A stretch of 64,000 nt of DNA from Aneurinibacillus uraniidurans (lineage in GTDB: Bacteria > Bacillota > Bacilli > Aneurinibacillales > Aneurinibacillaceae), in contig NZ_CP116902.1 of assembly GCF_028471905.1 (NCBI RefSeq), forward strand, positions 2,826,501 through 2,890,500, in the 5' to 3' direction. Shown here piece after piece: positions 1-64,000 of this stretch. Below the pieces are notes generated by a model, which worked only from the letters and a program-made list of their open reading frames with translations, ran no database searches and was not told the origin of the DNA. Each line of letters begins with the position of its first letter. Positions within the stretch are counted from its first letter, which is position 1. The position numbers and the translations under genes were made by a program.

Positions 1-490
1 GAAGCATAAGCTCAGGACCAACTTGAATTCGTCCTGGCTGGATAACCCGGAAATAAAACCCGGTTCGTCCCGTTTTTTGTACCCATAGCGCCATCTCCGG
101 CACACCATAGCGTTTCGCTAGCTTATGGCACGGCTGACGGGGCTGACTAACCTGGACAATGGTCTCTCCTAAAGCAAATGTATCGCCAATGCATACATCT
201 TCCTCAACGAGACCACTCACCGTTACATTCTCTCCGAACGCCGCAACCGGAAGAACACGACCGAGACGCTCCTCCCAGTACGGATAATGTTCGAGTGGAT
301 ACACGCATATCGCTTTGTCCGGTCCACCATGATGCTTGCGGTCTGCCTGTCCATCTCCTTCAAACCCCTCTAATCCAAGTATTTGCTCGCCGCTCACCGG
401 CTGCTTAGCGATGGCACTCTCCCAGCGAACTCCTCCCGTCTCATAGAAAACAGGAAGTCCGATATTTACCGCTTTTACGTATGCTTGCAT
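1..490 (-). CDS. MOSC domain protein, YiiM-like (3' end cut by window edge)
   Basis: Read on the minus strand from an ATG at 490, preceded by a GGGGAG ribosome binding site about six bases upstream. The reading frame stays open to base 1, so the C-terminus lies outside the window. The visible 163 residues carry the MOSC signature: an early GDGQADRKHHGG segment, then a PRQPCHK motif whose cysteine is the conserved sulfur or molybdenum-cofactor ligand of the family. Family members (YiiM, YuaD, the MOCO sulfurase C-terminal domain) bind the molybdenum cofactor, and several detoxify N-hydroxylated base analogues. The exact substrate here is unknown. No partner gene is visible on the left. Confidence 0.88.
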   Translation of the reverse strand, partial: MQAYVKAVNIGLPVFYETGGVRWESAIAKQPVSGEQILGLEGFEGDGQADRKHHGGPDKAICVYPLEHYPYWEERLGRVLPVAAFGENVTVSGLVEEDVCIGDTFALGETIVQVSQPRQPCHKLAKRYGVPEMALWVQKTGRTGFYFRVIQPGRIQVGPELML

Positions 491-732
491 TTGTTACTCC
501 CCTTCTTGTATTCGACTTCATTCTTGAGCCATTATACGGCACAATACTCTTTCTCTACAAATCAAAATACAGGTAGGACTTCGCCTTTGTTTATATATCC
601 TTATACCTAAAATAAAAACAGGTATTTATGCTTTTTTTACTATTGTTTATGAACTTTATATGGAAAAAATCATCATCTCATATTAATGTAAAGAGTATAA
701 AACTTTTATAAAGAAAAGAAAGATGGGACTAC

Positions 733-1104
733 ATGAATACGAAAATTCTAATTGCTGATGATGAAGATGTATTGCGCATGCTGATCACGGAAACGCTCGA
801 AATCGAAGACTATGAGCTTGATGAAGCGCAAGATGGACTTGAAGCCTATGAGAAAATTATGCAGCACGAATATGACCTTATTCTGCTTGATCTTATGATG
901 CCAGGAAAAACAGGACTAGAAGTTTGCCAACTTGTACGAGCAGCAGGTAAAACAACCCCGATTGTGATGCTGACAGCCAAAACACAGGCAGAAGACCGGG
1001 AAAATGCCGTCAAGGCTGGTGTGAATTACTTTTTCGCTAAACCATTCAGCCCGATGCAGCTTCTCGGCTTTATACAGGAGATTCTGGAGGAAAAACCTTT
1101 ATGA
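733..1104 (+). CDS. single-domain response regulator (CheY/Spo0F-like receiver)
   Basis: A stand-alone receiver domain of 123 residues. It has the acidic pair D10-E11, the phospho-acceptor D53 in a LLDLMMPG context, the conserved Thr in VMLTAKT and the Lys in FAKPF, so it should be phosphorylatable. There is no output domain; such proteins act as phosphotransfer intermediates (Spo0F) or by protein binding (CheY). The stop overlaps the start of the following hybrid kinase by four bases (ATGA), so the two are translationally coupled and almost certainly work in one phosphorelay. The ribosome binding site is weak (AAAGATGGG). Confidence 0.92.
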   Translation: MNTKILIADDEDVLRMLITETLEIEDYELDEAQDGLEAYEKIMQHEYDLILLDLMMPGKTGLEVCQLVRAAGKTTPIVMLTAKTQAEDRENAVKAGVNYFFAKPFSPMQLLGFIQEILEEKPL

Positions 1105-4022
1105 AAACGAGTATTGTAAACCGCCTGCGGCGTTTTCTACTCATTCCCCTTATTGCGATTCTAGCACTGTCGGCTGTCTTATGGACGTTCAACATTCGTG
1201 AACTGAACAACTATAATACGTCGATGTCCAATCTACTTGAAAAGCGCAATCAACTGCGCCTCGTGCAGCATAATATTGAAGGACTTGTTTCTGAACTGCG
1301 TGGCTTTATGGCCATGCGGAATGATTCCTTCCTTACCTTGATTGATGCACGGCAGGCAGACGCACAAAGTCAAATTGAGGCCTACAGCCAGCTTCCACTA
1401 ACCGGGAAAGAGCGAACATTCATTGAAGGAATCAAACGCGATCTCAAGGTATATACCGATAAAATTATCCCGGAAGGCATCTCCCTTGCTCGGGCCGCCA
1501 ACTACCAGGCAATCAATACAAAAGCCGGGGCTTCTCAAACTGGCTATACAAACTTTGTTAACAGCATCCGCAATCGCCTGGAAACTCAGATGGGGGTATA
1601 TACCGATGATATCGAGCAAGTGCAAAAAGAGCACCAGCGCTACATCATGTATTCACTGAGTGGGTTTCTTAGCCTGCTTATTATGATCTTGATTTTGTCC
1701 TACTGGGTTACAACACGCTTTGGGCGCGAGATCGGCAAGCCGCTCGAAGTGCTGACCGCTTCTGCACGCCGCATATCGCAGGGGAAATATACACTCATCC
1801 CACCGTTGAATCATGATGATGAACTTGGCGAGCTTGAGCATGCCTTTAACCAGATGGTGCACCAAATGGAAGAAAAAGAGAGCAATCTCTTATCCCAAAA
1901 TGATGAATTAACCGCCCATCAGGAAGAACTATACGCGCAGCAGGTAGAACTTGAAGAAGCCGTCCAGAAGCTGACGGACAAAGAAAATATTCTCCTTCGC
2001 CGTAATCAACTAAGCACATCGCTTGCAACTGAAATCGAAGTCGAAAGCATGCTCAAACAAGTACTTGATAGTATGCTTGACCTCACAGGTTCTCAGATTG
2101 GCGCCGCGATTATACTTGACCATGAACTGAAGGACCGTTTTGTAAGTAAAGGAATCGCTCACGAGCAGATCGACATTCTGCTTGCGCATATTTATGAAGG
2201 AATGAGCGGTCGTGCTATTGCTGAGAAAAGCGTGCTAACTCTCGAACGTATAGCTCGTACCGAGGAGAGTGGACACCACGCATCGTATCCTGTACATGAT
2301 TTATACATGCCACTTTTAAACCGAGATGGCGAGGTCGTAGCGCTGCTAGTCGTCACCCGTCTGAATGGATACGCCTTTACTCACGCTGACCTGGATGAAT
2401 TTAGCGCACTCACCCGCCAGATTTCACTTGCGGTAGAGAATGCGGTCGTGTATAAAAAGACCCAGCAGACTAGTCTACTTAACCAGGCGATTCTAAATTC
2501 AGCGCTCGAAGGTATCTGTCTCATTGGTCCACAGGGCGAACTGCTTGCTGTCAATCATTCCTGGTGTGATATGTATGGAGTTGAAAAGCCCGAAGACATT
2601 CAAACACTCACTATGGCAGAATTATCGCGAAAAATTCACCAGCGCTTCAAGCAGCCAGACGAGATGTTTGCCTTCTATCATCAGGCTATTAATGGCACGC
2701 TGGATGAACTACAAGAACTTACTGTTGAAATTATCCAGCCGACATACCGGGTTATTCGCATGTACTATCGTAAAGTTATAAACGATCATGCTGGCGTTAT
2801 CGGTTGGGTCATTGTCTGTCGGGATATTACACGAGAGTATGAGATCGACCGAATGAAATCCGAATTCGTCAGCACTGTCAGTCATGAACTTCGCACGCCG
2901 TTATCCAGCATTCTCGGCTTTGTGGAAATTATGCTTCAGCGCAAAATTAATCCTGACAAACAAACACGCTACTTGAATACAATTTATAAAGAAGCGCGGC
3001 GACTGACCAACCTGATTAATGACTTTCTTGATGTACAACGCATGGAATCCGGACACCAGGAATACCAGAAAGAAATGATCAGCCTACGTAATGTTGTAGA
3101 AGAAGTCATAAGCGCCCATCATTCCGATATACATCCGATTCGTCTCGAGTGCCGTACGTCACAAGATACCATATGTGCGGATCATGAAAAGATACAGCAA
3201 GTTGTGACCAACCTGCTAAGCAATGCAATTAAGTATTCGCCAAATGGCGGAACAGTCACACTCACAATCGATATGTGCGCGGAACGACCACAAGATGTAT
3301 GTCTTTGCATTACAGATGAAGGTCTCGGCATTCCAGAAGATGCTATCCCTCATCTATTTGAAAAGTTTTATCGAGTAGATAATTCAGACCGCCGTAAAAT
3401 CGGGGGAACCGGCCTTGGGCTTGCGATTTGTTCAGAGATTATAAAAGCCCATAATGGCTTGATTCATGTTTCCTCCACGCTTGGAAGCGGAAGTACATTT
3501 ACGATTTCACTGCCAACAGCGATCACTTCTTCGCATGGGCTACCCTACGTACCTCCTGCTCCTGAATCAACAAACGGTACGCCCATAGTCGAAAAGGAGC
3601 TTTCCGGACATATTCTAATCGTAGAAGATGACGAAAGCTTGCGTACGTATTTGGCTGAAGAACTCGGTAACTTTCTTACGCAAAAGGGAATTACGATTTT
3701 TCATGCATTGAATGGGGAACAGGCATTACAATCCATCGCCGATGATCCACCACTTCTTCTCATCCTTGATATTATGCTCGGAGAAGGAAAAGATGGCTGG
3801 GAGATTTTACAGGAAATAAAGCGTCAGGAAGCCTATCGATCCATTCCGATTGTAATCTCCAGTGCACTTGAGGAACGAGAAAAAGGAATTGGATATGGAA
3901 TCTCTGAATATTTAATTAAGCCGTATGCAGCTGAAAAACTTACATCAACGGTTTGGAATCTGCTTCAACAGCAAGAAGCAGAAGGGCACGTATTTATTCC
4001 CGCAGATCAAGAAAAGGATTAA
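1101..4022 (+). CDS. hybrid sensor histidine kinase (TM-HAMP-GAF-PAS-HisKA-HATPase-REC)
   Basis: 973 residues. A membrane helix near 12-29, an extracytoplasmic helical sensor of about 150 residues, a second helix near 183-203 and a HAMP linker to about 258 are followed by a coiled coil rich in Glu/Gln. Then come a GAF domain (about 305-455), a PAS domain (about 460-580), HisKA with phospho-acceptor H595 in SHELRTP, HATPase_c with N-box NLLSNAIKYS, DEGLGIP and GGTGLGL motifs, and a C-terminal receiver with D890. All catalytic motifs look intact. It lies between a free receiver and an HPt-REC-GGDEF-REC protein, which suggests a His-Asp-His-Asp relay controlling diguanylate cyclase output. The stimulus is unknown. 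Confidence 0.93.
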   Translation: MKTSIVNRLRRFLLIPLIAILALSAVLWTFNIRELNNYNTSMSNLLEKRNQLRLVQHNIEGLVSELRGFMAMRNDSFLTLIDARQADAQSQIEAYSQLPLTGKERTFIEGIKRDLKVYTDKIIPEGISLARAANYQAINTKAGASQTGYTNFVNSIRNRLETQMGVYTDDIEQVQKEHQRYIMYSLSGFLSLLIMILILSYWVTTRFGREIGKPLEVLTASARRISQGKYTLIPPLNHDDELGELEHAFNQMVHQMEEKESNLLSQNDELTAHQEELYAQQVELEEAVQKLTDKENILLRRNQLSTSLATEIEVESMLKQVLDSMLDLTGSQIGAAIILDHELKDRFVSKGIAHEQIDILLAHIYEGMSGRAIAEKSVLTLERIARTEESGHHASYPVHDLYMPLLNRDGEVVALLVVTRLNGYAFTHADLDEFSALTRQISLAVENAVVYKKTQQTSLLNQAILNSALEGICLIGPQGELLAVNHSWCDMYGVEKPEDIQTLTMAELSRKIHQRFKQPDEMFAFYHQAINGTLDELQELTVEIIQPTYRVIRMYYRKVINDHAGVIGWVIVCRDITREYEIDRMKSEFVSTVSHELRTPLSSILGFVEIMLQRKINPDKQTRYLNTIYKEARRLTNLINDFLDVQRMESGHQEYQKEMISLRNVVEEVISAHHSDIHPIRLECRTSQDTICADHEKIQQVVTNLLSNAIKYSPNGGTVTLTIDMCAERPQDVCLCITDEGLGIPEDAIPHLFEKFYRVDNSDRRKIGGTGLGLAICSEIIKAHNGLIHVSSTLGSGSTFTISLPTAITSSHGLPYVPPAPESTNGTPIVEKELSGHILIVEDDESLRTYLAEELGNFLTQKGITIFHALNGEQALQSIADDPPLLLILDIMLGEGKDGWEILQEIKRQEAYRSIPIVISSALEEREKGIGYGISEYLIKPYAAEKLTSTVWNLLQQQEAEGHVFIPADQEKD

Positions 4023-4039
4023 AGGAAAAGAGTGAGAGT

Positions 4040-5701
4040 ATGGCAAGAGAAACACTTGAACAACTTTTTCGAAAAAAATATTATGCGCAGCTTATAGAAG
4101 TACAGTCTCGTTTATCACAGGAAGAACATCTGCAGACTGATGTAAAGTGGCGAGAAGAAATCTATCGGGTACTGCACAGTCTAAAAGGAACAGCAGGTAC
4201 GCTTGGTTTTTCCAATCTGACGCATATAGCAGAAACCGGGTTATTAATGTTCTCAGAAAGCCACACCTATGCTCTGCCATCTTATATGATCACCCCACTA
4301 CATACGCTCATCAACGAAGCAATTACGTACCTGCGTATGGCTGAACACGCTCATGTTAGTGAAGATATTCTGCAGGAGATGCGGCATTTTAATGCTCTAG
4401 ATGGCAAGCCGAAGCGGATTCTTGTCATTGATGATGACGAGATCCTTCTATCGTCCATTCACCATATGCTGTCTATGGGTGGATTTGATGTAGAAGTACT
4501 GTCTGACCCAAGTCATAATCTGGAGGAAATGCTGAATCGACAGCCAGACTGCATCATTTTGGATATTATGATGCCTGATACAGATGGCTTTTATGTCATG
4601 CAGTACATTCGTAATGACGTACAGCGCGAGTTCACTCCGGTACTGATGTTAACCGCACGAGCCGATCTGACCGACAAGTATAAAGGATTTCAGTTAGGTG
4701 CAGATGAATACTTGACGAAACCTTTCCATTTTGAAGAGCTGATGTTACGCATCAAAACATTAATTTCCCGCGTGGAAAAGTATCGTTCCCTAACGTTGTA
4801 CGATTCTTTAACAGGACTTCACAACCGACGCTATCTGCTTGATCGCCTGCAGGAGCTATTCATCATGCATGCGCGCAAGCCGCAAAATGTGACACTGTCG
4901 ATTATTGATCTGGACTTCTTCAAACGGGTAAATGACACATACGGACACCCATGCGGTGACACGGTTCTCAAATCGTTTGCTTCTTTTCTTAAAGAAAAAC
5001 TCCGGGAAACGGATATCATTACCCGATACGGGGGAGAAGAATTCATTGTTGTCCTTCCGGATACGCCACTTGAGCAGGCAGAGGTCATTCTGAACCGGGT
5101 TCGTGAAGATTTCAGCCGAACTGAGATTCACTGTTCCTGTCAGAATGTCTCCTTCTTTCAAACTTTCAGCTGTGGCATGGCTCAGATCGGGATCAATGGA
5201 CATGATATTACCAGCCTGATTGAATACGCAGATAAGGCTCTGTACCTGGCGAAATTCAAGGGCCGCAACCGCATCTGTCTTGCCTCCGAGCTTGGTGATG
5301 ATGCTACAAACGGTGTAGCTCGCAAGAAAGTTCTCATCGCAGATGACGATATGATCGTACATGCGATTTTAAAAAACCAGTTGGCTGATACCGATTGGGA
5401 TCTTATTTTTGCTAAGAACGGGCAGGAAGTTCTCAACATCGTTACGGATATCACACCCGACCTATTTATTCTTGATGGCATGATGCCTGTTCTTAATGGC
5501 CTGGAAGCTTGTATGACTTTGCGTAAGCAACCACGTTTCGCCAAAACTCCCATCATCATGCTGACCGGGCGAGATGCCAAAGAAGAAATTGCTCAAGCAC
5601 TAGATACAGGTGTTGATGATTATGTGCTAAAGCCATTCTCCGCGATCGAACTAAAAGCCCGCATTAACCGACTCTTTGTGCGTACAGCTTCATCACGATA
5701 A
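4040..5701 (+). CDS. HPt-REC-GGDEF-REC response regulator, probable diguanylate cyclase
   Basis: The start is set at ATG 4040, behind an AAAGGAAAAGAGTGAG ribosome binding region 17 bases after the kinase stop; this gives 553 residues. An N-terminal HPt domain has H46 in HSLKGTAGTLGF. A receiver follows with D175 (ILDIMMPD), then a GGDEF domain with an intact GGEEF active site at 331-335, then a second receiver with D479 (ILDGMMP). The HPt histidine can take phosphate from the hybrid kinase receiver and pass it to one of the two receivers, which gate cyclic-di-GMP synthesis. A receiver on each side of a GGDEF domain plus a fused HPt is an uncommon order. A strong terminator follows. Confidence 0.92.
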   Translation: MARETLEQLFRKKYYAQLIEVQSRLSQEEHLQTDVKWREEIYRVLHSLKGTAGTLGFSNLTHIAETGLLMFSESHTYALPSYMITPLHTLINEAITYLRMAEHAHVSEDILQEMRHFNALDGKPKRILVIDDDEILLSSIHHMLSMGGFDVEVLSDPSHNLEEMLNRQPDCIILDIMMPDTDGFYVMQYIRNDVQREFTPVLMLTARADLTDKYKGFQLGADEYLTKPFHFEELMLRIKTLISRVEKYRSLTLYDSLTGLHNRRYLLDRLQELFIMHARKPQNVTLSIIDLDFFKRVNDTYGHPCGDTVLKSFASFLKEKLRETDIITRYGGEEFIVVLPDTPLEQAEVILNRVREDFSRTEIHCSCQNVSFFQTFSCGMAQIGINGHDITSLIEYADKALYLAKFKGRNRICLASELGDDATNGVARKKVLIADDDMIVHAILKNQLADTDWDLIFAKNGQEVLNIVTDITPDLFILDGMMPVLNGLEACMTLRKQPRFAKTPIIMLTGRDAKEEIAQALDTGVDDYVLKPFSAIELKARINRLFVRTASSR

Positions 5702-5732
5702 ATACCGAGTTGATATACGTACAATAGTAAGC

Positions 5733-5784
5733 AAAAGGAGCAAGCTCAAAAGTCGTAGCGACAATTGAGCTTGCTCCTTTTTGT
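5733..5784. terminator. bidirectional intrinsic terminator
   Basis: A 16-bp inverted repeat (AAAGGAGCAAGCTCAA against its complement) around a short loop, with a T run on the plus side and an A run on the other. It sits between the convergent signalling operon and purU, so it can serve both. Confidence 0.85.
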
Positions 5785-5794
5785 GACGATATTC

Positions 5795-6688
5795 CTAGGT
5801 GAATACAACTGTTTTGTTCTTATGGACAAGAATCCTGTCTTCTACATGCCAGAGAACGGCACGAGCAAGTACGATTCGCTCGATATGACGTCCTTCCTTT
5901 TTCAAGTCCTCTACGTTATCGCGATGACTTACACGGCTTACATTCTGCTCGATAATCGGTCCAGCATCAAGGTCTTCTGTTACATAGTGTGCCGTTGCTC
6001 CGATAATCTTTACCCCACGCTCATACGCCTGATTGTATGGCTTTCCACCGATAAATGCTGGCAAGAACGAGTGATGAATGTTGATAACCTGGTTGCGGTA
6101 ATGCTCAATAAAATACGGAGAGAGGATCTGCATATAACGGGCAAGCACGATGAAATCTGCGTTGCCTTCCATCAATTCACGCTGCTTTTTCTCTACCTCC
6201 AGCTTCGTATCGGCTGTAACTGGTAGATGATGATACGGGATGCCGAGAGACTCGACAAGCTCTCTTGAATCCTCATGATTACTAATGACCATCGTAATAT
6301 CGGCATTCAGATCTCCTGCCTGCCAGTTCCACAACAGTTCGCGCAAGCAATGGTCTTCTTTCGACGCAAAAATCACCATTTTTTTCGGACGGCTGGCAAG
6401 TGTAATGCGCCAGTCCATCTCGAACTCGTCCGCTATCGGCATAAATTCCTGACGCAGATGATCAACTGTGGATTCCAGATTCTCCTTATAAAATTCGATT
6501 CGGATGAAGAAACGTCCCCCTTCCGGATCTTGCGTATACTGGTCTGATTGAAGAATGTTCGCACCATTCTCATATAAGAAACGAGAAACAGTCGCGACAA
6601 TTCCCGAACGATCCGGGCATGAAATAAGCATACGCCCGACTCCTTGATATTTCTCCCCAAATACAGATACTACTTTTTGTGCTGTCAT
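5795..6688 (-). CDS. purU: formyltetrahydrofolate deformylase
   Basis: Hydrolyses 10-formyl-THF to formate and THF, balancing one-carbon pools and supplying formate for purine synthesis. From the ATG at 6688 there are 297 residues, normal for PurU. An N-terminal ACT domain (CPDRSGIVATVSRFLYENGANI) precedes a formyltransferase fold with NIHHSFLPAF and the ATAHYVTEDLDAGPII segment carrying the catalytic His and Asp. An in-frame TTG at 6706 would extend it, but the GGAGG ribosome binding site at about 6699-6703 lies about ten bases before the ATG, so the ATG is preferred. It appears monocistronic. Confidence 0.96.
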   Translation of the reverse strand: MTAQKVVSVFGEKYQGVGRMLISCPDRSGIVATVSRFLYENGANILQSDQYTQDPEGGRFFIRIEFYKENLESTVDHLRQEFMPIADEFEMDWRITLASRPKKMVIFASKEDHCLRELLWNWQAGDLNADITMVISNHEDSRELVESLGIPYHHLPVTADTKLEVEKKQRELMEGNADFIVLARYMQILSPYFIEHYRNQVINIHHSFLPAFIGGKPYNQAYERGVKIIGATAHYVTEDLDAGPIIEQNVSRVSHRDNVEDLKKEGRHIERIVLARAVLWHVEDRILVHKNKTVVFT

Positions 6689-6824
6689 TATTTTACGTGC
6701 CTCCAAAATAAAGGTTCAAAAAAATCAATTTCCGCTTATTATACCGTATTTCTTTCCGCTGGAAAACGAATAAAATGATACAGACTGGTCATTCTACTGC
6801 ATGAACGTTCGTCTTATGTAAAAA

Positions 6825-6846
6825 AGAGAGCTATCGTCAGCTCTCT
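6825..6846 (-). terminator. intrinsic terminator of folE
   Basis: AGAGAGCT (6825-6832) pairs with AGCTCTCT (6839-6846). On the minus strand the stem is followed by a run of T (A run at 6821-6825), just downstream of the folE stop. Confidence 0.75.
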
Positions 6847-6858
6847 TGTCTACGTTGC

Positions 6859-7449
6859 TTATTCTTTTTCCAACAGGCGGAAGAATCGCTCTTCCTGCAC
6901 CAGATCGGTTTCAAACACCCCGCCACGCGCAATCGTGCGCGTCCGACTACCTGGCTTCTTAATGCCACGCATAGACATGCACAAGTGCTCAGCTTCTACA
7001 ACTGCAATCGCGCCGATCGGGCAAACCACATTGTTCAACGCTTCTACAATCTGATTGGTCATACGCTCCTGCACTTGCGGGCGACGAGCAAGAATATCAA
7101 CCAGACGTGCAAATTTACTTAAGCCTACAATGCGTCCATCTGGAATATATCCAATGTGCACCTTTCCGAAAAACGGTACAAAATGGTGCTCACACATGCT
7201 ATAAAAAGGAATGTCCTGTACAATTACAATGTCAGATGCCCCTTCAGCCGGGAATGTTTTGCCGAGAACCTCTTCAGGATCTTCCTGCAAGCCACCAAAC
7301 ACTTCACGGTACATTTTTGCAATCCGCTTCGGTGTTTCCTGAAGTCCTTCCCGTTCCGGATTTTCCCCGATTAACTGAATAACTTCATAAAAATGCTGCT
7401 CAATCGGATCGGCAGCCTGTTTACTGGACTTAACTGCTTCTGCACGCAT
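6859..7449 (-). CDS. folE: GTP cyclohydrolase I, type 1
   Basis: Converts GTP to 7,8-dihydroneopterin triphosphate, the first step of folate and pterin synthesis. The ATG at 7449 has AAGGAG nine bases upstream; the ATG nine bases further upstream abuts the same AAGGAG and is therefore unlikely. This gives 196 residues, typical for FolE. Zinc-site motifs are intact: SMCEHHFVPFFGKVHIGYIP, and the later Cys in EHLCMSMRGIKKPGSRT. The next gene leftward is purU, also folate-related, but a terminator lies between them. Confidence 0.96.
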   Translation of the reverse strand: MRAEAVKSSKQAADPIEQHFYEVIQLIGENPEREGLQETPKRIAKMYREVFGGLQEDPEEVLGKTFPAEGASDIVIVQDIPFYSMCEHHFVPFFGKVHIGYIPDGRIVGLSKFARLVDILARRPQVQERMTNQIVEALNNVVCPIGAIAVVEAEHLCMSMRGIKKPGSRTRTIARGGVFETDLVQEERFFRLLEKE

Positions 7450-7618
7450 GGCATTCATCTCCTTAGCTAATAACATAGAACAGATTTCAGCAGTGCCAGT
7501 GTCTGTTCTCCATAAAGTACACTGTATAATAGTTGTCTAACAAATGCAAGTTGATTTTTCGTTATCTACAGTGAAAACAGAGGTTACAAAAGACGTACCA
7601 CACCTTCTCTTCCACTAC

Positions 7619-8437
7619 CTATTTTCGGGATACGCCCGTTGAACTAGACAATACAAGCCGTGTGAGCGCCTCTGCTACCCCGCTGTCATTATTAGATGCT
7701 ACGACGAGATCTGCCTGTGCCTTTACATCCTCTGGCGCATTAGCAACTGCCACACCAACACCTGCAATGGACAGCATCGCCAGATCGTTATAGTAGTTGC
7801 CAATCGCAATCGTTTCGGAAAGCGGCACCCCAATATGGCTTGCCAGATGATTCAATGCTGCTCCTTTAGAAGTAGTCCGTTCGATTACATCAATATAGAA
7901 CGGTCCACTTCGCAAAAGCTGAACCGGTAATTTGAGTGTCGATAAGTCATCATACGCGCAATCAAGTTGCTTCTCTGTACCGAACAGCGTAAATTTCACC
8001 AGTCGTTCACGCAGCGAGAGCGGGTCAGATATCACTTTAGGCGCAGCTAAATACTTAGCATACATCTCCCGCACATCGTCGCGCTCCATACTTTCTGTAT
8101 ACATATCAAAAGCAGTACAAAAATCTGTGTGAATTCCGCGCATACGGCAGTATTCCATTACCGCTTGTACATCCTCCATGAAAAAACCATTCTCCAACAG
8201 CATCTCCTGCGTGCCGGAATGAACGGCTACTGCCCCATTGTGTGCAACATAATACCCTTCAATCCCAATCTCTGACAGAATAGGTGTTACACTGTGTGGG
8301 GCCCGGCCTGAGCAGAGCACCACTGTAACACCAGCTTCCGCCGCTGTATACAGTACTTCTTTATTTTGTTCCGTAAGGCGGTAATCATCCGTCAATAACG
8401 TTCCATCAATGTCAATTGCAACAAGCCTGTAGTTCAT
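7619..8437 (-). CDS. Cof-type HAD-IIB family phosphatase
   Basis: 272 residues with the HAD nucleophile motif DIDGTLL (D9 and D11), the motif II Ser in LCSGR, a C2B-type cap, and a C-terminal metal motif GNYYNDLAML in which the usual first Asp of GDxxND is Asn. Cof/YkrA/YidA-type enzymes dephosphorylate sugar phosphates or flavin nucleotides; the substrate cannot be told from sequence. It lies between folE and amtB in the same orientation but is separated from amtB by a terminator. Its start is the ATG at 8437; no strong ribosome binding site stands out. Confidence 0.9.
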   Translation of the reverse strand: MNYRLVAIDIDGTLLTDDYRLTEQNKEVLYTAAEAGVTVVLCSGRAPHSVTPILSEIGIEGYYVAHNGAVAVHSGTQEMLLENGFFMEDVQAVMEYCRMRGIHTDFCTAFDMYTESMERDDVREMYAKYLAAPKVISDPLSLRERLVKFTLFGTEKQLDCAYDDLSTLKLPVQLLRSGPFYIDVIERTTSKGAALNHLASHIGVPLSETIAIGNYYNDLAMLSIAGVGVAVANAPEDVKAQADLVVASNNDSGVAEALTRLVLSSSTGVSRK

Positions 8438-8534
8438 ATTTTTTGTCGTACTCCTCTACTCTCACGATTTCTATCCTACTCCTGTATCATACCATACCTT
8501 TCAATTTTCCCAACAGAAAGCTGTAAAAATACGT

Positions 8535-8567
8535 AAAACGAGGCTGCCACTACGACAGCCTCGTTTT
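8535..8567 (-). terminator. intrinsic terminator of amtB
   Basis: AAAACGAGGCTG (8535-8546) pairs with CAGCCTCGTTTT (8556-8567). It lies directly after the amtB stop and ends in T residues in the minus-strand direction. Confidence 0.88.
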
Positions 8568-8583
8568 CCACTCATTTCCTACC

Positions 8584-9933
8584 TTATACAGTACGCTCAT
8601 AAGCGTACCCTGCCGCTCTAGCCAATACTGTTTCCGAAGCAAAAGCCTGTTTTTCAGCCAGATCAAGATGTTCCGGATAGCCATACACACCATGCTCACT
8701 CAAATCAAGGCCGGTAATTTCTTCTTCCGGTGTAACACGCAGCCCCATCGTCACCTTAAGTAGATACAGAATGATAAAGCTGACAGCTGCGACATATACC
8801 ATCGCACCAAGCGCCCCGATAACTTGCACGTACAACTGATGCCAGCCACCACCATAGAACAAACCCGCCTTACCAACTCCCATTTTCTCCACCAGACGAG
8901 GAGAAGCAAAGAAGCCCGTTGAAATCGTACCCCATATACCTGCGATCCCATGTACCGAGAAAGCAAAAACCGGGTCATCTACACCTTTACGCTCAAAATA
9001 CAGCGATGTGAAGAATGTGATCATACCCGCAATCGCCCCAATCACAACTGCTGCCCACGGTTCTACAAACGCGCATGCTGCCGTAATCGCTACGAGTGCT
9101 GCCAGCACACCATTTAGCATGCTTGGAATATCCGCCTTACCAAGTACAAACCACGCGATTAACATTGCAGCAATCGCACCTGCCGCTGTGGCTAGATTTG
9201 TCGTTAGTGCTACATAACTAAAGAATCCATCTCCAATCGCCATCGTAGAACCTGCATTAAACCCAAACCAGCCAATCCAAAGAATGATAACACCAAGGAC
9301 AGAATACACCTGATTGTGACCCGGAATCAGATTTGGTTTTCCATCGCGCGTAAACTTGCCAATACGAGGTCCAAGAAGCAATGTGGCGATAAGAGCAGCT
9401 ACCGCACCTTGCAAGTGGACAACAGTCGAACCGGCAAAATCCTGCATGCCCATCTTAGCCAGCCAACCACCGCCCCATACCCAATGACCAATAACCGGAT
9501 AGATTGCAACTGTAAAGAGAATTCCGAAGACGAAATATACGGACAATTTGGCACGTTCTGCAAAACCGCCCCAGGCAATGGCTAATGATACAGCAGCAAA
9601 TGCCATCTGGAACAAAAACTTCAGATCAAGTGGTACGTGCGCCCACGACAAAGCTGAGAATACTTGATCTACTTCCGCTCCACCAAGATGAAGCATCCAT
9701 CCTTTCCATCCAACAAACCCATTGCCATCTCCAAATGTAATCGCGAAGCCTGCTACCCAGAAGAAAATGCCCGTGATCGCAAAGCTAATAATCTGCTTCC
9801 CAGCTACATGACCAGCATTTTTCATACGGGTTGAACCAGCCTCTAATAGCGCAAATCCTACCTGCATGGAAATAACTAAGATTGCAGCTACAAAAACATA
9901 AGCAGAATCAAGTGCACTAACTAAAGCGTCCAT
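8584..9933 (-). CDS. amtB: ammonium transporter
   Basis: Integral membrane channel for ammonium uptake. 449 residues from the ATG at 9933 (eight bases after GGAGAGGGG); a GTG at 9939 is too close to that site. Family features: the N-terminal ALLEAGSTRMKN, HWVWGGGWLAKMG, AGSTVVHLQGAVAALIATLLLGPR, WIGWFGFNAGST, and the pore His region FSVHGIAGIWGTI. About eleven membrane helices are apparent. No glnK/nrgB follows; a terminator closes the gene. A TGTNA-N7-TNACA site lies about 75-91 bases upstream, so nitrogen-limitation control by TnrA or GlnR is likely. Confidence 0.96.
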   Translation of the reverse strand: MDALVSALDSAYVFVAAILVISMQVGFALLEAGSTRMKNAGHVAGKQIISFAITGIFFWVAGFAITFGDGNGFVGWKGWMLHLGGAEVDQVFSALSWAHVPLDLKFLFQMAFAAVSLAIAWGGFAERAKLSVYFVFGILFTVAIYPVIGHWVWGGGWLAKMGMQDFAGSTVVHLQGAVAALIATLLLGPRIGKFTRDGKPNLIPGHNQVYSVLGVIILWIGWFGFNAGSTMAIGDGFFSYVALTTNLATAAGAIAAMLIAWFVLGKADIPSMLNGVLAALVAITAACAFVEPWAAVVIGAIAGMITFFTSLYFERKGVDDPVFAFSVHGIAGIWGTISTGFFASPRLVEKMGVGKAGLFYGGGWHQLYVQVIGALGAMVYVAAVSFIILYLLKVTMGLRVTPEEEITGLDLSEHGVYGYPEHLDLAEKQAFASETVLARAAGYAYERTV

Positions 9934-10245
9934 ATTCACGTCCCCTCTCCTGTAATGTTAACTTTCATGACATAAATATATGTTCATCTGTAGAATTGTG
10001 CAACTGATGTAATATAAATTGACATTAAATATCTCCAGAATCAACCGCTTACATCTGTTATTTCTTGATTTTTCTCACTTTTTTATTCATGTTAACTATC
10101 CTCTCCTAACCTAGATTAGAAGCCTAAAAATTCTTCATGAAAGTTAAAAAAAACAATAGCCAGCACGAAATGATTTTCAGTATAATGGGGTGAATATAAA
10201 ACTTTATTAAAGATATCGTAAAGAAAGGGTTAAGAGGTGTCTTAC
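9934..10245. other. divergent intergenic region, amtB / PAP2 gene
   Basis: 312 bases, AT-rich, without a plausible ORF. It contains the TnrA-like box described separately and, toward the right, a perfect TATAAT at 10181-10186 that could be the -10 of the PAP2 gene, although no convincing -35 hexamer is seen at 17 bases. Nothing else stands out. Confidence 0.5.
10008..10024. promoter_or_regulatory. TnrA/GlnR-like operator upstream of amtB
   Basis: TGTAATATAAATTGACA matches the TGTNA-N7-TNACA consensus at every fixed position. It is centred near 10016, about 83 bases before the amtB ATG. A TATATT -10-like hexamer (minus strand, 9975-9980) would place the site roughly 49 bases upstream of the start point, the distance known for TnrA-activated promoters. 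TnrA activation of nrgA/amtB is established in Bacillus subtilis; here it is inferred. Confidence 0.65.
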
Positions 10246-11145
10246 ATGCGGCGTGCGATTCTTGTCGTATTGTTTTTGTTACTAGGGGCAGTTGTTTGGC
10301 AAATTTCCACGGTTGAACACTGGATTATTTTCAACTGGATCTTTCTTGCTCTGCTTCTTCTGGATTTTCGTAAAGATCAAAAAGACATTGATCTCCTTAC
10401 CTTCCTCCCTAAAGGAGTTGCGTTGCTGTTCTGTTTGTATTACGTGTATCAGCACGCACCTAAACTGTGGTACTACCTTGCTAGCTGGGAAACATCAAAC
10501 GTTAAACACCTTTTCAACTGGAACGATACATTCCGGAAAATTCCGTTTAATAACGGGGCGATTTTCCGCCTGTACCAGCCTGAATGGTTTACGATTTTCA
10601 TGCGCTGGGTATATGGCTATGGTTTTTCACTTGCACTTTGGGTAGCGGTCATCCGAAGCTTAATGACACGAGATTTGGCTAAAATGCTTCGCTATGTACT
10701 GTCTAGTCATACCCTGCAGTTACCGATCATCGTGCCATTTTATACGCTCGTCATGTTACAAGAAGTATGGTATGTACTCGGTGACCCGGATGGTATGGCA
10801 CGCGGCTTCACACATAACCAAGCACTGCTCTGGGTTATGAACTGCTTCCCAAGCATGCACACATCTGTTTCTTTCGCGATTCTTCTGTTGGCACTCCGCG
10901 AGAAGGGCAGCATCTTCCGCTGGGTGATGGCAACCTACTGCGGCCTGGTTATTTTCTCTACGCTTTATCTGGAGATTCACTGGGTGCTTGATGTACTTGC
11001 CGGCATGGTGCTTGGGTACTCCACTGTTAAACTGACCGACTTCCTGTACGCTTTTGCAGCACGTCGAATGGAAGCTCGGAAAAAGAATGCGGAACTACTT
11101 CCGATTCCAACCGCCGCTTCTACACAGGATACATCGAATCTATAG
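10246..11145 (+). CDS. PAP2-family membrane phosphatase
   Basis: 299 residues from the ATG at 10246, preceded by AAGAGGTG six bases upstream; a GTG at 10237 overlaps that site. Hydrophobic with about six membrane segments. The PAP2 signature is present as PSMHTSVSFAILL (motif 2) and IHWVLDVLAGMVLGY (motif 3, catalytic His and Asp). The layout, with an extended N-terminus, resembles the Aur1/inositolphosphotransferase-like PAP2 subgroup. Likely substrates are phosphatidic acid, undecaprenyl pyrophosphate or a phosphoinositol lipid; sequence alone does not decide. Monocistronic, closed by a strong terminator. Confidence 0.85.
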   Translation: MRRAILVVLFLLLGAVVWQISTVEHWIIFNWIFLALLLLDFRKDQKDIDLLTFLPKGVALLFCLYYVYQHAPKLWYYLASWETSNVKHLFNWNDTFRKIPFNNGAIFRLYQPEWFTIFMRWVYGYGFSLALWVAVIRSLMTRDLAKMLRYVLSSHTLQLPIIVPFYTLVMLQEVWYVLGDPDGMARGFTHNQALLWVMNCFPSMHTSVSFAILLLALREKGSIFRWVMATYCGLVIFSTLYLEIHWVLDVLAGMVLGYSTVKLTDFLYAFAARRMEARKKNAELLPIPTAASTQDTSNL

Positions 11146-11158
11146 TTTCTCTCATTCA

Positions 11159-11191
11159 AAAAGACTTTTCGCTCAAAGCGAAAAGTCTTTT
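11159..11191. terminator. bidirectional intrinsic terminator
   Basis: AAAAGACTTTTCGCT pairs with AGCGAAAAGTCTTTT around a three-base loop. It serves the convergent PAP2 and methyltransferase-like genes and overlaps the last codon of the latter. Confidence 0.88.
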
Positions 11192-11981
11192 ATTTCTTCC
11201 TCACGATAAACCCATATACATCCGCTGGATACTCTTCAATCTCACATGTCAGCCTTCCTGCCTTACTAATCTCCAACTCACCATTACGGTTGCAGCACCG
11301 CTGCAGTAGCTCATATGACGCCTCTGCTTCTCGTTCTCCCTGATTGGCAATCCATAATTCGCCTCCACTCTCCGTCAATGCAAGCGCCCGATCATATATA
11401 TCCTGTGGGCGGTATGCACCAAGAGACAACCCCCATAACAAAAGTGGCTCCGCAAATACAAACGGAAACAATAATGTCACTGTTCGAGCAGATGGCAGCT
11501 TCGCTTCGAGCACATCGCCTACCATATACGTACTTTCTGTCCGCGTCGCATGATACATCGCGTGATCATACCGACTATACCCATCTCGATATACCCGATA
11601 ACCGTCCAGCTCAATACCAGAAAGTGCCGCAGATGCATCATCGCCTGCCACCTGCACTGCCCGAAAGGCATATGCATAGTCAAAATTTTTACTTCCAATA
11701 TCTAGCCACGAACCCGACTGATGAACCCCTCCCGTCTGGCATCTAAATTGATCCAACCAATCTAGCACAAGTACATTACGTCGAAATAACGCCTCATCCA
11801 TCTCCCGCGTCCATGCTTGTACCTCTGGATACGTCATACATAGCTGATCAAACCGGCGACGTGCTTCTCCTGTATAAGAGACATGCACTCCCGGATGCAC
11901 AATCCGATAGCCTGAACGGCTCCAGCGTATACGTGAGCGCAGCGTAAAAAACAGCGGATTTAACAACCGATACAAAAACAT
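11190..11981 (-). CDS. class I SAM-dependent methyltransferase-like protein
   Basis: 263 residues from the ATG at 11981, behind AGGAGG and AAGGTG sites; upstream in-frame codons lack a good site. The N-terminus (about 90 residues) is basic and unassigned. A motif I-like SWLDIGSKNF, a LSGIELDGYRV segment (acidic residue after the second strand) and a GGELWIANQGE post-motif resemble a Rossmann methyltransferase. The glycine loop is poor (IGSKNF instead of GxGxG), so cofactor binding is uncertain. It lies downstream of the truncated haemoglobin, separated by a terminator. Substrate unknown. Confidence 0.6.
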   Translation of the reverse strand: MFLYRLLNPLFFTLRSRIRWSRSGYRIVHPGVHVSYTGEARRRFDQLCMTYPEVQAWTREMDEALFRRNVLVLDWLDQFRCQTGGVHQSGSWLDIGSKNFDYAYAFRAVQVAGDDASAALSGIELDGYRVYRDGYSRYDHAMYHATRTESTYMVGDVLEAKLPSARTVTLLFPFVFAEPLLLWGLSLGAYRPQDIYDRALALTESGGELWIANQGEREAEASYELLQRCCNRNGELEISKAGRLTCEIEEYPADVYGFIVRKK

Positions 11982-12014
11982 TTCCTCACCTTCCTCCTCT
12001 AGGCCCATCTCCAC

Positions 12015-12046
12015 AAAAAAACCGGAGGCGATATACGCGCTCCGGT
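12015..12046 (-). terminator. intrinsic terminator of the haemoglobin gene
   Basis: ACCGGAG (12021-12027) pairs with CTCCGGT (12040-12046). On the minus strand the stem is followed by six T. It lies 20 bases after the haemoglobin stop, in the leader of the next gene. Confidence 0.82.
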
Positions 12047-12067
12047 TGCCTGCTTTCTATTATACAA

Positions 12068-12424
12068 TTATTGTCCAACTATGGAAGGTTCCATCGGTGC
12101 AAGCTTTGCCACTAATTCCTGAATATCTTCCTCACCTACATTAAACTCTTTTAACGATGCGACAAGATGATTCACAATCGCCATAAAATGCTCATGTTGA
12201 ATGTTCATACCTTTATGTGCCTTCTCCATACTTTGGCCACTGTATTGATTCGGGCCACCCGTTGCGAACGAGATAAATAACGCCTGATGTCGGCGCTGCT
12301 TCTCCATATCTGTGTTATCAAAAAAATGAGAGACAGTCTCATCAGCTAACACACGTTTATAAAAAACATCCACAACCTGCTGAATGACTTCCTGTCCACC
12401 GAGTCTTTCATATAAAGATGCCAT
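12068..12424 (-). CDS. glbN: group I truncated haemoglobin
   Basis: 118 residues, the size of a 2-on-2 haemoglobin. The sequence fits group I (TrHbN) better than the YjbI/group II type: a B-helix Tyr22 in VFYKRV, the FATGGPNQYSGQSMEKAH segment, and a probable proximal heme ligand H70 followed by the HEHF motif near 77-80. Group I proteins bind O2 and NO, and several act as NO dioxygenases. Start ATG at 12424 with AAAGGAGCG upstream. An Fnr-like palindrome 73-88 bases upstream suggests oxygen-responsive expression. Monocistronic. Confidence 0.9.
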   Translation of the reverse strand: MASLYERLGGQEVIQQVVDVFYKRVLADETVSHFFDNTDMEKQRRHQALFISFATGGPNQYSGQSMEKAHKGMNIQHEHFMAIVNHLVASLKEFNVGEEDIQELVAKLAPMEPSIVGQ

Positions 12425-12496
12425 CTATGATCGCTCCTTTTCACCGTTTACTATAGTGTTTACCTTTGTAGTGTACCCATAGAACCACATTTATAC

Positions 12497-12512
12497 AGTG
12501 ATATTTATCACA
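12497..12512. promoter_or_regulatory. Fnr/Crp-like operator upstream of truncated haemoglobin
   Basis: AGTGATATTTATCACA matches TGTGA-N6-TCACA at nine of ten fixed positions. With TATAGT (minus strand, 12450-12455) taken as the -10, the site centre falls near -61.5, a class I activation position. Regulation by Fnr is an inference. Confidence 0.5.
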
Positions 12513-12522
12513 CTATCGTAGC

Positions 12523-13590
12523 TTACGACTTCTGTCCAAACAAATGGCGCAAATTTTCCGCATACGGCGCACGGACAATCCCTTTTTCCGTAATAATCGC
12601 CGTCACATATTCATTCGGCGTTACATCGAACGCTGGATTATACACATTAATATCAGCTGGAGCGACCTGACGTCCAAGGCCGCGAATGATTTCATCTGCC
12701 TCACGCTCTTCAATCGGGATTTGCTCCCCAGTTGGGGTACCAAGATCAATAGAAGAGAGAGGGGCCGCCACATAAAATGGAATGTTATGTGCCTTTGCCA
12801 GCACAGCAAGCCCATATGTGCCGATTTTATTCGCTACATCACCATTTGCTGCCACACGGTCTGTACCGACAATAACTGCTTGCACCCAGCCGTTCCCCAT
12901 GACTTTTGCCGCCATATTATCACAAATAAGCGTGACATCAATGCCAGCCTGCTGAAGCTCATACGCAGTAAGGCGTGCTCCCTGCAATACAGGACGTGTC
13001 TCATCCGCGAACACTTTAATCTTCCAGCCTTTTTCATGTGCGAGGTACATCGGTGCTGTTGCTGTGCCATATTTTGCTGTCGCAAGCCCACCCGCATTAC
13101 AGTGGGTCAGCACCCCCATACCATCTTCGAACAACGTAAGTGCATGTTCTCCGATCGAGCGACACACCTCTTCATCTTCTTTTTGGATACGTCTTGCTTC
13201 CGCAAGCAGCGTCTCTTTCATCTGCTCCGGTGTTTGCCCTTCTGCCTGCGCCTGTTTGGCAGCCGCTGTCATACGGTCAAGTGCCCAGAACAAATTAACA
13301 GCGGTTGGGCGAGACGTAGCAAGATACGCCGCCTGCTTTTTCACCTCTTCAAGTAATGCCTCTGCTGTTTCTGCTTCACTCTCACGCACCGCGACGTATA
13401 CGCCATAGGCTGCAGTAATCCCAATCGCTGGTGCACCGCGCACGTTTAGACGTTCAATCGCATCCCACACCTGCTTGACACTTGTAAGTGTCATGTAATC
13501 TGTTGTTTCTGGAAGTTTCGTCTGATCAAGCAGCACAAGCTCCCCATTCTCCCATTTAACCGACTGAAGCGGTTCGTATGTTTTGGTCAT
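12523..13590 (-). CDS. mtnA: S-methyl-5-thioribose-1-phosphate isomerase
   Basis: Interconverts 5-methylthioribose-1-phosphate and 5-methylthioribulose-1-phosphate in the methionine salvage pathway. The ATG at 13590 follows AGGGGGAG and gives 355 residues, the family length. Motifs: [33 protein letters not shown] with the catalytic Cys, and [18 protein letters not shown] with the catalytic Asp. No other salvage gene (mtnK, mtnW, mtnX) adjoins it and no S-box leader is recognisable. A TTGTCA-16-TATACA promoter lies upstream. Confidence 0.96.
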
Positions 13591-13659
13591 CGTAACTCCC
13601 CCTTCTTGTTTGCAAGTCTCTTTCTGCCTCTTCCTATCTGTACCTTTTTTCAGCAAAAG

Positions 13660-13687
13660 TGTATAGAATATGGAATAAAACTGACAA
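13660..13687 (-). promoter_or_regulatory. probable sigma-A promoter of mtnA
   Basis: Minus-strand TTGTCA (13682-13687), 16-base spacer, TATACA (13660-13665), about 70 bases before the mtnA ATG. Confidence 0.5.
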
Positions 13688-13713
13688 AAATGGGTAAACT
13701 ACTATCAAGTACA

Positions 13714-13734
13714 CTAGATGCAAATTACACCTAG
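13714..13734. promoter_or_regulatory. PhaQ-like operator candidate
   Basis: CTAGATGCAAATTACACCTAG is a 21-bp imperfect palindrome. Its core shares TGnAAnTTACACCTA with the perfect palindrome that overlaps the phaQ promoter (15608-15620). It lies between the mtnA promoter and the 25-codon ORF, so it could control either. Confidence 0.4.
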
Positions 13735-13823
13735 ATGAATTTCGTTTGTAGTCACCGTGCAGGTTTGTACTCAAATTGAGTATACGTTGATCTAAACTAG
13801 ACTGCAAGAAAGGAGGAGAACCC

Positions 13824-13901
13824 ATGACTTTAACAGAATGGAACGAATGGATTTTCCCAAGTGTATATGAAATTACACGCATCCTTGCAGAACACGCATA
13901 A
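13824..13901 (+). CDS. 25-residue microprotein in the PHA locus
   Basis: A very short ORF with unusually strong translation signals: AAAGGAGGAG seven bases before an ATG at 13824, a TAA at 13899-13901, and a large terminator directly after. The peptide is amphipathic, with Trp at 6 and 9, a central Pro and an acidic/hydrophobic C-terminal helix ending in EHA. I do not recognise a family. It lies between mtnA and phaJ on the opposite strand to both, behind a PhaQ-like palindrome. A role linked to PHA granules is only a guess from position; a leader peptide is the main alternative. Confidence 0.5.
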   Translation: MTLTEWNEWIFPSVYEITRILAEHA

Positions 13902-13907
13902 AATATC

Positions 13908-13958
13908 ACCCACAAAAAAGGCTCTCTCGCACATAACGAGAGAGCCTTTTTTTGTGGG
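13908..13958. terminator. strong bidirectional terminator
   Basis: A stem of about 20 bp (CCACAAAAAAGGCTCTCTCG against its complement, allowing one extra T) with loop CACATAA, between the microprotein ORF and the convergent phaJ. Confidence 0.88.
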
Positions 13959-13966
13959 TGTGTAGG

Positions 13967-14410
13967 CTATTCCATTTTCATAACCATCGCTTCACCTTCT
14001 ACTACAACTTTGCCACTGCCATTGAGAACGTTCGTCTGAAGTTTAATCAACTTTTTATCATCGCGTTTCTCTACTACTTCCGCAACTACCGTAATCGTAT
14101 CTCCAATTTTAACTGGTGCTTTAAACTTTAAGTTTTGCGACAAATAAATCGTATTTGTCCCTGGCAGTTGTGTCCCTAGTATCGTAGAGATATAACTCGC
14201 TGTCAGCATACCGTGCGCAATCCGTCCTTTGAAAAACGTTGTCTTTGCAAACTCATCATTCAGATGAATCGGATTTACATCTCCCGTCAGTTCAGCAAAT
14301 GCCACGATATCTTGATCTTCAATTTTCCGTACAAACTCTGCTTTATCTCCTACATGAATGTCTGCATATAACTTCTCCACTACGTTTTTCGACTTTTCGT
14401 ATATATTCAT
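13967..14410 (-). CDS. phaJ: (R)-specific enoyl-CoA hydratase, MaoC-like
   Basis: 147 residues with the R-hydratase signature: FAELTGDVNPIHLNDEFA holds the catalytic Asp and His of the hot-dog fold, and GRIAHGMLTASYIS follows. It makes (R)-3-hydroxyacyl-CoA from trans-enoyl-CoA, feeding PHA synthase from beta-oxidation. Start ATG at 14410 behind AAGGAGAGAG. It is the last gene of phaQ-phaP-phaJ. A terminator-like hairpin before it may cause partial read-through. The assignment as PhaJ rather than another MaoC dehydratase rests on the PHA neighbourhood. Confidence 0.88.
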   Translation of the reverse strand: MNIYEKSKNVVEKLYADIHVGDKAEFVRKIEDQDIVAFAELTGDVNPIHLNDEFAKTTFFKGRIAHGMLTASYISTILGTQLPGTNTIYLSQNLKFKAPVKIGDTITVVAEVVEKRDDKKLIKLQTNVLNGSGKVVVEGEAMVMKME

Positions 14411-14467
14411 GTTCTCTCTCCTTGTTCCTATTTCTTAGACAAAATTCGACAAAGTGGCACGGAAAAT

Positions 14468-14488
14468 CCCCCTGACTCTCAGGGGGAA
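14468..14488 (-). terminator. hairpin between phaP and phaJ
   Basis: TCCCCCTGA and TCAGGGGGA pair around a CTC loop, followed on the minus strand by four T. Probably an attenuating terminator that gives phaP mRNA an excess over phaJ. Confidence 0.6.
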
Positions 14489-14495
14489 CTAGTTG

Positions 14496-15068
14496 TTACT
14501 TAAACATGTTTATTGTATTGTTTTTATTCGCTTCAAAAGACTCGATCAGGCCTTTTTGTGTTGATTTTACCTGGTTTAGAAAATTGTCCATCAGATTCTG
14601 AACTTCTTCTCGTGTGCGTTGCTGTTGTTCAATCAAGCTTTTCACAGACAATTCAACTTGTTCTTGAGATTTGTTAATCACATTGATGCTTGCTTTGCCT
14701 GGTGTCCATGTAAGTTGCTGAATACGTGCAGAGATTTCATCAAGACGTCCCAGCCAATCTTGAACGATCTGCCCTGCTTGCTCGCCCCCTACATTTTTTA
14801 TGTTGCTCTGATAAGTAACTCGCGCTTCTTCCAGGAATTTTTTCAACTCCTGCTCAGTTTTTTCGATATTTTCTGCCGTCTTTGTCCATAGATCTTTTTG
14901 ACGATCCAGCGTTTGCAGTGTAATATTCTCAATCTCACGCTGATATGCATAGATTGTCTTTACACTATTCATCCAACCATCCCACACCGCATCTACAATA
15001 TTAGGGTTCTGTTGCACTGTCTCTTTCACGATAACCGACTCCTTCTCCGCTTTTTTGTTCACTGCCAT
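14496..15068 (-). CDS. phaP: phasin, PHA granule protein of the Bacillus type
   Basis: 190 residues, helical, Gln/Glu/Lys-rich and without Cys, as expected for the Bacillus PhaP phasin. It opens with a variable charged stretch, then IVDAVWDGWMNSVKTIYAYQ and several coiled-coil-prone helices containing many Gln. Phasins coat PHA granules and control their number and size. The start at 15068 has AAGGAGG nine bases upstream. It lies directly downstream of phaQ on the same strand, the arrangement of the phaQP operon in Bacillus megaterium. Confidence 0.9.
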   Translation of the reverse strand: MAVNKKAEKESVIVKETVQQNPNIVDAVWDGWMNSVKTIYAYQREIENITLQTLDRQKDLWTKTAENIEKTEQELKKFLEEARVTYQSNIKNVGGEQAGQIVQDWLGRLDEISARIQQLTWTPGKASINVINKSQEQVELSVKSLIEQQQRTREEVQNLMDNFLNQVKSTQKGLIESFEANKNNTINMFK

Positions 15069-15153
15069 CAGATTAAATCCTCCTTACTAAAATAAGTGAG
15101 TACTAACATGTATATGGTAACTGCAGCAAAGCTGCGGACCCGCGTATGGCGAC

Positions 15154-15573
15154 TTACTTCTCTTCTTTCGACTGGTCTGGTTTCGATGGCATAAAGAACC
15201 CGGCATACATGTTGAAAAAACGATCCAGCATGAGCTGGTACTGCTCAAGTGATGATGCCCAGGTGTTCAAGTATTGTTCTCCAGCATCCGTCAGGGAATA
15301 AATTCGCTTAGCAGGCCCTCCGGTGGAAGTATCCCATTCTGACTTCACCATATTCTCTTTCTCCAACTGCCGAAGCGTCCGATATACGTTACCCTGATCA
15401 ATAGAAGGGAAGCCAAACTTAATGAGTTGTTGAATCAATTCATAGCCATGCACATTCCAACCACGCAGACTAAGAAGAAGAAACGGAACCATCAAATTCT
15501 TCGGTGCACCGGTAATAGTTTTTTCTTCCTTGGCTGATCGATCAGGCTGAGCATTCTCTTCATGAGCTGACAT
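15154..15573 (-). CDS. phaQ: PHA-responsive repressor, PadR family
   Basis: 139 residues from the ATG at 15573 (GAAGGTGAT four bases upstream; the TTG 15 bases earlier overlaps that site). A winged-helix PadR domain is clear: LLSLRGWNVHGYELIQQL, GNVYRTLRQLEKENMVKSEW, GGPAKRIYSLTDAG, then a short C-terminal helix. In Bacillus megaterium PhaQ represses phaQP and is released by PHA itself. A perfect GTGTAA-T-TTACAC palindrome covers the -10 of its own promoter, which supports autorepression here. Divergent from phaRBC. Confidence 0.9.
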   Translation of the reverse strand: MSAHEENAQPDRSAKEEKTITGAPKNLMVPFLLLSLRGWNVHGYELIQQLIKFGFPSIDQGNVYRTLRQLEKENMVKSEWDTSTGGPAKRIYSLTDAGEQYLNTWASSLEQYQLMLDRFFNMYAGFFMPSKPDQSKEEK

Positions 15574-15607
15574 GTGTATCACCTTCAAATCTGTAAATAT
15601 CTCTTAT

Positions 15608-15640
15608 GTGTAATTTACACCTATGGAGTGATTTTGTCAA
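15608..15640 (-). promoter_or_regulatory. phaQ promoter with overlapping operator
   Basis: Minus-strand TTGACA (15635-15640), 17-base spacer and TAAATT (15612-15617). The perfect inverted repeat GTGTAATTTACAC (15608-15620) lies on the -10, so a bound repressor would block polymerase. Confidence 0.7.
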
Positions 15641-15729
15641 ACATTTCTAAGGAAAAATTATCTTTATTACTTTAGTCCTGTGTGTGACAAAAATGTAAAA
15701 ATATATCGTAATTTATCGAATATTTTCAT

Positions 15730-15758
15730 TTGAGTTGTCTTCCACCATTATCTATACT
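15730..15758 (+). promoter_or_regulatory. phaRBC promoter
   Basis: TTGAGT (15730-15735), 17-base spacer, TATACT (15753-15758), 86 bases before the phaR start. No PhaQ-type palindrome overlaps it. Confidence 0.65.
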
Positions 15759-15844
15759 TTATATGAAAATGTTTTTTATACATATTTTCCCCTATCCCTC
15801 ATACAGATAATAGGGTGAACCAATTCAGGAAAGGAGATGAAGAA

Positions 15845-16360
15845 GTGACCAACAAAATGCCGTTTGACCCGTTTGCCATGTGGAAAGACATGTACGACAA
15901 AACTGAATCGCATTGGAGTAAAGTTGTTGACGAGTCGATGCGCAAGGAAGATTTCTCCGAATGGATGGGGCAATTCCTTACTATGTATTTGCAGTACCAG
16001 AACATGATCAAGCAATCAACTGAGAATTATCTGGAACAGGCAAACATGCCATCACGCGCCGATATTTCTAATCTCGCTTCCCTTATTGTTAATCTGGAAG
16101 CAAAAGTCGATGACTTAGAAGAAATGATCGAGGAAGACCTTTCTCACCAGATTAACAACTTGAATGTAACCCGTGAAGTAAACCGTTTGAAAACTGATGT
16201 TAAAAACCTCGATAAAAAACTTGATGCGGTCATTGACCTGCTTAAGGAACACATGACCCGCGAACCTATCTCTCCGGAAGCAACAGAAGCTGCAATCGCA
16301 AAAGAAGCGGCAACAGCCGAAATTGCAGTTGCAAAAGAAGTAGTGCAGGAAGAAAAGTAG
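15845..16360 (+). CDS. phaR: class IV PHA synthase subunit PhaR
   Basis: 171 residues from a GTG at 15845 that sits eight bases after GGAG (AAAGGAGATG). The ATG four codons later would remove part of the conserved N-terminus. The conserved start MPFDPFAMWKDMYDKTESHW is followed by a long helical region with heptad-like spacing and an Ala/Glu-rich tail. PhaR pairs with PhaC to form the active class IV synthase of Bacillus. It is the first gene of phaR-phaB-phaC. Confidence 0.92.
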   Translation: MTNKMPFDPFAMWKDMYDKTESHWSKVVDESMRKEDFSEWMGQFLTMYLQYQNMIKQSTENYLEQANMPSRADISNLASLIVNLEAKVDDLEEMIEEDLSHQINNLNVTREVNRLKTDVKNLDKKLDAVIDLLKEHMTREPISPEATEAAIAKEAATAEIAVAKEVVQEEK

Positions 16361-16398
16361 CGTAAGCATACAATTCATCTAAGGGGTGTTAATAAGTT

Positions 16399-17142
16399 AT
16401 GGTGAAAATAGACGGTAAAGTAGCGATTGTAACAGGGGGATCCCGCGGTATCGGAAGCGCGATTGCAAAGGAGTTGGCGGCACACGGGGTAAAAGTGGTC
16501 ATCAACTACAATAGCAGCAGCGTGGCAGCCGAAGCGGTTGTTAAAGAAATCGAGCAAGCGGGCGGTACTGCATTTGCTTCGCAGGCAGATGTAGCCGATC
16601 CGGCTCAGGCACGCGTACTTGTCGAAGAAACCATCAACAAATTCGGCCAGCTCGATATTCTGGTAAACAATGCGGGCATTACTCGGGACCGCACTTTCCG
16701 AAAGATCACCGAGGAAGATTGGAATAGCGTAATTGATACCAATCTGAGCAGCGTCTACAATACGACGGCTGCTGGACTTGAACACATTCAGAAATCAGAT
16801 GCAGGACGCATTATTAATATCTCTTCTATTATTGGTCAGGCGGGTGGCTTTGGACAGACGAACTATGCCGCAGCAAAAGCTGGTATGATCGGCTTCACCA
16901 AATCTCTGGCATTAGAACTCGCACGCGGTACAACAACGGTAAACGCAATCTGCCCAGGATTCATTGATACCGAAATGGTACAGGCTATTCCGGATAACGT
17001 ACGAGAACAAATCGTGGCCAAAATTCCGAAGCGTCGTTTTGGTACGCCAGAAGAAATCGCACGTGGTGTTCTCTTCCTCTGCCGTGATGGCGAATACATT
17101 ACCGGACAGCAGTTGAACATTAATGGCGGCATGTACATGTAG
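16399..17142 (+). CDS. phaB: acetoacetyl-CoA reductase
   Basis: 247-residue short-chain dehydrogenase with TGGSRGIG cofactor loop, NNAG, catalytic Ser in INISSIIGQ and YAAAKAG (Tyr-x3-Lys), ending in a typical NINGGMYM C-terminus. It reduces acetoacetyl-CoA to (R)-3-hydroxybutyryl-CoA, probably with NADPH, for PHA synthesis. A FabG-type 3-oxoacyl-ACP reductase is the alternative from sequence alone; position between phaR and phaC decides. The ribosome binding site is AAGGGGTG. Confidence 0.93.
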   Translation: MVKIDGKVAIVTGGSRGIGSAIAKELAAHGVKVVINYNSSSVAAEAVVKEIEQAGGTAFASQADVADPAQARVLVEETINKFGQLDILVNNAGITRDRTFRKITEEDWNSVIDTNLSSVYNTTAAGLEHIQKSDAGRIINISSIIGQAGGFGQTNYAAAKAGMIGFTKSLALELARGTTTVNAICPGFIDTEMVQAIPDNVREQIVAKIPKRRFGTPEEIARGVLFLCRDGEYITGQQLNINGGMYM

Positions 17143-17151
17143 TAAAATATT

Positions 17152-17180
17152 TTGGTTTATTTTTAATATTCTGGTATAGT
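17152..17180 (+). promoter_or_regulatory. possible internal promoter before phaC
   Basis: TTGGTT (17152-17157), 17-base spacer, TATAGT (17175-17180), in the 79-base phaB-phaC gap. It may allow extra phaC transcription. Confidence 0.45.
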
Positions 17181-17221
17181 TATAGAGAGAACTTATTTCC
17201 AGAGGTTGGAGGGAGTACCTA

Positions 17222-18310
17222 ATGTCAACTCCAGTGTTGAAAGATTGGGAAGAGATCCTTAATTCTATGCCCGAGGAAGCAAAGCGTACATATCGCCGCT
17301 TCCAGCGTGCAACAGAAGTGCTGACAACCGAAGCAGAGCCACAGGTCGGTCTTACGCCAAAAGAAGTCATTTGGACCAAGAACAAAACAAAGCTGTATCG
17401 GTATATGCCAGCAGCGCCAAAACAGCACCGAATTCCGCTGTTAATGGTATACGCTCTAATTAACAAGCCTTACATCCTGGACTTATCCCCTGGCAATAGC
17501 CTCATTGAATACTTAGTAAACCAGGGATTTGATGTGTATCTGCTTGACTGGGGTACACCGTCTCTAGAAGATCGGAACATGAAGCTGGATGACTACATCA
17601 TGGATTACATTCCGCGTGCTGTGCGCAAGGTGTTAAAAACATCCGGTGCCGATGAAATCTCGCTGCTTGGCTATTGCATGGGTGGAACGATGACATCCAT
17701 CTTTGCTGCCCTGCATCCACAGCTGCCCATTCGCAACATTATTTTTATGACCAGTCCGTTTGATTTTGCGGATGCTGGTCTATTCACAAACTGGCTCGAT
17801 GAGAAATACTTCAACCTTGATAAAATGGTTGATACGCTGGGCGTCATTCCACCGGAAATGATTGACTTCGGTAACAAAATGCTGAAGCCAATCGTAAATT
17901 TCTACGGTCCATACGTCAGCCTCGTCGATCGGGCGGAAAATGAGAGTTTCGTGAATGGCTGGAAGCTGATGCAGAAATGGGTAAATGACGGCATTCCGTT
18001 CCCGGGTGAAGCATTCCGCCAGTGGATTCGTGAATTCTATCAGCACAACAAGCTGCTGAAAGGTGAATTAATTGTCCGCGGACGTCCGGTTGACCTGAGC
18101 AATATTAAAGCAAATGTGCTTAATATTGCAGCAGAGCGCGACCACATTGCGATCCCGCATCAAGTAAAGGCACTAATGAATGTGATTTCCAGTGAAGATA
18201 AAACATATACTGAGATGCCAACAGGCCACGTATCTGTCTGCTTCGGACGTCAGGCAATCAACAAGACGTATCCGACTGTGGGCAACTGGCTAGCTGAGCG
18301 CTCACAATAA
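17222..18310 (+). CDS. phaC: class IV poly(3-hydroxyalkanoate) synthase, PhaC subunit
   Basis: 362 residues, the length of class III/IV PhaC. An alpha/beta-hydrolase fold with the lipase-like box GYCMGG, catalytic C152, the Asp in ERDHIAIPHQ and the His in PTGHVSVCFG. It polymerises (R)-3-hydroxyacyl-CoA at the granule surface together with PhaR. No phaA thiolase gene is in the window. A good GGAGGGAG site precedes the ATG at 17222. Closed by a strong terminator. Confidence 0.95.
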   Translation: MSTPVLKDWEEILNSMPEEAKRTYRRFQRATEVLTTEAEPQVGLTPKEVIWTKNKTKLYRYMPAAPKQHRIPLLMVYALINKPYILDLSPGNSLIEYLVNQGFDVYLLDWGTPSLEDRNMKLDDYIMDYIPRAVRKVLKTSGADEISLLGYCMGGTMTSIFAALHPQLPIRNIIFMTSPFDFADAGLFTNWLDEKYFNLDKMVDTLGVIPPEMIDFGNKMLKPIVNFYGPYVSLVDRAENESFVNGWKLMQKWVNDGIPFPGEAFRQWIREFYQHNKLLKGELIVRGRPVDLSNIKANVLNIAAERDHIAIPHQVKALMNVISSEDKTYTEMPTGHVSVCFGRQAINKTYPTVGNWLAERSQ

Positions 18311-18317
18311 GAAAAAG

Positions 18318-18362
18318 AAAGGAGCTGTTTCAATCGTCTATACGACTGAAACAGCTCCTTTT
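18318..18362. terminator. bidirectional terminator, phaC / thiI
   Basis: A long stem (AAAGGAGCTGTTTCA with its complement) between the convergent phaC and thiI, with T runs on both sides. Confidence 0.85.
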
Positions 18363-18370
18363 CTATACTA

Positions 18371-19576
18371 CTAGAAGAAATCATGCTCGGCTTCTGGTTC
18401 AGCCGGGTCAATCCACAGGCTCTCTACATTGTTAACCGCATCTTCTACCAGCTTCTCGACATCAAGCGGTACTTCACAGCGTTCCGCTACATCTACCTTT
18501 GGCTTTGTTACAGGTGATTTCGGTACGAACACCGTACAGCAGTCTTCAAATGGAAGAATTGATGTCTCATACGTACCAATCTTATGGGAAATTTCGATAA
18601 TCTCTTCCTTATCCATCGCCACAAGAGGTCGAATAACTGGTGTGTCAATTACATGGTTAATTGTGTACATACTCTCCATCGTTTGCGATGCCACCTGCCC
18701 AAGGCTTTCGCCTGTTGCAATCGCAAGTGCGCCATTTTTCTCAGCAAGCTTCTCGGCAATGCGCATCATAAAGCGGCGCATAATCGTAATCGTATAATGT
18801 TCCGGGCAATGCTTGCGAATCTCCGTTTGGATCTCTGTGAACGGCACAATATGGAGCTTCATGCCACCGCTGTATTTAGATAGAATACGTGCCAGATCAA
18901 TGACTTTCTGTTTCGCACGCTCCGATGTGAATGGGTAGCTGTGAAAATGTACTCCCTCAATCCGCACACCCCGACGCATCGTCTTCCAGCCCGCAACCGG
19001 ACTGTCAATTCCTCCGGATAGCATTAACATCGCTTTACCGCCGCTGCCTGTTGGCAGTCCACCTGATCCCTTAATAGTACGGCAGGAAATAAAGGTACCG
19101 TCCGTACGAATCTCGACAATCAGCTCGACATCCGGGTTATGTACATCCACTTTCAAGTCTGGCATATTCCGGAGTACATAACCACCTACATGGCGATTCA
19201 TCTCTTGTGAACGATGTGGGAACTGCTTATTCGGACGCTTCGTAATTACTTTAAATGTACGCGGAGCCGGATCAGCATCAAGCATTACATCAAGCGCTGC
19301 TTGTTGAATAGCTTCTAGCGCAAAATCTTCAACAAATCGGACCGGACTAAACGAGTGAATCCCAAAAATATTTTGCAGACGTTCGGCCACTTTTTCATAC
19401 GGCTCACCATGCAAGGATAAATATAATCGGCCAAATGTACGCTCCACCTGTACATTTGGAAATGAGCCTTTCAAGTTTTTTCGAATATTGCGGACAAGCT
19501 GTGTTTCGAACTCTCCACGATTGCGCTTTTTCAACGCCAACTCACCATAACGGATTAAAATATGTTCATATTGCAT
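18371..19576 (-). CDS. thiI: tRNA 4-thiouridine synthetase / thiamine sulfur transferase
   Basis: 401 residues: an N-terminal ferredoxin-like and THUMP domain (to about 165), then an adenylating PP-loop domain with SGGIDS at 187-192. There is no C-terminal rhodanese domain, as is usual in Bacillus. ThiI activates U8 of tRNA and transfers sulfur; it also supplies sulfur for the thiamine thiazole. It follows the cysteine desulfurase by two bases; the ribosome binding site GAGGG lies inside the upstream gene's last codons, so the two are coupled. Confidence 0.95.
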   Translation of the reverse strand: MQYEHILIRYGELALKKRNRGEFETQLVRNIRKNLKGSFPNVQVERTFGRLYLSLHGEPYEKVAERLQNIFGIHSFSPVRFVEDFALEAIQQAALDVMLDADPAPRTFKVITKRPNKQFPHRSQEMNRHVGGYVLRNMPDLKVDVHNPDVELIVEIRTDGTFISCRTIKGSGGLPTGSGGKAMLMLSGGIDSPVAGWKTMRRGVRIEGVHFHSYPFTSERAKQKVIDLARILSKYSGGMKLHIVPFTEIQTEIRKHCPEHYTITIMRRFMMRIAEKLAEKNGALAIATGESLGQVASQTMESMYTINHVIDTPVIRPLVAMDKEEIIEISHKIGTYETSILPFEDCCTVFVPKSPVTKPKVDVAERCEVPLDVEKLVEDAVNNVESLWIDPAEPEAEHDFF

Positions 19577-19578
19577 CT

Positions 19579-20733
19579 TTATACCCTCATAATTTTCGCT
19601 AAATTTGGTACGACATCTTCGACTATTTTTAGAAAATAGTCGACTTCTGCTTCCGTATTATCTGCACAGAAGCTAACGCGAAGCGCACTCTTCGCACGTT
19701 CTTCTTCAATCCCTGCCGCAATCAAGACACGAGAGGGCTTATTCTGCTTCGACGAGCAAGCCGAGCGTGTTGACACATATATCTCATGCTTCTCAAGCGC
19801 ATGCAGCACGACTTCTGCCTTTACACCCGGAAACGAAAAATTCACAATGTGCGGTGCTGCACATGTGTCATCACGCCCTGGACCATTCACCGTACAGTAC
19901 GTAAGCGGCGTCAACCCATCAATCAAGCGCTGGCGCAGCTTTCTCATATGATTGGCGTGAGCGTCTATTTTATCGTGCTGCATACGCATCGCTTTCGCCA
20001 TCGCTACAATCCCCGGCACATTTTCTGTACCGGAGCGGACTCCACCTTCCTGACCGCCTCCGATCACAAGTGGTGACAACGTAAGCCCACGTCGAATATA
20101 CAATAGCCCACAGCCACGTAACCCATGAAACTTATGCGCGGATAATGACAACAAATCTATGCCCCATTGTCCCGGCTTAAGCGCTAGCTTACCGAAGCTC
20201 TGGACCGCATCCACATGAAAGATCACTTTTGGATAATCCGCCAGCAGCTTGCCAATCTCCTCAATGGGTTGTACAGTTCCAAGCTCACTGTTTACATGCA
20301 TAATGGATACGAGAATCGTATCGTCACGCAGCGCTCGCTTTATATCCTCGACATGCACACGCCCCTTACCATCTATCGGCACATACGTAATACTGTATCC
20401 CATCTCTTCAAGCTGTCGACATGCTTCATACACAGACGCATGCTCAACTTGACTTGTAATAATATGCTTGCCACGCCCACGATACTGCCAGGCAATGCCC
20501 TTAAGCGCTGTATTATTACTCTCGGTACCTCCCGATGTAAAAACAATTTCACCTGGCTGTACACTTAGACAGTCGGCTGCTACTTTGCGAGCCTGCTCTA
20601 ACAACTGAGCTGCCTTCCCGCCAAGATCATGCAAAGAGGACGGATTGCCAAAAAAACCGCTCGCCACATCAGCAAACGTACGAACGACATCCGGATGCGG
20701 CTTCGTTGTGGCACTGTTATCAAAATAAATCAT
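19579..20733 (-). CDS. nifZ: cysteine desulfurase (NifS/IscS type)
   Basis: 384 residues from the ATG at 20733, with AAGGAG upstream. An aminotransferase class V fold with the PLP lysine in SAHKFHGLRGCG and the reactive cysteine in RSACSSKQN. In Bacillus subtilis NifZ is the dedicated sulfur donor for ThiI, and the same nifZ-thiI gene pair is seen here, so that role is inferred. The N-terminus IYFDNSATTKPH is typical. Confidence 0.93.
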   Translation of the reverse strand: MIYFDNSATTKPHPDVVRTFADVASGFFGNPSSLHDLGGKAAQLLEQARKVAADCLSVQPGEIVFTSGGTESNNTALKGIAWQYRGRGKHIITSQVEHASVYEACRQLEEMGYSITYVPIDGKGRVHVEDIKRALRDDTILVSIMHVNSELGTVQPIEEIGKLLADYPKVIFHVDAVQSFGKLALKPGQWGIDLLSLSAHKFHGLRGCGLLYIRRGLTLSPLVIGGGQEGGVRSGTENVPGIVAMAKAMRMQHDKIDAHANHMRKLRQRLIDGLTPLTYCTVNGPGRDDTCAAPHIVNFSFPGVKAEVVLHALEKHEIYVSTRSACSSKQNKPSRVLIAAGIEEERAKSALRVSFCADNTEAEVDYFLKIVEDVVPNLAKIMRV

Positions 20734-21049
20734 TGCTTCTCCTTCTTTATGGCCAGCTTTTCTTACCTTAGTATAGCCGGAGTGTTTCAGAAAAAATTTC
20801 ACCCTTTATCATACCATAATTTCTCGCTATAGGAAGTCACAAAGCAAATTCGACTCGATTGTATAATTGAAAAAAATTCCGCCATAATTGAAAACGATTA
20901 CATCGTAAATTACTATTTACAATACAAAGTGCAACTGTTATTATAATTTTCAATCAATTATAAACATACATGTAGCTATGCCGCAAATTGAGCGGCTGCT
21001 CGCTATACTTATTTTTGTCAGAATATTATAACAAAAGGAGAGAGTACAA
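20734..21049. other. regulatory intergenic region with repeats
   Basis: 316 bases between the divergent desulfurase and a 53-codon ORF. ATAATTGAAAA occurs at 20863-20873 and 20884-20894, exactly 21 bases apart. TTATAATT (20941-20948) and AATTATAA (20956-20963) form a perfect inverted repeat. A promoter TTTACA (20916-20921), 17 bases, TATTAT (20939-20944) faces right and its -10 is overlapped by the inverted repeat. This looks like an operator-rich promoter for the small ORF. Confidence 0.5.
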
Positions 21050-21211
21050 ATGACAGTGATGGTGGAAGTAAAAAAACTGAAACAAATGGAAGAGGAAATC
21101 GCTCGCTTGCAACGAGAGTTACATGCGATGCAAGCCGCTCCGGCAAACGGATTTGAACCGCTCGAATCTGATCAATTTTTGACAGAAGCATACAATAAAT
21201 TTCTTCGCTAG
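21050..21211 (+). CDS. 53-residue coiled-coil-like small protein
   Basis: ATG at 21050 behind AAAAGGAGAG, TAG at 21209-21211. The first half is charged and heptad-like (VEVKKLKQMEEEIARLQREL), probably one amphipathic helix; the second half has a proline and a short helix ending FLR. No family recognised. It has its own promoter, a possible operator set and its own terminator, so it is a real single gene. Small dimeric adaptor or regulator is a guess. Confidence 0.7.
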   Translation: MTVMVEVKKLKQMEEEIARLQRELHAMQAAPANGFEPLESDQFLTEAYNKFLR

Positions 21212-21221
21212 TATGAGGAAT

Positions 21222-21257
21222 AGGCGACACCCTTACTCAAGGATGTCGCCTGTTTTT
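21222..21257 (+). terminator. intrinsic terminator of the 53-codon gene
   Basis: AGGCGACA-C-CCTT pairs with AAGG-A-TGTCGCCT (one mismatch), followed by GTTTTTG. Confidence 0.8.
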
Positions 21258-21264
21258 GCTCTTT

Positions 21265-21630
21265 TTAGTAAAATGGCCTAAGCAAAAATGTCAGCACCAC
21301 TGCAACAGCAGACAGCCCCATTGTCCACCGCCCCAGTCCCGCTGATCCCCGACGTACTGCCACATATCCGAGCACAAATGCCGAGATGCCAAGCACAAAC
21401 GGCATCATTAGAAAAGCTAACAGCGCCAGAATCAACCCGAGTGTCCCCGGCAGAGTTCCACCTTCCCGCTGCGCTTCATTTGATTCCGTATGTGTCCTTG
21501 ATTCGAATTCACGCTCTGATCCGTACAAACGTGGTGTTATCTCACCAGCAATTTCTTCCCGGTATGGATAACGAAAAGGAATAACGTTGTTACGTCGTTT
21601 TCGGTGCTTCGCCACCGGTTTATCCCTCAT
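21265..21630 (-). CDS. small membrane protein, DUF4190-like
   Basis: 121 residues. A basic and polar cytoplasmic N-terminus (KHRKRRNN) leads to two hydrophobic helices (about 62-88 and 100-116) separated by a short RRGSAG turn. The paired-helix layout with Gly-rich turns resembles DUF4190 proteins of unknown function. There is no strong ribosome binding site before the ATG at 21630. Same strand as the DUF1540 gene upstream. Confidence 0.65.
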   Translation of the reverse strand: MRDKPVAKHRKRRNNVIPFRYPYREEIAGEITPRLYGSEREFESRTHTESNEAQREGGTLPGTLGLILALLAFLMMPFVLGISAFVLGYVAVRRGSAGLGRWTMGLSAVAVVLTFLLRPFY

Positions 21631-21656
21631 TTCAGCTCAGGATCATGTAGATCACG

Positions 21657-21875
21657 TTACAAGCCACTTTTCGGTCTAAACGTATGACAACATGTCCCGC
21701 TTGAGGTACTTGCGAGTTCCTTGCGATCGGTAGAAACCCCAATATCACCGAATTCTTCCGTATAATTCACTCGTGCGTTCTGATCAGTATCGACCATAAT
21801 CGCACTAGCCGCACAGCTATTCCCTTGCTTCCAGAAGTCACAATTTGATACGCTGCATTTAACGCCCTGTGGCAT
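21657..21875 (-). CDS. DUF1540 domain protein
   Basis: 72 residues from the ATG at 21875, eight bases after GGAGG. Cysteine-rich: VKCSVSNCDFWKQGNSCAAS near the N-terminus and a CC pair near the C-terminus, the DUF1540 pattern thought to bind a metal. Function unknown; in Bacillales such genes are often found among sporulation or envelope genes. Confidence 0.82.
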   Translation of the reverse strand: MPQGVKCSVSNCDFWKQGNSCAASAIMVDTDQNARVNYTEEFGDIGVSTDRKELASTSSGTCCHTFRPKSGL

Positions 21876-21998
21876 GCGCAATCCCTCCTCTATAATACCC
21901 CCTGAAAAGATAAGACAAACACAAGTAAGCCCCATCTCCTCGTACATAGAGTGTGTCGCCGTCTAGCTCAGCATGCGCTCATGTTATTCCCAATCTGT

Positions 21999-23189
21999 TT
22001 AGCTCCTGTTCGCACAGGTGATGCCTATTCCAGCCAACAGTTTACTTCCTACTGCAAGCATCGCCTCATCAATTGTAAAGCGTGGATGATGGTGGCTGTA
22101 TGCTGCTTCTTCATTGCGAATACCCAGGAAAAAATAAGCACCCGGAACTTGCTGTAAATAATAAGAGAAGTCCTCTCCTGCCATACTTGGCACTGCTGTG
22201 TCCACTTTATCCGCTCCCATCACCGCATGCCCAACCTGTTCGACAATCGCATTCATCTCCGGGTCATTAACGACAGACGGATCACCTTTTACATATTCAA
22301 ACGATGCGGACGCTCCGAATGACGCACAGGCCCCGTTCATCACTCGTTCAATCAAACCTGGAATCTGCTCCTGAACATCCGGATGAAAGTAGCGAACTGT
22401 TCCCTGAATCATCGCGGTGTCCGGAATAATGTTATACGTATCGCCTGCGTGTATCTGCCCGACACTAATGACAGCCGGATAGAGCGGATTTAGCGAACGA
22501 CTTACAACCGTCTGCAATTGTGTGACAAGATGTGCCGCGATCACGATCGGGTCCGTCGTCAGATGCGGCATCGAGCCATGCCCCCCAACTCCTTGAATAC
22601 GAATCGTAAACGAATCGGATCCCGCCATAATCGGACCTGGACATGCCTCCATCCGACCGCTGTCTACATTTTGCCAGAGATGAAGCCCAAAAATCGCATC
22701 TACGTCTGCAAGTACTCCCGCTTCTACAAGCTCGCGTGCCCCACCTGGCACCACTTCTTCCGCATGTTGAAACACAAGCTTAATGCGACCCGCAAAATCA
22801 CCTTCCAGTGCAACAAGCGCTTTGGCTGCTCCAAGTAAAATCGCCGTATGTCCATCATGGCCACACGCATGCATCACGCCTGGTGTCTGTGAAGCAAAGG
22901 GGAGTCCTGTCTCCTCCTCAATCGGAAGGGCGTCAATGTCCGCCCGCAATGCCACGGTTTTACCGGGGCGATTGCCATCAATGTAGGCAATCACATCTTT
23001 GCCCGTATATGTGCTTGTCGTAAGTCCCATGCTCTCAAGCTGCTCCCGGATATATACCACTGTTTTCGATTCCTGATGCGACAATTCCGGGTAGCGGTGA
23101 AGATAACGACGTACCTCTGTAATCCATTCTTTATGTTCATTTACTACTTTCTCAATCCGAGCCTGTACATCTTTTATTGTCTCTGTCAT
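21999..23189 (-). CDS. M20 family amidohydrolase (N-acyl amino acid / hippurate hydrolase type)
   Basis: 396 residues from the ATG at 23189, eight bases after GGAGG. A di-zinc M20D peptidase: HACGHDGHTAILLGAAKAL, FQHAEEVVPGGARELVEAG (QHAEE where QPAEE is usual), an intervening dimerisation domain beginning near IQGVGGHGSMPH, and MAGEDFSYYLQ. Such enzymes remove acyl groups from N-acyl amino acids; related activities include N-acetyl-diaminopimelate deacetylase and auxin-conjugate hydrolase. The N-terminal HRYPELSHQE motif is classic. Monocistronic. Confidence 0.92.
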   Translation of the reverse strand: MTETIKDVQARIEKVVNEHKEWITEVRRYLHRYPELSHQESKTVVYIREQLESMGLTTSTYTGKDVIAYIDGNRPGKTVALRADIDALPIEEETGLPFASQTPGVMHACGHDGHTAILLGAAKALVALEGDFAGRIKLVFQHAEEVVPGGARELVEAGVLADVDAIFGLHLWQNVDSGRMEACPGPIMAGSDSFTIRIQGVGGHGSMPHLTTDPIVIAAHLVTQLQTVVSRSLNPLYPAVISVGQIHAGDTYNIIPDTAMIQGTVRYFHPDVQEQIPGLIERVMNGACASFGASASFEYVKGDPSVVNDPEMNAIVEQVGHAVMGADKVDTAVPSMAGEDFSYYLQQVPGAYFFLGIRNEEAAYSHHHPRFTIDEAMLAVGSKLLAGIGITCANRS

Positions 23190-23272
23190 AAGAAAAACCT
23201 CCATCCATTTTCTTTAATAGTAGTGGATGGAGGCCGACTTGAAAAGCATATAGGGCACATCATTATGAATTT

Positions 23273-24013
23273 TTATAACACAAGACCACCGTCTACAGAC
23301 AATACCGCTCCATTAATGTATGAGGAAAACGGGGAGGCGAGGAATGTATAGGCACGTGCGATATCTTCCGCTTCGCCTAAGCGTTTAACAGGCACTTTTT
23401 CACGCATCATTTCAAGAACTTTCTCTGGAACGGCATCCAGCATCGGTGTGCGAATAAAGCCAGGTGCGACAGCATTTACAGTAATGCCTTTATGTCCTAA
23501 TTCTTTCGCCCATGTTTTGGTCAGTCCGATTACACCTGCCTTAGTCGCTGCGTAATTCGTTTGCCCGATGTTGCCGTATAACCCGACGACTGAAGAAGTA
23601 CTGATGATGCGTCCGTAACCGTTTGCAAGCATAAGCGGAATCGCTGCCTGCGTGCATAAATATACACCAGTCAGATTAATGTTAATGACCTGATCCCATT
23701 TCTCTTTTGTTAGCTTATGCACCATTCCATCACGTGTAATGCCAGCATTGTTAATCAGCACATCAAGGCGTCCGGCCAGCTTCTGCACGTTCGCTGCCAT
23801 TTGCTGCACCGACGTTTCATCTCCAACATTCACCTGGACAAAATCCGCTCTACCGCCTGCTTCTCGCAGCTCCGCTACTGCTTCTGTTCCCTGCGCTTCA
23901 TTAATATCTGCTACAATGACATGTGCACCGCGCTCACACAGTATACGTGCCGCCTCAAGTCCAAGTCCGCTCGCTCCTCCTGTAATGACGGCTGCCTGGT
24001 TTTGGAATTCCAT
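23273..24013 (-). CDS. SDR family 3-oxoacyl reductase (FabG-like)
   Basis: 246 residues from the ATG at 24013, after a run of GGAGG sites. Rossmann loop TGGASGLG, NNAG, STSSVVGLYGNIGQTNYAATKAG with the catalytic Ser, Tyr and Lys, and an SVDGGLVL C-terminus. Close in type to FabG and PhaB. A 3-oxoacyl-CoA or -ACP reductase role is likely; with phaB elsewhere in the window this is a paralogue. Divergent from another SDR at 24136. Confidence 0.88.
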   Translation of the reverse strand: MEFQNQAAVITGGASGLGLEAARILCERGAHVIVADINEAQGTEAVAELREAGGRADFVQVNVGDETSVQQMAANVQKLAGRLDVLINNAGITRDGMVHKLTKEKWDQVININLTGVYLCTQAAIPLMLANGYGRIISTSSVVGLYGNIGQTNYAATKAGVIGLTKTWAKELGHKGITVNAVAPGFIRTPMLDAVPEKVLEMMREKVPVKRLGEAEDIARAYTFLASPFSSYINGAVLSVDGGLVL

Positions 24014-24135
24014 GCAGTTCCCTCCTCCTCCACTGTTCTTGTATAATGTATTCGCCCACCTATAAAATGTGACACCTACTGACAAAAATCCAGTAGTGAA
24101 TATTTACACTTACCTGCAAAGGAGCTTAATGCATT

Positions 24136-24924
24136 ATGAATACATGGCACGGAAAAATTATTGTAATTACAGGAGCTTCAAGCGGCATCGGCCAAATGAC
24201 AGCTCTACTTGCAGCACAGCATGGGGCCATCCCGATATTACTCGCCCGTTCCGAAGATGCCCTTGCCTCATTAGCAAACCGCATCCAGTCTCTACAGCCG
24301 GATGTCTCATACTATGTTTGTGATGTGACCGATGAAAATCAGATTCAAGATGTAGTCGCCCGGATTATCGAGCGATATAAAAACGTTGATGTTTGGGTGA
24401 ATAACGCTGGGTACGGGGTATTTGACAGCGTACTTACTGCGCAAATGGACGATATCGTCGGAATGGTGGATGTGAATTATCTCGGGGTTGTTCGCTGTAC
24501 AAGAGCCATTTTGCCTCATATGAAGGCACGAGGGCAGGGAAACATCATTAATGTTGCTTCCGTCGCTGGAAAGCTGGCCACCCCGAATTCAAGTGCATAT
24601 TCTGCCAGCAAATTCGCCGTCATCGGCTACACACACAGCGTTCGAGCAGAAGTAAAACCATTCGGTGTATACGTATCTGCAGTGAATCCTGGTCCAGTAC
24701 GTACCCCATTTTTTGAGCGGGCGGATACAAGTGGTAATTACCGTCGGAATGTCGAAAAATTTATGATCGATCCAGAAACCGTTGCTAAAGGGATTTTAAT
24801 GGCAGCTACCACCGGACAGGCAGAAGTTACTTTGCCCCGTTATATGCGAGTCGGCGTTGTGCTCCACCATGTATTTCCCCGTTTGTTTGAACGATTGCTC
24901 GGTCCGTTTTTGAATCGGAAATAA
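24136..24924 (+). CDS. SDR family oxidoreductase, YqjQ-like
   Basis: 262 residues. GASSGIGQ cofactor loop, NNAGYG, INVASVAGK and YSASKFAVIGYTHSVRAEV carry the SDR catalytic residues. The C-terminal 30 residues are hydrophobic/basic (LPRYMRVGVVLHHVFPRLFERLL), a feature of the YqjQ/DltE-like subgroup and possibly a membrane-binding helix. Start ATG at 24136 with AAAGGAG eleven bases upstream. Substrate unknown. A DUF378 gene follows 48 bases later in the same orientation. Confidence 0.85.
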   Translation: MNTWHGKIIVITGASSGIGQMTALLAAQHGAIPILLARSEDALASLANRIQSLQPDVSYYVCDVTDENQIQDVVARIIERYKNVDVWVNNAGYGVFDSVLTAQMDDIVGMVDVNYLGVVRCTRAILPHMKARGQGNIINVASVAGKLATPNSSAYSASKFAVIGYTHSVRAEVKPFGVYVSAVNPGPVRTPFFERADTSGNYRRNVEKFMIDPETVAKGILMAATTGQAEVTLPRYMRVGVVLHHVFPRLFERLLGPFLNRK

Positions 24925-24972
24925 TACACACGGACATACTACATGTACAGATACAGAAAGGAGTTGAATGGT

Positions 24973-25170
24973 ATGGATCGTGTTGCTCTTATTTTGGTTA
25001 TTATCGGGGCAGTGAACTGGCTGCTTGTTGGCCTGTTTCAATGGGATCTAGTGGCAGCTCTGTTCAATGGCGGAGGTTCCTTCCTGAGCCGTACTGTATA
25101 TTTCCTCATTGGTCTAGCGGGTCTGTACTCCATCAGCCTGCTATTCCGCGAACGTAATACCGCTTCCTAG
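24973..25170 (+). CDS. DUF378 membrane protein
   Basis: 65 residues from the ATG at 24973, behind AAAGGAGTTG. Two membrane helices with the DUF378 pattern: LVIIGAVNWLLVGLFQWDLV and FLSRTVYFLIGLAGLYS. Function unknown. It is probably co-transcribed with the SDR and closed by a strong terminator. Confidence 0.87.
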   Translation: MDRVALILVIIGAVNWLLVGLFQWDLVAALFNGGGSFLSRTVYFLIGLAGLYSISLLFRERNTAS

Positions 25171-25180
25171 CCCATACGCC

Positions 25181-25207
25181 AAAGCGCCGGAACTCCGGCG
25201 CTTTTTT
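25181..25207 (+). terminator. intrinsic terminator of the SDR-DUF378 operon
   Basis: AAAGCGCCGG, loop AACT, CCGGCGCTTT, then more T. Confidence 0.9.
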
Positions 25208-25246
25208 TCTCCCTTATTGCACGCCAGCTTCTTCTCCTGTAATAAT

Positions 25247-25279
25247 CAAAAGACACACATTAACCGAGTGTGTCTTTTG
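25247..25279 (-). terminator. intrinsic terminator for the leftward transporter operon
   Basis: CAAAAGACACAC pairs with GTGTGTCTTTTG; on the minus strand it follows the 40-codon gene by about 45 bases. Confidence 0.65.
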
Positions 25280-25324
25280 ACTGTTACTCTTTTATTCGTC
25301 CTTCGCTTCCTTTGGACGATTCAG

Positions 25325-25447
25325 CTATTTAGCACCTTTTCTCTTCTTCCTTCCGAGAATTTTCTTATACAGGGGAAATAAAACAATAGCACCTATAAGC
25401 AATACGGTCATTAACACCAAATATAAAATCGCTGATAAATTTAACAT
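25325..25447 (-). CDS. 40-residue single-pass membrane microprotein
   Basis: ATG at 25447 behind GAGGAGGGAG, stop at 25325-25327. One long hydrophobic helix (about residues 5-26) followed by a strongly basic tail (KKILGRKKRKGAK), so an N-out/C-in topology is expected. It lies 63 bases downstream of a 458-residue transporter on the same strand and may be co-transcribed. Small accessory subunits of this shape accompany several bacterial transporters; that role is inference. Confidence 0.65.
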   Translation of the reverse strand: MLNLSAILYLVLMTVLLIGAIVLFPLYKKILGRKKRKGAK

Positions 25448-25510
25448 TTCACTCCCTCCTCTTATCACTTATCTTACCCGTTTTGACACCGATTCACACT
25501 TTCTACCGTG

Positions 25511-26887
25511 CTACCAGATCAGAACAGCACACACTGTCGCAACGACTAACCCCGATATAACCGGGATAAAATTACGACGTGCCAGCTCCAAAGGAGAAAC
25601 ACCTACAAAAGCCGCGACCGCAATAAGCGATGACCAGGCTACAATCGTTCCACCACCTGACCAGATCGACCCCATCTGTCCAACCGCTGCCAGCATGGAC
25701 GTATCGATACCATTTCCGTATGATAATGCACCTGCTAGCGCCCCTGTAATCGGCAGACCTGCAAACCCGGAGCCATCAATGCCGCAGATCAAGCCGATCA
25801 GAAGCACGCTGAATGCGGCAATCCATTCATTTTGTGGAATATATGCTTTCATGCTGTCTACAATATCAAACAAAAAACCAGGTGCCCCATCTCCAAGCAC
25901 CATAATCGAATGTTGCTGATCCCCAAGAAAGAAGAACGCCGCAATTGGAATAATGGCACCCATAATTTTGATCGCAAATACAAACCCTTCTGACAATCGC
26001 TCCCCTACCGCTTCAAATGCATTTCCTTTATGTTTCACACCTACAGCTGCAATCATAATCAGTGCAGCCGTCCCACCGATAATCGCGCCCGCATCTCCAC
26101 CTTTAATATTAAAAACAATCATGCCAACTACATCGAGCACAAACAAAAGCACGGTCAATATCGCAAACCACCCCGCATACGGATGCGCCTCGGTATCGCT
26201 CACTCTTTCTTCACGATGAGAAAGCAGCACAGGCTTTTTTATGGTTTTCCAGATTGTAAAATAAGATAGCACACCTGCGACCACACCAACGATTAACGTG
26301 AGCACAATCGATTTAAGCCAGATCGCTGATACAAGTTCCGGTGCCCCGGCCGCTTTCGCCGACAAAGCAGGAGCCACCTGCATGAGCGCATCTGCCGCCA
26401 GCGCCATTCCCTGCCCGGCCAGCGTAATCGCAATCGCCGCTCCCATGGGTGGTAATCCGGCACGGAGAGCAGCTGGAAGAAGCACGGCAGCCACCAGCGG
26501 AATTGCCGGTGTTGGCCAAAAAGCGGTCGATAATACCGCTGTAACCGCAAACAAAATCCAGTACGCCGCATGACCATTGACGATAATGCCCTGTACTGGC
26601 GTAATCATTTTGCGATCGGCCCCGATTTCTTTTAACGCATTTAGCATCCCAACCATGAATGCAATAAGCAAAACAATGCTGAATAACTCTTTCGCCGCCA
26701 TAATATTCGCGTTATATACGGCCGCCGCACCCGCCAGCATCCCTTCACTAAAGCCGCCTTTATACGCCCATCCGAGCAAAAATGTCGTCAAAATAGATGG
26801 AATGATAACGCCTTTGCGAAACAACATCGCTGCAATAACGGTAACTGCCCCCGCTGCATAAATCATATGTGCCGCATCCCAATGCAT
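25511..26887 (-). CDS. multi-pass membrane transporter, probable ion-transporter superfamily
   Basis: 458 residues, about eleven to twelve membrane helices, with repeated Gly/Ala/Pro-rich re-entrant-like stretches (STAFWPTPAIPLVAAVLLPA; GIDGSGFAGLPITGALAGAL; VGQMGSIWSGGGTIVAWSS). The two-repeat layout and Gly-rich loops recall the IT superfamily (CitM/ArsB/DctM-like permeases), but I cannot name the substrate. ATG at 26887 behind AAGGGGG. Small membrane proteins lie on both sides (25325 and 27025). Confidence 0.75.
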   Translation of the reverse strand: MHWDAAHMIYAAGAVTVIAAMLFRKGVIIPSILTTFLLGWAYKGGFSEGMLAGAAAVYNANIMAAKELFSIVLLIAFMVGMLNALKEIGADRKMITPVQGIIVNGHAAYWILFAVTAVLSTAFWPTPAIPLVAAVLLPAALRAGLPPMGAAIAITLAGQGMALAADALMQVAPALSAKAAGAPELVSAIWLKSIVLTLIVGVVAGVLSYFTIWKTIKKPVLLSHREERVSDTEAHPYAGWFAILTVLLFVLDVVGMIVFNIKGGDAGAIIGGTAALIMIAAVGVKHKGNAFEAVGERLSEGFVFAIKIMGAIIPIAAFFFLGDQQHSIMVLGDGAPGFLFDIVDSMKAYIPQNEWIAAFSVLLIGLICGIDGSGFAGLPITGALAGALSYGNGIDTSMLAAVGQMGSIWSGGGTIVAWSSLIAVAAFVGVSPLELARRNFIPVISGLVVATVCAVLIW

Positions 26888-26989
26888 ACAGCTGCCCCCT
26901 TATGGTGCAATTTGTACTTTACCGTATGCATCGAGTTATCATTTGGGCACCGGGCTTTACTTTGCATAACAAAATAAAAAGAAGCACTC

Positions 26990-27015
26990 GATCAGAGTAC
27001 TTCTACGTACCGGTT
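26990..27015 (-). terminator. terminator between the 39-codon gene and the transporter
   Basis: AGAAGCACTC and GAGTACTTCT pair (one mismatch) around GATCA; on the minus strand the stem is followed by TTTTTATTTT. Confidence 0.75.
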
Positions 27016-27024
27016 ATGTTTGAT

Positions 27025-27144
27025 CTAATGATTGATGTATTGATACCAAAAAATAGGGATTGAATACACAAGGAACGTTGTCAACAAGGCACCAAAAAGT
27101 ACATACAAATCAGTGATTTTAAACTCAAAATTCATTAGATTCAT
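27025..27144 (-). CDS. 39-residue single-pass membrane microprotein
   Basis: ATG at 27144, stop at 27025-27027; the GCAGGT site six bases upstream is moderate. A polar N-terminus (NFEFKITDLY) is followed by one hydrophobic helix and an aromatic C-terminus (IFWYQYINH). It is separated from the downstream transporter by a terminator. No family recognised. Confidence 0.5.
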   Translation of the reverse strand: MNLMNFEFKITDLYVLFGALLTTFLVYSIPIFWYQYINH

Positions 27145-27267
27145 TTTTGCACCTGCCTTTTTCTTTTATGACACGTGCTCAGTATAACAAGGAAATGTCT
27201 ATTTTTTATCTGAATACAATTAATATTTAGTAAATTAATTTTAAAGATGTTGGACGGACTGGCACAC

Positions 27268-28011
27268 TCACTTCACGTCGGTATGAATCTTATAACAGAG
27301 ACTGGTCCTGTTTGTGACATCAAACTTTCGGTATATACTTTGCAAATGTTTTTTTAACGTATTGACGCTGATAAACAGCTGAGCAGCAATCGCTTCATTG
27401 CCATACCCTTTCTGCACCAACTCCAGCACCTCTTTTTCCCTGGAGGTCAATCCATGTTCACTTTGCGGCGCAAGGCTCTCATTCTGAGCGGCAAGGTACT
27501 GTTCCAATCGCTGCGACAAAAAACGGGAGAGAATCTCCAGACACATCACATCGCGAGTGTGAAACGGTTGCTCCTTTTTGGAACGTATGAATGCTATACT
27601 TCCAAACATTTGTTTACCATTTGAGAGATAGGCCACCATCTGATGGTAGTAGCCGTACCGTAACATGAAATCATTGTAATAGTCGCTCTGTTCGTATGCT
27701 TGCGGTGACAGAATATCATGGATTCTCAGGACCTGCCGTTTAGCCAAGCGGCGGCTTACTTTGCGCGGAAGCGTGATATCCAGATGATAGCAGGAGGCGA
27801 GGTATTGATTCATCGCATGGCGATCTATATTTCGCATCACAGGATTAACGGGATCGGTTTGTTCATTGCACAGCCAGAAATTGGACTGGTGATAGCCAAA
27901 CCATTTTTCGAAGGCGTGCAGAGTCTGATTGCGAAAATCCTGCTTGGATTCCGTCATTTCATCCATAAAAGCCAGCACTTTTTGATAATCCTCTTTTGGT
28001 AGCGCTTTCAA
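27268..28011 (-). CDS. LuxR-type transcriptional regulator
   Basis: 247 residues from a TTG at 28011, behind AAAGGAAGTGG; the first internal ATG would remove 15 residues. The N-terminal ~170 residues look like a sensory alpha/beta domain (GAF-like) with a YYNDFMLRYGYYHQ core. The C-terminal LuxR helix-turn-helix is clear: GLTSREKEVLELVQKGYGNE and SVNTLKKHLQSIYRKFDVTN. Divergent from a nitrilase-family enzyme, which it probably regulates. Confidence 0.85.
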   Translation of the reverse strand: MKALPKEDYQKVLAFMDEMTESKQDFRNQTLHAFEKWFGYHQSNFWLCNEQTDPVNPVMRNIDRHAMNQYLASCYHLDITLPRKVSRRLAKRQVLRIHDILSPQAYEQSDYYNDFMLRYGYYHQMVAYLSNGKQMFGSIAFIRSKKEQPFHTRDVMCLEILSRFLSQRLEQYLAAQNESLAPQSEHGLTSREKEVLELVQKGYGNEAIAAQLFISVNTLKKHLQSIYRKFDVTNRTSLCYKIHTDVK

Positions 28012-28161
28012 TAAATGCCACTTCCTTTCGAATCAGTCTCCTGCTTTTCGGGAAATTATATCATATTTTTTCCGCCCAAATATGGCCCAATCGGGTAATT
28101 GTACAGAAGTCGCACATTTTCGATAATAGAGCTATCAAATCGCTTAACAAGGAGTGAGTTT

Positions 28162-29097
28162 ATGAGCTATCTGAATCTGGCTTTGGTCCAAATCGCATCT
28201 CCTAGCACAAATCCTGATCTGGAGGTACGGAAGCGTGAAAATTATGAGAAGCTGGTCTACTATATCGATACCATCTCCTGGATGAATCCTGCAGTAGATC
28301 TGATCGCTTTTCCTGAACTGTATCTAAACGGCTTGGATCCAATAAACTGGCTCCAGATGGCTGAGACAATCCCTGGGCCGTTGACCGATCTGCTTTGTGA
28401 AAAAGCAAGGCAGCACCGCAAGTGGCTTGCCCCTGGCTCTTTCTTTGAAAAAGCAGAGCAGGAAAACGAAGCCTATAATACAGCGATCCTAATCTCTCCT
28501 GATGGAGAAATCGTGATGAAATACCGGAAAGTGTTCATTCCCTATCCATTGGAGCAATCGACACCGGGCAACGACTTTCCGGTCTATGAAATCCCTAATA
28601 TCGGAAAGGTCGGATTCATGATCTGCGCCGATGGCCACTACCCCGAAGCGGCCCGCAATCTTGCACTCAAGGGAGCGGAGGTAATCATCAAGCCTACCTT
28701 GCAGGGGGACTGGATTGGTGGAACACGAAATAACCTGCCGATTGCCATTACCCGCGCTATTGAGAATCAGTGCTATGTTGTCAGCATTAATCACCCCAAT
28801 CCGATTGGCATGGGGCATTCAGTTGCAGTCGACCCTGAAGGAAGGATCATTGAGGAGCTTGGAGATTCCGAATCATTTACGATTGTCTATTTGAATCTGG
28901 ATGAAGTAAGGCGCGTCAGGGAGAACGGCTCAATGGGGATGTTCGGTTTTCTTAAAATGCTTAAGGGCTTTAAGGAATCAGGGATCGAGGTGGACGAAAT
29001 GTATACTGGAGACCTTGTGAAAGCACCCGTTTACCAATCGTTGAAAACACCGTATGCAAAAACGCCCGCAGATATCCGGAAATATACTGCCACATAA
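28162..29097 (+). CDS. nitrilase-superfamily carbon-nitrogen hydrolase (amidase-like)
   Basis: 311 residues from the ATG at 28162 (AAGGAGTGAG upstream). The Glu-Lys-Cys triad is visible: FPELYLNG (Glu), MKYRKVFIPYP (Lys) and MICADGHYPEAARNLALKGA (Cys). The C-terminal extension after VDPEGRIIEELGDSES is long, as in aliphatic amidase and formamidase branches. It would hydrolyse an amide or nitrile; the substrate is unknown. Divergent from a LuxR regulator, with promoters in the 150-base gap between them. Confidence 0.88.
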   Translation: MSYLNLALVQIASPSTNPDLEVRKRENYEKLVYYIDTISWMNPAVDLIAFPELYLNGLDPINWLQMAETIPGPLTDLLCEKARQHRKWLAPGSFFEKAEQENEAYNTAILISPDGEIVMKYRKVFIPYPLEQSTPGNDFPVYEIPNIGKVGFMICADGHYPEAARNLALKGAEVIIKPTLQGDWIGGTRNNLPIAITRAIENQCYVVSINHPNPIGMGHSVAVDPEGRIIEELGDSESFTIVYLNLDEVRRVRENGSMGMFGFLKMLKGFKESGIEVDEMYTGDLVKAPVYQSLKTPYAKTPADIRKYTAT

Positions 29098-29414
29098 AAA
29101 GATTCACAAGAGAATAAATTAGTTTGGATGAACAAAAAGAGGGCGTTAACGTCCTCTTCAGCGTGTGAAGAAACTCCTTGTTTCTCTACACTCTGTAAGG
29201 GTTTCAACCCTTTATTGTTAGATAAAAGTTATATTTCATTTAACCACTTCCACAATGCTTGCTAGAGTATTTCCGGAACAAAACACGTATGATAGAATGA
29301 TGCAGATTGGCATACAGAGGAAAAATTTAGGTTTATAATAACAAAAATAAAAATTCGTGACCACCTTATATACGATAGGGCTTTCTTATAGATAGAATTT
29401 CTCCTTTATTTAGA
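29098..29414. other. intergenic region with three stacked hairpins, left edge of AT-rich island
   Basis: 317 bases, no convincing ORF. From 29137 three hairpins follow each other: AAGAGGGCGTTAACGTCCTCTT (29137-29158, one mismatch), CAGCGTGTGAAGAAAC with GTTTCTCTACACTCTG (29159-29195, 13 of 16 pairs), and TAAGGGTT-TC-AACCCTTT (29196-29213). They may be the nitrilase terminator, or the relic of an insertion-sequence end. The remainder is AT-rich and featureless. Confidence 0.5.
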
Positions 29415-29672
29415 TTACTCATTTAATAATAAAGTAAGCATTTTAATCTCCTGCTCTAAATCACTTGTTGTGATTTCCTTATATCCACCTTCAACTGTTT
29501 CTCTAGTGGGACAGTTCTTTTTAAAAGATATGTAATGTTTCAATTTTAAGAAGTTACTAAGAGGAAAATCAAAGCGATACCAAGTGCTTTTATAACCTAC
29601 AATCCCATACTTTTTCAGCATATTTTCCATACACTTTATAAGTTCGTCTAGAAAATTACTCAAATTACACAC
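29415..29672 (-). CDS. hypothetical protein, possibly truncated (array gene 11)
   Basis: 85 residues from a GTG at 29672 with no good ribosome binding site, eleven bases after the stop of the previous gene. Polar and aromatic, with an FDFPLSNFLKLKHYISFKKN segment and an acidic leucine-rich C-terminus. No family recognised. The poor start and its position at the array end suggest a decayed or truncated gene. Confidence 0.4.
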   Translation of the reverse strand: MCNLSNFLDELIKCMENMLKKYGIVGYKSTWYRFDFPLSNFLKLKHYISFKKNCPTRETVEGGYKEITTSDLEQEIKMLTLLLNE

Positions 29673-29683
29673 AGTATCTAATT

Positions 29684-30025
29684 CTACTTTAGAGTACCAA
29701 TATCCCTATGGTATATATCTTCATAATAAATAATCTTTATCCCTAATTTTTCTCCATCTAAATTCTTCATATTCCAGGCAATACCACTTGGTTCAAGATG
29801 CCACTCAAATGATATTTCTTTTTTGACTTCATCTGGTGGAATTAGTTCTGGAATAAGTTGTATTAACCCATCAGTTAGGTCAATAAGTGGTTCAGAAAGA
29901 TAACTCACAGAATAAAATTTTTGTTGCCCATTAATCTCAATCTCAACATCTGTCCAACCAATACTTGTAGGTTCATATGTAAATTTCACATTATCATCTA
30001 CCCTGTCCGTAATGATAAAATCCAT
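29684..30025 (-). CDS. hypothetical protein, immunity-like (array gene 10)
   Basis: 113 residues, acidic, predicted mostly beta with no membrane segment. N-terminus DFIITDRVDDNVKFTYEPTS, mid-part IDLTDGLIQLIPELIPPDEV. The pattern of a small acidic single-domain protein among others like it recalls immunity genes of polymorphic toxin systems, but I recognise no named family. No clear ribosome binding site. Function unknown. Confidence 0.6.
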   Translation of the reverse strand: MDFIITDRVDDNVKFTYEPTSIGWTDVEIEINGQQKFYSVSYLSEPLIDLTDGLIQLIPELIPPDEVKKEISFEWHLEPSGIAWNMKNLDGEKLGIKIIYYEDIYHRDIGTLK

Positions 30026-30051
30026 GTTTTATTTAATATCTATGCATATGA

Positions 30052-30369
30052 TTACTTTGTAAATGTTTTACCAATAATCTGTCCACTGAGTGGATTCATT
30101 ACATATTGCGTACTCATAAAGGTATTTATCACTAGGCTATTTTCATCACGACGACAATGAACAACACAGATGCTACTACGACCTTCATGAATACAGTCTT
30201 TGATATTCCATAAAATTTCACCCTTCTTACTAATTGCGTAAAGATTGTTAATAGGTTGTTTTGACATATCTGTCCCATTTGGATGGCTGTTACTATTCCA
30301 TAAGCGAACTATTAGTACATTTCCAAAATCAATAATATCTTCTATAATGCACTCGTATCTTTCTTGCAT
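30052..30369 (-). CDS. hypothetical protein (array gene 9)
   Basis: 105 residues from the ATG at 30369, behind AAGGGAGATAATA. Starts MQERYECIIEDIIDFGNVLIVRL, then mostly beta strands with two Cys (KDCIHEGRSSICVVHC). A WD40/Kelch-blade-like feel (NLYAISKKGEILWNI) is only an impression. An ATAAAAT-TTCTATT junction element lies just upstream. Function unknown. Confidence 0.62.
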   Translation of the reverse strand: MQERYECIIEDIIDFGNVLIVRLWNSNSHPNGTDMSKQPINNLYAISKKGEILWNIKDCIHEGRSSICVVHCRRDENSLVINTFMSTQYVMNPLSGQIIGKTFTK

Positions 30370-30411
30370 TATTATCTCCCTTGATAAAATTGCTCTTCTA
30401 TTCTCAACCAC

Positions 30412-30765
30412 TTATACAAAAGGATTATTCATCCAATCCTCTAGGGTATCCCTTATCTCAAATCTATTATTTGAATATTTCTCCCTAATAACTTCCCAAT
30501 GTTCATTAACCAGAACTAATTTGTAGTGACCATATAAGCTTGAATCTGGATACCATCCTAAATCAAGTATCACTTTATTTTCCTTTGGTATTACCCATTC
30601 ACCATCTTTAATCTGCATCTTTACTATCTGTAAAATATCCTCAGTGAAATACCCCCAGTTATCAATTAATCCATCACTGTCTTTGCATGGGACTGGCTCT
30701 ACATCGGAAAATTTGTTATAGCAGACAGCATAGCCCATTGGAATCCTTAAGGGGATAAGAGACAT
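30412..30765 (-). CDS. hypothetical protein, immunity-like (array gene 8)
   Basis: 117 residues from the ATG at 30765, behind AGAGGTG. It begins LIPLRIPMGYAVCYNKFSDV, a start I associate with small proteins found in Bacillales toxin-immunity arrays, and ends with an acidic/aromatic stretch (EIRDTLEDWMNNPFV). Soluble, no signal peptide. Function unproven. Confidence 0.62.
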   Translation of the reverse strand: MSLIPLRIPMGYAVCYNKFSDVEPVPCKDSDGLIDNWGYFTEDILQIVKMQIKDGEWVIPKENKVILDLGWYPDSSLYGHYKLVLVNEHWEVIREKYSNNRFEIRDTLEDWMNNPFV

Positions 30766-30799
30766 TAAAAACACCTCTATTCATAATAAAATCGTGCTT

Positions 30800-31042
30800 C
30801 TATTTATACCATTCATATTCTAAATCAAAGAGTTGCACATCATTATAAGAAAGACCATTTCCATCTAAGAATGTGCTAAAGTCTTGAAAAGAATTTAAGG
30901 TGATTATACTGTGTTCTTGCCACATAGCTTCACATTCATCACATAAAAATACATTTATATCTAACTCTCTAATTTTCGCTTTATAAATAAGCCCATTACC
31001 ATCACATCTTGGACATACTACTTTCCCCTTAAACAGTTCCAT
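30800..31042 (-). CDS. small zinc-ribbon-like hypothetical protein (array gene 7)
   Basis: 80 residues. Two CxxC pairs (VCPRCDGNG and FLCDECEAMW) form a likely zinc ribbon; the C-terminal half is acidic and aromatic. ATG at 31042 behind AGGGGAAA. Small zinc-ribbon proteins of this kind occur in immunity arrays, but the family is not certain. Confidence 0.65.
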   Translation of the reverse strand: MELFKGKVVCPRCDGNGLIYKAKIRELDINVFLCDECEAMWQEHSIITLNSFQDFSTFLDGNGLSYNDVQLFDLEYEWYK

Positions 31043-31085
31043 CTTTATTTCCCCTACTCAATAAAATCATTCTTCCATTCATTTA

Positions 31086-31406
31086 CTAATCATCACACTT
31101 ATTAAAAATGAGTTCAAACTCTTTCTCTTCAATTAGATGATTGACTATTTCCTCAATACGATTACGACTGCATTCGTCTACAAGCACCATATCACTAGCC
31201 CAAAAATATCCCCCTCGCAGACACTCACCTGTATTTCTATTCTTTTCGGTAAGCGTTTGTATATTTCTATATGTAAAAAACGATGCTATCCACCTAGAAC
31301 CATCTTGATATGTAACAATTACATCAGTGTTACCATCGTATATATTCCATTCACCTTCTGCCCATTGTTCTGCTTCAATCCAAATAGAATAACACTTTCC
31401 CTCCAT
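31086..31406 (-). CDS. hypothetical protein, immunity-like (array gene 6)
   Basis: 106 residues with a strong AAGGAGG site before the ATG at 31406. Trp/Tyr-rich N-terminus (YSIWIEAEQWAEGEWN), a YQDGSRWIASFFTYRNIQTL core and an acidic helical C-terminus. The conserved look of the aromatic core suggests a real widespread family, probably immunity-type, though I cannot name it. A 49-nt hairpin repeat lies directly upstream. Confidence 0.68.
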   Translation of the reverse strand: MEGKCYSIWIEAEQWAEGEWNIYDGNTDVIVTYQDGSRWIASFFTYRNIQTLTEKNRNTGECLRGGYFWASDMVLVDECSRNRIEEIVNHLIEEKEFELIFNKCDD

Positions 31407-31427
31407 TACTAACCTCCTTCATAAAAG

Positions 31428-31476
31428 ATAGTACATACTTTCCTAACATAATACTTTATAGAAAACTGTGTACTAT
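31428..31476. repeat. hairpin repeat, copy 1
   Basis: ATAGTACATACTTTCCTA pairs with TAGAAAACTGTGTACTAT (15 of 18). Related copies lie at 32301-32345 (complete) and 32671-32707 (right half only). All three are between array genes and share the AGTACA...TGTACT ends. Confidence 0.6.
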
Positions 31477-31484
31477 ACGTAGTT

Positions 31485-31871
31485 CTAGTCTCTTGCTTGA
31501 TTATCAATTCTATAAGCAAAACCTCCATCACACCATAATTCGTAGTTGAATGTTTCTGGTTTTTCTATAAGTACCTTAGAGCGTTCAATCCATTTTCTAA
31601 TATGAGGTTCATTAATTTTCTCTGCTCTATTAAGCAATTCAATAATTTCATTTACACTTTTTTTGGAACGTATAGCATCCCCGACTAACAAATATATGCA
31701 ATTGAGAAAAAAACTTTGACTGGGGCAAGACGAATCACTTGCTAATGATAATAATACATCTGCATTTTCCATGTCTGTAATTGCTAAATCCCAATCCTGT
31801 TCACATAATGAATCTTTATCATAAGCCCATTCTATTATTTCCTCATGTGTTGGATTCCATGGGTCTTTCAT
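31485..31871 (-). CDS. hypothetical helical protein, immunity-like (array gene 5)
   Basis: 128 residues from the ATG at 31871 (AAGGGG upstream; the upstream TTG lacks support). Predicted all-alpha; it starts KDPWNPTHEEIIEWAYDKDS and contains a FLNCIYLLVGDAIRSKKSVN helix pair. Soluble and acidic. Same orientation and spacing as its neighbours. Function unknown. Confidence 0.65.
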   Translation of the reverse strand: MKDPWNPTHEEIIEWAYDKDSLCEQDWDLAITDMENADVLLSLASDSSCPSQSFFLNCIYLLVGDAIRSKKSVNEIIELLNRAEKINEPHIRKWIERSKVLIEKPETFNYELWCDGGFAYRIDNQARD

Positions 31872-31919
31872 TTGTACAATCCCCTTCCAAAGCAAGTCAC
31901 TCTAAACATAATTGCTCTT

Positions 31920-32237
31920 TTACTCAAAATCCTCATTGAATTGAAATGTTTCATTGCAATACTTAATAAAATCCTCTAACTCAAAGAAAATCTTGAAGAC
32001 AGGATATTGACTACTCTGTTCCTTAGCCCAAGTTAAATGCACAAGATAATAAAGATGGTTTTCTTTATCTTGGTATAAAACATCATCACACGACTCACTT
32101 CGAGCAATAGCATTAAGCAACTTACATGCTAATGGGTGGTACTGGTTTATCTCTCGTTTCAATTCATCATTTAGGCTTAATGCAGATTGCTCTTTAACGG
32201 ATACCCATGGTTCTTTTAATAAGGATTGTATATCCAT
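31920..32237 (-). CDS. hypothetical protein (array gene 4)
   Basis: 105 residues from the ATG at 32237, GGAGG eleven bases upstream. N-terminal half helical; then LYYLVHLTWAKEQSSQYPVF, a beta-rich segment seen in several small Bacillales proteins of immunity arrays. Acidic C-terminus. The family is not recognised with confidence. Confidence 0.62.
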   Translation of the reverse strand: MDIQSLLKEPWVSVKEQSALSLNDELKREINQYHPLACKLLNAIARSESCDDVLYQDKENHLYYLVHLTWAKEQSSQYPVFKIFFELEDFIKYCNETFQFNEDFE

Positions 32238-32300
32238 AGGTTATAATACCTCCATAAAATCGTGGTTCCATTGCTCATTTACACCAACTGAACCAGAAAC

Positions 32301-32345
32301 AGTACACAGTTTCCTATAAAGATTTATCTTAGAGAACTATGTACT
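32301..32345. repeat. hairpin repeat, copy 2
   Basis: AGTACACAGTTTCC...GA (32301-32322) faces TCTTAGAGAACTATGTACT (32327-32345), making a 45-nt imperfect hairpin related to 31428-31476. Confidence 0.6.
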
Positions 32346-32375
32346 ATCTATAATTGTTGGTTATGTCTAGATAAG

Positions 32376-32633
32376 TCATTTCCTTATAACCCATCCACTT
32401 ACATAGGCAAATATCATATAAATACTTCCCCATAAAAGCCATGCATCAATATTAGCTTTAAAAGTTGCCCAATTAACTGTAGTAGAAAGAAGAGGAAGCA
32501 AGAAAGCAAGTAGCAATGCAATTTTTTTATCTAAGCGCAATAAAGCAAACGCTGCCCCCAAAACTAAAGAAAGAACTGGACAAATTATTAGTACAAAAAA
32601 AAAAGGATTAACTTCAATAAAATGATAAATCAA
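32376..32633 (-). CDS. small membrane protein with three helices (array gene 3)
   Basis: 85 residues from a TTG at 32633 that sits nine bases after GGAGG. Three hydrophobic helices (about 10-30, 36-52 and 62-80). One of two membrane proteins in the array. No family recognised. Confidence 0.6.
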   Translation of the reverse strand: MIYHFIEVNPFFFVLIICPVLSLVLGAAFALLRLDKKIALLLAFLLPLLSTTVNWATFKANIDAWLLWGSIYMIFAYVSGWVIRK

Positions 32634-32670
32634 AACAAAATCCCTCCATCTATCTCAAAAACAACTTCAA

Positions 32671-32707
32671 ATAAAGATTTACCTTGCAAACTATGTACTA
32701 TCCACAA
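32671..32707. repeat. hairpin repeat, copy 3 (right half)
   Basis: Matches the right half of copy 2 closely (ATAAAGATTTA-C-CTT...AACTATGTACTATC); the left arm has decayed. Confidence 0.5.
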
Positions 32708-32992
32708 CTAAAAGAAAATTGTCTTTCTTGGCGAAACATCAGGCTGTCCTACAAATTTCGCTACCGTTCTTCTCTTCTTAAATCTGTAGTTGTTTAGCCA
32801 ATAAATCAAAGCATCCGCATCATAGCAAAGCCCATAATTCTCGCTATCTTCACAAACCCAGTATGGATGGTCAATGCTTCGGTCATATAACCAAGACAGG
32901 AACTCGTCTCTTAACTTGTTTATTTTTCTGCCGACTTTGGACGGACACTTCATAACCTGTTGGTGTTGGTGAAAATCAATAACAATATACAT
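32708..32992 (-). CDS. hypothetical protein (array gene 2)
   Basis: 94 residues, basic, soluble. IVIDFHQHQQVMKCPSKVGR at the N-terminus and WVCEDSENYGLCYDADALIY in the middle, then a basic tail. ATG at 32992 behind GGGGCAGC. Function unknown. Confidence 0.6.
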   Translation of the reverse strand: MYIVIDFHQHQQVMKCPSKVGRKINKLRDEFLSWLYDRSIDHPYWVCEDSENYGLCYDADALIYWLNNYRFKKRRTVAKFVGQPDVSPRKTIFF

Positions 32993-33023
32993 GTAGCTGC
33001 CCCATCTCGAATAAAATTATCAT

Positions 33024-33362
33024 CTATCCATTTTGCTTCACCGTTTTGATACAAAAAATCAGGAGCTGGGGAATCAACCAAAGACATGATTCAACAACTA
33101 CTAACGTTTCTGATGTAAAAGGTTTAAAGTAAGATTTTGTACCTTGAAGCAAGAACCTATTAAATACGAATGAACTTAAAAATGATAGGAAATTTAAAAG
33201 TAACATATTTCTAATAGATGATTGAAAAAAGGTTATTATTATAAATGCACACAACACAATAAAATAACCAATTCCCGACCCCCAATAGAAATCAACGGAC
33301 ATACCTATAAAAGTGAATGGAATAAGAAAGAAAAGAAATAATAGCCACTTCTTTCTGAACAT
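33024..33362 (-). CDS. membrane protein with about four helices (array gene 1)
   Basis: 112 residues, strongly hydrophobic with four predicted helices and a short basic start (MFRKKW). ATG at 33362 behind AAGGTGG. First gene of the leftward array; no typical promoter was identified in the short gap upstream. Function unknown. Confidence 0.6.
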   Translation of the reverse strand: MFRKKWLLFLFFLIPFTFIGMSVDFYWGSGIGYFIVLCAFIIITFFQSSIRNMLLLNFLSFLSSFVFNRFLLQGTKSYFKPFTSETLVVVESCLWLIPQLLIFCIKTVKQNG

Positions 33363-33663
33363 CTACACACCACCTTACACAATAAACCAATACTTTAACC
33401 TAATCACAATTATACTATTTTCAGGGAATTTAATCAGTTGGAATTTTTGAGTTGATTTCAGGGACGGGTGTTCGGAACCCCTGCAAGTTTATTTGTCTCT
33501 ACTGCTAGCTAAGTGAATGTCACATCCTAATCATCACATATCAAAAAGAAGTTCAAATCATAAAAATATATTCTCTTAAAAAGTGATTTTATACCTTGTA
33601 ACAAAAAGTATTTTAAGGTATTTTATTGTAAATTAATCAAAAAATATTAGGGGGGGTAACGAG
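33363..33663. other. intergenic region, right edge of the AT-rich array
   Basis: 301 bases without a convincing ORF. It contains a compact hairpin CAGGG-AC-GGGT ... ACCCCTG (about 33461-33486) in otherwise AT-rich sequence, and a rightward promoter TTGTAA (33596-33601), 17 bases, TATTTT (33619-33624) for the secreted protein gene. Confidence 0.5.
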
Positions 33664-34113
33664 ATGAAATCTTTTAAGTATCTAGTACTAGGAGTTACTT
33701 CTTTAGCCGTAGTTGCTTCCACTCTATGGTATACTCCATCATCTGAAGCATCTAGTATTAAGTCCGTTAAGTCACAAGTAGCTACTAGCGAGTTACAAAA
33801 AGCTAAAAATGCAGTTACAAATTATATCCAAGCTGCTGAAAAGCAAGATGTTAACGAAATGATAAAGTGGGTAAAAGATACTCGGTTTCATTCAATAGAA
33901 GAACAAAAAAGAGAATATAAACAGATGTTTCAAAATGACCCCTTTGAAAAGATAAAAGTAACAGGTATAAAAAAGGTTGACGATAAGAATATGATTGTCT
34001 CGTTGAAAATGATTAGAAAAGGTAGTGGAAAACCGCAATCTTTAGACTTACCTGTAATCAAAGAAAATGGTAAATGGAAATTACTTATTACTGGTGTAGA
34101 AACAAGAGAATAA
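33664..34113 (+). CDS. secreted small protein, NTF2/DUF4878-like
   Basis: 149 residues. The N-terminal 30 form a signal peptide (KSFKYLVLGVTSLAVVASTL, then SSEASS as a cleavage region; no lipobox Cys). The rest is soluble: a helix QKAKNAVTNYIQAAEKQD, then beta strands ending NGKWKLLI, the layout of DUF4878/NTF2-like extracytoplasmic domains. AGGGGGG lies before the ATG at 33664. It follows the AT-rich composition of the array, so it may belong to the same transferred segment. Confidence 0.72.
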   Translation: MKSFKYLVLGVTSLAVVASTLWYTPSSEASSIKSVKSQVATSELQKAKNAVTNYIQAAEKQDVNEMIKWVKDTRFHSIEEQKREYKQMFQNDPFEKIKVTGIKKVDDKNMIVSLKMIRKGSGKPQSLDLPVIKENGKWKLLITGVETRE

Positions 34114-34142
34114 AAAAGAGGGCTTAATCAGCCCTCTTTTTT
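34114..34142. terminator. bidirectional terminator
   Basis: AAAAGAGGGCT, loop TAATC, AGCCCTCTTTT, with A and T runs on both sides; between the secreted protein gene and convergent fixX. Confidence 0.88.
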
Positions 34143-34225
34143 GGTCACACAGGTGGTCACATCCATTGAATTAGGTCGAGTTTTTTAACAAAAATGGTAT
34201 GACTTTAAAACATCATCTTTCTCTT

Positions 34226-34522
34226 CTACGCCAACCTAAACACAATCCCATGTCCGCCTTTTGGATACTCCCATTTAATATTTTCATATGGGCAGCCAAT
34301 CCGGCAGGAACCACACTCATGACAGCCTTCATATCCAACCGACATCCGCTTCCCTTCCCATTTATACACCTCACCCGGACAGAACAATGTGCACAGCTTA
34401 TCCGGGCAGCTTGTCGCACATACATCATTATCGAGCACATGCAAATGCGACTGGCTGTCAGCACGGTAGCGCAGCAAATACTGCTTTTCTTCCAGTGTGT
34501 TCGTACGTGGTACCAGACTCAT
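34226..34522 (-). CDS. fixX: ferredoxin-like protein FixX
   Basis: 98 residues from the ATG at 34522, behind GGAAGGTGAT; the A of the start is the last base of the fixC TAA. The C-terminal half carries a CHECGSCRIGCP cluster motif and the upstream CPDKLCTLFCP, as in FixX. FixX accepts electrons from the EtfAB flavoprotein and works with FixC. Last gene of fixABCX. Confidence 0.92.
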   Translation of the reverse strand: MSLVPRTNTLEEKQYLLRYRADSQSHLHVLDNDVCATSCPDKLCTLFCPGEVYKWEGKRMSVGYEGCHECGSCRIGCPYENIKWEYPKGGHGIVFRLA

Positions 34523-35817
34523 TATCTCATCACCTTCCATGCACGATAAATATCTTGCACCATCCCCAGTTTGCTTTTGCCTTCTGTCAAACTGCGGAAA
34601 ATCTTCTGCTGCTTATCCTTCTTCGGCATCCCATCAATCGTAAAGAACTGACTTGCTGCCTTGTTAATCATCGGAATGTAGTCATTAAAATATTGTGGAT
34701 GCGTCTCAAACGTATGCGTTGCATCCTTGTATTTCTTCAAATCACGTCCGACAAAGCTATCAAGCAGACGAACCCGATACGTATCGAGCATATTCTCAGA
34801 GAAATCATTCGCTTGTTTCGCCAGAATGATCGTCTCCGCTGCCAGTCGTCCGGCCGTCATTGCCATGTTACTGCCTTCACGGTGAATGCCGTTTACCATC
34901 TGTCCTGCATCTCCGACCAGCACAACACCATTGCCAACAATTTTTGGCATGGCGTTATAGCCGCCCTCCGGTATGAGATGAGCCGCGTATTCTGCTGGCT
35001 CACCACCGCGAATAAGCGGACGAACAATTGGATGACTTTTCAAATAATCAAGCAAGTCATACGGACGAAGGCGGTGCTTAATCATGCCTGAGAGTGTAGC
35101 CCCTACACCGATATTGATACTTTCTTTATTCGTATAAATAAAGCCAGTGCCGAGAATTCCTTTCGTCGCATCGCCAAAAATCTCAATCGTTGTCCCCTGA
35201 TTCGGTTCCAGATTAAATCGATCTTCAATTTTCTCAGCCGGTAGATCAATTACTTCCATAACAGCAAGTGCTACATCACTTGGCTTAAATTCCTTATGGA
35301 AACCAAGTGACTTGCCGAGCAGCGAATTCACGCCATCCGCTATGACAACGACGTCTGCATACACATCTCCATCCGGACGATCCGTGCGTACACCGATGAC
35401 GCGTCCGTCTTCGACAATGCATTCGGTTACAACCGTTTCATTAATGAGCAATGCTCCTGCTTCAACCGCCTTGTTCGCATACCACTGGTCAAACTTGGCA
35501 CGCAGTACCGTAAAATTGTTATACGGCTCTTTGCTCCACTCAAGTCCCTTGTAGCCGCTTGTAAAAACGGATTCTTCTCCCATCATCCAGAAGCGCTGCT
35601 CTACAATCGGGCGTTCGAGCGGTGCTTCTTTATAGAAGCCAGGAATGATCTCGTCCATCTGGTGGCGATACAATACGCCTCCCATTACGTTTTTCGAACC
35701 TGGATACTCCCCGCGCTCAATAAGCAATACGTTCAATCCGGCTTTAGCCATCACATAAGCGGCTGAAGTACCGGCTGGACCAGCTCCTACAACAATCGCA
35801 TCAAATTTCTCAGACAT
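34522..35817 (-). CDS. fixC: electron-transfer flavoprotein-quinone oxidoreductase FixC
   Basis: 431 residues from the ATG at 35817. FAD-binding GAGPAGTSAAYVMAKAG at the N-terminus, a GDAGQMVNG second FAD motif, and the ETF-QO/FixC family C-terminus. It passes electrons from the EtfAB (FixAB) pair to quinone, with FixX. It overlaps fixB by eight bases, and its AGGCGGTG ribosome binding site lies inside fixB. Confidence 0.93.
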   Translation of the reverse strand: MSEKFDAIVVGAGPAGTSAAYVMAKAGLNVLLIERGEYPGSKNVMGGVLYRHQMDEIIPGFYKEAPLERPIVEQRFWMMGEESVFTSGYKGLEWSKEPYNNFTVLRAKFDQWYANKAVEAGALLINETVVTECIVEDGRVIGVRTDRPDGDVYADVVVIADGVNSLLGKSLGFHKEFKPSDVALAVMEVIDLPAEKIEDRFNLEPNQGTTIEIFGDATKGILGTGFIYTNKESINIGVGATLSGMIKHRLRPYDLLDYLKSHPIVRPLIRGGEPAEYAAHLIPEGGYNAMPKIVGNGVVLVGDAGQMVNGIHREGSNMAMTAGRLAAETIILAKQANDFSENMLDTYRVRLLDSFVGRDLKKYKDATHTFETHPQYFNDYIPMINKAASQFFTIDGMPKKDKQQKIFRSLTEGKSKLGMVQDIYRAWKVMR

Positions 35818-37141
35818 GAACTTTTTCACCGCCTTTGACTGCTTTTTTGAATGCTTCGATCAGCTTTGGCACTACTTCGAATGCGTCACCGACAATGCTG
35901 TAGGTCGCAACATTGTGAATGGCTGCATTCGGGTCCTTATTAATCGCAATGATAAATTCCGAGTTCTGCATGCCTACAATATGCTGCACAGCCCCGGAAA
36001 TCGCAATCGCAAAATAAATTTTTGGCGTTACCGTTACACCTGTCTGACCGATCTGGTAATGGTGGTCGATCCAGCCTGCTTCTACCGCATCACGGGTCGC
36101 TCCCACGCTCGCATTGATTACTTCTGCAAGGTCATAGCAGAGCTGGAATCCTTTCGCATCACCAAGTCCCTTACCGCCTGCAACAATAATATGTGCTTCA
36201 TCCAGCTTAACGCGCTGGCTCGTCTCACGGACAATCTCAAGTACACGCGTCTGCAAATCTTTCTCATGCATACCGAGCGGCTCATGAACGATTCGCCCGG
36301 TACGACCTACCTGTCGCTCGAGCGCCTTCATCACTTTAGAGCGCACAGTTGCCATCTGCGGACGATGATTTTTACAAAGAATGGTTGCCATAATGTTTCC
36401 GCCAAATGCCGGACGGCTCGCTTCGAGCAATCGCTGCTCAGCATTCACATCCAACATCGTGCAGTCCGCTGTCAGTCCAGTCGCAAGCTCAGTGGCTACT
36501 GCGCTCGACAGATCTTTACCATTCGGGGTCGCACCATATAGAATCATTTCTGGTTTATACTTGTTGCACAAATCAACTGTGCCTTTCATATATGTCTCGG
36601 AGCGATAGTTGACAAGCAACGGATCATCAATCACATACACAATATCGGCCCCATATTCAAAGCATGTCTGGGCTAGCGACTCCACATGATGTCCAAGCAG
36701 AAAACCTGCAAGGGGCGCATTCATCTTATCAGCAAGACGACGGCCTGCTCCAAGAAGCTCAAGAGATACCCCAGCAATCTCGCCATCCATATGATCAATG
36801 TACACCCATACGCCTTCATGATCAGCAAACTTGTCAGTCCGCTCCTGCGTCGCAGGCTTCACTTCTGCTGCCGGTGCTGCCGAAGATGATTCAGCCGCTG
36901 CAGCAGGAGCTGCCTCCGATTTTTTCTCCTCTACAGCAGGAGCTGGATCAGCTTTCTTCGCTTTCACCGGATTCGGCAGACTAATCGCCTCAGTCGGACA
37001 TACTGAAATACAATCCTGGCATTCCTCGCATTTTGCAGTATCAACCTCGCATTTGTCCGGTCCAAGGTAAAGCGCACTTACCGGGCATGTATCTACACAT
37101 GTGCCGCATGAAATACAAGCGGCGGAAATGGAAACTGCCAT
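35810..37141 (-). CDS. fixB: electron transfer flavoprotein alpha subunit with N-terminal ferredoxin (FixB)
   Basis: 443 residues, longer than the usual EtfA (about 320). Residues 1-50 are a two-cluster ferredoxin (Cys 9, 12, 15, 19 and 38, 41, 44, 48). A 60-residue Ala/Glu/Pro-rich linker follows. Then the EtfA fold starts with GVWVYIDHMDGEIAGVSLEL, and near the C-terminus is the FAD-binding region (VGATRDAVEAGWI and QIGQTGVTVTPKIYFAIAIS). The attached clusters offer a direct route for the low-potential electron in flavin-based bifurcation. Confidence 0.93.
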   Translation of the reverse strand: MAVSISAACISCGTCVDTCPVSALYLGPDKCEVDTAKCEECQDCISVCPTEAISLPNPVKAKKADPAPAVEEKKSEAAPAAAAESSSAAPAAEVKPATQERTDKFADHEGVWVYIDHMDGEIAGVSLELLGAGRRLADKMNAPLAGFLLGHHVESLAQTCFEYGADIVYVIDDPLLVNYRSETYMKGTVDLCNKYKPEMILYGATPNGKDLSSAVATELATGLTADCTMLDVNAEQRLLEASRPAFGGNIMATILCKNHRPQMATVRSKVMKALERQVGRTGRIVHEPLGMHEKDLQTRVLEIVRETSQRVKLDEAHIIVAGGKGLGDAKGFQLCYDLAEVINASVGATRDAVEAGWIDHHYQIGQTGVTVTPKIYFAIAISGAVQHIVGMQNSEFIIAINKDPNAAIHNVATYSIVGDAFEVVPKLIEAFKKAVKGGEKVHV

Positions 37142-37143
37142 GT

Positions 37144-37971
37144 TTATCGCCCCCCTCCTTGTACGAGCAATTCACGTTTCTCCGTCAACAATATATCAAC
37201 TAGCTGGTTCACCTGCTGGTCTGCATTTCCTTCAAGCCGCTTGCCGCCTTCAGGCTTCGGAGGGCTGAACATTTTACCTACAATGGTCGGCGATCCCTTC
37301 AGACCGAGCTGTCCCCGATCTACATCTTCGAGATCGTTCACGGTCCAGACAATCGGTTCAAAACGAGCAGCTCGAATCATATTCGGGAGCGGAGAATATG
37401 GCACTTCATTAATATCCTTCTCTACAGTTAAAAGACACGGAAGAGAGGACTGTAACACCTCATGACCATCTTCAATCTTACGGTGGACAGTCATCTGCCG
37501 GGATTTTTCATTAATTTCTACTACTTTTTTGATTCCTGTCAGCGGAGGAATGCCAAGACGGCGGGCAATGCCCGGCCCTACCTGACCTGTGTCTCCATCG
37601 ATAGCCATTTTGCCGCAGATGACAAGATCGATCGGCTCCTCTTTTGTAATTCGGTTAATGGCACGAGACAGCGCATAGCTTGTCGCAAGCGTATCAGCTC
37701 CGGCAAATGCGCGGTCTGAAATCAGGTACCCTGCATCAACACCAATCTCGACACATTTCTTAATGGCCGCTACAGCCTGCGGTGGACCCATCGATAAAAC
37801 AGATACTTTTCCGCCATAGCGTGCACGCAGACGTACCGCTTCTTCCACCGCATGTGTATCATACGGATTCAGAATCGCCGGTACCCCTCGTCGGTCGAGC
37901 GTGTTCGTTTTCGGATCGATTTTGATGATTTTTGTGTCTGGCACCTGCTTGACACAGACCAGAATGTGCAT
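37144..37971 (-). CDS. fixA: electron transfer flavoprotein beta subunit (FixA)
   Basis: 275 residues, with HILVCVKQVPDT at the N-terminus, NPYDTHAVEEAVRL, and an ICGKMAIDGDTGQVGPGIA motif in the FAD/nucleotide region. First gene of the operon fixA-fixB-fixC-fixX, followed by fixB after two bases. ATG at 37971 behind GGAGGAG. FixAB takes electrons from NADH or an acyl-CoA dehydrogenase. Confidence 0.94.
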   Translation of the reverse strand: MHILVCVKQVPDTKIIKIDPKTNTLDRRGVPAILNPYDTHAVEEAVRLRARYGGKVSVLSMGPPQAVAAIKKCVEIGVDAGYLISDRAFAGADTLATSYALSRAINRITKEEPIDLVICGKMAIDGDTGQVGPGIARRLGIPPLTGIKKVVEINEKSRQMTVHRKIEDGHEVLQSSLPCLLTVEKDINEVPYSPLPNMIRAARFEPIVWTVNDLEDVDRGQLGLKGSPTIVGKMFSPPKPEGGKRLEGNADQQVNQLVDILLTEKRELLVQGGGR

Positions 37972-38054
37972 AAGTGACTCCTCCTTCTGCGGAATATGAA
38001 TTCACAAGGAAGTATGTCGTCGCTGACTGACTGAAGCTGCAAAAGGCAAGCAAA

Positions 38055-38079
38055 TACAGAATATTTATACAGAATATTC
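38055..38079. promoter_or_regulatory. operator candidate upstream of fixA
   Basis: TACAGAATATT is repeated at 38055-38065 and 38068-38078, and GAATATT (38059-38065) with AATATTC (38073-38079) forms an inverted repeat. It is about 90-110 bases before the fixA ATG. The cognate regulator is unknown. Confidence 0.4.
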
Positions 38080-38200
38080 AGATATTAAAAACTATATTCC
38101 TAGTTTTTACGATGTTGATAACCAAATGCACATCGCTGCCTTTTACACCGCCTATGAATGTGTATTCGCTTCATCTCCTGAAATTTCCTTCTTTATAAAA

Positions 38201-38233
38201 AAATAAAGACAGGTATAAAACCTGTCTTTATTT
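38201..38233 (-). terminator. terminator of the 57-codon gene
   Basis: AAATAAAGACAGGT pairs with ACCTGTCTTTATTT around ATAAA; it overlaps the end of the gene. Confidence 0.8.
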
Positions 38234-38401
38234 CTGAACCGTGCTGTGTTCATCCAGCGCCCAGTATATTTTCTTAATTTCATCTGTACGTTCCTTCGGA
38301 GAAAGGCTAGCATCAAATGTAATCTGACGAATCAGTTCAACGACAAACCGATGTGCCTCATGACCGTGACGCCCGGCTAGCATCTTTAAATATCTTTCCA
38401 T
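38228..38401 (-). CDS. 57-residue hypothetical protein
   Basis: ATG at 38401 behind AGGAGGGAG, stop at 38228-38230. Charged, helical, with His-rich N-terminus (MLAGRHGHEAHR) and SPKERTDEIKKIYWAL in the C-terminal half. No family recognised. It lies between accA and fixA with its own terminator. Confidence 0.65.
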   Translation of the reverse strand: MERYLKMLAGRHGHEAHRFVVELIRQITFDASLSPKERTDEIKKIYWALDEHSTVQK

Positions 38402-38490
38402 AAAGCTCCCTCCTAAATGATTGTTGTGTGGAACTTGTATCTCTTATTATACCACCCAATAATCACCAGAAGAAAACCTTTTCTTTTTGA

Positions 38491-39342
38491 CTATTCCGCC
38501 AAAATATTATACTCCCCTAGACGACGCAATCTGGCATACCGCTCTTCTAGGATTTCGTCCATACTTTTTTGCAGCAGGATGTCGAGATGGTAAGCAAGAC
38601 GGCGCCCGGCATAGTATACAGTCTGCTCCAAATCCGTATGTGCTCCCTCTAGTGGTTCCGGAAAAATCTCATCGATTACCCCTAGTCGAAGCAGTTCATC
38701 TGCCGTAATCTTGAGCGAGGCCGCTGCCTCTTCCCACTTGCTGGCATCTTTCCAAAGAATCGACGCGCAGCCTTCCGGGGTGATCACCGAGTAGTATGCA
38801 TTCTCTAGCATAAACAGTCGGTCACTTACACCGATTCCAAGCGCGCCACCACTGCCCCCTTCCCCAATGACGACACTAAGGACAATCGTCCGAAGTCCGG
38901 CCATCTCCAGCAGATTACGAGCAATCGCCTCCGCAACCCCTCGCTCTTCCGCTTCAAGTCCCGGATACGCTCCCGGTGTATCAATAAACGTAATGATCGG
39001 ACGACCAAACTTTTCGGCCTGCTTCATCAGGCGCAGTGCCTTTCGGTACCCTTCCGGCTGTGACATCCCGAAGTTGCGCATAATTTTATCGCGCGTTCCC
39101 CGACCTTTCTCATGCCCGATAATCGTTACCGGCAGCCCTTGAAATGTAGCAAGTCCAGCAATGAGCGAGGCATCATTCCCGTACAAACGATCCCCCTTGA
39201 GTTCGATAAAGTCAGGGAACAAGTACGTAATATAATCGCTTGTCAGCGGTCGCTCGGGATGGCGCGATAGCTTTACTCGTTCTCCAGCCGAGCGGGGCGT
39301 GATGCTGACAGGCGGATAGCTGGTTGGTTTCTCAACTTCCAT
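38491..39342 (-). CDS. accA: acetyl-CoA carboxylase carboxyltransferase subunit alpha
   Basis: 283 residues from the ATG at 39342; the usual length is about 315-325. The carboxyltransferase core is complete: [44 protein letters not shown] and the C-terminal [11 protein letters not shown]. The usual N-terminal ~40-residue helical segment is missing; an extension upstream would run into accD. It overlaps accD by eleven bases, so the two are coupled. With AccD it makes malonyl-CoA from carboxybiotin and acetyl-CoA. Confidence 0.92.
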
Positions 39343-40183
39343 ACGCTTTCCATTCCTTCTGTTTCCGGTGCAAGGCCACAAAGCGGGCAAGCGTCTCACG
39401 CATCTGCTTACGTGGTACGATTGCATCAAGCATACCATGCTCAAGCAAAAATTCAGCGCTCTGGAAGCCATCCGGTAACTTTTGTTTGATCGTCTGTTCA
39501 ATGACGCGCCGCCCGGCAAAGCCAATGAGCGCCCCCGGCTCAGACAAGATAATATCACCAAGCATCGCGTAGCTCGCGGTTACACCGCCAGTCGTCGGAT
39601 GTGTAAGAATCGAGATGTAGAGAAGTCCTGCCGTACTGTGTCGCTGTAGAGCTGCACTCGTTTTGGCCATCTGCATAAGCGACAATACACCTTCCTGCAT
39701 GCGGGCACCTCCTGAAGCAGAAAAAATGAAAATAGGTACCTGCTCTCTAGTTGCCCCTTCAATTGCACGCGTGATTTTCTCTCCGATCGACGAACCCATA
39801 CTCCCCATCATAAACAGCGGCTCCATTACCGCTACGACTACACGCTGACCGCGCAATGTACCGATCCCGGTAATAACCCCTTCCTTCACCCCACTTGTAA
39901 GCATTGCCTTTTGCAGCTTATCATCATAGCCTTTGAAATCAAGCGGATTCTTACTTGTGATCCCTGCATCCCACTCGATAAAACTGCCCGGGTCGAGCAA
40001 TGTTTTAATGCGGTTTTTAGCTGTTAGCCGGAATTGAAAGCCGCATTCACATGTATACACTTCCTCTACAAGCCGTGATTTCTGGTACAGCTTGTGACAG
40101 GTCGGACAGACGATAACCTGCGGAGGTCGTGTAGTGACCTCCGCAAGCTTATGAAACCGAAAGTGGGGAGTTGTAGACTGCAT
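39332..40183 (-). CDS. accD: acetyl-CoA carboxylase carboxyltransferase subunit beta
   Basis: 283 residues, the family size. Zinc ribbon with C26, C29, C45 and C47, then the crotonase-like carboxyltransferase fold ([20 protein letters not shown]). ATG at 40183 behind GAGGGGG. Gene order accD-accA is that of Bacillus, but the pfkA-pyk genes that usually follow are not here; instead an alcohol dehydrogenase gene lies just upstream. Confidence 0.94.
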
Positions 40184-40186
40184 TCG

Positions 40187-41371
40187 TCATGCCCCCTCGG
40201 AAACGTATGATTTTTCGACTAACTCCTTATATAGTTGAACAATTTCGTCAGCTGTCGCCAAGCGCGGATTGTTACCTGGACTCCCGCTTTCAAGTGCGTC
40301 ATGTGCCATTTTAGGCGCAGCTTCCATAAACTTTTCCGGATCAATATTCAGCTGCTTAAGCGTCGGCAATTGAAGGGCTGCGCATAACTGCTCCGCCATT
40401 TCTACAGCTAACTCTGCCGCTTCTTCATCGGACATGCCGGTTGTATCCGCCCCCATAGCGCGGGCAATATCAGCAAACCGTGATATCGCTGCAGGCATAG
40501 AATACCGCATAACACTTGGAAGTAGAATCGCATTCGAAATCCCGTGCGGCACATGGAACAAGGCACCGATCGGGCGCGACATGCCATGTACAAGTGCTAC
40601 GGATGCGTTGCTAAACGCAAGACCTGCTTCCATGGCACCAATCAGTACTTCTTCCCGGGCTTCTATATTTTTACCATTCAGCCAAGCACGCTCTAAATTC
40701 GGATAGATGCGGCGGATGGCTGACAGTGCCATCGAATCGGCCAGCGGCTGCTGTTTGCGCGAGATGTACGCTTCAATTGCATGCGTCAACGCATCTACCC
40801 CGGTCCCGGCTGTTACCCCTTTCGGACAGCTTACTGTAAGCTCTGGATCAAGAATGGCCACACGCGGAACGAGGAAGCGGCTTGCGATCATCATTTTGAC
40901 ATCCGTTTCCTCATCTGCAATTACTGTTACACGTGTTACTTCCGATCCGGTTCCAGCTGTTGTCGGAATCGCAACGATCGGCAGACCTGGAGCTGGTACT
41001 TTTTCCATGCCCATGTATTGAGCCATTGGAGGCTGGTTGTTATACATCAGCGAGATGGCTTTGGCTGTATCAATAGCGCTACCGCCCCCGATCGCTATAA
41101 GCACTTCACAGTTTACCTCTTCACAGAGCGCAAGCCCACGATTGACTTCACTCAACGTTGGTTCGCCAGAAATATCAGAGAAGATCGAAAATTTAATCCC
41201 AGCTTTTTTCAATACTTTTTCAAGCGGTTTGGTCATGCCCAGATCAGCAAGAATGCGATCCGTTATAATGAGCGCATGCATGCCGTAGCGCAGCGCATAT
41301 TCTCCTGTTTTTTGAAGCGAGCCGGCACCTGTTACAATAACTTCCGGCGATAAAAACTGATGAATCGACAT
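40187..41371 (-). CDS. iron-containing alcohol dehydrogenase
   Basis: 394 residues from the ATG at 41371 (AAAGGTGGG upstream). NAD-binding GGGSAIDTAKAI, and metal-binding DALTHAIEAY and HGMSRPIGALFHVPHG. Group III, similar in length to butanol and 1,3-propanediol dehydrogenases. The substrate is unknown. It is three bases upstream of accD, so co-transcription with accDA is likely, which is an unusual pairing. Confidence 0.9.
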   Translation of the reverse strand: MSIHQFLSPEVIVTGAGSLQKTGEYALRYGMHALIITDRILADLGMTKPLEKVLKKAGIKFSIFSDISGEPTLSEVNRGLALCEEVNCEVLIAIGGGSAIDTAKAISLMYNNQPPMAQYMGMEKVPAPGLPIVAIPTTAGTGSEVTRVTVIADEETDVKMMIASRFLVPRVAILDPELTVSCPKGVTAGTGVDALTHAIEAYISRKQQPLADSMALSAIRRIYPNLERAWLNGKNIEAREEVLIGAMEAGLAFSNASVALVHGMSRPIGALFHVPHGISNAILLPSVMRYSMPAAISRFADIARAMGADTTGMSDEEAAELAVEMAEQLCAALQLPTLKQLNIDPEKFMEAAPKMAHDALESGSPGNNPRLATADEIVQLYKELVEKSYVSEGA

Positions 41372-41399
41372 ATGTGTGCCCACCTTTTCGTGTTTGTTG

Positions 41400-42242
41400 T
41401 TATCTCATTTCTGTTCCGCATGATACATTCAGGGACTGCCCCGTCATACTTGCGGAATCATCGCATGCGAGGAACAGAGCCACCTTGCCAACTTCATCTT
41501 CTGTCGGAATACGGCGAAGCGCCGCCATCCGAAGCATTTTATCCTGAATCACTTCCCACGGCACATTGCGAATTTCTGCACGTTTCTGCCATACACGCTC
41601 AATGCGTGGTCCCTGTACCGGGCCCGGGCAAATGCAATTGACACGAATGTTGTGTTTGCCAAGCTCCGCCGCCACACTCTGTGTAAAGCCGATCATACCC
41701 CACTTCGCTACCGCATACGGAGAACGATACGGGTACGCGCGCTTGCCAAAGATCGAGGATACATTGATGATATTGCCTGAGTTCTGCGGAATCATCAGTT
41801 TCGCTGCTTCTTTCGTGCAAAGGAATGCGCCTGTAATATCAATATTCAGCGTCGTATTCCAGTCTTCGAGCGACAGTTCTGCAACAGATCCTGTTGGACC
41901 GGAGATGCCTGCATTATTGACGAGAATGTCGACGCGACCAAAACGCTCGATTGTTTTTTCAAACAGATTTTTGCAGTCACTTTCACTAGCTACATCTGTC
42001 GCAACGCTCAATACGTCTGCGCCCAGTTCTTCGATTTCTTTGTGAACTTTGGCCATGGTTTCTTCATTACGAGCGGCAAGAACAACTTTTGCGCCTTCTG
42101 CAATGTAAGACAGCGCAATCGCACGGCCAAGGCCGCCATTGCCGCCTGTTATTACTGTAACTTTATCTTGCAGTTTCCGTCCCCCGTTTACTGCTGGCTG
42201 TGTGCTTGTCGTTGTCTGGTTTTGAGCCGTGCTGTTCGTCAT
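41400..42242 (-). CDS. SDR family oxidoreductase
   Basis: 280 residues from the ATG at 42242, behind AAAGGAGAGG. The 30-residue Thr/Gln-rich N-terminal extension (TNSTAQNQTTTSTQPAVNGG) precedes a classical SDR: TGGNGGLG, NNAG, INVSSIFGKRAYPYRSPYAV with catalytic Ser/Tyr and following Lys, and a C-terminal SLNVSCGTEMR. Its promoter is a near duplicate of that of the 36-codon gene. It lies 28 bases upstream of the alcohol dehydrogenase. Confidence 0.88.
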   Translation of the reverse strand: MTNSTAQNQTTTSTQPAVNGGRKLQDKVTVITGGNGGLGRAIALSYIAEGAKVVLAARNEETMAKVHKEIEELGADVLSVATDVASESDCKNLFEKTIERFGRVDILVNNAGISGPTGSVAELSLEDWNTTLNIDITGAFLCTKEAAKLMIPQNSGNIINVSSIFGKRAYPYRSPYAVAKWGMIGFTQSVAAELGKHNIRVNCICPGPVQGPRIERVWQKRAEIRNVPWEVIQDKMLRMAALRRIPTEDEVGKVALFLACDDSASMTGQSLNVSCGTEMR

Positions 42243-42262
42243 GTTAACCTCTCCTTTTGAAT

Positions 42263-42340
42263 TGTATTGATACAGATTGTTTAATCTCTCTTGTGTTATA
42301 TAATAATCAGGCAAAACTTGTCTGTCAACAAAAAATTCAG
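42263..42340 (-). promoter_or_regulatory. SDR promoter P1 with palindromic operator
   Basis: Minus strand: TTGACA (42323-42328), 17 bases, TATTAT (42300-42305), then TGTATCAATACA (42263-42274) before the ribosome binding site. CTGAATTTTT lies upstream of the -35 (42331-42340). All elements recur in P2 at 42527-42605. Confidence 0.75.
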
Positions 42341-42365
42341 AAAATTTTTTTATAGTGGAAAACAA

Positions 42366-42399
42366 AAAAAAGACACAGACACAATTGGTCTGTATCTTT
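42366..42399 (-). terminator. terminator of the 36-codon gene
   Basis: AAAGACACAGACAC... pairs with TCTGTATCTTT; on the minus strand it is followed by eight T. Confidence 0.75.
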
Positions 42400-42509
42400 T
42401 ATTTACGAGTGATCAGCGATGTGTGGATACGCTGTTTCAGCTTCTTCTGTGCTGTACCTGCTGGTAGTACAGCGAATTCCAAACATGTTCTCTTTTTAGT
42501 CTGATTCAT
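42399..42509 (-). CDS. 36-residue basic microprotein
   Basis: ATG at 42509 behind GTGGAGGGA, stop at 42399-42401. Lys/Arg-rich (MNQTKKRT start, AQKKLKQRIHTSLITRK end) with one Cys and a short hydrophobic centre. It has its own promoter P2, an operator palindrome and a terminator. No family recognised. A small regulator or RNA-binding peptide is possible. Confidence 0.6.
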   Translation of the reverse strand: MNQTKKRTCLEFAVLPAGTAQKKLKQRIHTSLITRK

Positions 42510-42526
42510 AAAAATCCCTCCACTTT

Positions 42527-42605
42527 TGTATTAATACAGATGAATGATAACTCCCTTGTGTTATATAATAATACCGAAATCAAAAAACGTCAATGAAAAA
42601 TTCAG
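42527..42605 (-). promoter_or_regulatory. microprotein promoter P2 with perfect palindrome
   Basis: Minus strand: TTGACG (42588-42593), 17 bases, TATTAT (42565-42570), then the perfect palindrome TGTATTAATACA (42527-42538). CTGAATTTTT recurs at 42596-42605. Near copy of P1. Confidence 0.75.
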
Positions 42606-42612
42606 AAAAAAC

Positions 42613-42643
42613 AAAAAAAGGCGAGCGATAAATTCGCTGCCTT
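42613..42643 (-). terminator. terminator of the DUF169 gene
   Basis: AAGGCGAGCGA pairs with TCGCTGCCTT (one mismatch), followed by T run on the minus strand. Confidence 0.75.
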
Positions 42644-42651
42644 CTTTTGTG

Positions 42652-43458
42652 TTACTCTTGTTCTTTCCACATATCATTTAATTTTTCGTATGTGGCTGGA
42701 TATTTAGCCTGATAGTGCAGGAACGATGGGATAGGATAACGCACACCACCTCGATGTGTACCCGCAAATCCCTCCATTACATCGCCTGCCATGCGATACG
42801 GAAATGAAAATGCCATCTCATGATCATATGTCTGACCGAACACTCGATCACCATAGCATGGCAAAATAACCTGCGCACTGTCCGCCTGCATCGTACGAAT
42901 AATTAACTCTGCACAGTCAGCACGTGCTGAGAACTCGGATGTAATCGCTCCACCTGTTTTATAAAGAGAAGCCGCTACCATTCGCATCACTTGTGCCGAG
43001 TTTCCATACACAACCACAACATCTGGTTCAAACTCTGCACGGTTTAGCGGACTGACTACAATCGTGCCACTCTCTTCTTTCGTAAACTTCGGAACAGCTG
43101 CTTCAGACAGTTCCCCACACGCCTGTGTTTCTGCATACATCCCGTGGGCTAAATTCCCTTTTGTATAAAATTCAAGCGGCTCTTCAAAATGAAAAACAGC
43201 TTTTGCAATCGGACAAGATACATCTTCTCCACCTAGTGCAATCGCCCAACCATAGCGACGTGACATCGTAACAGCTTGACAGATGCTCAGTTGTACGTGT
43301 AGATCACGCATCGGACGCTTTGCTTTTGCCGGAACCTCTTCCCCTGGGCGCAGTACCCGAATCGCCAGCGGAAATGTGTCAGGACGGACATGCTTTTCAA
43401 TTTCATTGTGTAATAAAACACGTTGCTCTTGCCCGGAAGCTTGGATTGTTTCGCTCAT
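42652..43458 (-). CDS. DUF169 family protein
   Basis: 268 residues. It matches DUF169/COG2043 by an early LRPGEEVPAKAKRPMRD and C-terminal-half segments VVVYGNSAQVMRMVAASLYK and FSARADCAELIIRTM with a conserved Cys. Function unknown; family members are thought to bind a metal or cofactor. ATG at 43458 behind GAGGG. A TGTATTAAAATA sequence at 43476-43487 resembles the P1/P2 palindrome. Confidence 0.83.
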   Translation of the reverse strand: MSETIQASGQEQRVLLHNEIEKHVRPDTFPLAIRVLRPGEEVPAKAKRPMRDLHVQLSICQAVTMSRRYGWAIALGGEDVSCPIAKAVFHFEEPLEFYTKGNLAHGMYAETQACGELSEAAVPKFTKEESGTIVVSPLNRAEFEPDVVVVYGNSAQVMRMVAASLYKTGGAITSEFSARADCAELIIRTMQADSAQVILPCYGDRVFGQTYDHEMAFSFPYRMAGDVMEGFAGTHRGGVRYPIPSFLHYQAKYPATYEKLNDMWKEQE

Positions 43459-43628
43459 ACTTTCCCTCTCTTTTCTGTATTAAAATAGTAATCATGCAAT
43501 ATTTCGTAATATTCTATACAATGAATGAAAACCCTTTCTTTTTGCGAATATTTCTTTATTTACCCGCTTTCTTGCAATTCCCCCCTACTCTCTTCAAAAT
43601 ATAGAGAGGAAAAGGAAGGTGGATACTT

Positions 43629-44942
43629 GTGTCTTATTGGGATGTAATTGTAATTGGAGGCGGGCCAGCTGGTCTTATGGCCTCTGCAGCGGCAGCCGCA
43701 CAGAACGCTCGTGTACTGCTTATCGATAAAGGAGACAAACTAGGTCGTAAGCTGATGATCTCGGGTGGTGGACGCTGCAATGTGACGAACGCCAAACCCC
43801 TGGAAGAATTGATGAAGAACATTCCGGGTAATGGTCGCTTTTTATTCAGCGCATTGTCCCATTTTAACAATACACACATTATCGAGTTCTTTACCGGACT
43901 CGGCATTGCGCTAAAAGAAGAAGACCGAGGTCGGATGTTTCCGGCAAGCGATAAAGCCAAAAGCGTAGTAGATGCTTTGCTCGGCGAGATTCGTCGCCTT
44001 GGCGTTACCATTCGGACGAATGAAGCAGTCGAGTGTCTACTGTTCGATGATGAATCCGTTACTGGCATACAGCTTTGTTCTGGCGAGATGATACGGACTG
44101 GCGCTGTCATTGTAGCGACAGGCGGTGCTTCTGTTCCCGCAACCGGTTCGACAGGAGATGCGTACCCCTGGGCAGAAAAAGCTGGTCACGTCATTACCGA
44201 ACTGTTCCCAACCGCTGTTCCACTCACAGCAGATAATGCTTATATCAAAGAAGGAAAGCTCCAGGGACTCTCGCTCCAAAATGTTGAGCTTACGTTATGG
44301 AATCCAAAAGGAAAAAAGGTATGCGTCGAAGAAGGCGACATGTTATTCACTCACTTCGGCATTTCTGGTCCGGTAGCACTTCGGGTTAGCCACTACGTTT
44401 CTGTTACACAGCGCAAGTTTGGGTCTATCCCATTATCTGTAACAATTGATATAATGCCAGAAAAAAGCATCTCAGAGATCGAACAGGAAACACTGGCTCT
44501 CATGCAGGCAGAGCCGAAGAAAACAGTTAAAAATGTCCTGCGTACGTATGTGACTGAACGTCTGCTGCGTACGATGTTCGAAGAGGCTGACATCAGCGAA
44601 GATACGACATACGCTCATATCAATCGTGCGGCCTGGACAGATTTCACCCGTTTATTCAAGCAATTCCCGGTACATGTTACCGGCACCCTGCCACTTGAGC
44701 AGGCTACCGTCACTGGAGGAGGTGTGAGCATCAAGGAAATCGACCCGAAAAGCATGCAATCCAAACGCAAGAAAGGTCTTTTCTTCGCTGGGGAAGTTCT
44801 TGACGTGCACGCACATACGGGCGGATATAACATCACGGTTGCGTTTACAACAGGACATGCCGCAGGCTGTGCTGCCGCAAATCAGTCCCTCGGAGTGGAG
44901 GATCGCTTTGTTCCGCTAAAACAAAAAGACAAGGGGCGCTGA
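43629..44942 (+). CDS. BaiN/HI0933-family FAD-dependent oxidoreductase
   Basis: 437 residues from a GTG at 43629 behind GGAAGGTGG. FAD-binding VIGGGPAGLMASAAAA, the family signature MISGGGRCNVTNAKP, a GASVPATGSTGDAYPWAEKAGH segment and a C-terminal FFAGEVLDVHAHTGGYNI. HI0933/YhiN/BaiN-type flavoproteins; some reduce steroid or other enones, but the native substrate is usually unknown. The next gene follows after four bases. Confidence 0.92.
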   Translation: MSYWDVIVIGGGPAGLMASAAAAAQNARVLLIDKGDKLGRKLMISGGGRCNVTNAKPLEELMKNIPGNGRFLFSALSHFNNTHIIEFFTGLGIALKEEDRGRMFPASDKAKSVVDALLGEIRRLGVTIRTNEAVECLLFDDESVTGIQLCSGEMIRTGAVIVATGGASVPATGSTGDAYPWAEKAGHVITELFPTAVPLTADNAYIKEGKLQGLSLQNVELTLWNPKGKKVCVEEGDMLFTHFGISGPVALRVSHYVSVTQRKFGSIPLSVTIDIMPEKSISEIEQETLALMQAEPKKTVKNVLRTYVTERLLRTMFEEADISEDTTYAHINRAAWTDFTRLFKQFPVHVTGTLPLEQATVTGGGVSIKEIDPKSMQSKRKKGLFFAGEVLDVHAHTGGYNITVAFTTGHAAGCAAANQSLGVEDRFVPLKQKDKGR

Positions 44943-44946
44943 TGAA

Positions 44947-46854
44947 ATGAAGGCAAGAGTAAAAGAAATGCTACGACAAAACGAGCTGTTTCGCGTACTT
45001 CCAGAATCAATCATAACGGAAATCGTTGATGATTCCACAATCGTTTCTTTTCCAAAAAACCATTTTGTCATCCATGAACGCGACCGTGACAATGATCTAT
45101 TTTTCCTGATTACAGGACTTGCTAAAAATACGGTTATCACAGATGAAGGAAACGAATTTTCCGTTCGCTTCTATCATCCGGGTGAACTCGCAGGTCTGAT
45201 TAATACACTGGCAGAAGAGTCATCTCACTTTTCTATCCAAACCGTCGAGAATTGTGAATTCCTACGAATTTCCAAGTCACTATTTAACCGACTCATTCAT
45301 GAACAAACGTTATTTGCTGAACAGCTTACACACGATATTAGTCGACGCTTACAGCACATGTACCAGGCGCTGGCCGCAGAAACCTCTGAACACAAGCAGG
45401 GGTTTGAGACATACCCATACCGCAAGCGTGTAGGCGAGATGATGGAGTACACGATTACAGCCGTACCGCCAGAGGTTGCTGTAATCGAGGTTACTTCTAT
45501 CATGCTGAATGAAAAGGTTAGCTCCGTACTTGTCATGGAACACGATAAGCTTCTTGGTATCATCACAGAACGTGATTTAATCAAGCTAATTCCTGCTCAC
45601 ACTACCATCCCCACTCTCCGGGCATGCGATATTATGACGGAGAACGTTATTACAGTGGAAGATGATGCCTTCTTCTATGAGGCGATGCTTCTGATGATGA
45701 AACATCAGGTCAAACACCTTCCAGTCGTATCTGCAGGCAAAGTGGAAGGCATCATCACCCTGCGAAAACTGTCTGACTTCCGTGGACAGTCTGTACTCAG
45801 CACGGTAAAAACGATCGATCAGGCTGATACAATCGAAAAACTTGCGGAGCATCATACAAATATTACTGCCTTTCTAGATCGCATGATGAAAGAAGGAGCA
45901 GCAGCACACGAGATTTGCACCGTTATCACAGAACTGAATGATCGGGTGCTCCGTAGAATTATCAAACTTGCTGAGCAAGCCATGGTCGAAGAGGGACTCG
46001 GTACTCCACCGACTGATTACTGCTGGATTACGATGGGCAGTGAAGGCCGTAAAGAACAGACACTCAGCACCGATCAAGATAATGGCATTATTTACCCTGA
46101 TATCGATGATGATGCCCACCTTGCTGAAGTGGACGCTTATTTCGCCGCCCTTGCCGAAAAAATTGTCGCTGGACTCGAACAATGTGGGTTCCCTCGCTGT
46201 AAAGGGGATGTAATGGCAACCAATAAAAAATGGCGCAAATCACTCGCCGAGTGGAAATACATGGTGGAAGCCTGGTTCAATCATATGCAGGGAGAAGAAA
46301 TTCGGATGTTTACCATTTTCCTAGACTTCCGCCCGATATATGGACAGATGGCACTCGCTCATGAATTGCGCCAATATTTTATGATACGCAAAAAGAATTT
46401 CCCTTTTATGTACAATCTACTTGCGGAAGACGACGCATCATGTGGTGTACCGCTTGGTATGTTTGGTCGTATTGTTTACGACAAAAAAATTAAAGATGGG
46501 ATTGATATAAAAGGAGGAGCACTTGTCCATTTTGTAAATGCCATGCGTCTGCTCGCAATCTTTGAAAATATTGATGCTGTCTCGACACTTGAAAGACTTG
46601 CAGAGCTCACCGACAAAGGAACATTTACAAAAGAAGAGGAAGACGAAGTACGCGACTCCTTTAACACACTTCTCTATTTCCGCATTCGTGAAAACATGCG
46701 CCAGCTACAATCTGGCATATCGCTTTCTAATGAGTTGCATGTGGTATCTCTGCCAAAAGATGAGCAGATCCGGTTAAAAAAAGCGCTTAATACCGCAAAG
46801 TGGCTGCAGCAAAAGCTTATTCGCCAATTCCAGGTACGCGGTATCCGAATTTAG
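44947..46854 (+). CDS. cNMP-binding / CBS / DUF294 putative nucleotidyltransferase
   Basis: 635 residues: a cyclic-nucleotide-binding-like domain (about 1-135), two CBS motifs (about 160-275), a DUF294 nucleotidyltransferase domain with GSEGRKEQTLSTDQDNGI near 360, and a DUF294_C helical domain to the end. GlnD-like. Such proteins lie beside ActP acetate symporters and DnaQ-like exonucleases in other bacteria; here the DUF485-actP genes follow after a terminator. Likely a regulator sensing adenine nucleotides; target unknown. Confidence 0.9.
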   Translation: MKARVKEMLRQNELFRVLPESIITEIVDDSTIVSFPKNHFVIHERDRDNDLFFLITGLAKNTVITDEGNEFSVRFYHPGELAGLINTLAEESSHFSIQTVENCEFLRISKSLFNRLIHEQTLFAEQLTHDISRRLQHMYQALAAETSEHKQGFETYPYRKRVGEMMEYTITAVPPEVAVIEVTSIMLNEKVSSVLVMEHDKLLGIITERDLIKLIPAHTTIPTLRACDIMTENVITVEDDAFFYEAMLLMMKHQVKHLPVVSAGKVEGIITLRKLSDFRGQSVLSTVKTIDQADTIEKLAEHHTNITAFLDRMMKEGAAAHEICTVITELNDRVLRRIIKLAEQAMVEEGLGTPPTDYCWITMGSEGRKEQTLSTDQDNGIIYPDIDDDAHLAEVDAYFAALAEKIVAGLEQCGFPRCKGDVMATNKKWRKSLAEWKYMVEAWFNHMQGEEIRMFTIFLDFRPIYGQMALAHELRQYFMIRKKNFPFMYNLLAEDDASCGVPLGMFGRIVYDKKIKDGIDIKGGALVHFVNAMRLLAIFENIDAVSTLERLAELTDKGTFTKEEEDEVRDSFNTLLYFRIRENMRQLQSGISLSNELHVVSLPKDEQIRLKKALNTAKWLQQKLIRQFQVRGIRI

Positions 46855-46865
46855 TAATAAGAATC

Positions 46866-46902
46866 AAAAAGAAGCACGTCTTTACACGACGCGCTTCTTT
46901 TT
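46866..46902 (+). terminator. intrinsic terminator
   Basis: AAAAAGAAGCACGTC pairs with GACGCGCTTCTTTTT (one mismatch) around TTTACAC. Confidence 0.85.
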
Positions 46903-46965
46903 GTCAAGTAATTACACATAAAAAAAATTCTTGCAAATTTTCTCAAATATTTTAATATTTTAAAT

Positions 46966-46999
46966 AGATAGCGCTTACAACACTTTGAAAACGCTTTAT
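46966..46999. promoter_or_regulatory. two tandem cre-like (CcpA) sites
   Basis: TGTAAGCGCTATCT (minus strand, 46966-46979) matches TGWNANCGNTNWCA at all but the last base; TGAAAACGCTTTAT (46986-46999) matches 12 of 14. The centres are 20 bases apart, two helical turns. Upstream of the acetate symporter pair; carbon-catabolite control is inferred. Confidence 0.65.
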
Positions 47000-47079
47000 T
47001 TATAAGGAGGTGGCATTCTCGTACTACTTTATTCGTATACATGTACAATAATCATACTATAAGGATTGGAGTGAAAGGA

Positions 47080-47433
47080 ATGGCAGGATTTGCAAAAAGC
47101 AATTCTTCGACACCAGGAGGCTCCCACGGAAAAAAAATCAATTACACCGCGATTGTCCAGTCAGCAAAGTTTAAGCAATTAATGGCAACAAAGCGCAGCT
47201 TTATCATTCCGATGTGTATTTTTTTCTTTACGTTTTACTACGTCCTTCCTATTATGACTTCATACAGCAAGGTACTTAACACCCCGGCAATCGGTTCTAT
47301 TACTTGGGCATGGATCTATGCCTTTGCACAATTCATCATGACATGGGCACTCTGCATGATCTACTCAAGTAAAGCGGCCTCCTTTGACAAAATTTCTGAT
47401 GAAATCATTGAAGAAAACAAAGGGGGAAAATAA
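47080..47433 (+). CDS. yjcH: DUF485 membrane protein
   Basis: 117 residues from the ATG at 47080, following GGAGTG. Two membrane helices: the stretch FIIPMCIFFFTFYYVLPIM, and WAWIYAFAQFIMTWALCMIY. DUF485/YjcH proteins precede ActP acetate symporters in many bacteria. Three bases before actP in the same frame of transcription. The accessory role is inferred from this conserved pairing. Confidence 0.9.
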   Translation: MAGFAKSNSSTPGGSHGKKINYTAIVQSAKFKQLMATKRSFIIPMCIFFFTFYYVLPIMTSYSKVLNTPAIGSITWAWIYAFAQFIMTWALCMIYSSKAASFDKISDEIIEENKGGK

Positions 47434-47436
47434 TCA

Positions 47437-48969
47437 ATGAATACAACGGCATTTATATTCTTCCTTCTCATCGTAGGTGCCACTCTTCTGATTACGTACT
47501 ATGCTTCTAAGAGAACAAATTCAACAAGTGAGTTCTATACAGCAGGTGGAGGCCTGACCGGTTGGCAGAACGGCCTTGCAATTGCTGGCGACTATATGTC
47601 AGCTGCCTCATTCCTTGGAATCGCCGGTTCAATCGCTCTAACTGGATTTGACGGCTTCTTCTTTAGTATTGGATATCTTGTGGCGTATCTTGTTGTTCTC
47701 TACATTGTAGCCGAACCACTTCGCAACCTTGGTAAATATACGATGGCTGATATGATTGCAGCTCGTTTTGACAACAGTAAAGTTCGTGGTGTTGCTGCGC
47801 TTAGTACCATTACAATCTCTACGTTTTATATGATTGCTCAGCTCGTTGGAGCAGGTGCACTTATTAAACTTCTTCTTGGTCTTGACTATACGACATCCGT
47901 TTTAATTGTTGGTACACTGATGACCGTGTATGTAATCTTCGGTGGTATGACTGCAACGAGCTGGGTACAGATCGTTAAAGCCGTTCTGCTGATGGTCGGT
48001 ACATTCATCATTTCCGTTATGGTATTTGCGAAGTTTAACTTTAGCTTCGTTGAGATGTTCAACCATATGAAAACAGCAACACCGCTTGGCGAAGCTTATC
48101 TAAATCCAGGCGTAAAATACAAAAACGGTCTTGATACGATTTCGATTAACATTGCACTCGTACTTGGCACAGCTGGTCTTCCGCACATCCTCATTCGTTT
48201 CTTCACGGTTAAGGATGCGCAGACGGCACGCAAATCCGTTGTATACGCAACATGGCTGATCGGTTTCTTCTATATCATGACGATCTTCCTTGGCTTCGGA
48301 GCAGCTGCATTCGTAGGTAAAGAAGCGATTGTAAAAGCAAACGCAGCTGGTAACATGGCAGCTCCTCTGCTTGCACAATCACTCGGTGGTGATCTGCTGA
48401 TGGCATTTGTTGCAGCCGTAGCATTCGCAACAATTCTTGCGGTAGTAGCTGGTCTTGTACTGACAGCAGCCTCCGCTTTTGCTCACGACTTCTACAGTCA
48501 TATCCTGCGTAAAGGCCAGGCAACAGAAAAAGAACAAATGGTAGCGGCTCGCTGGGCTTCCATCGGTGTATCTATTATCTCTGTTATTCTTGCTCTGGGC
48601 GCACAAAAAATGAACGTAGCGTTCCTTGTATCGCTTGCATTCTGCGTAGCGGCAAGTTCTAATCTACCAGTTATCATCTTTACGATTTTCTGGCGCCGCT
48701 TTAATACAGCCGGAGCAATTACGGGAATGTTCGTCGGTCTCTTCACCGCTCTTATCCTGGTAGCCGTAAGTCCAAACGTATTCGGTCCTCCAGGCAAAGC
48801 GATCTTTGAAGGTACTCCGCTGATCACTCTAACTAACCCTGCACTCATTTCCGTACCGGTCGGCTTCCTTGCTGCCTATCTCGGCACATTCTTAGGACGC
48901 CGTGAGAGCGATGAGAAATTTGATGAAGTGCTGGTTAAAGCCAATACTGGCATAAAAGAAAGTGCGTAA
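47437..48969 (+). CDS. actP: cation/acetate symporter, SSS family
   Basis: 510 residues, about thirteen membrane helices. SSS motifs: YTAGGGLTGWQNGLAIAGDY near the N-terminus, SAASFLGIAGSIALTGFDGF, and SNLPVIIFTIFWRRFNTAGA. ActP imports acetate and short carboxylates with Na+ or H+. The preceding DUF485 gene and the cre sites support the call. Terminator at 49077-49110. Confidence 0.93.
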   Translation: MNTTAFIFFLLIVGATLLITYYASKRTNSTSEFYTAGGGLTGWQNGLAIAGDYMSAASFLGIAGSIALTGFDGFFFSIGYLVAYLVVLYIVAEPLRNLGKYTMADMIAARFDNSKVRGVAALSTITISTFYMIAQLVGAGALIKLLLGLDYTTSVLIVGTLMTVYVIFGGMTATSWVQIVKAVLLMVGTFIISVMVFAKFNFSFVEMFNHMKTATPLGEAYLNPGVKYKNGLDTISINIALVLGTAGLPHILIRFFTVKDAQTARKSVVYATWLIGFFYIMTIFLGFGAAAFVGKEAIVKANAAGNMAAPLLAQSLGGDLLMAFVAAVAFATILAVVAGLVLTAASAFAHDFYSHILRKGQATEKEQMVAARWASIGVSIISVILALGAQKMNVAFLVSLAFCVAASSNLPVIIFTIFWRRFNTAGAITGMFVGLFTALILVAVSPNVFGPPGKAIFEGTPLITLTNPALISVPVGFLAAYLGTFLGRRESDEKFDEVLVKANTGIKESA

Positions 48970-49076
48970 TATTTTTAATTCAATTGGTTTAAGAGCGTGT
49001 GAAATAGGGAAGTATAATAGTGAACCTACTCCCCTTTGAAATTACAACTGACTCTCACACCTCTACTCCCTGACTT

Positions 49077-49110
49077 GGAGCGCATCGCACGTCGATGTGC
49101 TCCCTTTTTT
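49077..49110 (+). terminator. intrinsic terminator of actP
   Basis: GGAGCGCATCG and CGATGTGCTCC pair (one mismatch) around CACGT, followed by CTTTTTT. Confidence 0.85.
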
Positions 49111-49168
49111 ATACCTGAAATGTTCATGATTCTCTCTCATCTCGACAAACCAAAGGTAAGAAGAACAA

Positions 49169-49222
49169 AAAACAGGAGAGAATACGAAAGAACGATTCAT
49201 CGTCCTTATGTTTTCTCTCCCG
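49169..49222 (-). terminator. terminator of the ezrA-like gene
   Basis: GGAGAGAA (49175-49182) pairs with TTCTCTCC (49213-49220) with extra inner pairing; on the minus strand it is followed by TGTTTTTTG. Confidence 0.7.
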
Positions 49223-49249
49223 TATCTTTCATTTCCCTACTTACCGTCG

Positions 49250-51469
49250 TTAGTCTAATCCATAACGTTCTACAGCAAGATTATATGCCTGATCTGCTAG
49301 CTCGTTCGCTTCTTCATAACGCACAGCGTGAAAGGCAGCTTCCGAAGCTTTCAGAAGCTTGCTGATCTCTGGATCATTACGACGAAAACGGTTGGTCCGT
49401 TGAATTTTATCTTCGGTCTCTCGCACATCCCGCACCATTTGCGCAGCTTGTTCAAGCGCTTTTTCTACTTGTCCTTTGGCCTGCTTTAGCAGCATTTCAG
49501 CTTTTTGAATATTAAGCGGACTTTCGGCAAGCGCATCTTCGACGGCAGCAATCGCCTGGCGACAGTGGTGCAAACTGTCGGATACATACAATGGAACATC
49601 CGGAAGATACAACCGCTTCAGCTGCTGTTCCACACGTGCTACGCTTGTACGTAAATCTTTAACTTCCTCAAGAGCTGTCGTCTCTCCTTTACGAAATTCA
49701 TTCAGCTCTCTCATAATTAATTCCCGCCGTTCCATAAACTCTGTTACTCGTTCTGCTACTTGCGTGAGCATTTGAGAATGTCGTTCATACGCTTCTGGAA
49801 CTTCCGCCGCAGCGATTTGTTCAAGTGCATCTTGGGCATCAGCTACAAGCGCAGGAATCTGCTGATAATAACGGAAAGCTTCTCCCTCTTCTACCTGATA
49901 ACGCTGAGCAAGATCCTCTAGCTCTTCGGCAAGGAACTGCTCATCCTGGCGCAATACCGTCACATAATGCGGCAGTTCAGTTATGTACTGGCGATAACGA
50001 TGGCGACTCGTCACAATCTCTTCCATCGTCTGATACACAGCTTCAATATCTTCCCGCACTTTACCAATCTCTTCTTCTGTCTCTTCAATTTTGCCCTCTT
50101 CGAATAACTGCGGCAAAACCTCCGCCCTACCTCGAATTTTAATAATCCGAGCTAAGAAAAACTCTTCTCCAGACGTGTACCCGCCTGTGACCATTTCTTT
50201 CGCATCCTCATCCAACTGGCGAATTTCCTGATCGATATCTTTCATAATCGCCTGGCGAATTAGCGGGATATTCTCCAGCTCTTCCTCCATACGGATCAGA
50301 TTGTCACGTACTTGCTGCAGCAGATCACGCGCCTCATGAAAGTCTCCTTTTTCTTCGGCTTCCTTGATCTCTCCAACTTCACGATCTAACTGGTTCAATC
50401 GTTCTTTTAATGTATGGAATGAAACTTTGTATTGGATTTTCAACTCGTTGAAGCGACGTTCCACTTTTTGACGCATTTCGTTCGTTTCTTCTTTAAAGCT
50501 TGAAACGTCCTGCAACGTTTCTTTCAAATTCTCAAGGCGAATATGCAGCTTATCCAAGTCAGATTCAATATGCATAAGTTTACCACTCGCTTCTGCGAGA
50601 ATATCCCGACTGCGTCGGAAACGGAACCGGGCCGTCATTTCTTCCGCGTCCGCCAGAATAAGTTCTACGTCTACAATGGCGTCTTTTTTGAGATCATCTA
50701 GCGATGTTAAAATGGCCAGATATTTCTCTTTAATCCGACCTGGCTCTTTCTTCCACGATGGATCAATCGTAAACAAGTTCAGTTGTTCCGATACGCGAAT
50801 ACGCCATTCATCGACCTCGTCAATTGCTTTTAGCGTGCGCTTACGCAGGGTAAAAGCAACAAGCAGTCCAATCCCAAACACCGCAACCAAAATCATTCCA
50901 ATGAGCAGCCAAACCGGGAAAACTTGTACATCTTGCGGAGCATTCGCCGCCGCTGTCTTCGCTACGATTTCCGTTGGTTTTGCATCTTTTACTTCAGTGT
51001 CTATCGACTGAACAAATGACAAAACACCTTTCATTATCGCACCCTGCTTAGCATATGGACTGAAAAAATTATCTACTTTACGCGTTATTACTTCCCCGGT
51101 AATGCCTCGCTCTGTAAAATATTTACCGCTAACCGCTACCATTTTTTTATCATTAAATGATACTACAATTACCATTGTTGTATCATTGATCGTAAAATTA
51201 TCTGGAAGCTGCTGTGCATACTGCGTCAGTGTAAGGGGTTTCGGATCTGCAATAACAAGTAGCTTATACGTCTGGGCAAGATCAGCAGCAACCCGGGTAA
51301 ACTCCTTCTTCTCATCGTCTTTTAGTAGATTTTGTGTATCAATAACCGGCTTGTTAATCGAAGGTGGGAATCCTTCTGCCCAAACGATAGGCGGACACAG
51401 CACTGTCATACACAGTACTACAATAACAAGGGTAAAACGGGACATTCGTCGTCCGGCGTCTCTCATCAT
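49250..51469 (-). CDS. ezrA: TPM-domain / EzrA-like fusion, septation ring regulator
   Basis: 739 residues; canonical EzrA is about 560 with one N-terminal helix. Residues 1-32 are a signal peptide (FTLVIVVLCMTVLCPPIVWA). Residues about 35-160 form a TPM domain (VIDTQNLLKDDEKKEFTRVA; TTMVIVVSFNDKKMVAVSGK). A membrane helix follows near 184-207, then about 530 residues of coiled coil with EzrA-type spectrin-like repeats. EzrA is a negative regulator of FtsZ ring assembly. The gene is next to refZ, as in Bacillus subtilis, which supports the EzrA call. ATG at 51469 behind AAAGGAG. Confidence 0.85.
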   Translation of the reverse strand: MMRDAGRRMSRFTLVIVVLCMTVLCPPIVWAEGFPPSINKPVIDTQNLLKDDEKKEFTRVAADLAQTYKLLVIADPKPLTLTQYAQQLPDNFTINDTTMVIVVSFNDKKMVAVSGKYFTERGITGEVITRKVDNFFSPYAKQGAIMKGVLSFVQSIDTEVKDAKPTEIVAKTAAANAPQDVQVFPVWLLIGMILVAVFGIGLLVAFTLRKRTLKAIDEVDEWRIRVSEQLNLFTIDPSWKKEPGRIKEKYLAILTSLDDLKKDAIVDVELILADAEEMTARFRFRRSRDILAEASGKLMHIESDLDKLHIRLENLKETLQDVSSFKEETNEMRQKVERRFNELKIQYKVSFHTLKERLNQLDREVGEIKEAEEKGDFHEARDLLQQVRDNLIRMEEELENIPLIRQAIMKDIDQEIRQLDEDAKEMVTGGYTSGEEFFLARIIKIRGRAEVLPQLFEEGKIEETEEEIGKVREDIEAVYQTMEEIVTSRHRYRQYITELPHYVTVLRQDEQFLAEELEDLAQRYQVEEGEAFRYYQQIPALVADAQDALEQIAAAEVPEAYERHSQMLTQVAERVTEFMERRELIMRELNEFRKGETTALEEVKDLRTSVARVEQQLKRLYLPDVPLYVSDSLHHCRQAIAAVEDALAESPLNIQKAEMLLKQAKGQVEKALEQAAQMVRDVRETEDKIQRTNRFRRNDPEISKLLKASEAAFHAVRYEEANELADQAYNLAVERYGLD

Positions 51470-51568
51470 GCTATACTCCTTTGGCCTTAATCAAACTTTG
51501 TTCTTTACTAAATTAGGTACAACGTGATAAAATTCCTGCTTTTCTCTCCTTTTTCTACAAAAAACCTA

Positions 51569-52192
51569 CTAAGATGTAACAGCAGGTGTCAAAATCTGTC
51601 GTACAACTGTATGCACATGCTGTATGGTCTGTTGAATAAACGACTCTTCGAGAGGTTCTAGATAAAATACCTCCCGCACAATCTGCGGATATGTATAGGG
51701 AAACCCAGCTATAGCAAACAAATAAATAATGACATGATCCACGTCAATCAACTTAAATTCCCCTGTCTCCATCCCCTCTTCCAAAACAGAAACAAAATAA
51801 TGTTTTAGACGTGTCAAATATGTACTCATAACCTCTCGCCCAAGCATAGATTCTACAGACAGTTCTCGCTGAATCAAGCGAGTGGTCTGACTCATCTCAC
51901 TCTGAAACCGAATGTGTACCTCTATCATACGATATAGCTGCACATTTGCCCCACCTTGCTCATCACAAGCCTTGCAAGTATCCAAGCGTGCAAAAAGCAA
52001 TTCATAATAGTCCATCATGATCACTTCAAGCAGCCCTTGTTTATGTTTAAAATAATAAGAGATTAGCGCTACGTTCACATCTGCCGCACATGCAATCTGC
52101 CGCACGGTTGTCCTGTCAAACCCCTGCGAATCAAACAACGCAGCCGCTGCGTCAACTATTTTCTGCTTCGTATGCTTCGGTGAACGTTTCAC
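51569..52192 (-). CDS. refZ: TetR-family DNA-binding protein, RefZ-like
   Basis: 207 residues from a GTG at 52192 behind AAGGGGG. The TetR helix-turn-helix is clear: IVDAAAALFDSQGFDRTTVR and AADVNVALISYYFKHKQGLL. RefZ in Bacillus subtilis binds motifs near oriC and, through FtsZ, helps trap chromosome and set polar septa during sporulation. It is called RefZ mainly because it lies beside ezrA and near a DgcP-like gene, the order found in Bacillus subtilis. Confidence 0.78.
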   Translation of the reverse strand: MKRSPKHTKQKIVDAAAALFDSQGFDRTTVRQIACAADVNVALISYYFKHKQGLLEVIMMDYYELLFARLDTCKACDEQGGANVQLYRMIEVHIRFQSEMSQTTRLIQRELSVESMLGREVMSTYLTRLKHYFVSVLEEGMETGEFKLIDVDHVIIYLFAIAGFPYTYPQIVREVFYLEPLEESFIQQTIQHVHTVVRQILTPAVTS

Positions 52193-52205
52193 AGCCTACC
52201 CCCTT

Positions 52206-52236
52206 AAAAAAACCTTGCGTCTATGACAGCAAGGTT
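52206..52236 (-). terminator. terminator of the TVP38-like gene
   Basis: AACCTTGC and GCAAGGTT pair around a ten-base loop; followed by T run on the minus strand. Overlaps the stop codon of the gene. Confidence 0.8.
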
Positions 52237-52883
52237 GGTTCTTTCTTCTTTTTTAGGTAATGAAGTCCAAGGACAAACAGAACCAAGCCGATGATAATGA
52301 TCGTCAACTTTCCTTTATGGTGCTCCCAATTCATTAAATAATGACCAAGAAATGATTCAAAGAGTACAGCCGGGACTTTCCCAATCAGAGTAGCTAACAC
52401 AAACCAGATAGTCGGAACCTTGGAAATTCCAGCCGCCGTATTAATAACACTGGAAGGAAGCACCGGGACCCAGCGTGCCAGAAGAATAATTAAAAATCCA
52501 CGTTTTTCTGCGTGGCGGTTCAAGTTTTTTAGAAAAGAGTGATGGCCGATTTTCTTCTCAGCCCAGTCACGTGCAGCATAACGAGCCAGAAAAAAGTTGG
52601 CCAACGCAGCAGCAACCGCTCCTACCCAATTCACCATAAATCCCGTCCACAGTCCGAACGCCATGACATTCGCACCAGCTAATAGCACAAAAGGAACGAT
52701 CGGAAAAAAAGTCTGGATAACAACCGCAAGAATCGCAATCAAAAACGCGATCCAGCCGTACGATTGAATATACTCAGCTACTTGCTCTACATTTCCTGTA
52801 CGTACGAGCTGTCCAAACTCTGTCTGCATGACAAAATAAATCATGATAGCCAAAAAAAGGACAGAAAAAATAATACGCTTCAA
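52221..52883 (-). CDS. TVP38/TMEM64 family membrane protein (DedA-related)
   Basis: 220 residues from a TTG at 52883 with GGAGG seven bases upstream; an in-frame ATG upstream would give a 271-residue protein with poor signals. About five helices. The VTT domain signature is in the part FPIVPFVLLAGANVMAFG ... GAVAAALANFFLARYAAR and RWVPVLPSSVINTAAGIS. DedA-related proteins function in membrane homeostasis and lipid carrier flipping. It lies between refZ and an MBL hydrolase gene. Confidence 0.85.
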   Translation of the reverse strand: MKRIIFSVLFLAIMIYFVMQTEFGQLVRTGNVEQVAEYIQSYGWIAFLIAILAVVIQTFFPIVPFVLLAGANVMAFGLWTGFMVNWVGAVAAALANFFLARYAARDWAEKKIGHHSFLKNLNRHAEKRGFLIILLARWVPVLPSSVINTAAGISKVPTIWFVLATLIGKVPAVLFESFLGHYLMNWEHHKGKLTIIIIGLVLFVLGLHYLKKKKEPTLLS

Positions 52884-52940
52884 TTGGCTGCCTCCTGTTT
52901 TCACATGCTTACTATCTTGCCTATTATACCACAAATCGAC

Positions 52941-52967
52941 AAAAAAACCCCTCTTATAACAAGAGGT
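52941..52967 (-). terminator. intrinsic terminator of the MBL gene
   Basis: CCTCTT (52950-52955) pairs with AAGAGG (52961-52966); on the minus strand followed by GGTTTTTTT. Confidence 0.75.
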
Positions 52968-52992
52968 CCATAAAAATATCGCTTTTTTCTGA

Positions 52993-53973
52993 TTATTTAT
53001 TCTGGCATTGATAGCGAACGATTCCATCACATACAATACGCTGCACTCTCTCAGTTCTCTCTAGCAAATCCAAATGACCAAGTGTCTCAGAAAATGTGAG
53101 CGGCATCTCTTTTTTATACACTTTTGGAAATAGACGCGCCGACAGTTCAAAAGCCGTCAGCGGGCCCTCTTCTAAAAGCGCTGCAATGCGAGTAGCTCGT
53201 TCCTCCTGACGCTGCAGACGGAGTTGAATCAGTCCTTTAGGATCGTTAATCTCACTTCCATGCGCTGATAGCATCCGCTGTATCGGCATGGATGCGATGC
53301 GACAAAGCGTGTCACGATACACCAGCAGCGGTTTGGGACGTTCTTCTTCTCGGGTTAGTGCTGGCTCAATAAAGGCATTCGATGAAATTTCTTGAATTAA
53401 AAAATCTCCTGACAGCATGAGACCGTCTTCCTCACAATACAAAGCAATATGATTTTGTGTATGTCCGGGTGTATACACAACCTTCCAGCCAGGATGTCCC
53501 GGGAGCTCATCTCCATCTGCAAGCGTTCCATGTACAAAAGCAGGGTCAGCATACATATCCATCATCTCTTGAAAACGCTCCACAGTAGACAGCATCTCCT
53601 CTGGTACCCCATTCTCCCGATACAACCGGTGAAAAAATTCATGATGCCAATTCATAAAGGCCGAATCTCGTTCTATATAAGGAACAGCACCTTCATGTGC
53701 TAAAATGGAAGCTCCTGATTTTTCGGCAATGACCGCAGCCAGTCCGCTATGGTCTACATGCTGATGAGTCAATACAATACGAGCAATGTCCTCAAAACCA
53801 AACTTATGTGTCTGCATAAATCTTTCTATACCACTTAGAGCATCTGAGGTTTTCGGGCCAGTATCTACAAGAGTCCAACCATCTTCTCCTTTCAGCCAAA
53901 AGATATGAATCGGACCTACGTTGAATGGTGTTGGAACTGTAAGACACTCAAGAATGCTAGGTATAATACTCAT
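52993..53973 (-). CDS. metallo-beta-lactamase fold hydrolase
   Basis: 326 residues from the ATG at 53973, following GGGGGGATAAGA. HxHxDH motif in VLTHQHVDHSGLAAV, then VYTPGHTQNHIALYCEEDGLMLSGD and a distal ML-SAHGSEI. The C-terminal ~80 residues look like a winged-helix (GPLTAFELSARLF), as in the LACTB2/MBLAC-like hydrolases. Substrate unknown. A FadR-like palindrome lies 18 bases before the ATG, suggesting a link to fatty-acid metabolism. Confidence 0.88.
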   Translation of the reverse strand: MSIIPSILECLTVPTPFNVGPIHIFWLKGEDGWTLVDTGPKTSDALSGIERFMQTHKFGFEDIARIVLTHQHVDHSGLAAVIAEKSGASILAHEGAVPYIERDSAFMNWHHEFFHRLYRENGVPEEMLSTVERFQEMMDMYADPAFVHGTLADGDELPGHPGWKVVYTPGHTQNHIALYCEEDGLMLSGDFLIQEISSNAFIEPALTREEERPKPLLVYRDTLCRIASMPIQRMLSAHGSEINDPKGLIQLRLQRQEERATRIAALLEEGPLTAFELSARLFPKVYKKEMPLTFSETLGHLDLLERTERVQRIVCDGIVRYQCQNK

Positions 53974-53990
53974 TCTTATCCCCCCCAAGC

Positions 53991-54008
53991 TGACTGAATA
54001 ATCATTCA
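53991..54008. promoter_or_regulatory. FadR-like operator upstream of the MBL gene
   Basis: TGACTGAATAATCATTCA matches the Bacillus FadR (TetR type) consensus TGAATGANTANTCATTCA with one mismatch. Located just upstream of the ribosome binding site, a position suited to repression. Confidence 0.6.
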
Positions 54009-54017
54009 TATCATAAG

Positions 54018-54053
54018 ATAAATAAAGCTTCCATACTCGGAAGCTTTATTTAT
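54018..54053. terminator. terminator of the diguanylate cyclase gene
   Basis: ATAAATAAAGCTTCC pairs with GGAAGCTTTATTTAT around ATACTC; it works for the leftward dgcP transcript and leaves little room for a promoter of the MBL gene. Confidence 0.85.
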
Positions 54054-54057
54054 TTCA

Positions 54058-56334
54058 TTAATCTGCTTCACACATACGATTGCGACCGCTGCGTTTTGCA
54101 CGGTATAATGCTTCATCAGCTTTCTGAAATAGCACTTCTACAGCAAGCTCATTATTATCACGCGACCAGACCGCAATACCACCTGAAATCGTAACTTTTG
54201 GTGCCGTCTCATTCATGACATTTATACGCAGACGCTCTGCAACCTGTCTGGCGATATCATCTCCAACACACGGCAAATATACCGCCATTTCTTCCCCGCC
54301 CCAACGAGCTGCTACATCGGACAGACGAATTGACTTGTTCAATATATCTGATACCTGAATAAGAATCTCATCGCCTACCTGATGACCATATGTATCATTG
54401 ACATTTTTGAAATGGTCGACATCAAGCAAAATTAAAGCTCCGCAAGCATCCCGCTGATACGATTGACTAATAACATCATACAAGTATTTACGACTGTATA
54501 AGCCTGTCAAATTATCTGTGATCACCATACGCTCAACTTCCGCATGAAGAGATGCGTTCGTTACAGCAACTTTAACATGACGTGCAAGCATCTGCAGGCG
54601 TTTAAAGTCATCAAAAGTATAGCGATTTGGCTGCGAGTCCGTAAGCACAATTGCCCCTTCTACCTTATTGTTATCAATGAAAGGAACCGCCATAAGGGAC
54701 CGACAGGCAAATACCGATACAATTTCCTCCATACCACTAGCATCAGCGAGCAGAAGAGACTCTTTATTGAGAAGCAGGTCGCGCAGACGACTGTTTTCTG
54801 TAATTTCGAGAACGTTATCCTCTTTCTTATCGGTTGAAGCCTGAATAATAAATTGAGGACTATCATCGACGCGGGATAGAATACAACAGTGTTCAGCACG
54901 AAACGTCTCTGTGAGTTTATGAATAATGGAAGCAAGCAAATCATCTAGCCGAATGTTTTTGTTAAGTTGGCTGGTCATTTCATCAATTAGCAGGAGTTCT
55001 TTAATAAGGTTTTGCGACTGCTGGTATAGCTGCGCATTCTCAAACGCACTTCCCGCCGTATCCGCAAGCATCGTGATATATTCAATTTCCCCTGGATGAA
55101 GGGACAGCGATTCTTTCGTGTACAGCTCAATAACCCCGTATACTCCCTGTTTACCCCGTAGTGGAGAAGCTAGTGTCAGTGCTCGATCTCCCTTTGACTG
55201 CACAAGCATCGTCCGCCCCTCCATAAAAGCCCGTGAACTGACATCATTTACATCAAATGTAAATTGCTTAACAGGAAGCTTGGAAAATGTATCGTGTGAC
55301 AGCCATAAATCGACCTGCATTTTCGGATACAGCTTTTTTGTATTTTTAATTACAGCTTCAAGCACATCCTCTACATTAATAGAAGAATGGATTTTTTTCG
55401 TTACTTCAAACAGCAGTGTGCGCTTTTGTTCATCTCTTTCGAGGCGCATATACATCATGGCATTGTACACAGCTAGACTCAAATCTTTAGCGAAGCGCTC
55501 TACAAACAGCTTCTCTCGCTCTGAAATCGGCTGTGCTTTCGAACGAAGGACAGCAATTACACCAATAATTTTCTCCCCATACCGGAGCGGAGAAATCACA
55601 TAGCTTTCTTCAAAAGCATCGGGATTATCAAAAAGAGTTCGAATATTCGAATTTTCATTCGTGAGCTGCGTTCGCTTATTTGTAAATAAATGTGTCACCT
55701 GTGTATACACAGTATGAATATCCCGAATCATATGACGATCCCAACGGCGAATTCTCTTTTTACTGACGGTCCAGTGCGGTGATATATCTTGCTCAGCATC
55801 ATATACCATTGCCCAGCACTCTGTCTGATCCAGGCTTGCAGCAAGTCTTTCTGAAATAATTTCCATAATCCGGTCCAGATGCAGCGTCTCATTCACTGCT
55901 TTTAAACAAGCAGAAATGCTCTTAGCTACGTATTGTTCTTGCACCATACGAAATAACGAAGCAGTCCCCTGTACAAATGAAAACCCACATTTTGAGTCAA
56001 CCTCCTGAGAAAAAGTCGCCCCGATATAGCCCGGAAACCATACATTTTCTAGAACCGGAACACAGATTGTATAGTTCCCATCCTGCTCCGCAATATAAGG
56101 TTCCGCTGCTAAAACCGGATACGATTTCTCTAACGAACAGAGTGGATCGCCGATTCTGCGCCCTGCAACAGTACGTCCCATCTCATCTACTACAAACAAC
56201 CAGCCTACATCAGCCGGAAACGATGAAGTAGAGAGAAACGTCTGACTGTACCGAAATACCTCCATCAGGTATCTGGCATAAAATGAATCTGCTATAACCT
56301 GCTTATCTTCAACATACACAAGGTCATTATTCAC
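54058..56334 (-). CDS. dgcP: multi-GAF diguanylate cyclase, DgcP/YtrP-like
   Basis: 758 residues from a GTG at 56334 (AGAGGG upstream). An N-terminal sensory segment (about 1-150), then GAF-like domains (about 150-300, 305-435, 445-595) and a C-terminal GGDEF with GGEEM at 679-683. Bacillus subtilis DgcP (YtrP, about 579 residues) is a GAF-GGDEF enzyme in the same place beside rpsD and refZ, so this is its longer counterpart. GGEEM is a permitted variant of the GGDEF active site, so activity is likely. Confidence 0.87.
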   Translation of the reverse strand: MNNDLVYVEDKQVIADSFYARYLMEVFRYSQTFLSTSSFPADVGWLFVVDEMGRTVAGRRIGDPLCSLEKSYPVLAAEPYIAEQDGNYTICVPVLENVWFPGYIGATFSQEVDSKCGFSFVQGTASLFRMVQEQYVAKSISACLKAVNETLHLDRIMEIISERLAASLDQTECWAMVYDAEQDISPHWTVSKKRIRRWDRHMIRDIHTVYTQVTHLFTNKRTQLTNENSNIRTLFDNPDAFEESYVISPLRYGEKIIGVIAVLRSKAQPISEREKLFVERFAKDLSLAVYNAMMYMRLERDEQKRTLLFEVTKKIHSSINVEDVLEAVIKNTKKLYPKMQVDLWLSHDTFSKLPVKQFTFDVNDVSSRAFMEGRTMLVQSKGDRALTLASPLRGKQGVYGVIELYTKESLSLHPGEIEYITMLADTAGSAFENAQLYQQSQNLIKELLLIDEMTSQLNKNIRLDDLLASIIHKLTETFRAEHCCILSRVDDSPQFIIQASTDKKEDNVLEITENSRLRDLLLNKESLLLADASGMEEIVSVFACRSLMAVPFIDNNKVEGAIVLTDSQPNRYTFDDFKRLQMLARHVKVAVTNASLHAEVERMVITDNLTGLYSRKYLYDVISQSYQRDACGALILLDVDHFKNVNDTYGHQVGDEILIQVSDILNKSIRLSDVAARWGGEEMAVYLPCVGDDIARQVAERLRINVMNETAPKVTISGGIAVWSRDNNELAVEVLFQKADEALYRAKRSGRNRMCEAD

Positions 56335-56371
56335 AGTTCCGCCCTCTTTCTATCCCACTACACTATGGCTT

Positions 56372-56974
56372 CTATAAATGACTTCCATCATTAATCGTAT
56401 GCACGATCCAGGCATCTACTCGATACTCTACATGAGCAAGTGCCGTATTCGCCCATTTCGTTTTTCCGGTTCCGTATTTCCCGCTACTCATATAATGGAG
56501 CAAAGCATTAAGCATCCCTCCGTGACTAATCACAGCAAGATGTTTAGAGGTATTCTCCTCAAGAATGGATTGCAGACAGCTCATCCCCCGCTGCTGCATG
56601 GATAGAAATGTCTCAATATTGTAGCGACGATTCTGTTCCGTCCATGTATTTACATCCGGTATCTCTGCCTGCACTTCCTCATAATGCTTCCCTTCCCACT
56701 CTCCGTAATGTCGTTCACGAAACTCACGAAAGCAATGAATAGACAAGCCCAGACGTGTTGCGAGTGGACGTGCTGTCTCAACTGCACGCTGCAGGTCACT
56801 CACGCAAATTCGATCAATTGGAATATGCTGCAGACGTTCTGCTAGGCAAAGCGCCTGTTCTCTACCTGCCTGATTAAGTGGGATATCACTATGTCCCTGA
56901 ATACGACGTCCTACATTCCAATCTGTTTCTCCATGTCGGATGAGATAAATGTGCGTACTTGAATGAATGTCCAT
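56372..56974 (-). CDS. histidine phosphatase family protein (phosphoglycerate mutase-like)
   Basis: 200 residues, with the catalytic YLIRHGETDWNVGRRIQGHS at the N-terminus and the second His in VISHGGMLNALLHYM. Branch-1 histidine phosphatase; the substrate (a sugar phosphate or alpha-ribazole phosphate) is undetermined. ATG at 56974 behind GGAAGGATG. It lies upstream of dgcP in the same orientation. Confidence 0.88.
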   Translation of the reverse strand: MDIHSSTHIYLIRHGETDWNVGRRIQGHSDIPLNQAGREQALCLAERLQHIPIDRICVSDLQRAVETARPLATRLGLSIHCFREFRERHYGEWEGKHYEEVQAEIPDVNTWTEQNRRYNIETFLSMQQRGMSCLQSILEENTSKHLAVISHGGMLNALLHYMSSGKYGTGKTKWANTALAHVEYRVDAWIVHTINDGSHL

Positions 56975-57057
56975 GAAACATCCTTCCCAGTTTTTTTCCT
57001 ATTTCCAATTATACGCAATATTAAATTAGGTTTCACGCATTATTTTACGGCTCATAT

Positions 57058-57083
57058 AAAAAAGCCTGGAGAACCAGGCTTTT
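57058..57083 (-). terminator. terminator of trpB
   Basis: GCCTGG pairs with CCAGGC, with a T run following in the minus direction. Confidence 0.85.
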
Positions 57084-57087
57084 ATGC

Positions 57088-58284
57088 CTATATTTTAGCT
57101 TGTTGCATCATGTCGAACACCTGCTGTACGTCCTTATCGCCACGCCCGGATACATTGACAACAATCGTCTGTTCCGTGGATAACGTCGGTGCGAGCTTCA
57201 ATGCATAAGCTACCGCATGTGAGCTTTCAATTGCCGGAATAATTCCCTCCGTACGTGAAAGCGTATGGAAAGCATCTAGCGCTTCCTGATCCTCAATGGC
57301 TACATAATCAGCTCGACCTATTGCTTTGTAGTAACTATGTTCCGGACCGACACCCGGATAGTCTAGTCCAGCTGCAACAGAATGAGTAGAAGCAATCTCA
57401 CCGTTCTCATCTTTCATCATATAGCATTTGAAGCCGTGCAGGATTCCTGGTTCTCCTGTATTTAGTGGAGCTGCATGCTCTCCCGTAGATAATCCGCGCC
57501 CGCCAGGCTCTACACCCACGATTTTAACATCGCGGTCATTAAAAAATGGCGCGAACAGTCCAATTGCATTGCTACCGCCACCAACACATGCTACGACATA
57601 ATCTGGTAGGCGTCCTTCTTTCTCCAAATGCTGTGCACGTACTTCCTGGCCGATAATAGATTGAAAGTGACGCACAATTGTCGGGTACGGGTGTGGGCCG
57701 ACAGCAGAACCAAGCAAATAGAACGTATTCTCATAGTTTTGTGCGTAGTCTGTAAGGGCCGCATCGACCGCCTCTTTCAATGTCTGCGCTCCATCTTGTA
57801 CCGCTACAACTTGCGCGCCGAGAAGCTCCATCCGAAATACATTTAATGCCTGCCTTTTAGCATCAACTGCTCCCATATATACTACACATTCCATGCCAAA
57901 CATTGCGCAGGCAGTAGCCGTTGCTACACCATGTTGTCCAGCACCGGTCTCTGCGATTACACGTTTTGCACCCATCCGCTTAGCCAGTAGAACTTGGCCC
58001 ATTACATTATTAATCTTATGAGAGCCAGTGTGGTTCAAATCCTCACGCTTCAGATAAATTTTCGCGCCGCCAAGCTTCTCTGTCAGGCGCTCCGCATAAT
58101 ACAGCGGGTTTGGACGACCTACATATTCTTTCAGGTAATAATTTAATTCTTCAATAAATTCCGGATCTTCCTTATACTTCTCGAATGCAACTTCCAAGTG
58201 GTCAAGCGCTGCTTGAAGTGGTTCCGGTACGAAGCTGCCGCCAAATTCCCCAAAATACCCTTTTTTTGTTTCAACTTTGCTCAT
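57088..58284 (-). CDS. trpB: tryptophan synthase beta chain
   Basis: 398 residues, standard TrpB1. N-terminus [20 protein letters not shown], the PLP lysine in [15 protein letters not shown], and [20 protein letters not shown]. It makes tryptophan from indole and serine. No other trp gene lies beside it, so it is a stand-alone copy or a displaced operon member. ATG at 58284 behind GAGGAG. An 8-bp inverted repeat precedes the ribosome binding site. Confidence 0.95.
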
Positions 58285-58309
58285 CTTTTCTTTTCTCCTC
58301 TCAAACTAT

Positions 58310-58331
58310 GCAATATGCTCGATCATATTGC
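58310..58331. promoter_or_regulatory. inverted repeat in the trpB leader
   Basis: GCAATATG, loop CTCGAT, CATATTGC: a perfect 8-bp inverted repeat 26 bases before the trpB ATG. An operator or short leader hairpin. No T-box or TRAP-type triplet array is visible. Confidence 0.45.
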
Positions 58332-58470
58332 CTATGATATGCTATGTTTGTTATTGTACTATATTTGTACATATTTTTTCAGTGTTTTTTTGTTCATTTT
58401 TACCAAAGTTTCTGCCAGACTACCCAGATTATTTCTGCTTCTGGCAACACAGAAAGGATTCGACTGTCTT

Positions 58471-59385
58471 ATGAACGCCCGCACATTTTTTACTTCACGA
58501 GCTGGACTCGCCAGCACCGCTGCTTTTGTCTGCCTGCTGTGGGGCAGCGCATTTCCCTTTATTAAGCTCAGCTACCCGCTGCTTGATATTCGGCCAGGCG
58601 AAATGTCCGAACAGATCTTGTTTGCCGGCTACCGCTTTTTTCTCGCTTCCCTTATGTTATGGTTCTTCCTGATTCTAACCAGGCGCCCTCTTCGCATTAC
58701 ACGTGCAGCGCTGCCTGCCCTGCTGCAAATCGGATTATTTCAAACGACCTTACAGTATGTACTATTCTATATCGGGCTCAGTTACAGCACCGGTATTCAA
58801 GGGTCAATTATTAGCGGTTCCGCTACGTTTTTCTCGATTTTGCTTGCCCACTATTTATATAGCAATGATCGGATGAACACGCGGCGTATTATCGGTCTCA
58901 CGCTCGGTTTCGCAGGGGTACTGCTTGCAAGCGGCACAACAGGTACACTGACCTTCTCCTTTGGTCTGGGCGAGTTTGCTTTGCTCGCTTCTGCTTTTTG
59001 CAATGCATTCGGTGGCATTCTGGCTAAAAATCGGGCCGCATCGTTTGACACCGTATATTTGACTACCTATCAGATGATGATTGGCTCGCTCTTTCTACTT
59101 GGATTCGGAGCAATGGGGGCAGGAGTTGCTCCATTCCATTTCAATGGACAGGCACTTGTATACTTACTTTATTTGTCGTTCCTATCGGCAGCAGGATTTT
59201 CACTCTGGAATACACTGCTTTCCTATAATAAGGTCGGACGCGTATCCATGTATTTTTTCTTAATTCCGGTATTTGGGGTACTGCTATCAGCACTTTTGCT
59301 GCACGAAACCCTGCATAAAATTGTTTTCATCGCCCTTTTATTAGTCACAGCCGGAATTTACATTGTTAATCGTGAAAAAAGTTGA
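58471..59385 (+). CDS. EamA family transporter
   Basis: 304 residues from the ATG at 58471; the nearest site AAAGGA is 12 bases away, so initiation is weak. Ten helices in two EamA repeats, opening with CLLWGSAFPFIKLSYPLLD, with the second repeat around LLASAFCNAFGGILAKNRA. Drug/metabolite exporter of unknown substrate. The rpsD promoter overlaps the stop codon. Confidence 0.88.
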   Translation: MNARTFFTSRAGLASTAAFVCLLWGSAFPFIKLSYPLLDIRPGEMSEQILFAGYRFFLASLMLWFFLILTRRPLRITRAALPALLQIGLFQTTLQYVLFYIGLSYSTGIQGSIISGSATFFSILLAHYLYSNDRMNTRRIIGLTLGFAGVLLASGTTGTLTFSFGLGEFALLASAFCNAFGGILAKNRAASFDTVYLTTYQMMIGSLFLLGFGAMGAGVAPFHFNGQALVYLLYLSFLSAAGFSLWNTLLSYNKVGRVSMYFFLIPVFGVLLSALLLHETLHKIVFIALLLVTAGIYIVNREKS

Positions 59386-59409
59386 CTTTTCTTTTCTAAA
59401 CACTATAAT
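59382..59409 (+). promoter_or_regulatory. rpsD promoter
   Basis: TTGACT (59382-59387), 16-base spacer, TATAAT (59404-59409): a strong sigma-A promoter that overlaps the end of the EamA gene. Confidence 0.85.
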
Positions 59410-59416
59410 ATAGGTT

Positions 59417-59610
59417 ATGTGCTTAATCAGGGTAGCAATGATTGCAGGTACAAACGTCTAGTCTTTTTCATAGCTTCCTCCCTTCAGGGCGAACGTGATT
59501 CGACTCCGAACGGAGCATGCGGCGGAAACGCTACCGTCCGAAGAGCATGGCGACAAGTAAGGAACTAGCTAGGCGGAAGTAAACACCTGCTTAATCTTAA
59601 CGCAAAGGGG
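59417..59610 (+). ncRNA. rpsD 5' leader (S4-binding autoregulatory RNA)
   Basis: About 195 bases between the promoter and the rpsD ribosome binding site, GC-richer than other leaders and with short complementary segments. Bacillus subtilis rpsD has a long leader bound by S4 to repress its own translation. This identity is inferred from position and length; I did not derive a full secondary structure. Exact ends are approximate. Confidence 0.65.
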
Positions 59611-59621
59611 AACGAATTAAT

Positions 59622-60218
59622 ATGGCACGTTATACTGGCCCACGCCACAAACTGGCTCGTCGTCTGGGTATCTCCCTCGACGGTACAGGCAAAGACATCA
59701 AACGCAACTTCCCACCGGGACAACACGGACATGCTCGCCGTAAAATGAGCGAATATGCGCTGCAGCTTACTGAAAAGCAAAAACTGCGCCACATGTTCGG
59801 CATGATGGAAAAACAATTCCGCAGAACTTTTGACGATGCAGGTAGAATGCAAGGCGTACACGGCGAGAACTTCATGAAGCTTCTCGAATCCCGTCTTGAC
59901 AACCTCGTATACCGTCTTGGTTTCGCGACAACTCGTCCGGCTGCTCGTCAGCTGACTACACACGGTCACATCACTGTAAACGGCAAGAAAGTAAACATCC
60001 CTTCTTACCGTGTAAAACCAGGCGATGTAATCGGCCTGCGTGAAAAAAGCCGTAACCTGACAATCGTAAAAGAAGCTATTGAAGCTCGTGTATTCCTGCC
60101 GAACTTCTTAAGCTTTGATGAAGCAAAAGTCGAAGGTACATTCACTCGTCTTCCAGACCGTGAAGAAATGCCGGCTGAAATCAACGAAAAACTGATCGTT
60201 GAGTACTATTCTCGTTAA
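59622..60218 (+). CDS. rpsD: 30S ribosomal protein S4
   Basis: 198 residues, starting [20 protein letters not shown], with the S4 RNA-binding domain ([20 protein letters not shown]). It binds 16S rRNA and nucleates the 30S body. AAAGGGG lies twelve bases before the ATG. Highly conserved and certain. Its own leader upstream suggests autogenous control. Confidence 0.99.
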
Positions 60219-60235
60219 TAGATTACTTGACGTCA

Positions 60236-60267
60236 AAATCTCACCGCTTAGGCGGTGGGATTTTTTT
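60236..60267 (+). terminator. terminator of rpsD
   Basis: AAATCTCACCGC, loop TTAG, GCGGTGGGATTT, followed by a T run. Confidence 0.88.
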
Positions 60268-60278
60268 ACCCCAAAACA

Positions 60279-60294
60279 TTTACGTTTACGTAAA
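60279..60294. promoter_or_regulatory. MerR-type operator
   Basis: TTTACG-TTTA-CGTAAA, a perfect six-base inverted repeat about 18 bases before the merR-like ATG. Probably the binding site of the regulator itself. Confidence 0.5.
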
Positions 60295-60311
60295 AGTTAA
60301 GGAGAGAGATT

Positions 60312-60758
60312 ATGGAATATAAAATTGAAGATGTAGCACGCAAAACCGGATTGACCAAACGCGCTCTTCGCTACTACGAAGAGCTTGGTCTTATTACCCC
60401 ATCTACCCGAAGCGATGGAGGCTACCGGATGTACACCGATGCAGATATCGATCAGATTATACATGTAAAAAATTTACGTGATCTGCTGGGCGTGTCGCTA
60501 TCAGAAATTAAAGAACATGTCGATCTTGAACAGCAGGTGGCCACCCTGCGAACCGTTTATTTCAGCGCAAAAGATCAGCAAAAGGTAGAAGAGTCCCTAT
60601 GTTTGCTAACACAATTAGAAACAACGATTCATAAACAGCAGATTTTGTTACAACATAAAATAGAAAGTATGAAGCAAATTTTAGAGACTTATGAAGAAAA
60701 ATTGACACGGATTCATGTAAAAAAGCAGGAGCTAGAAGCTCTTACACGGAGGGAATAG
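60312..60758 (+). CDS. MerR-family regulator, YfmP-like
   Basis: 148 residues. Typical MerR helix-turn-helix, with KIEDVARKTGLTKRALRYYE and GLITPSTRSDGGYRMYTDAD, then a long coiled-coil dimerisation helix and a variable C-terminus with no metal-binding Cys. Two bases before an MFS transporter. In Bacillus subtilis the YfmP MerR controls yfmPO; this pair has the same organisation. ATG at 60312 behind AAGGAGAGAG. Confidence 0.87.
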   Translation: MEYKIEDVARKTGLTKRALRYYEELGLITPSTRSDGGYRMYTDADIDQIIHVKNLRDLLGVSLSEIKEHVDLEQQVATLRTVYFSAKDQQKVEESLCLLTQLETTIHKQQILLQHKIESMKQILETYEEKLTRIHVKKQELEALTRRE

Positions 60759-60760
60759 TC

Positions 60761-61918
60761 ATGCAAGTACAACAACCAAGTTCGTCCTCTCGTTCCATGT
60801 ATATCACGATATTTTCAACGTTTCTTGCTTTTATGGGAATGGGCGTCGTCGATCCCATTTTACCGGTCATCGGTGAAGAAATCGGTGCTCTGCCATGGCA
60901 AGTAGAAATGCTATTTACCGCCTATATTTTCACAATGGCCTTCACCATGATTCCAGCCGGAATTTCGGCCGGGCACTTTGGGGAAAAACGCATTATGGTC
61001 ATCGGCATGACGATTGTTTCTTTATTCTCCTTACTCTGTGCCCTGTCACATACTATTCCAGAACTATCGTGGTTCCGGGCAGGCTGGGGTTTTGGGAACG
61101 CCCTGTTTTTTGCTACCGCGATGCCCCTGCTCATCAAGCTGTCGCCTAATGCTGGACGAGCGGTTGGTTTTTTTGAGGCAGCAGTCGGCCTTGGAATGGC
61201 AGCTGGCCCGCTTGTCGGGGGACTGCTAGGCCAGATGAACTGGCGCTATCCGTTTGCCATTACCAGTCTGCTTGTATTTTTTGCTTTCCTGCTCACGACA
61301 TTTTTTGTTAAACCACTCCCGCGTCCAGCTGACAAGAAAGTTCATGGATTTGCCGAATTGACACATCTGCTCAAATATCGACCTTTCCTTATTGTGGCGC
61401 TATCCGGGATGTTGTATTACTTCGGATTCTTCACCGTGCTTGCTTACTCGCCACTTATGCTTCATCTTTCTGTTGTGCAGCTTGGTCTTGTATTTTTTGG
61501 ATGGGGTCTTCTGCTTGCCTATGGCTCTGCGAAGCTCGCACATAAGGTAGAAGAACATGTTTCACCACGCACAGCACTTGCTTACTCTATAGGAGCCTTT
61601 GCTCTTATTTTACTCGGTATTTTCGTTATTCCGAATCATGTCGTTCAAACTGCACTCATCGTTGTATCCGGGCTTGCCTGCGGAATGTGTAATGCTCTAT
61701 TTACTGCCTACAGTATGGAAATTTCACCGTATGAACGCAGTATTACATCAAGTGCCTTCAACTTCATGCGCTGGCTCGGTGCCGCGGTTGCGCCGGTGGC
61801 TTCTGGCCTTATCGCTAATCAGATCGGCCTAGTATATCCATATGTCATCGCTTTTGTTCTTGCGGTTGCCGCTCTTGTTCCATTCCTTATCCGAGAAAAA
61901 AGAACCGTACAAGCATAA
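60761..61918 (+). CDS. MFS drug efflux transporter, YfmO-like
   Basis: 385 residues, twelve helices. FLAFMGMGVVDPILPVIGEE at the N-terminus, then GHFGEKRIMVIGM (motif A), and GLGMAAGPLVGGLLGQMNWR (motif C region). Coupled to the MerR gene, GGAGGG before its ATG. Probable multidrug or copper-related efflux as reported for YfmO; substrate not determinable. Confidence 0.87.
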   Translation: MQVQQPSSSSRSMYITIFSTFLAFMGMGVVDPILPVIGEEIGALPWQVEMLFTAYIFTMAFTMIPAGISAGHFGEKRIMVIGMTIVSLFSLLCALSHTIPELSWFRAGWGFGNALFFATAMPLLIKLSPNAGRAVGFFEAAVGLGMAAGPLVGGLLGQMNWRYPFAITSLLVFFAFLLTTFFVKPLPRPADKKVHGFAELTHLLKYRPFLIVALSGMLYYFGFFTVLAYSPLMLHLSVVQLGLVFFGWGLLLAYGSAKLAHKVEEHVSPRTALAYSIGAFALILLGIFVIPNHVVQTALIVVSGLACGMCNALFTAYSMEISPYERSITSSAFNFMRWLGAAVAPVASGLIANQIGLVYPYVIAFVLAVAALVPFLIREKRTVQA

Positions 61919-61928
61919 TTTAATGATC

Positions 61929-61965
61929 AAAAAAGAGACTGCCAGCTATCGGACAGTCTCTTTTT
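61929..61965. terminator. terminator, MFS gene / HD-GYP gene
   Basis: AAAAAGAGACTG pairs with CAGTCTCTTTTT around CCAGCTATCGGA; A and T runs on both sides serve both convergent operons. Confidence 0.85.
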
Positions 61966-61974
61966 CATTTCCAC

Positions 61975-63045
61975 TTATACAGAAGCCACCTTTGTGACCA
62001 AACATTCGTTATACTGCTCTTTAATCGAAACAAGTTCGTCAAATGTATCCACAAAAAGGGCGACTAAATCTGGATTAAAGTGTGTGCCACTTCCTCTAAT
62101 AATTTCAGCCCGCGCTTCCTGTACGGTCCACGCCTTTTTATATGGCCTATCAGATGTTAAAGCATCAAACACATCACCAATCGCTGTTAACTGCCCAACC
62201 AATGGGATTTCATCCCCTTTTAATCGATTGGGGTATCCACTTCCATCCCACTTCTCATGATGCGTGAGTGCAATTGTTTCAGCCAGCTGCAACAAACGAT
62301 ACGAGCTTCCCTCCAAAATGCGTGCTCCAATGATCGTATGCGTCTGCATGATCTTCCATTCTTCCGCAGTCAACGCTCCTTTTTTTAGCAGAATAGAATC
62401 TGGAATGCCGATCTTGCCAATGTCATGGAGGCTGCTCGCCTGAAGTAGAAGTTCGCATTCAATTGCCGGAAGTCCAGCTGCCGCTCCAAGACAGCTTGTA
62501 TATCGGCTCATACGTGTCACATGGAGTCCGGTGTCATTATCACGGTATTCAGCTGCGTTTCCGAGAAGACGTACTAGTTCACACTGACTCTTATACATGT
62601 TATGCGTGCACATTTCAAGCTCTCGTTTTTGCATCTGAACTGCCCGGTTTAACCAGCGTATCTCTAACGCATTTCGAATGCGCAGCATCGCATCTTTTTC
62701 TTGTATTGGCATACGAATGAAGTCTCTGACTCCTTTATCAAGCGCCTCTAAACAATACGGTTCATCCTTCTCTTCTCCAGCCATAATGACCGGGATATAT
62801 TCATCTGGATAGCAATTGTATATACGAGAAAGCCAAACTGTATGTCCAGCCCATTTTGTCTGTATATCTAGCAGCAGAAGATCCGGGCAAGAGTTGGGGA
62901 GTTCTACTAGTATGTTAGTATCATGTATCGTTATGATACGCTCATATCCATAACTACCTAGCAACTGCTTCCACTTCTCTCCATTCACACTTACAATCAG
63001 AATGGAAGCCTCCTTGTATAATACTGGTGCCCTCACTCGAATCAT
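61975..63045 (-). CDS. degenerate REC - HD-GYP phosphodiesterase
   Basis: 356 residues. A receiver-like domain (about 10-130) retains D60 but lacks the acidic pair (IVSV instead of IVDD) and the KP lysine (RMP). A coiled coil follows, then HD-GYP with HD at 207-208 and HHEKWDGSGYP at 262-272, the intact motif of cyclic-di-GMP phosphodiesterases. The ATG at 63045 overlaps the upstream stop (ATGA), but a GTG at 63036, ten bases after GGAG, is an alternative start. It is third in the operon. Confidence 0.88.
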   Translation of the reverse strand: MIRVRAPVLYKEASILIVSVNGEKWKQLLGSYGYERIITIHDTNILVELPNSCPDLLLLDIQTKWAGHTVWLSRIYNCYPDEYIPVIMAGEEKDEPYCLEALDKGVRDFIRMPIQEKDAMLRIRNALEIRWLNRAVQMQKRELEMCTHNMYKSQCELVRLLGNAAEYRDNDTGLHVTRMSRYTSCLGAAAGLPAIECELLLQASSLHDIGKIGIPDSILLKKGALTAEEWKIMQTHTIIGARILEGSSYRLLQLAETIALTHHEKWDGSGYPNRLKGDEIPLVGQLTAIGDVFDALTSDRPYKKAWTVQEARAEIIRGSGTHFNPDLVALFVDTFDELVSIKEQYNECLVTKVASV

Positions 63046-63746
63046 TCTCCTTCTCTGTTTAGATCAGGTAGCGGAATGGTGATCGAAAGCTTAGTCCAGT
63101 TATCTGCATCCGCATGAATATTCATCGACCCATTCACTTGTCTAGTCCGAATGTCTATCGCTCCAAATACATACGAAATTTTCTCGCTCTCCTGCCCATA
63201 CAGACGCGAAACAGAGCACCCCATGGCCGTAATGTCAAGCTGTATAGAGTCTTCATAGATATGGAACTGAAAGGACAGACGCTTGATTCGTGAACAACCA
63301 ATGCTAAGTACAACAACATCCTGGCAGATCCGATATAGCATCGTTTCAATCTTTGTACTGTAGCGCTTCGCTTCTCCGATTACTTTAAGATCAATTTCCC
63401 TCTCATACTTCTCTCTTGCCATCTCTATATAAGAACGAACAGCCGGAATGATACCAAGATCATCAAGCATAAGAGGCCGAAGCTCGAATACGATGTCCTT
63501 TACTGCATGAAGCGCTTTGTTAGCAACCCCTCGCATGTCTGCTAGGTGCTTTGCTGTCTGTGTATCCAGATCGTTCTCTTTAATGATTTGCAGACCGAGC
63601 ACAATGCTGTACAGCGCCTGACCGACGCCGTTATGAAGCTCATGCGAAAGACGCGTCCGTACTTCTTCTTGTGTTTCTATGAATGTATGTACGGTAACAG
63701 TAAGATCCCGACAGTCCTTACTTCGCTTACATACTTTCTCGTTCAT
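63042..63746 (-). CDS. NarL-type histidine kinase homologue with degenerate ATPase domain
   Basis: 234 residues, no membrane segment. A HisKA_3 dimerisation helix with likely phospho-site H38 (SHELHNGVGQALYSIVLGL), then ELRPLMLDDLGIIPAVRSYI, which is typical of DegS/NarX. The following 100 residues should be HATPase_c, but the N-box, the G1 DxGxGF and the G2 GxGL motifs are all unrecognisable. Catalytic activity is doubtful. ATG at 63746 behind AGGGGAG. Downstream of a NarL-type regulator. Confidence 0.8.
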   Translation of the reverse strand: MNEKVCKRSKDCRDLTVTVHTFIETQEEVRTRLSHELHNGVGQALYSIVLGLQIIKENDLDTQTAKHLADMRGVANKALHAVKDIVFELRPLMLDDLGIIPAVRSYIEMAREKYEREIDLKVIGEAKRYSTKIETMLYRICQDVVVLSIGCSRIKRLSFQFHIYEDSIQLDITAMGCSVSRLYGQESEKISYVFGAIDIRTRQVNGSMNIHADADNWTKLSITIPLPDLNREGE

Positions 63747-63862
63747 TGTACTCCCCTGCTTTCGTCCAATTTATATATTTAGTATGCCGGATACCATTCT
63801 CTTCCTCCATAAGGATATTCCCTACAAGTCTCTGCCAAATTCCCTAATTCGCACAAACACAC

Positions 63863-63888
63863 AAAAAAAAGAAGCCGCAGGGGCTTCT
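63863..63888 (-). terminator. terminator after the NarL-type regulator
   Basis: GAAGCC and GGCTTC pair around GCAGG; followed on the minus strand by eight T. It overlaps the last base of the regulator stop. Confidence 0.75.
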
Positions 63889-64000
63889 CAAAAATCAAGC
63901 AAACCTTTTGTAAAAGCATAACGTACAAGTTCAGGCCGTGTTTTCAACTGGAGCTTATCCATGATTTTGGCCTTATGTACCTCAACCGTTTTGACTGATA
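63888..64000 (-). CDS. NarL/LuxR-type response regulator, C-terminal end (5' cut by window edge)
   Basis: The last 36 residues before the TGA at 63888-63890 are the recognition-helix half of a LuxR helix-turn-helix: [20 protein letters not shown], then [16 protein letters not shown]. The rest is beyond the right edge. It lies upstream of the degenerate kinase and the HD-GYP protein, which suggests a signalling unit of these three. Confidence 0.9.

Follow-up and report, generated by a model that had tools for sequence, protein, structure and literature searches.

TPM-EzrA, an EzrA protein with a predicted extracellular TPM domain, is widespread in early-branching Bacilli

EzrA in its textbook form is described without a folded part ahead of the membrane helix (PMC5354558). 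According to the available text of PMC4243239, the first spectrin repeat of Bacillus subtilis EzrA binds FtsZ, and the available text of PMC12288466 reports FtsA binding by the QNR motif of other EzrAs. Coordination of division across the membrane is regarded as a major unresolved question, and EzrA has been named as a possible mediator (PMC5354558). TPM domains are known from other proteins; a role in the assembly of membrane complexes is favoured for them in the available text of PMC11237479, where YdjH-type proteins are also described as a TPM domain followed by a long coiled coil. In the literature searched, no paper was found on a fusion of TPM with EzrA and none contained both 'EzrA' and 'TPM domain'. 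Here we describe such a fusion, TPM-EzrA, from Aneurinibacillus uraniidurans and its relatives.

Gene, domains and fold of TPM-EzrA

The window, which is the whole stretch of DNA analysed, comprises 64,000 nucleotides, and all positions refer to it. The tpm-ezrA gene (49250 to 51469, minus strand; 739 amino acids) was identified by its open reading frame, by Pfam and NCBIfam models and by a genome-wide profile search. It starts with an ATG codon, six nucleotides after a ribosome-binding site, AAAGGAG, read from the sequence (51476 to 51482, minus strand), and is followed directly at its 3′ end by a terminator-like hairpin with a T-run (49160 to 49228, minus strand; −28.9 kcal/mol, z of −5.7). 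The genome is a single contig of 3.85 Mb, in which tpm-ezrA was the one EzrA match above the cut-off, the second match being weak (18.9 bits). The refZ gene lies 99 bp upstream (51569 to 52192, minus strand), its product being a member of the NCBIfam RefZ equivalog NF037937 (200.3 bits against a cut-off of 180). A RefZ-like match was present upstream and on the same strand in all seven named relatives (five Aneurinibacillus and two Ammoniphilus records), in 9 of 14 further TPM-EzrA loci, with the match about 1 kb off in three loci of family f20, and in 12 of 20 plain ezrA loci; the locus L079 begins too close to a contig end for this neighbour to be judged. All 17 genomes searched for FtsA, the source genome among them, had a match above the cut-off. 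The orthology of the gene is established by computation, and tpm-ezrA is the true ezrA of the source organism.

Other genes surround this locus. A VTT/DedA membrane protein (52221 to 53036, minus strand) has a weak likeness to the undecaprenyl phosphate transporter UptA (31.6 bits against a cut-off of 250). A GAF-GGDEF diguanylate cyclase (54058 to 56334, minus strand) is encoded upstream of the MBL, VTT and refZ genes, and a gene similar to this cyclase was found near refZ or ezrA in several other families. A row of genes for a CBS/DUF294 protein, a DUF485 protein and an acetate-type sodium symporter (44947 to 48969, plus strand) is convergent with tpm-ezrA.

The initial annotation had described this protein as an EzrA whose body is preceded by a signal peptide and a TPM domain, both lying outside the membrane. 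Both domain assignments were borne out by Pfam: the EzrA model (PF06160) matched residues 192 to 728 over profile positions 3 to 541 of 557 with 235.5 bits (cut-off of 39.6), and the TPM model (PF04536) matched residues 42 to 157 with 29.7 bits (cut-off of 22.1), so that the protein belongs to both families, the two matches sharing one stop-free frame. The cut-offs of the narrower NCBIfam EzrA equivalogs were not reached, the best score being 241.6 against 556. Two hydrophobic segments were detected, one at the N terminus (19-residue windows within residues 8 to 34) and one within residues 179 to 211, followed by the basic stretch RKRTLK. A signal peptide is predicted at residues 1 to 31 (51377 to 51469; this and the following features lie on the minus strand) from the structural model, hydrophobicity and the alignment; a helix at residues 3 to 23 is followed by an Ala-containing end, of which A31 was invariant in 13 aligned rows of the order. 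The predicted extracellular TPM domain, supported by Pfam, the model and structure matches, extends over residues 32 to 164 (50978 to 51376) and is followed by a flexible linker at residues 165 to 185 (50915 to 50977). A transmembrane helix at residues 186 to 208 (50846 to 50914), indicated by Pfam, the model and hydrophobicity, sits at the position of EzrA's own membrane helix and is predicted to run into the first helix of the spectrin-like cytoplasmic body (residues 209 to 739; 49253 to 50845), which was identified by Pfam, the model and structure matches.

An AlphaFold2 model, generated with 24 sequences, had a pLDDT of 84.7 and a pTM of 0.46 and exhibited a signal helix, an alpha/beta domain at approximately residues 32 to 164, a low-confidence linker (pLDDT below 50 at residues 166 to 185), a helix at residues 186 to 232 and a long helical rod. 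When this model was compared with the PDB by Foldseek, the first rank was taken by EzrA (4uxv; E of 4.4e-7) and ranks 2 to 8 by chains of the TPM proteins BA41, TLP18.3, PG_0361, Psb32 and BA42 (E of 7e-4 to 7e-3). In VIA-align, the TPM part of the model had a TPM fold as predicted, matching 5anp over 131 residues (Z of 18.4, rmsd of 2.0), while the model matched 4uxv over 502 residues (Z of 16.3, rmsd of 9.8) with a predicted spectrin-like rod. Sequence searches of the PDB with the order's profiles returned 4uxv for the body (8.9e-52) and the TPM protein 5anp for the N-terminal part (2.7e-5). Structure prediction, which had been set as a check on the original assignments, thus rejected neither of them and recovered both domains, which are established by computation. 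The signal peptide and the basic residues after the membrane helix would fit a topology, predicted from the sequence, with TPM outside and EzrA inside. The textbook topology, a description of standard EzrA that lies outside the Pfam definition, has nothing folded ahead of the membrane helix and does not apply to this protein, in which approximately 185 residues with a signal peptide and a TPM domain come first.

Within the body, the QNR motif is present as QRTNRFR (residues 690 to 696; 49382 to 49402, minus strand), which was aligned with 4uxv by the order's profile. The strict pattern was found in 23 of 30 TPM-EzrA rows and in 27 of 29 EzrA rows without TPM, and the seven TPM-EzrA rows from which it was missing were all early branches. 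A chance coiled-coil match to EzrA was ruled out by the whole-length score, the QNR motif, the fold and the refZ context. In family f23 (L068 to L072), a long Ala/Glu/Pro-rich stretch was seen by eye to replace part of the rod, ahead of a conserved LPG[IV]P region.

Distribution, sister family and ancestry

EzrA was present in all 15 genomes of the order, and in 13 of these the full fusion was encoded in one open frame, by which an assembly or frame artefact was ruled out. One genome (G010) had a plain EzrA lacking TPM. In another (G008; locus L008, 1249 to 3144, plus strand), the TPM core had been removed by an in-frame internal deletion with retention of the signal peptide, linker and membrane helix; this genome represents a ready-made natural TPM mutant. 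At least three of the order's fused proteins (G002, G003 and G005) escaped the Pfam TPM model, although the whole domain aligned in each of them.

A domain search across Bacillales had been suggested at the outset, and a search of the wider class recovered the fusion in nine families, or ten with f26. The class sample consisted of 398 genomes, of which 256 had an EzrA at an E value of 1e-20 or better. A profile of the signal peptide, TPM domain and membrane helix detected frames of at least 734 amino acids in 57 of these 256, namely, 13 genomes of the order, 35 of f23, three of f20, two of f25 and one each of f3, f13, f21 and f24. Fourteen loci were fetched from the 44 genomes outside the order and each had TPM and EzrA in one frame, while for the other 30, all from f23, the fusion was deduced from frame length; a long frame with a TPM N terminus was carried by 35 of the 35 EzrA-bearing f23 genomes in the sample. 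Three f26 genomes had the same layout as read by eye, the TPM domain being recognised by alignment only, and no TPM was seen on the EzrA of G038. TPM-EzrA is, by these counts, widespread in early-branching Bacilli. In three f23 genomes (G222, G382 and G364), one stop codon fell within the N-terminal profile match; this codon may precede the true start, or the copy may be damaged.

Among 59 genomes from other classes of the phylum, no TPM-EzrA was detected at an E value of 1e-4. Matches were obtained in 10 of these genomes, eight of them to free-standing TPM frames (255 to 290 amino acids) and two to body-only frames, one of 347 amino acids and one of 767 amino acids (G412) with 79 body positions matched. 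A search of plasmid records with the window protein gave three matches, each restricted to the body (query residues 187 to 725 or 190 to 725), and no plasmid match was obtained with a TPM-CC protein, the sister family described below. In family f9 (L085 and L086), in genomes that yielded no EzrA, a signal-TPM-membrane protein of 217 to 229 amino acids resembled the N-terminal part of TPM-EzrA and is perhaps a remnant that lost the EzrA body.

The sister family, TPM-CC, has a signal peptide, a TPM domain, a membrane helix, an EzrA-like rod and a Gly/Ser/Trp-rich tail. It is carried by f5, f30, f54, f56 and f20; in G001 and in some f23 genomes it is present as a second gene. Members include L181 and L182 (f23) and L081 to L084, L179 and L180 (f5). 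TPM-CC resembled TPM-EzrA in hhalign comparisons (E of 5.7e-42 across 717 columns), the two bodies matched each other at 1.1e-19 compared with 2.2e-4, 2.5e-4 and 8.9e-7 for reversed controls, and a TPM-CC model matched 4uxv over 468 residues (Z of 15.4, rmsd of 15.4). The family differs from TPM-EzrA in that the QNR pattern was found in 0 of 9 members and the tail takes the place of the last helices. Both proteins co-occurred in five genomes (G001, G137, G257, G320 and G052) and are, therefore, distinct genes. As the f5 and f30 proteins are TPM-CC, genomes of these families count as being without a recognised EzrA; EzrA was not recognised in the f5 genomes checked, and we infer that f5 is probably Paenibacillaceae.

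A tree of EzrA bodies (61 rows, two of them TPM-CC; TPM columns excluded) contained five changes of TPM state compared with a mean of 20.6 after shuffling. The TPM-bearing f20 and the TPM-less f32 (100, starred) joined the canonical clade in this tree (97, starred, for the whole clade). A grouping of crown and f32 EzrAs without f20 was not rejected when ten long or divergent rows of the 61 were dropped (p-AU of 0.303), and a separate loss in f32 is, therefore, not forced. In an rpoB tree rooted by eight genomes of other classes, the deepest branches apart from the large remainder, namely, f25, f13 and f3 with f26, bore TPM-EzrA, with the exception of G038, and were unaffected by the relabelling of f5 and f30 as TPM-CC; plain EzrA appeared as one later clade plus scattered losses, and the basal fork of the class was open. 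An EzrA tree of 42 hand-picked rows rooted by TPM-CC had five branches at a poorly resolved base, of which four were TPM bearing except for L008, L016 and L097 and the fifth combined the canonical EzrAs with the TPM-bearing f20 and the TPM-less f32.

The minimum of five state changes, the long branches of f26 and f25 and the open basal forks would be compatible with a recent fusion within Aneurinibacillus or with several independent captures, the TPM domain not then being ancestral. This reading is disfavoured, and we consider it very improbable, as a single architecture extends across nine or ten families, every free-standing TPM falls on one side of one branch of the TPM tree (98/74) and the rpoB outgroup and sister-family rootings agree. 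A single ancestral TPM with several later losses is the simplest reading; it is supported by the trees, both rootings being in its favour, but not proved, as basal branches are long and forks open. The TPM arrangement is probably ancestral to EzrA, and the trees suggest that textbook EzrA is a version that lost TPM. A broader scenario, which we put forward tentatively, is that EzrA began in Bacilli as a TPM-spectrin scaffold across the membrane, with an outer TPM arm that would bind the wall-synthesis side and an inner rod that would bind FtsZ and FtsA, that its Bacillus, Staphylococcus and Streptococcus forms may be reduced descendants and that f5 may keep a sister TPM-spectrin protein.

Conservation and proposed role of the TPM domain

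Within f1, six fused rows had identities of 41 to 53% over the TPM domain compared with 53 to 64% over the body, and a seventh had 88% compared with 91%; in more distant families, both parts were approximately 19 to 30% identical. For the one pair formed by the window protein and L012, the nearest relative fetched, dN/dS was 0.13 for TPM and 0.05 for the body, indicating purifying selection on the TPM segment that is weaker than that on the body. Across the order's 13 rows, seven TPM positions did not vary (D44, Y68, Y84, G115, G122, P138 and G148). These values bear on whether TPM could be a structural spacer or a relic of membrane topology that is tolerated without a partner. Such a role would account for the lower conservation of TPM relative to the body within f1 and for its absence from G010, G008, G038 and a large crown clade, but fits poorly with the dN/dS value, the invariant positions and the retention of TPM at full length across nine families (ten if f26 is counted), including every EzrA-bearing f23 genome sampled. 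A spacer or relic is, on these grounds, unlikely.

Two motifs distinguished fused from free-standing domains. Of the 20 free-standing TPM rows, 15 had DNG[VIL]L and 18 had GYGxEG; neither motif occurred in any of the 29 fused-type rows, among which were the window protein and two TPM-CC proteins (f5 and f30). These motifs are, we assume, linked to metal binding or catalysis. Divalent-metal binding and phosphatase-like roles had been attributed to the TPM domain in the initial annotation; this attribution is unsupported because the fused-type domains lack the two motifs that free-standing TPMs usually carry, a loss established by computation. A related alternative, the view of the initial annotation, holds that TPM is an extracellular enzyme or metal sensor that alters the action of EzrA on FtsZ upon an external signal. 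The TPM fold is clear, enzyme activity has reportedly been claimed for some TPMs and one fused protein (L067, f24) retains DNG, followed by ML. Against this stand the motif counts and the printed doubts about a phosphatase role, which is called unlikely in the available text of PMC12419801, citing PMC11237479. We regard an enzyme or sensor as improbable, and less probable than a spacer.

A docking arm is favoured for TPM because of the motif loss, the assembly role favoured for TPM domains elsewhere and fold matches between the domain and chains of the mycobacterial respiratory supercomplex (Z of approximately 12 in VIA-align). Our main reading, to which we assign a probability of roughly 0.55, is that tpm-ezrA is the true ezrA, with an ancestral, non-catalytic TPM docking arm outside the cell and a body acting on FtsZ and FtsA, and that the textbook form is reduced. 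The EzrA arch and QNR motif would, like their B. subtilis counterparts, act on FtsZ and FtsA, while the N terminus would cross the membrane and, beyond a linker of approximately 20 residues, end in the folded extracellular TPM domain. Having lost the motifs of free-standing relatives, this domain may serve as a protein-binding arm, for which we infer a docking role and a partner among the extracytoplasmic components of the machinery for division or wall synthesis. Docking of this kind would tie the Z-ring to the cell exterior and could help to assemble the division or wall complex. With an extracellular domain that is probably ancestral, this EzrA may thus connect the division ring physically to the outside of the cell. 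A counterpoint to the docking-arm reading is that TPM is dispensable in places, namely, in the three genomes and the crown clade noted above.

Comparison with known systems

A natural EzrA with a folded outer domain offers a direct handle on the coordination of division across the membrane. Within the same family, some natural relatives lack TPM, and the one domain could be removed or serve as bait. The findings also change the view of the origin of EzrA and point to an EzrA-like protein in genomes that yield no match to the EzrA model. The combination of TPM with a coil is already on record, as the YdjH type in the available text of PMC11237479, and the TPM-EzrA pair may already have been entered in domain databases. 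Actinobacterial TPM-coil proteins may be a further case, an example being cg2496, which has 2kpt as its N-terminal domain.

TPM-EzrA shares with canonical EzrA, represented by the B. subtilis structure 4uxv and the Staphylococcus aureus fragment 4uy3, a single membrane helix, a spectrin-like rod, the QNR motif and the refZ neighbourhood. Canonical EzrA, in contrast, is without a signal peptide or an extracellular domain, and it is these that make up the extra residues, approximately 185, before the membrane helix of TPM-EzrA. With described TPM proteins (BA41, 5anp; BA42; TLP18.3, 3pvh; Psb32, 8c7i; and PG_0361, 2kw7), TPM-EzrA shares the fold (Z of 12.4 to 18.4) and an exported position. Its TPM domain differs from the free-standing bacterial TPMs in being fused to EzrA and in being without DNG[VIL]L and GYGxEG.
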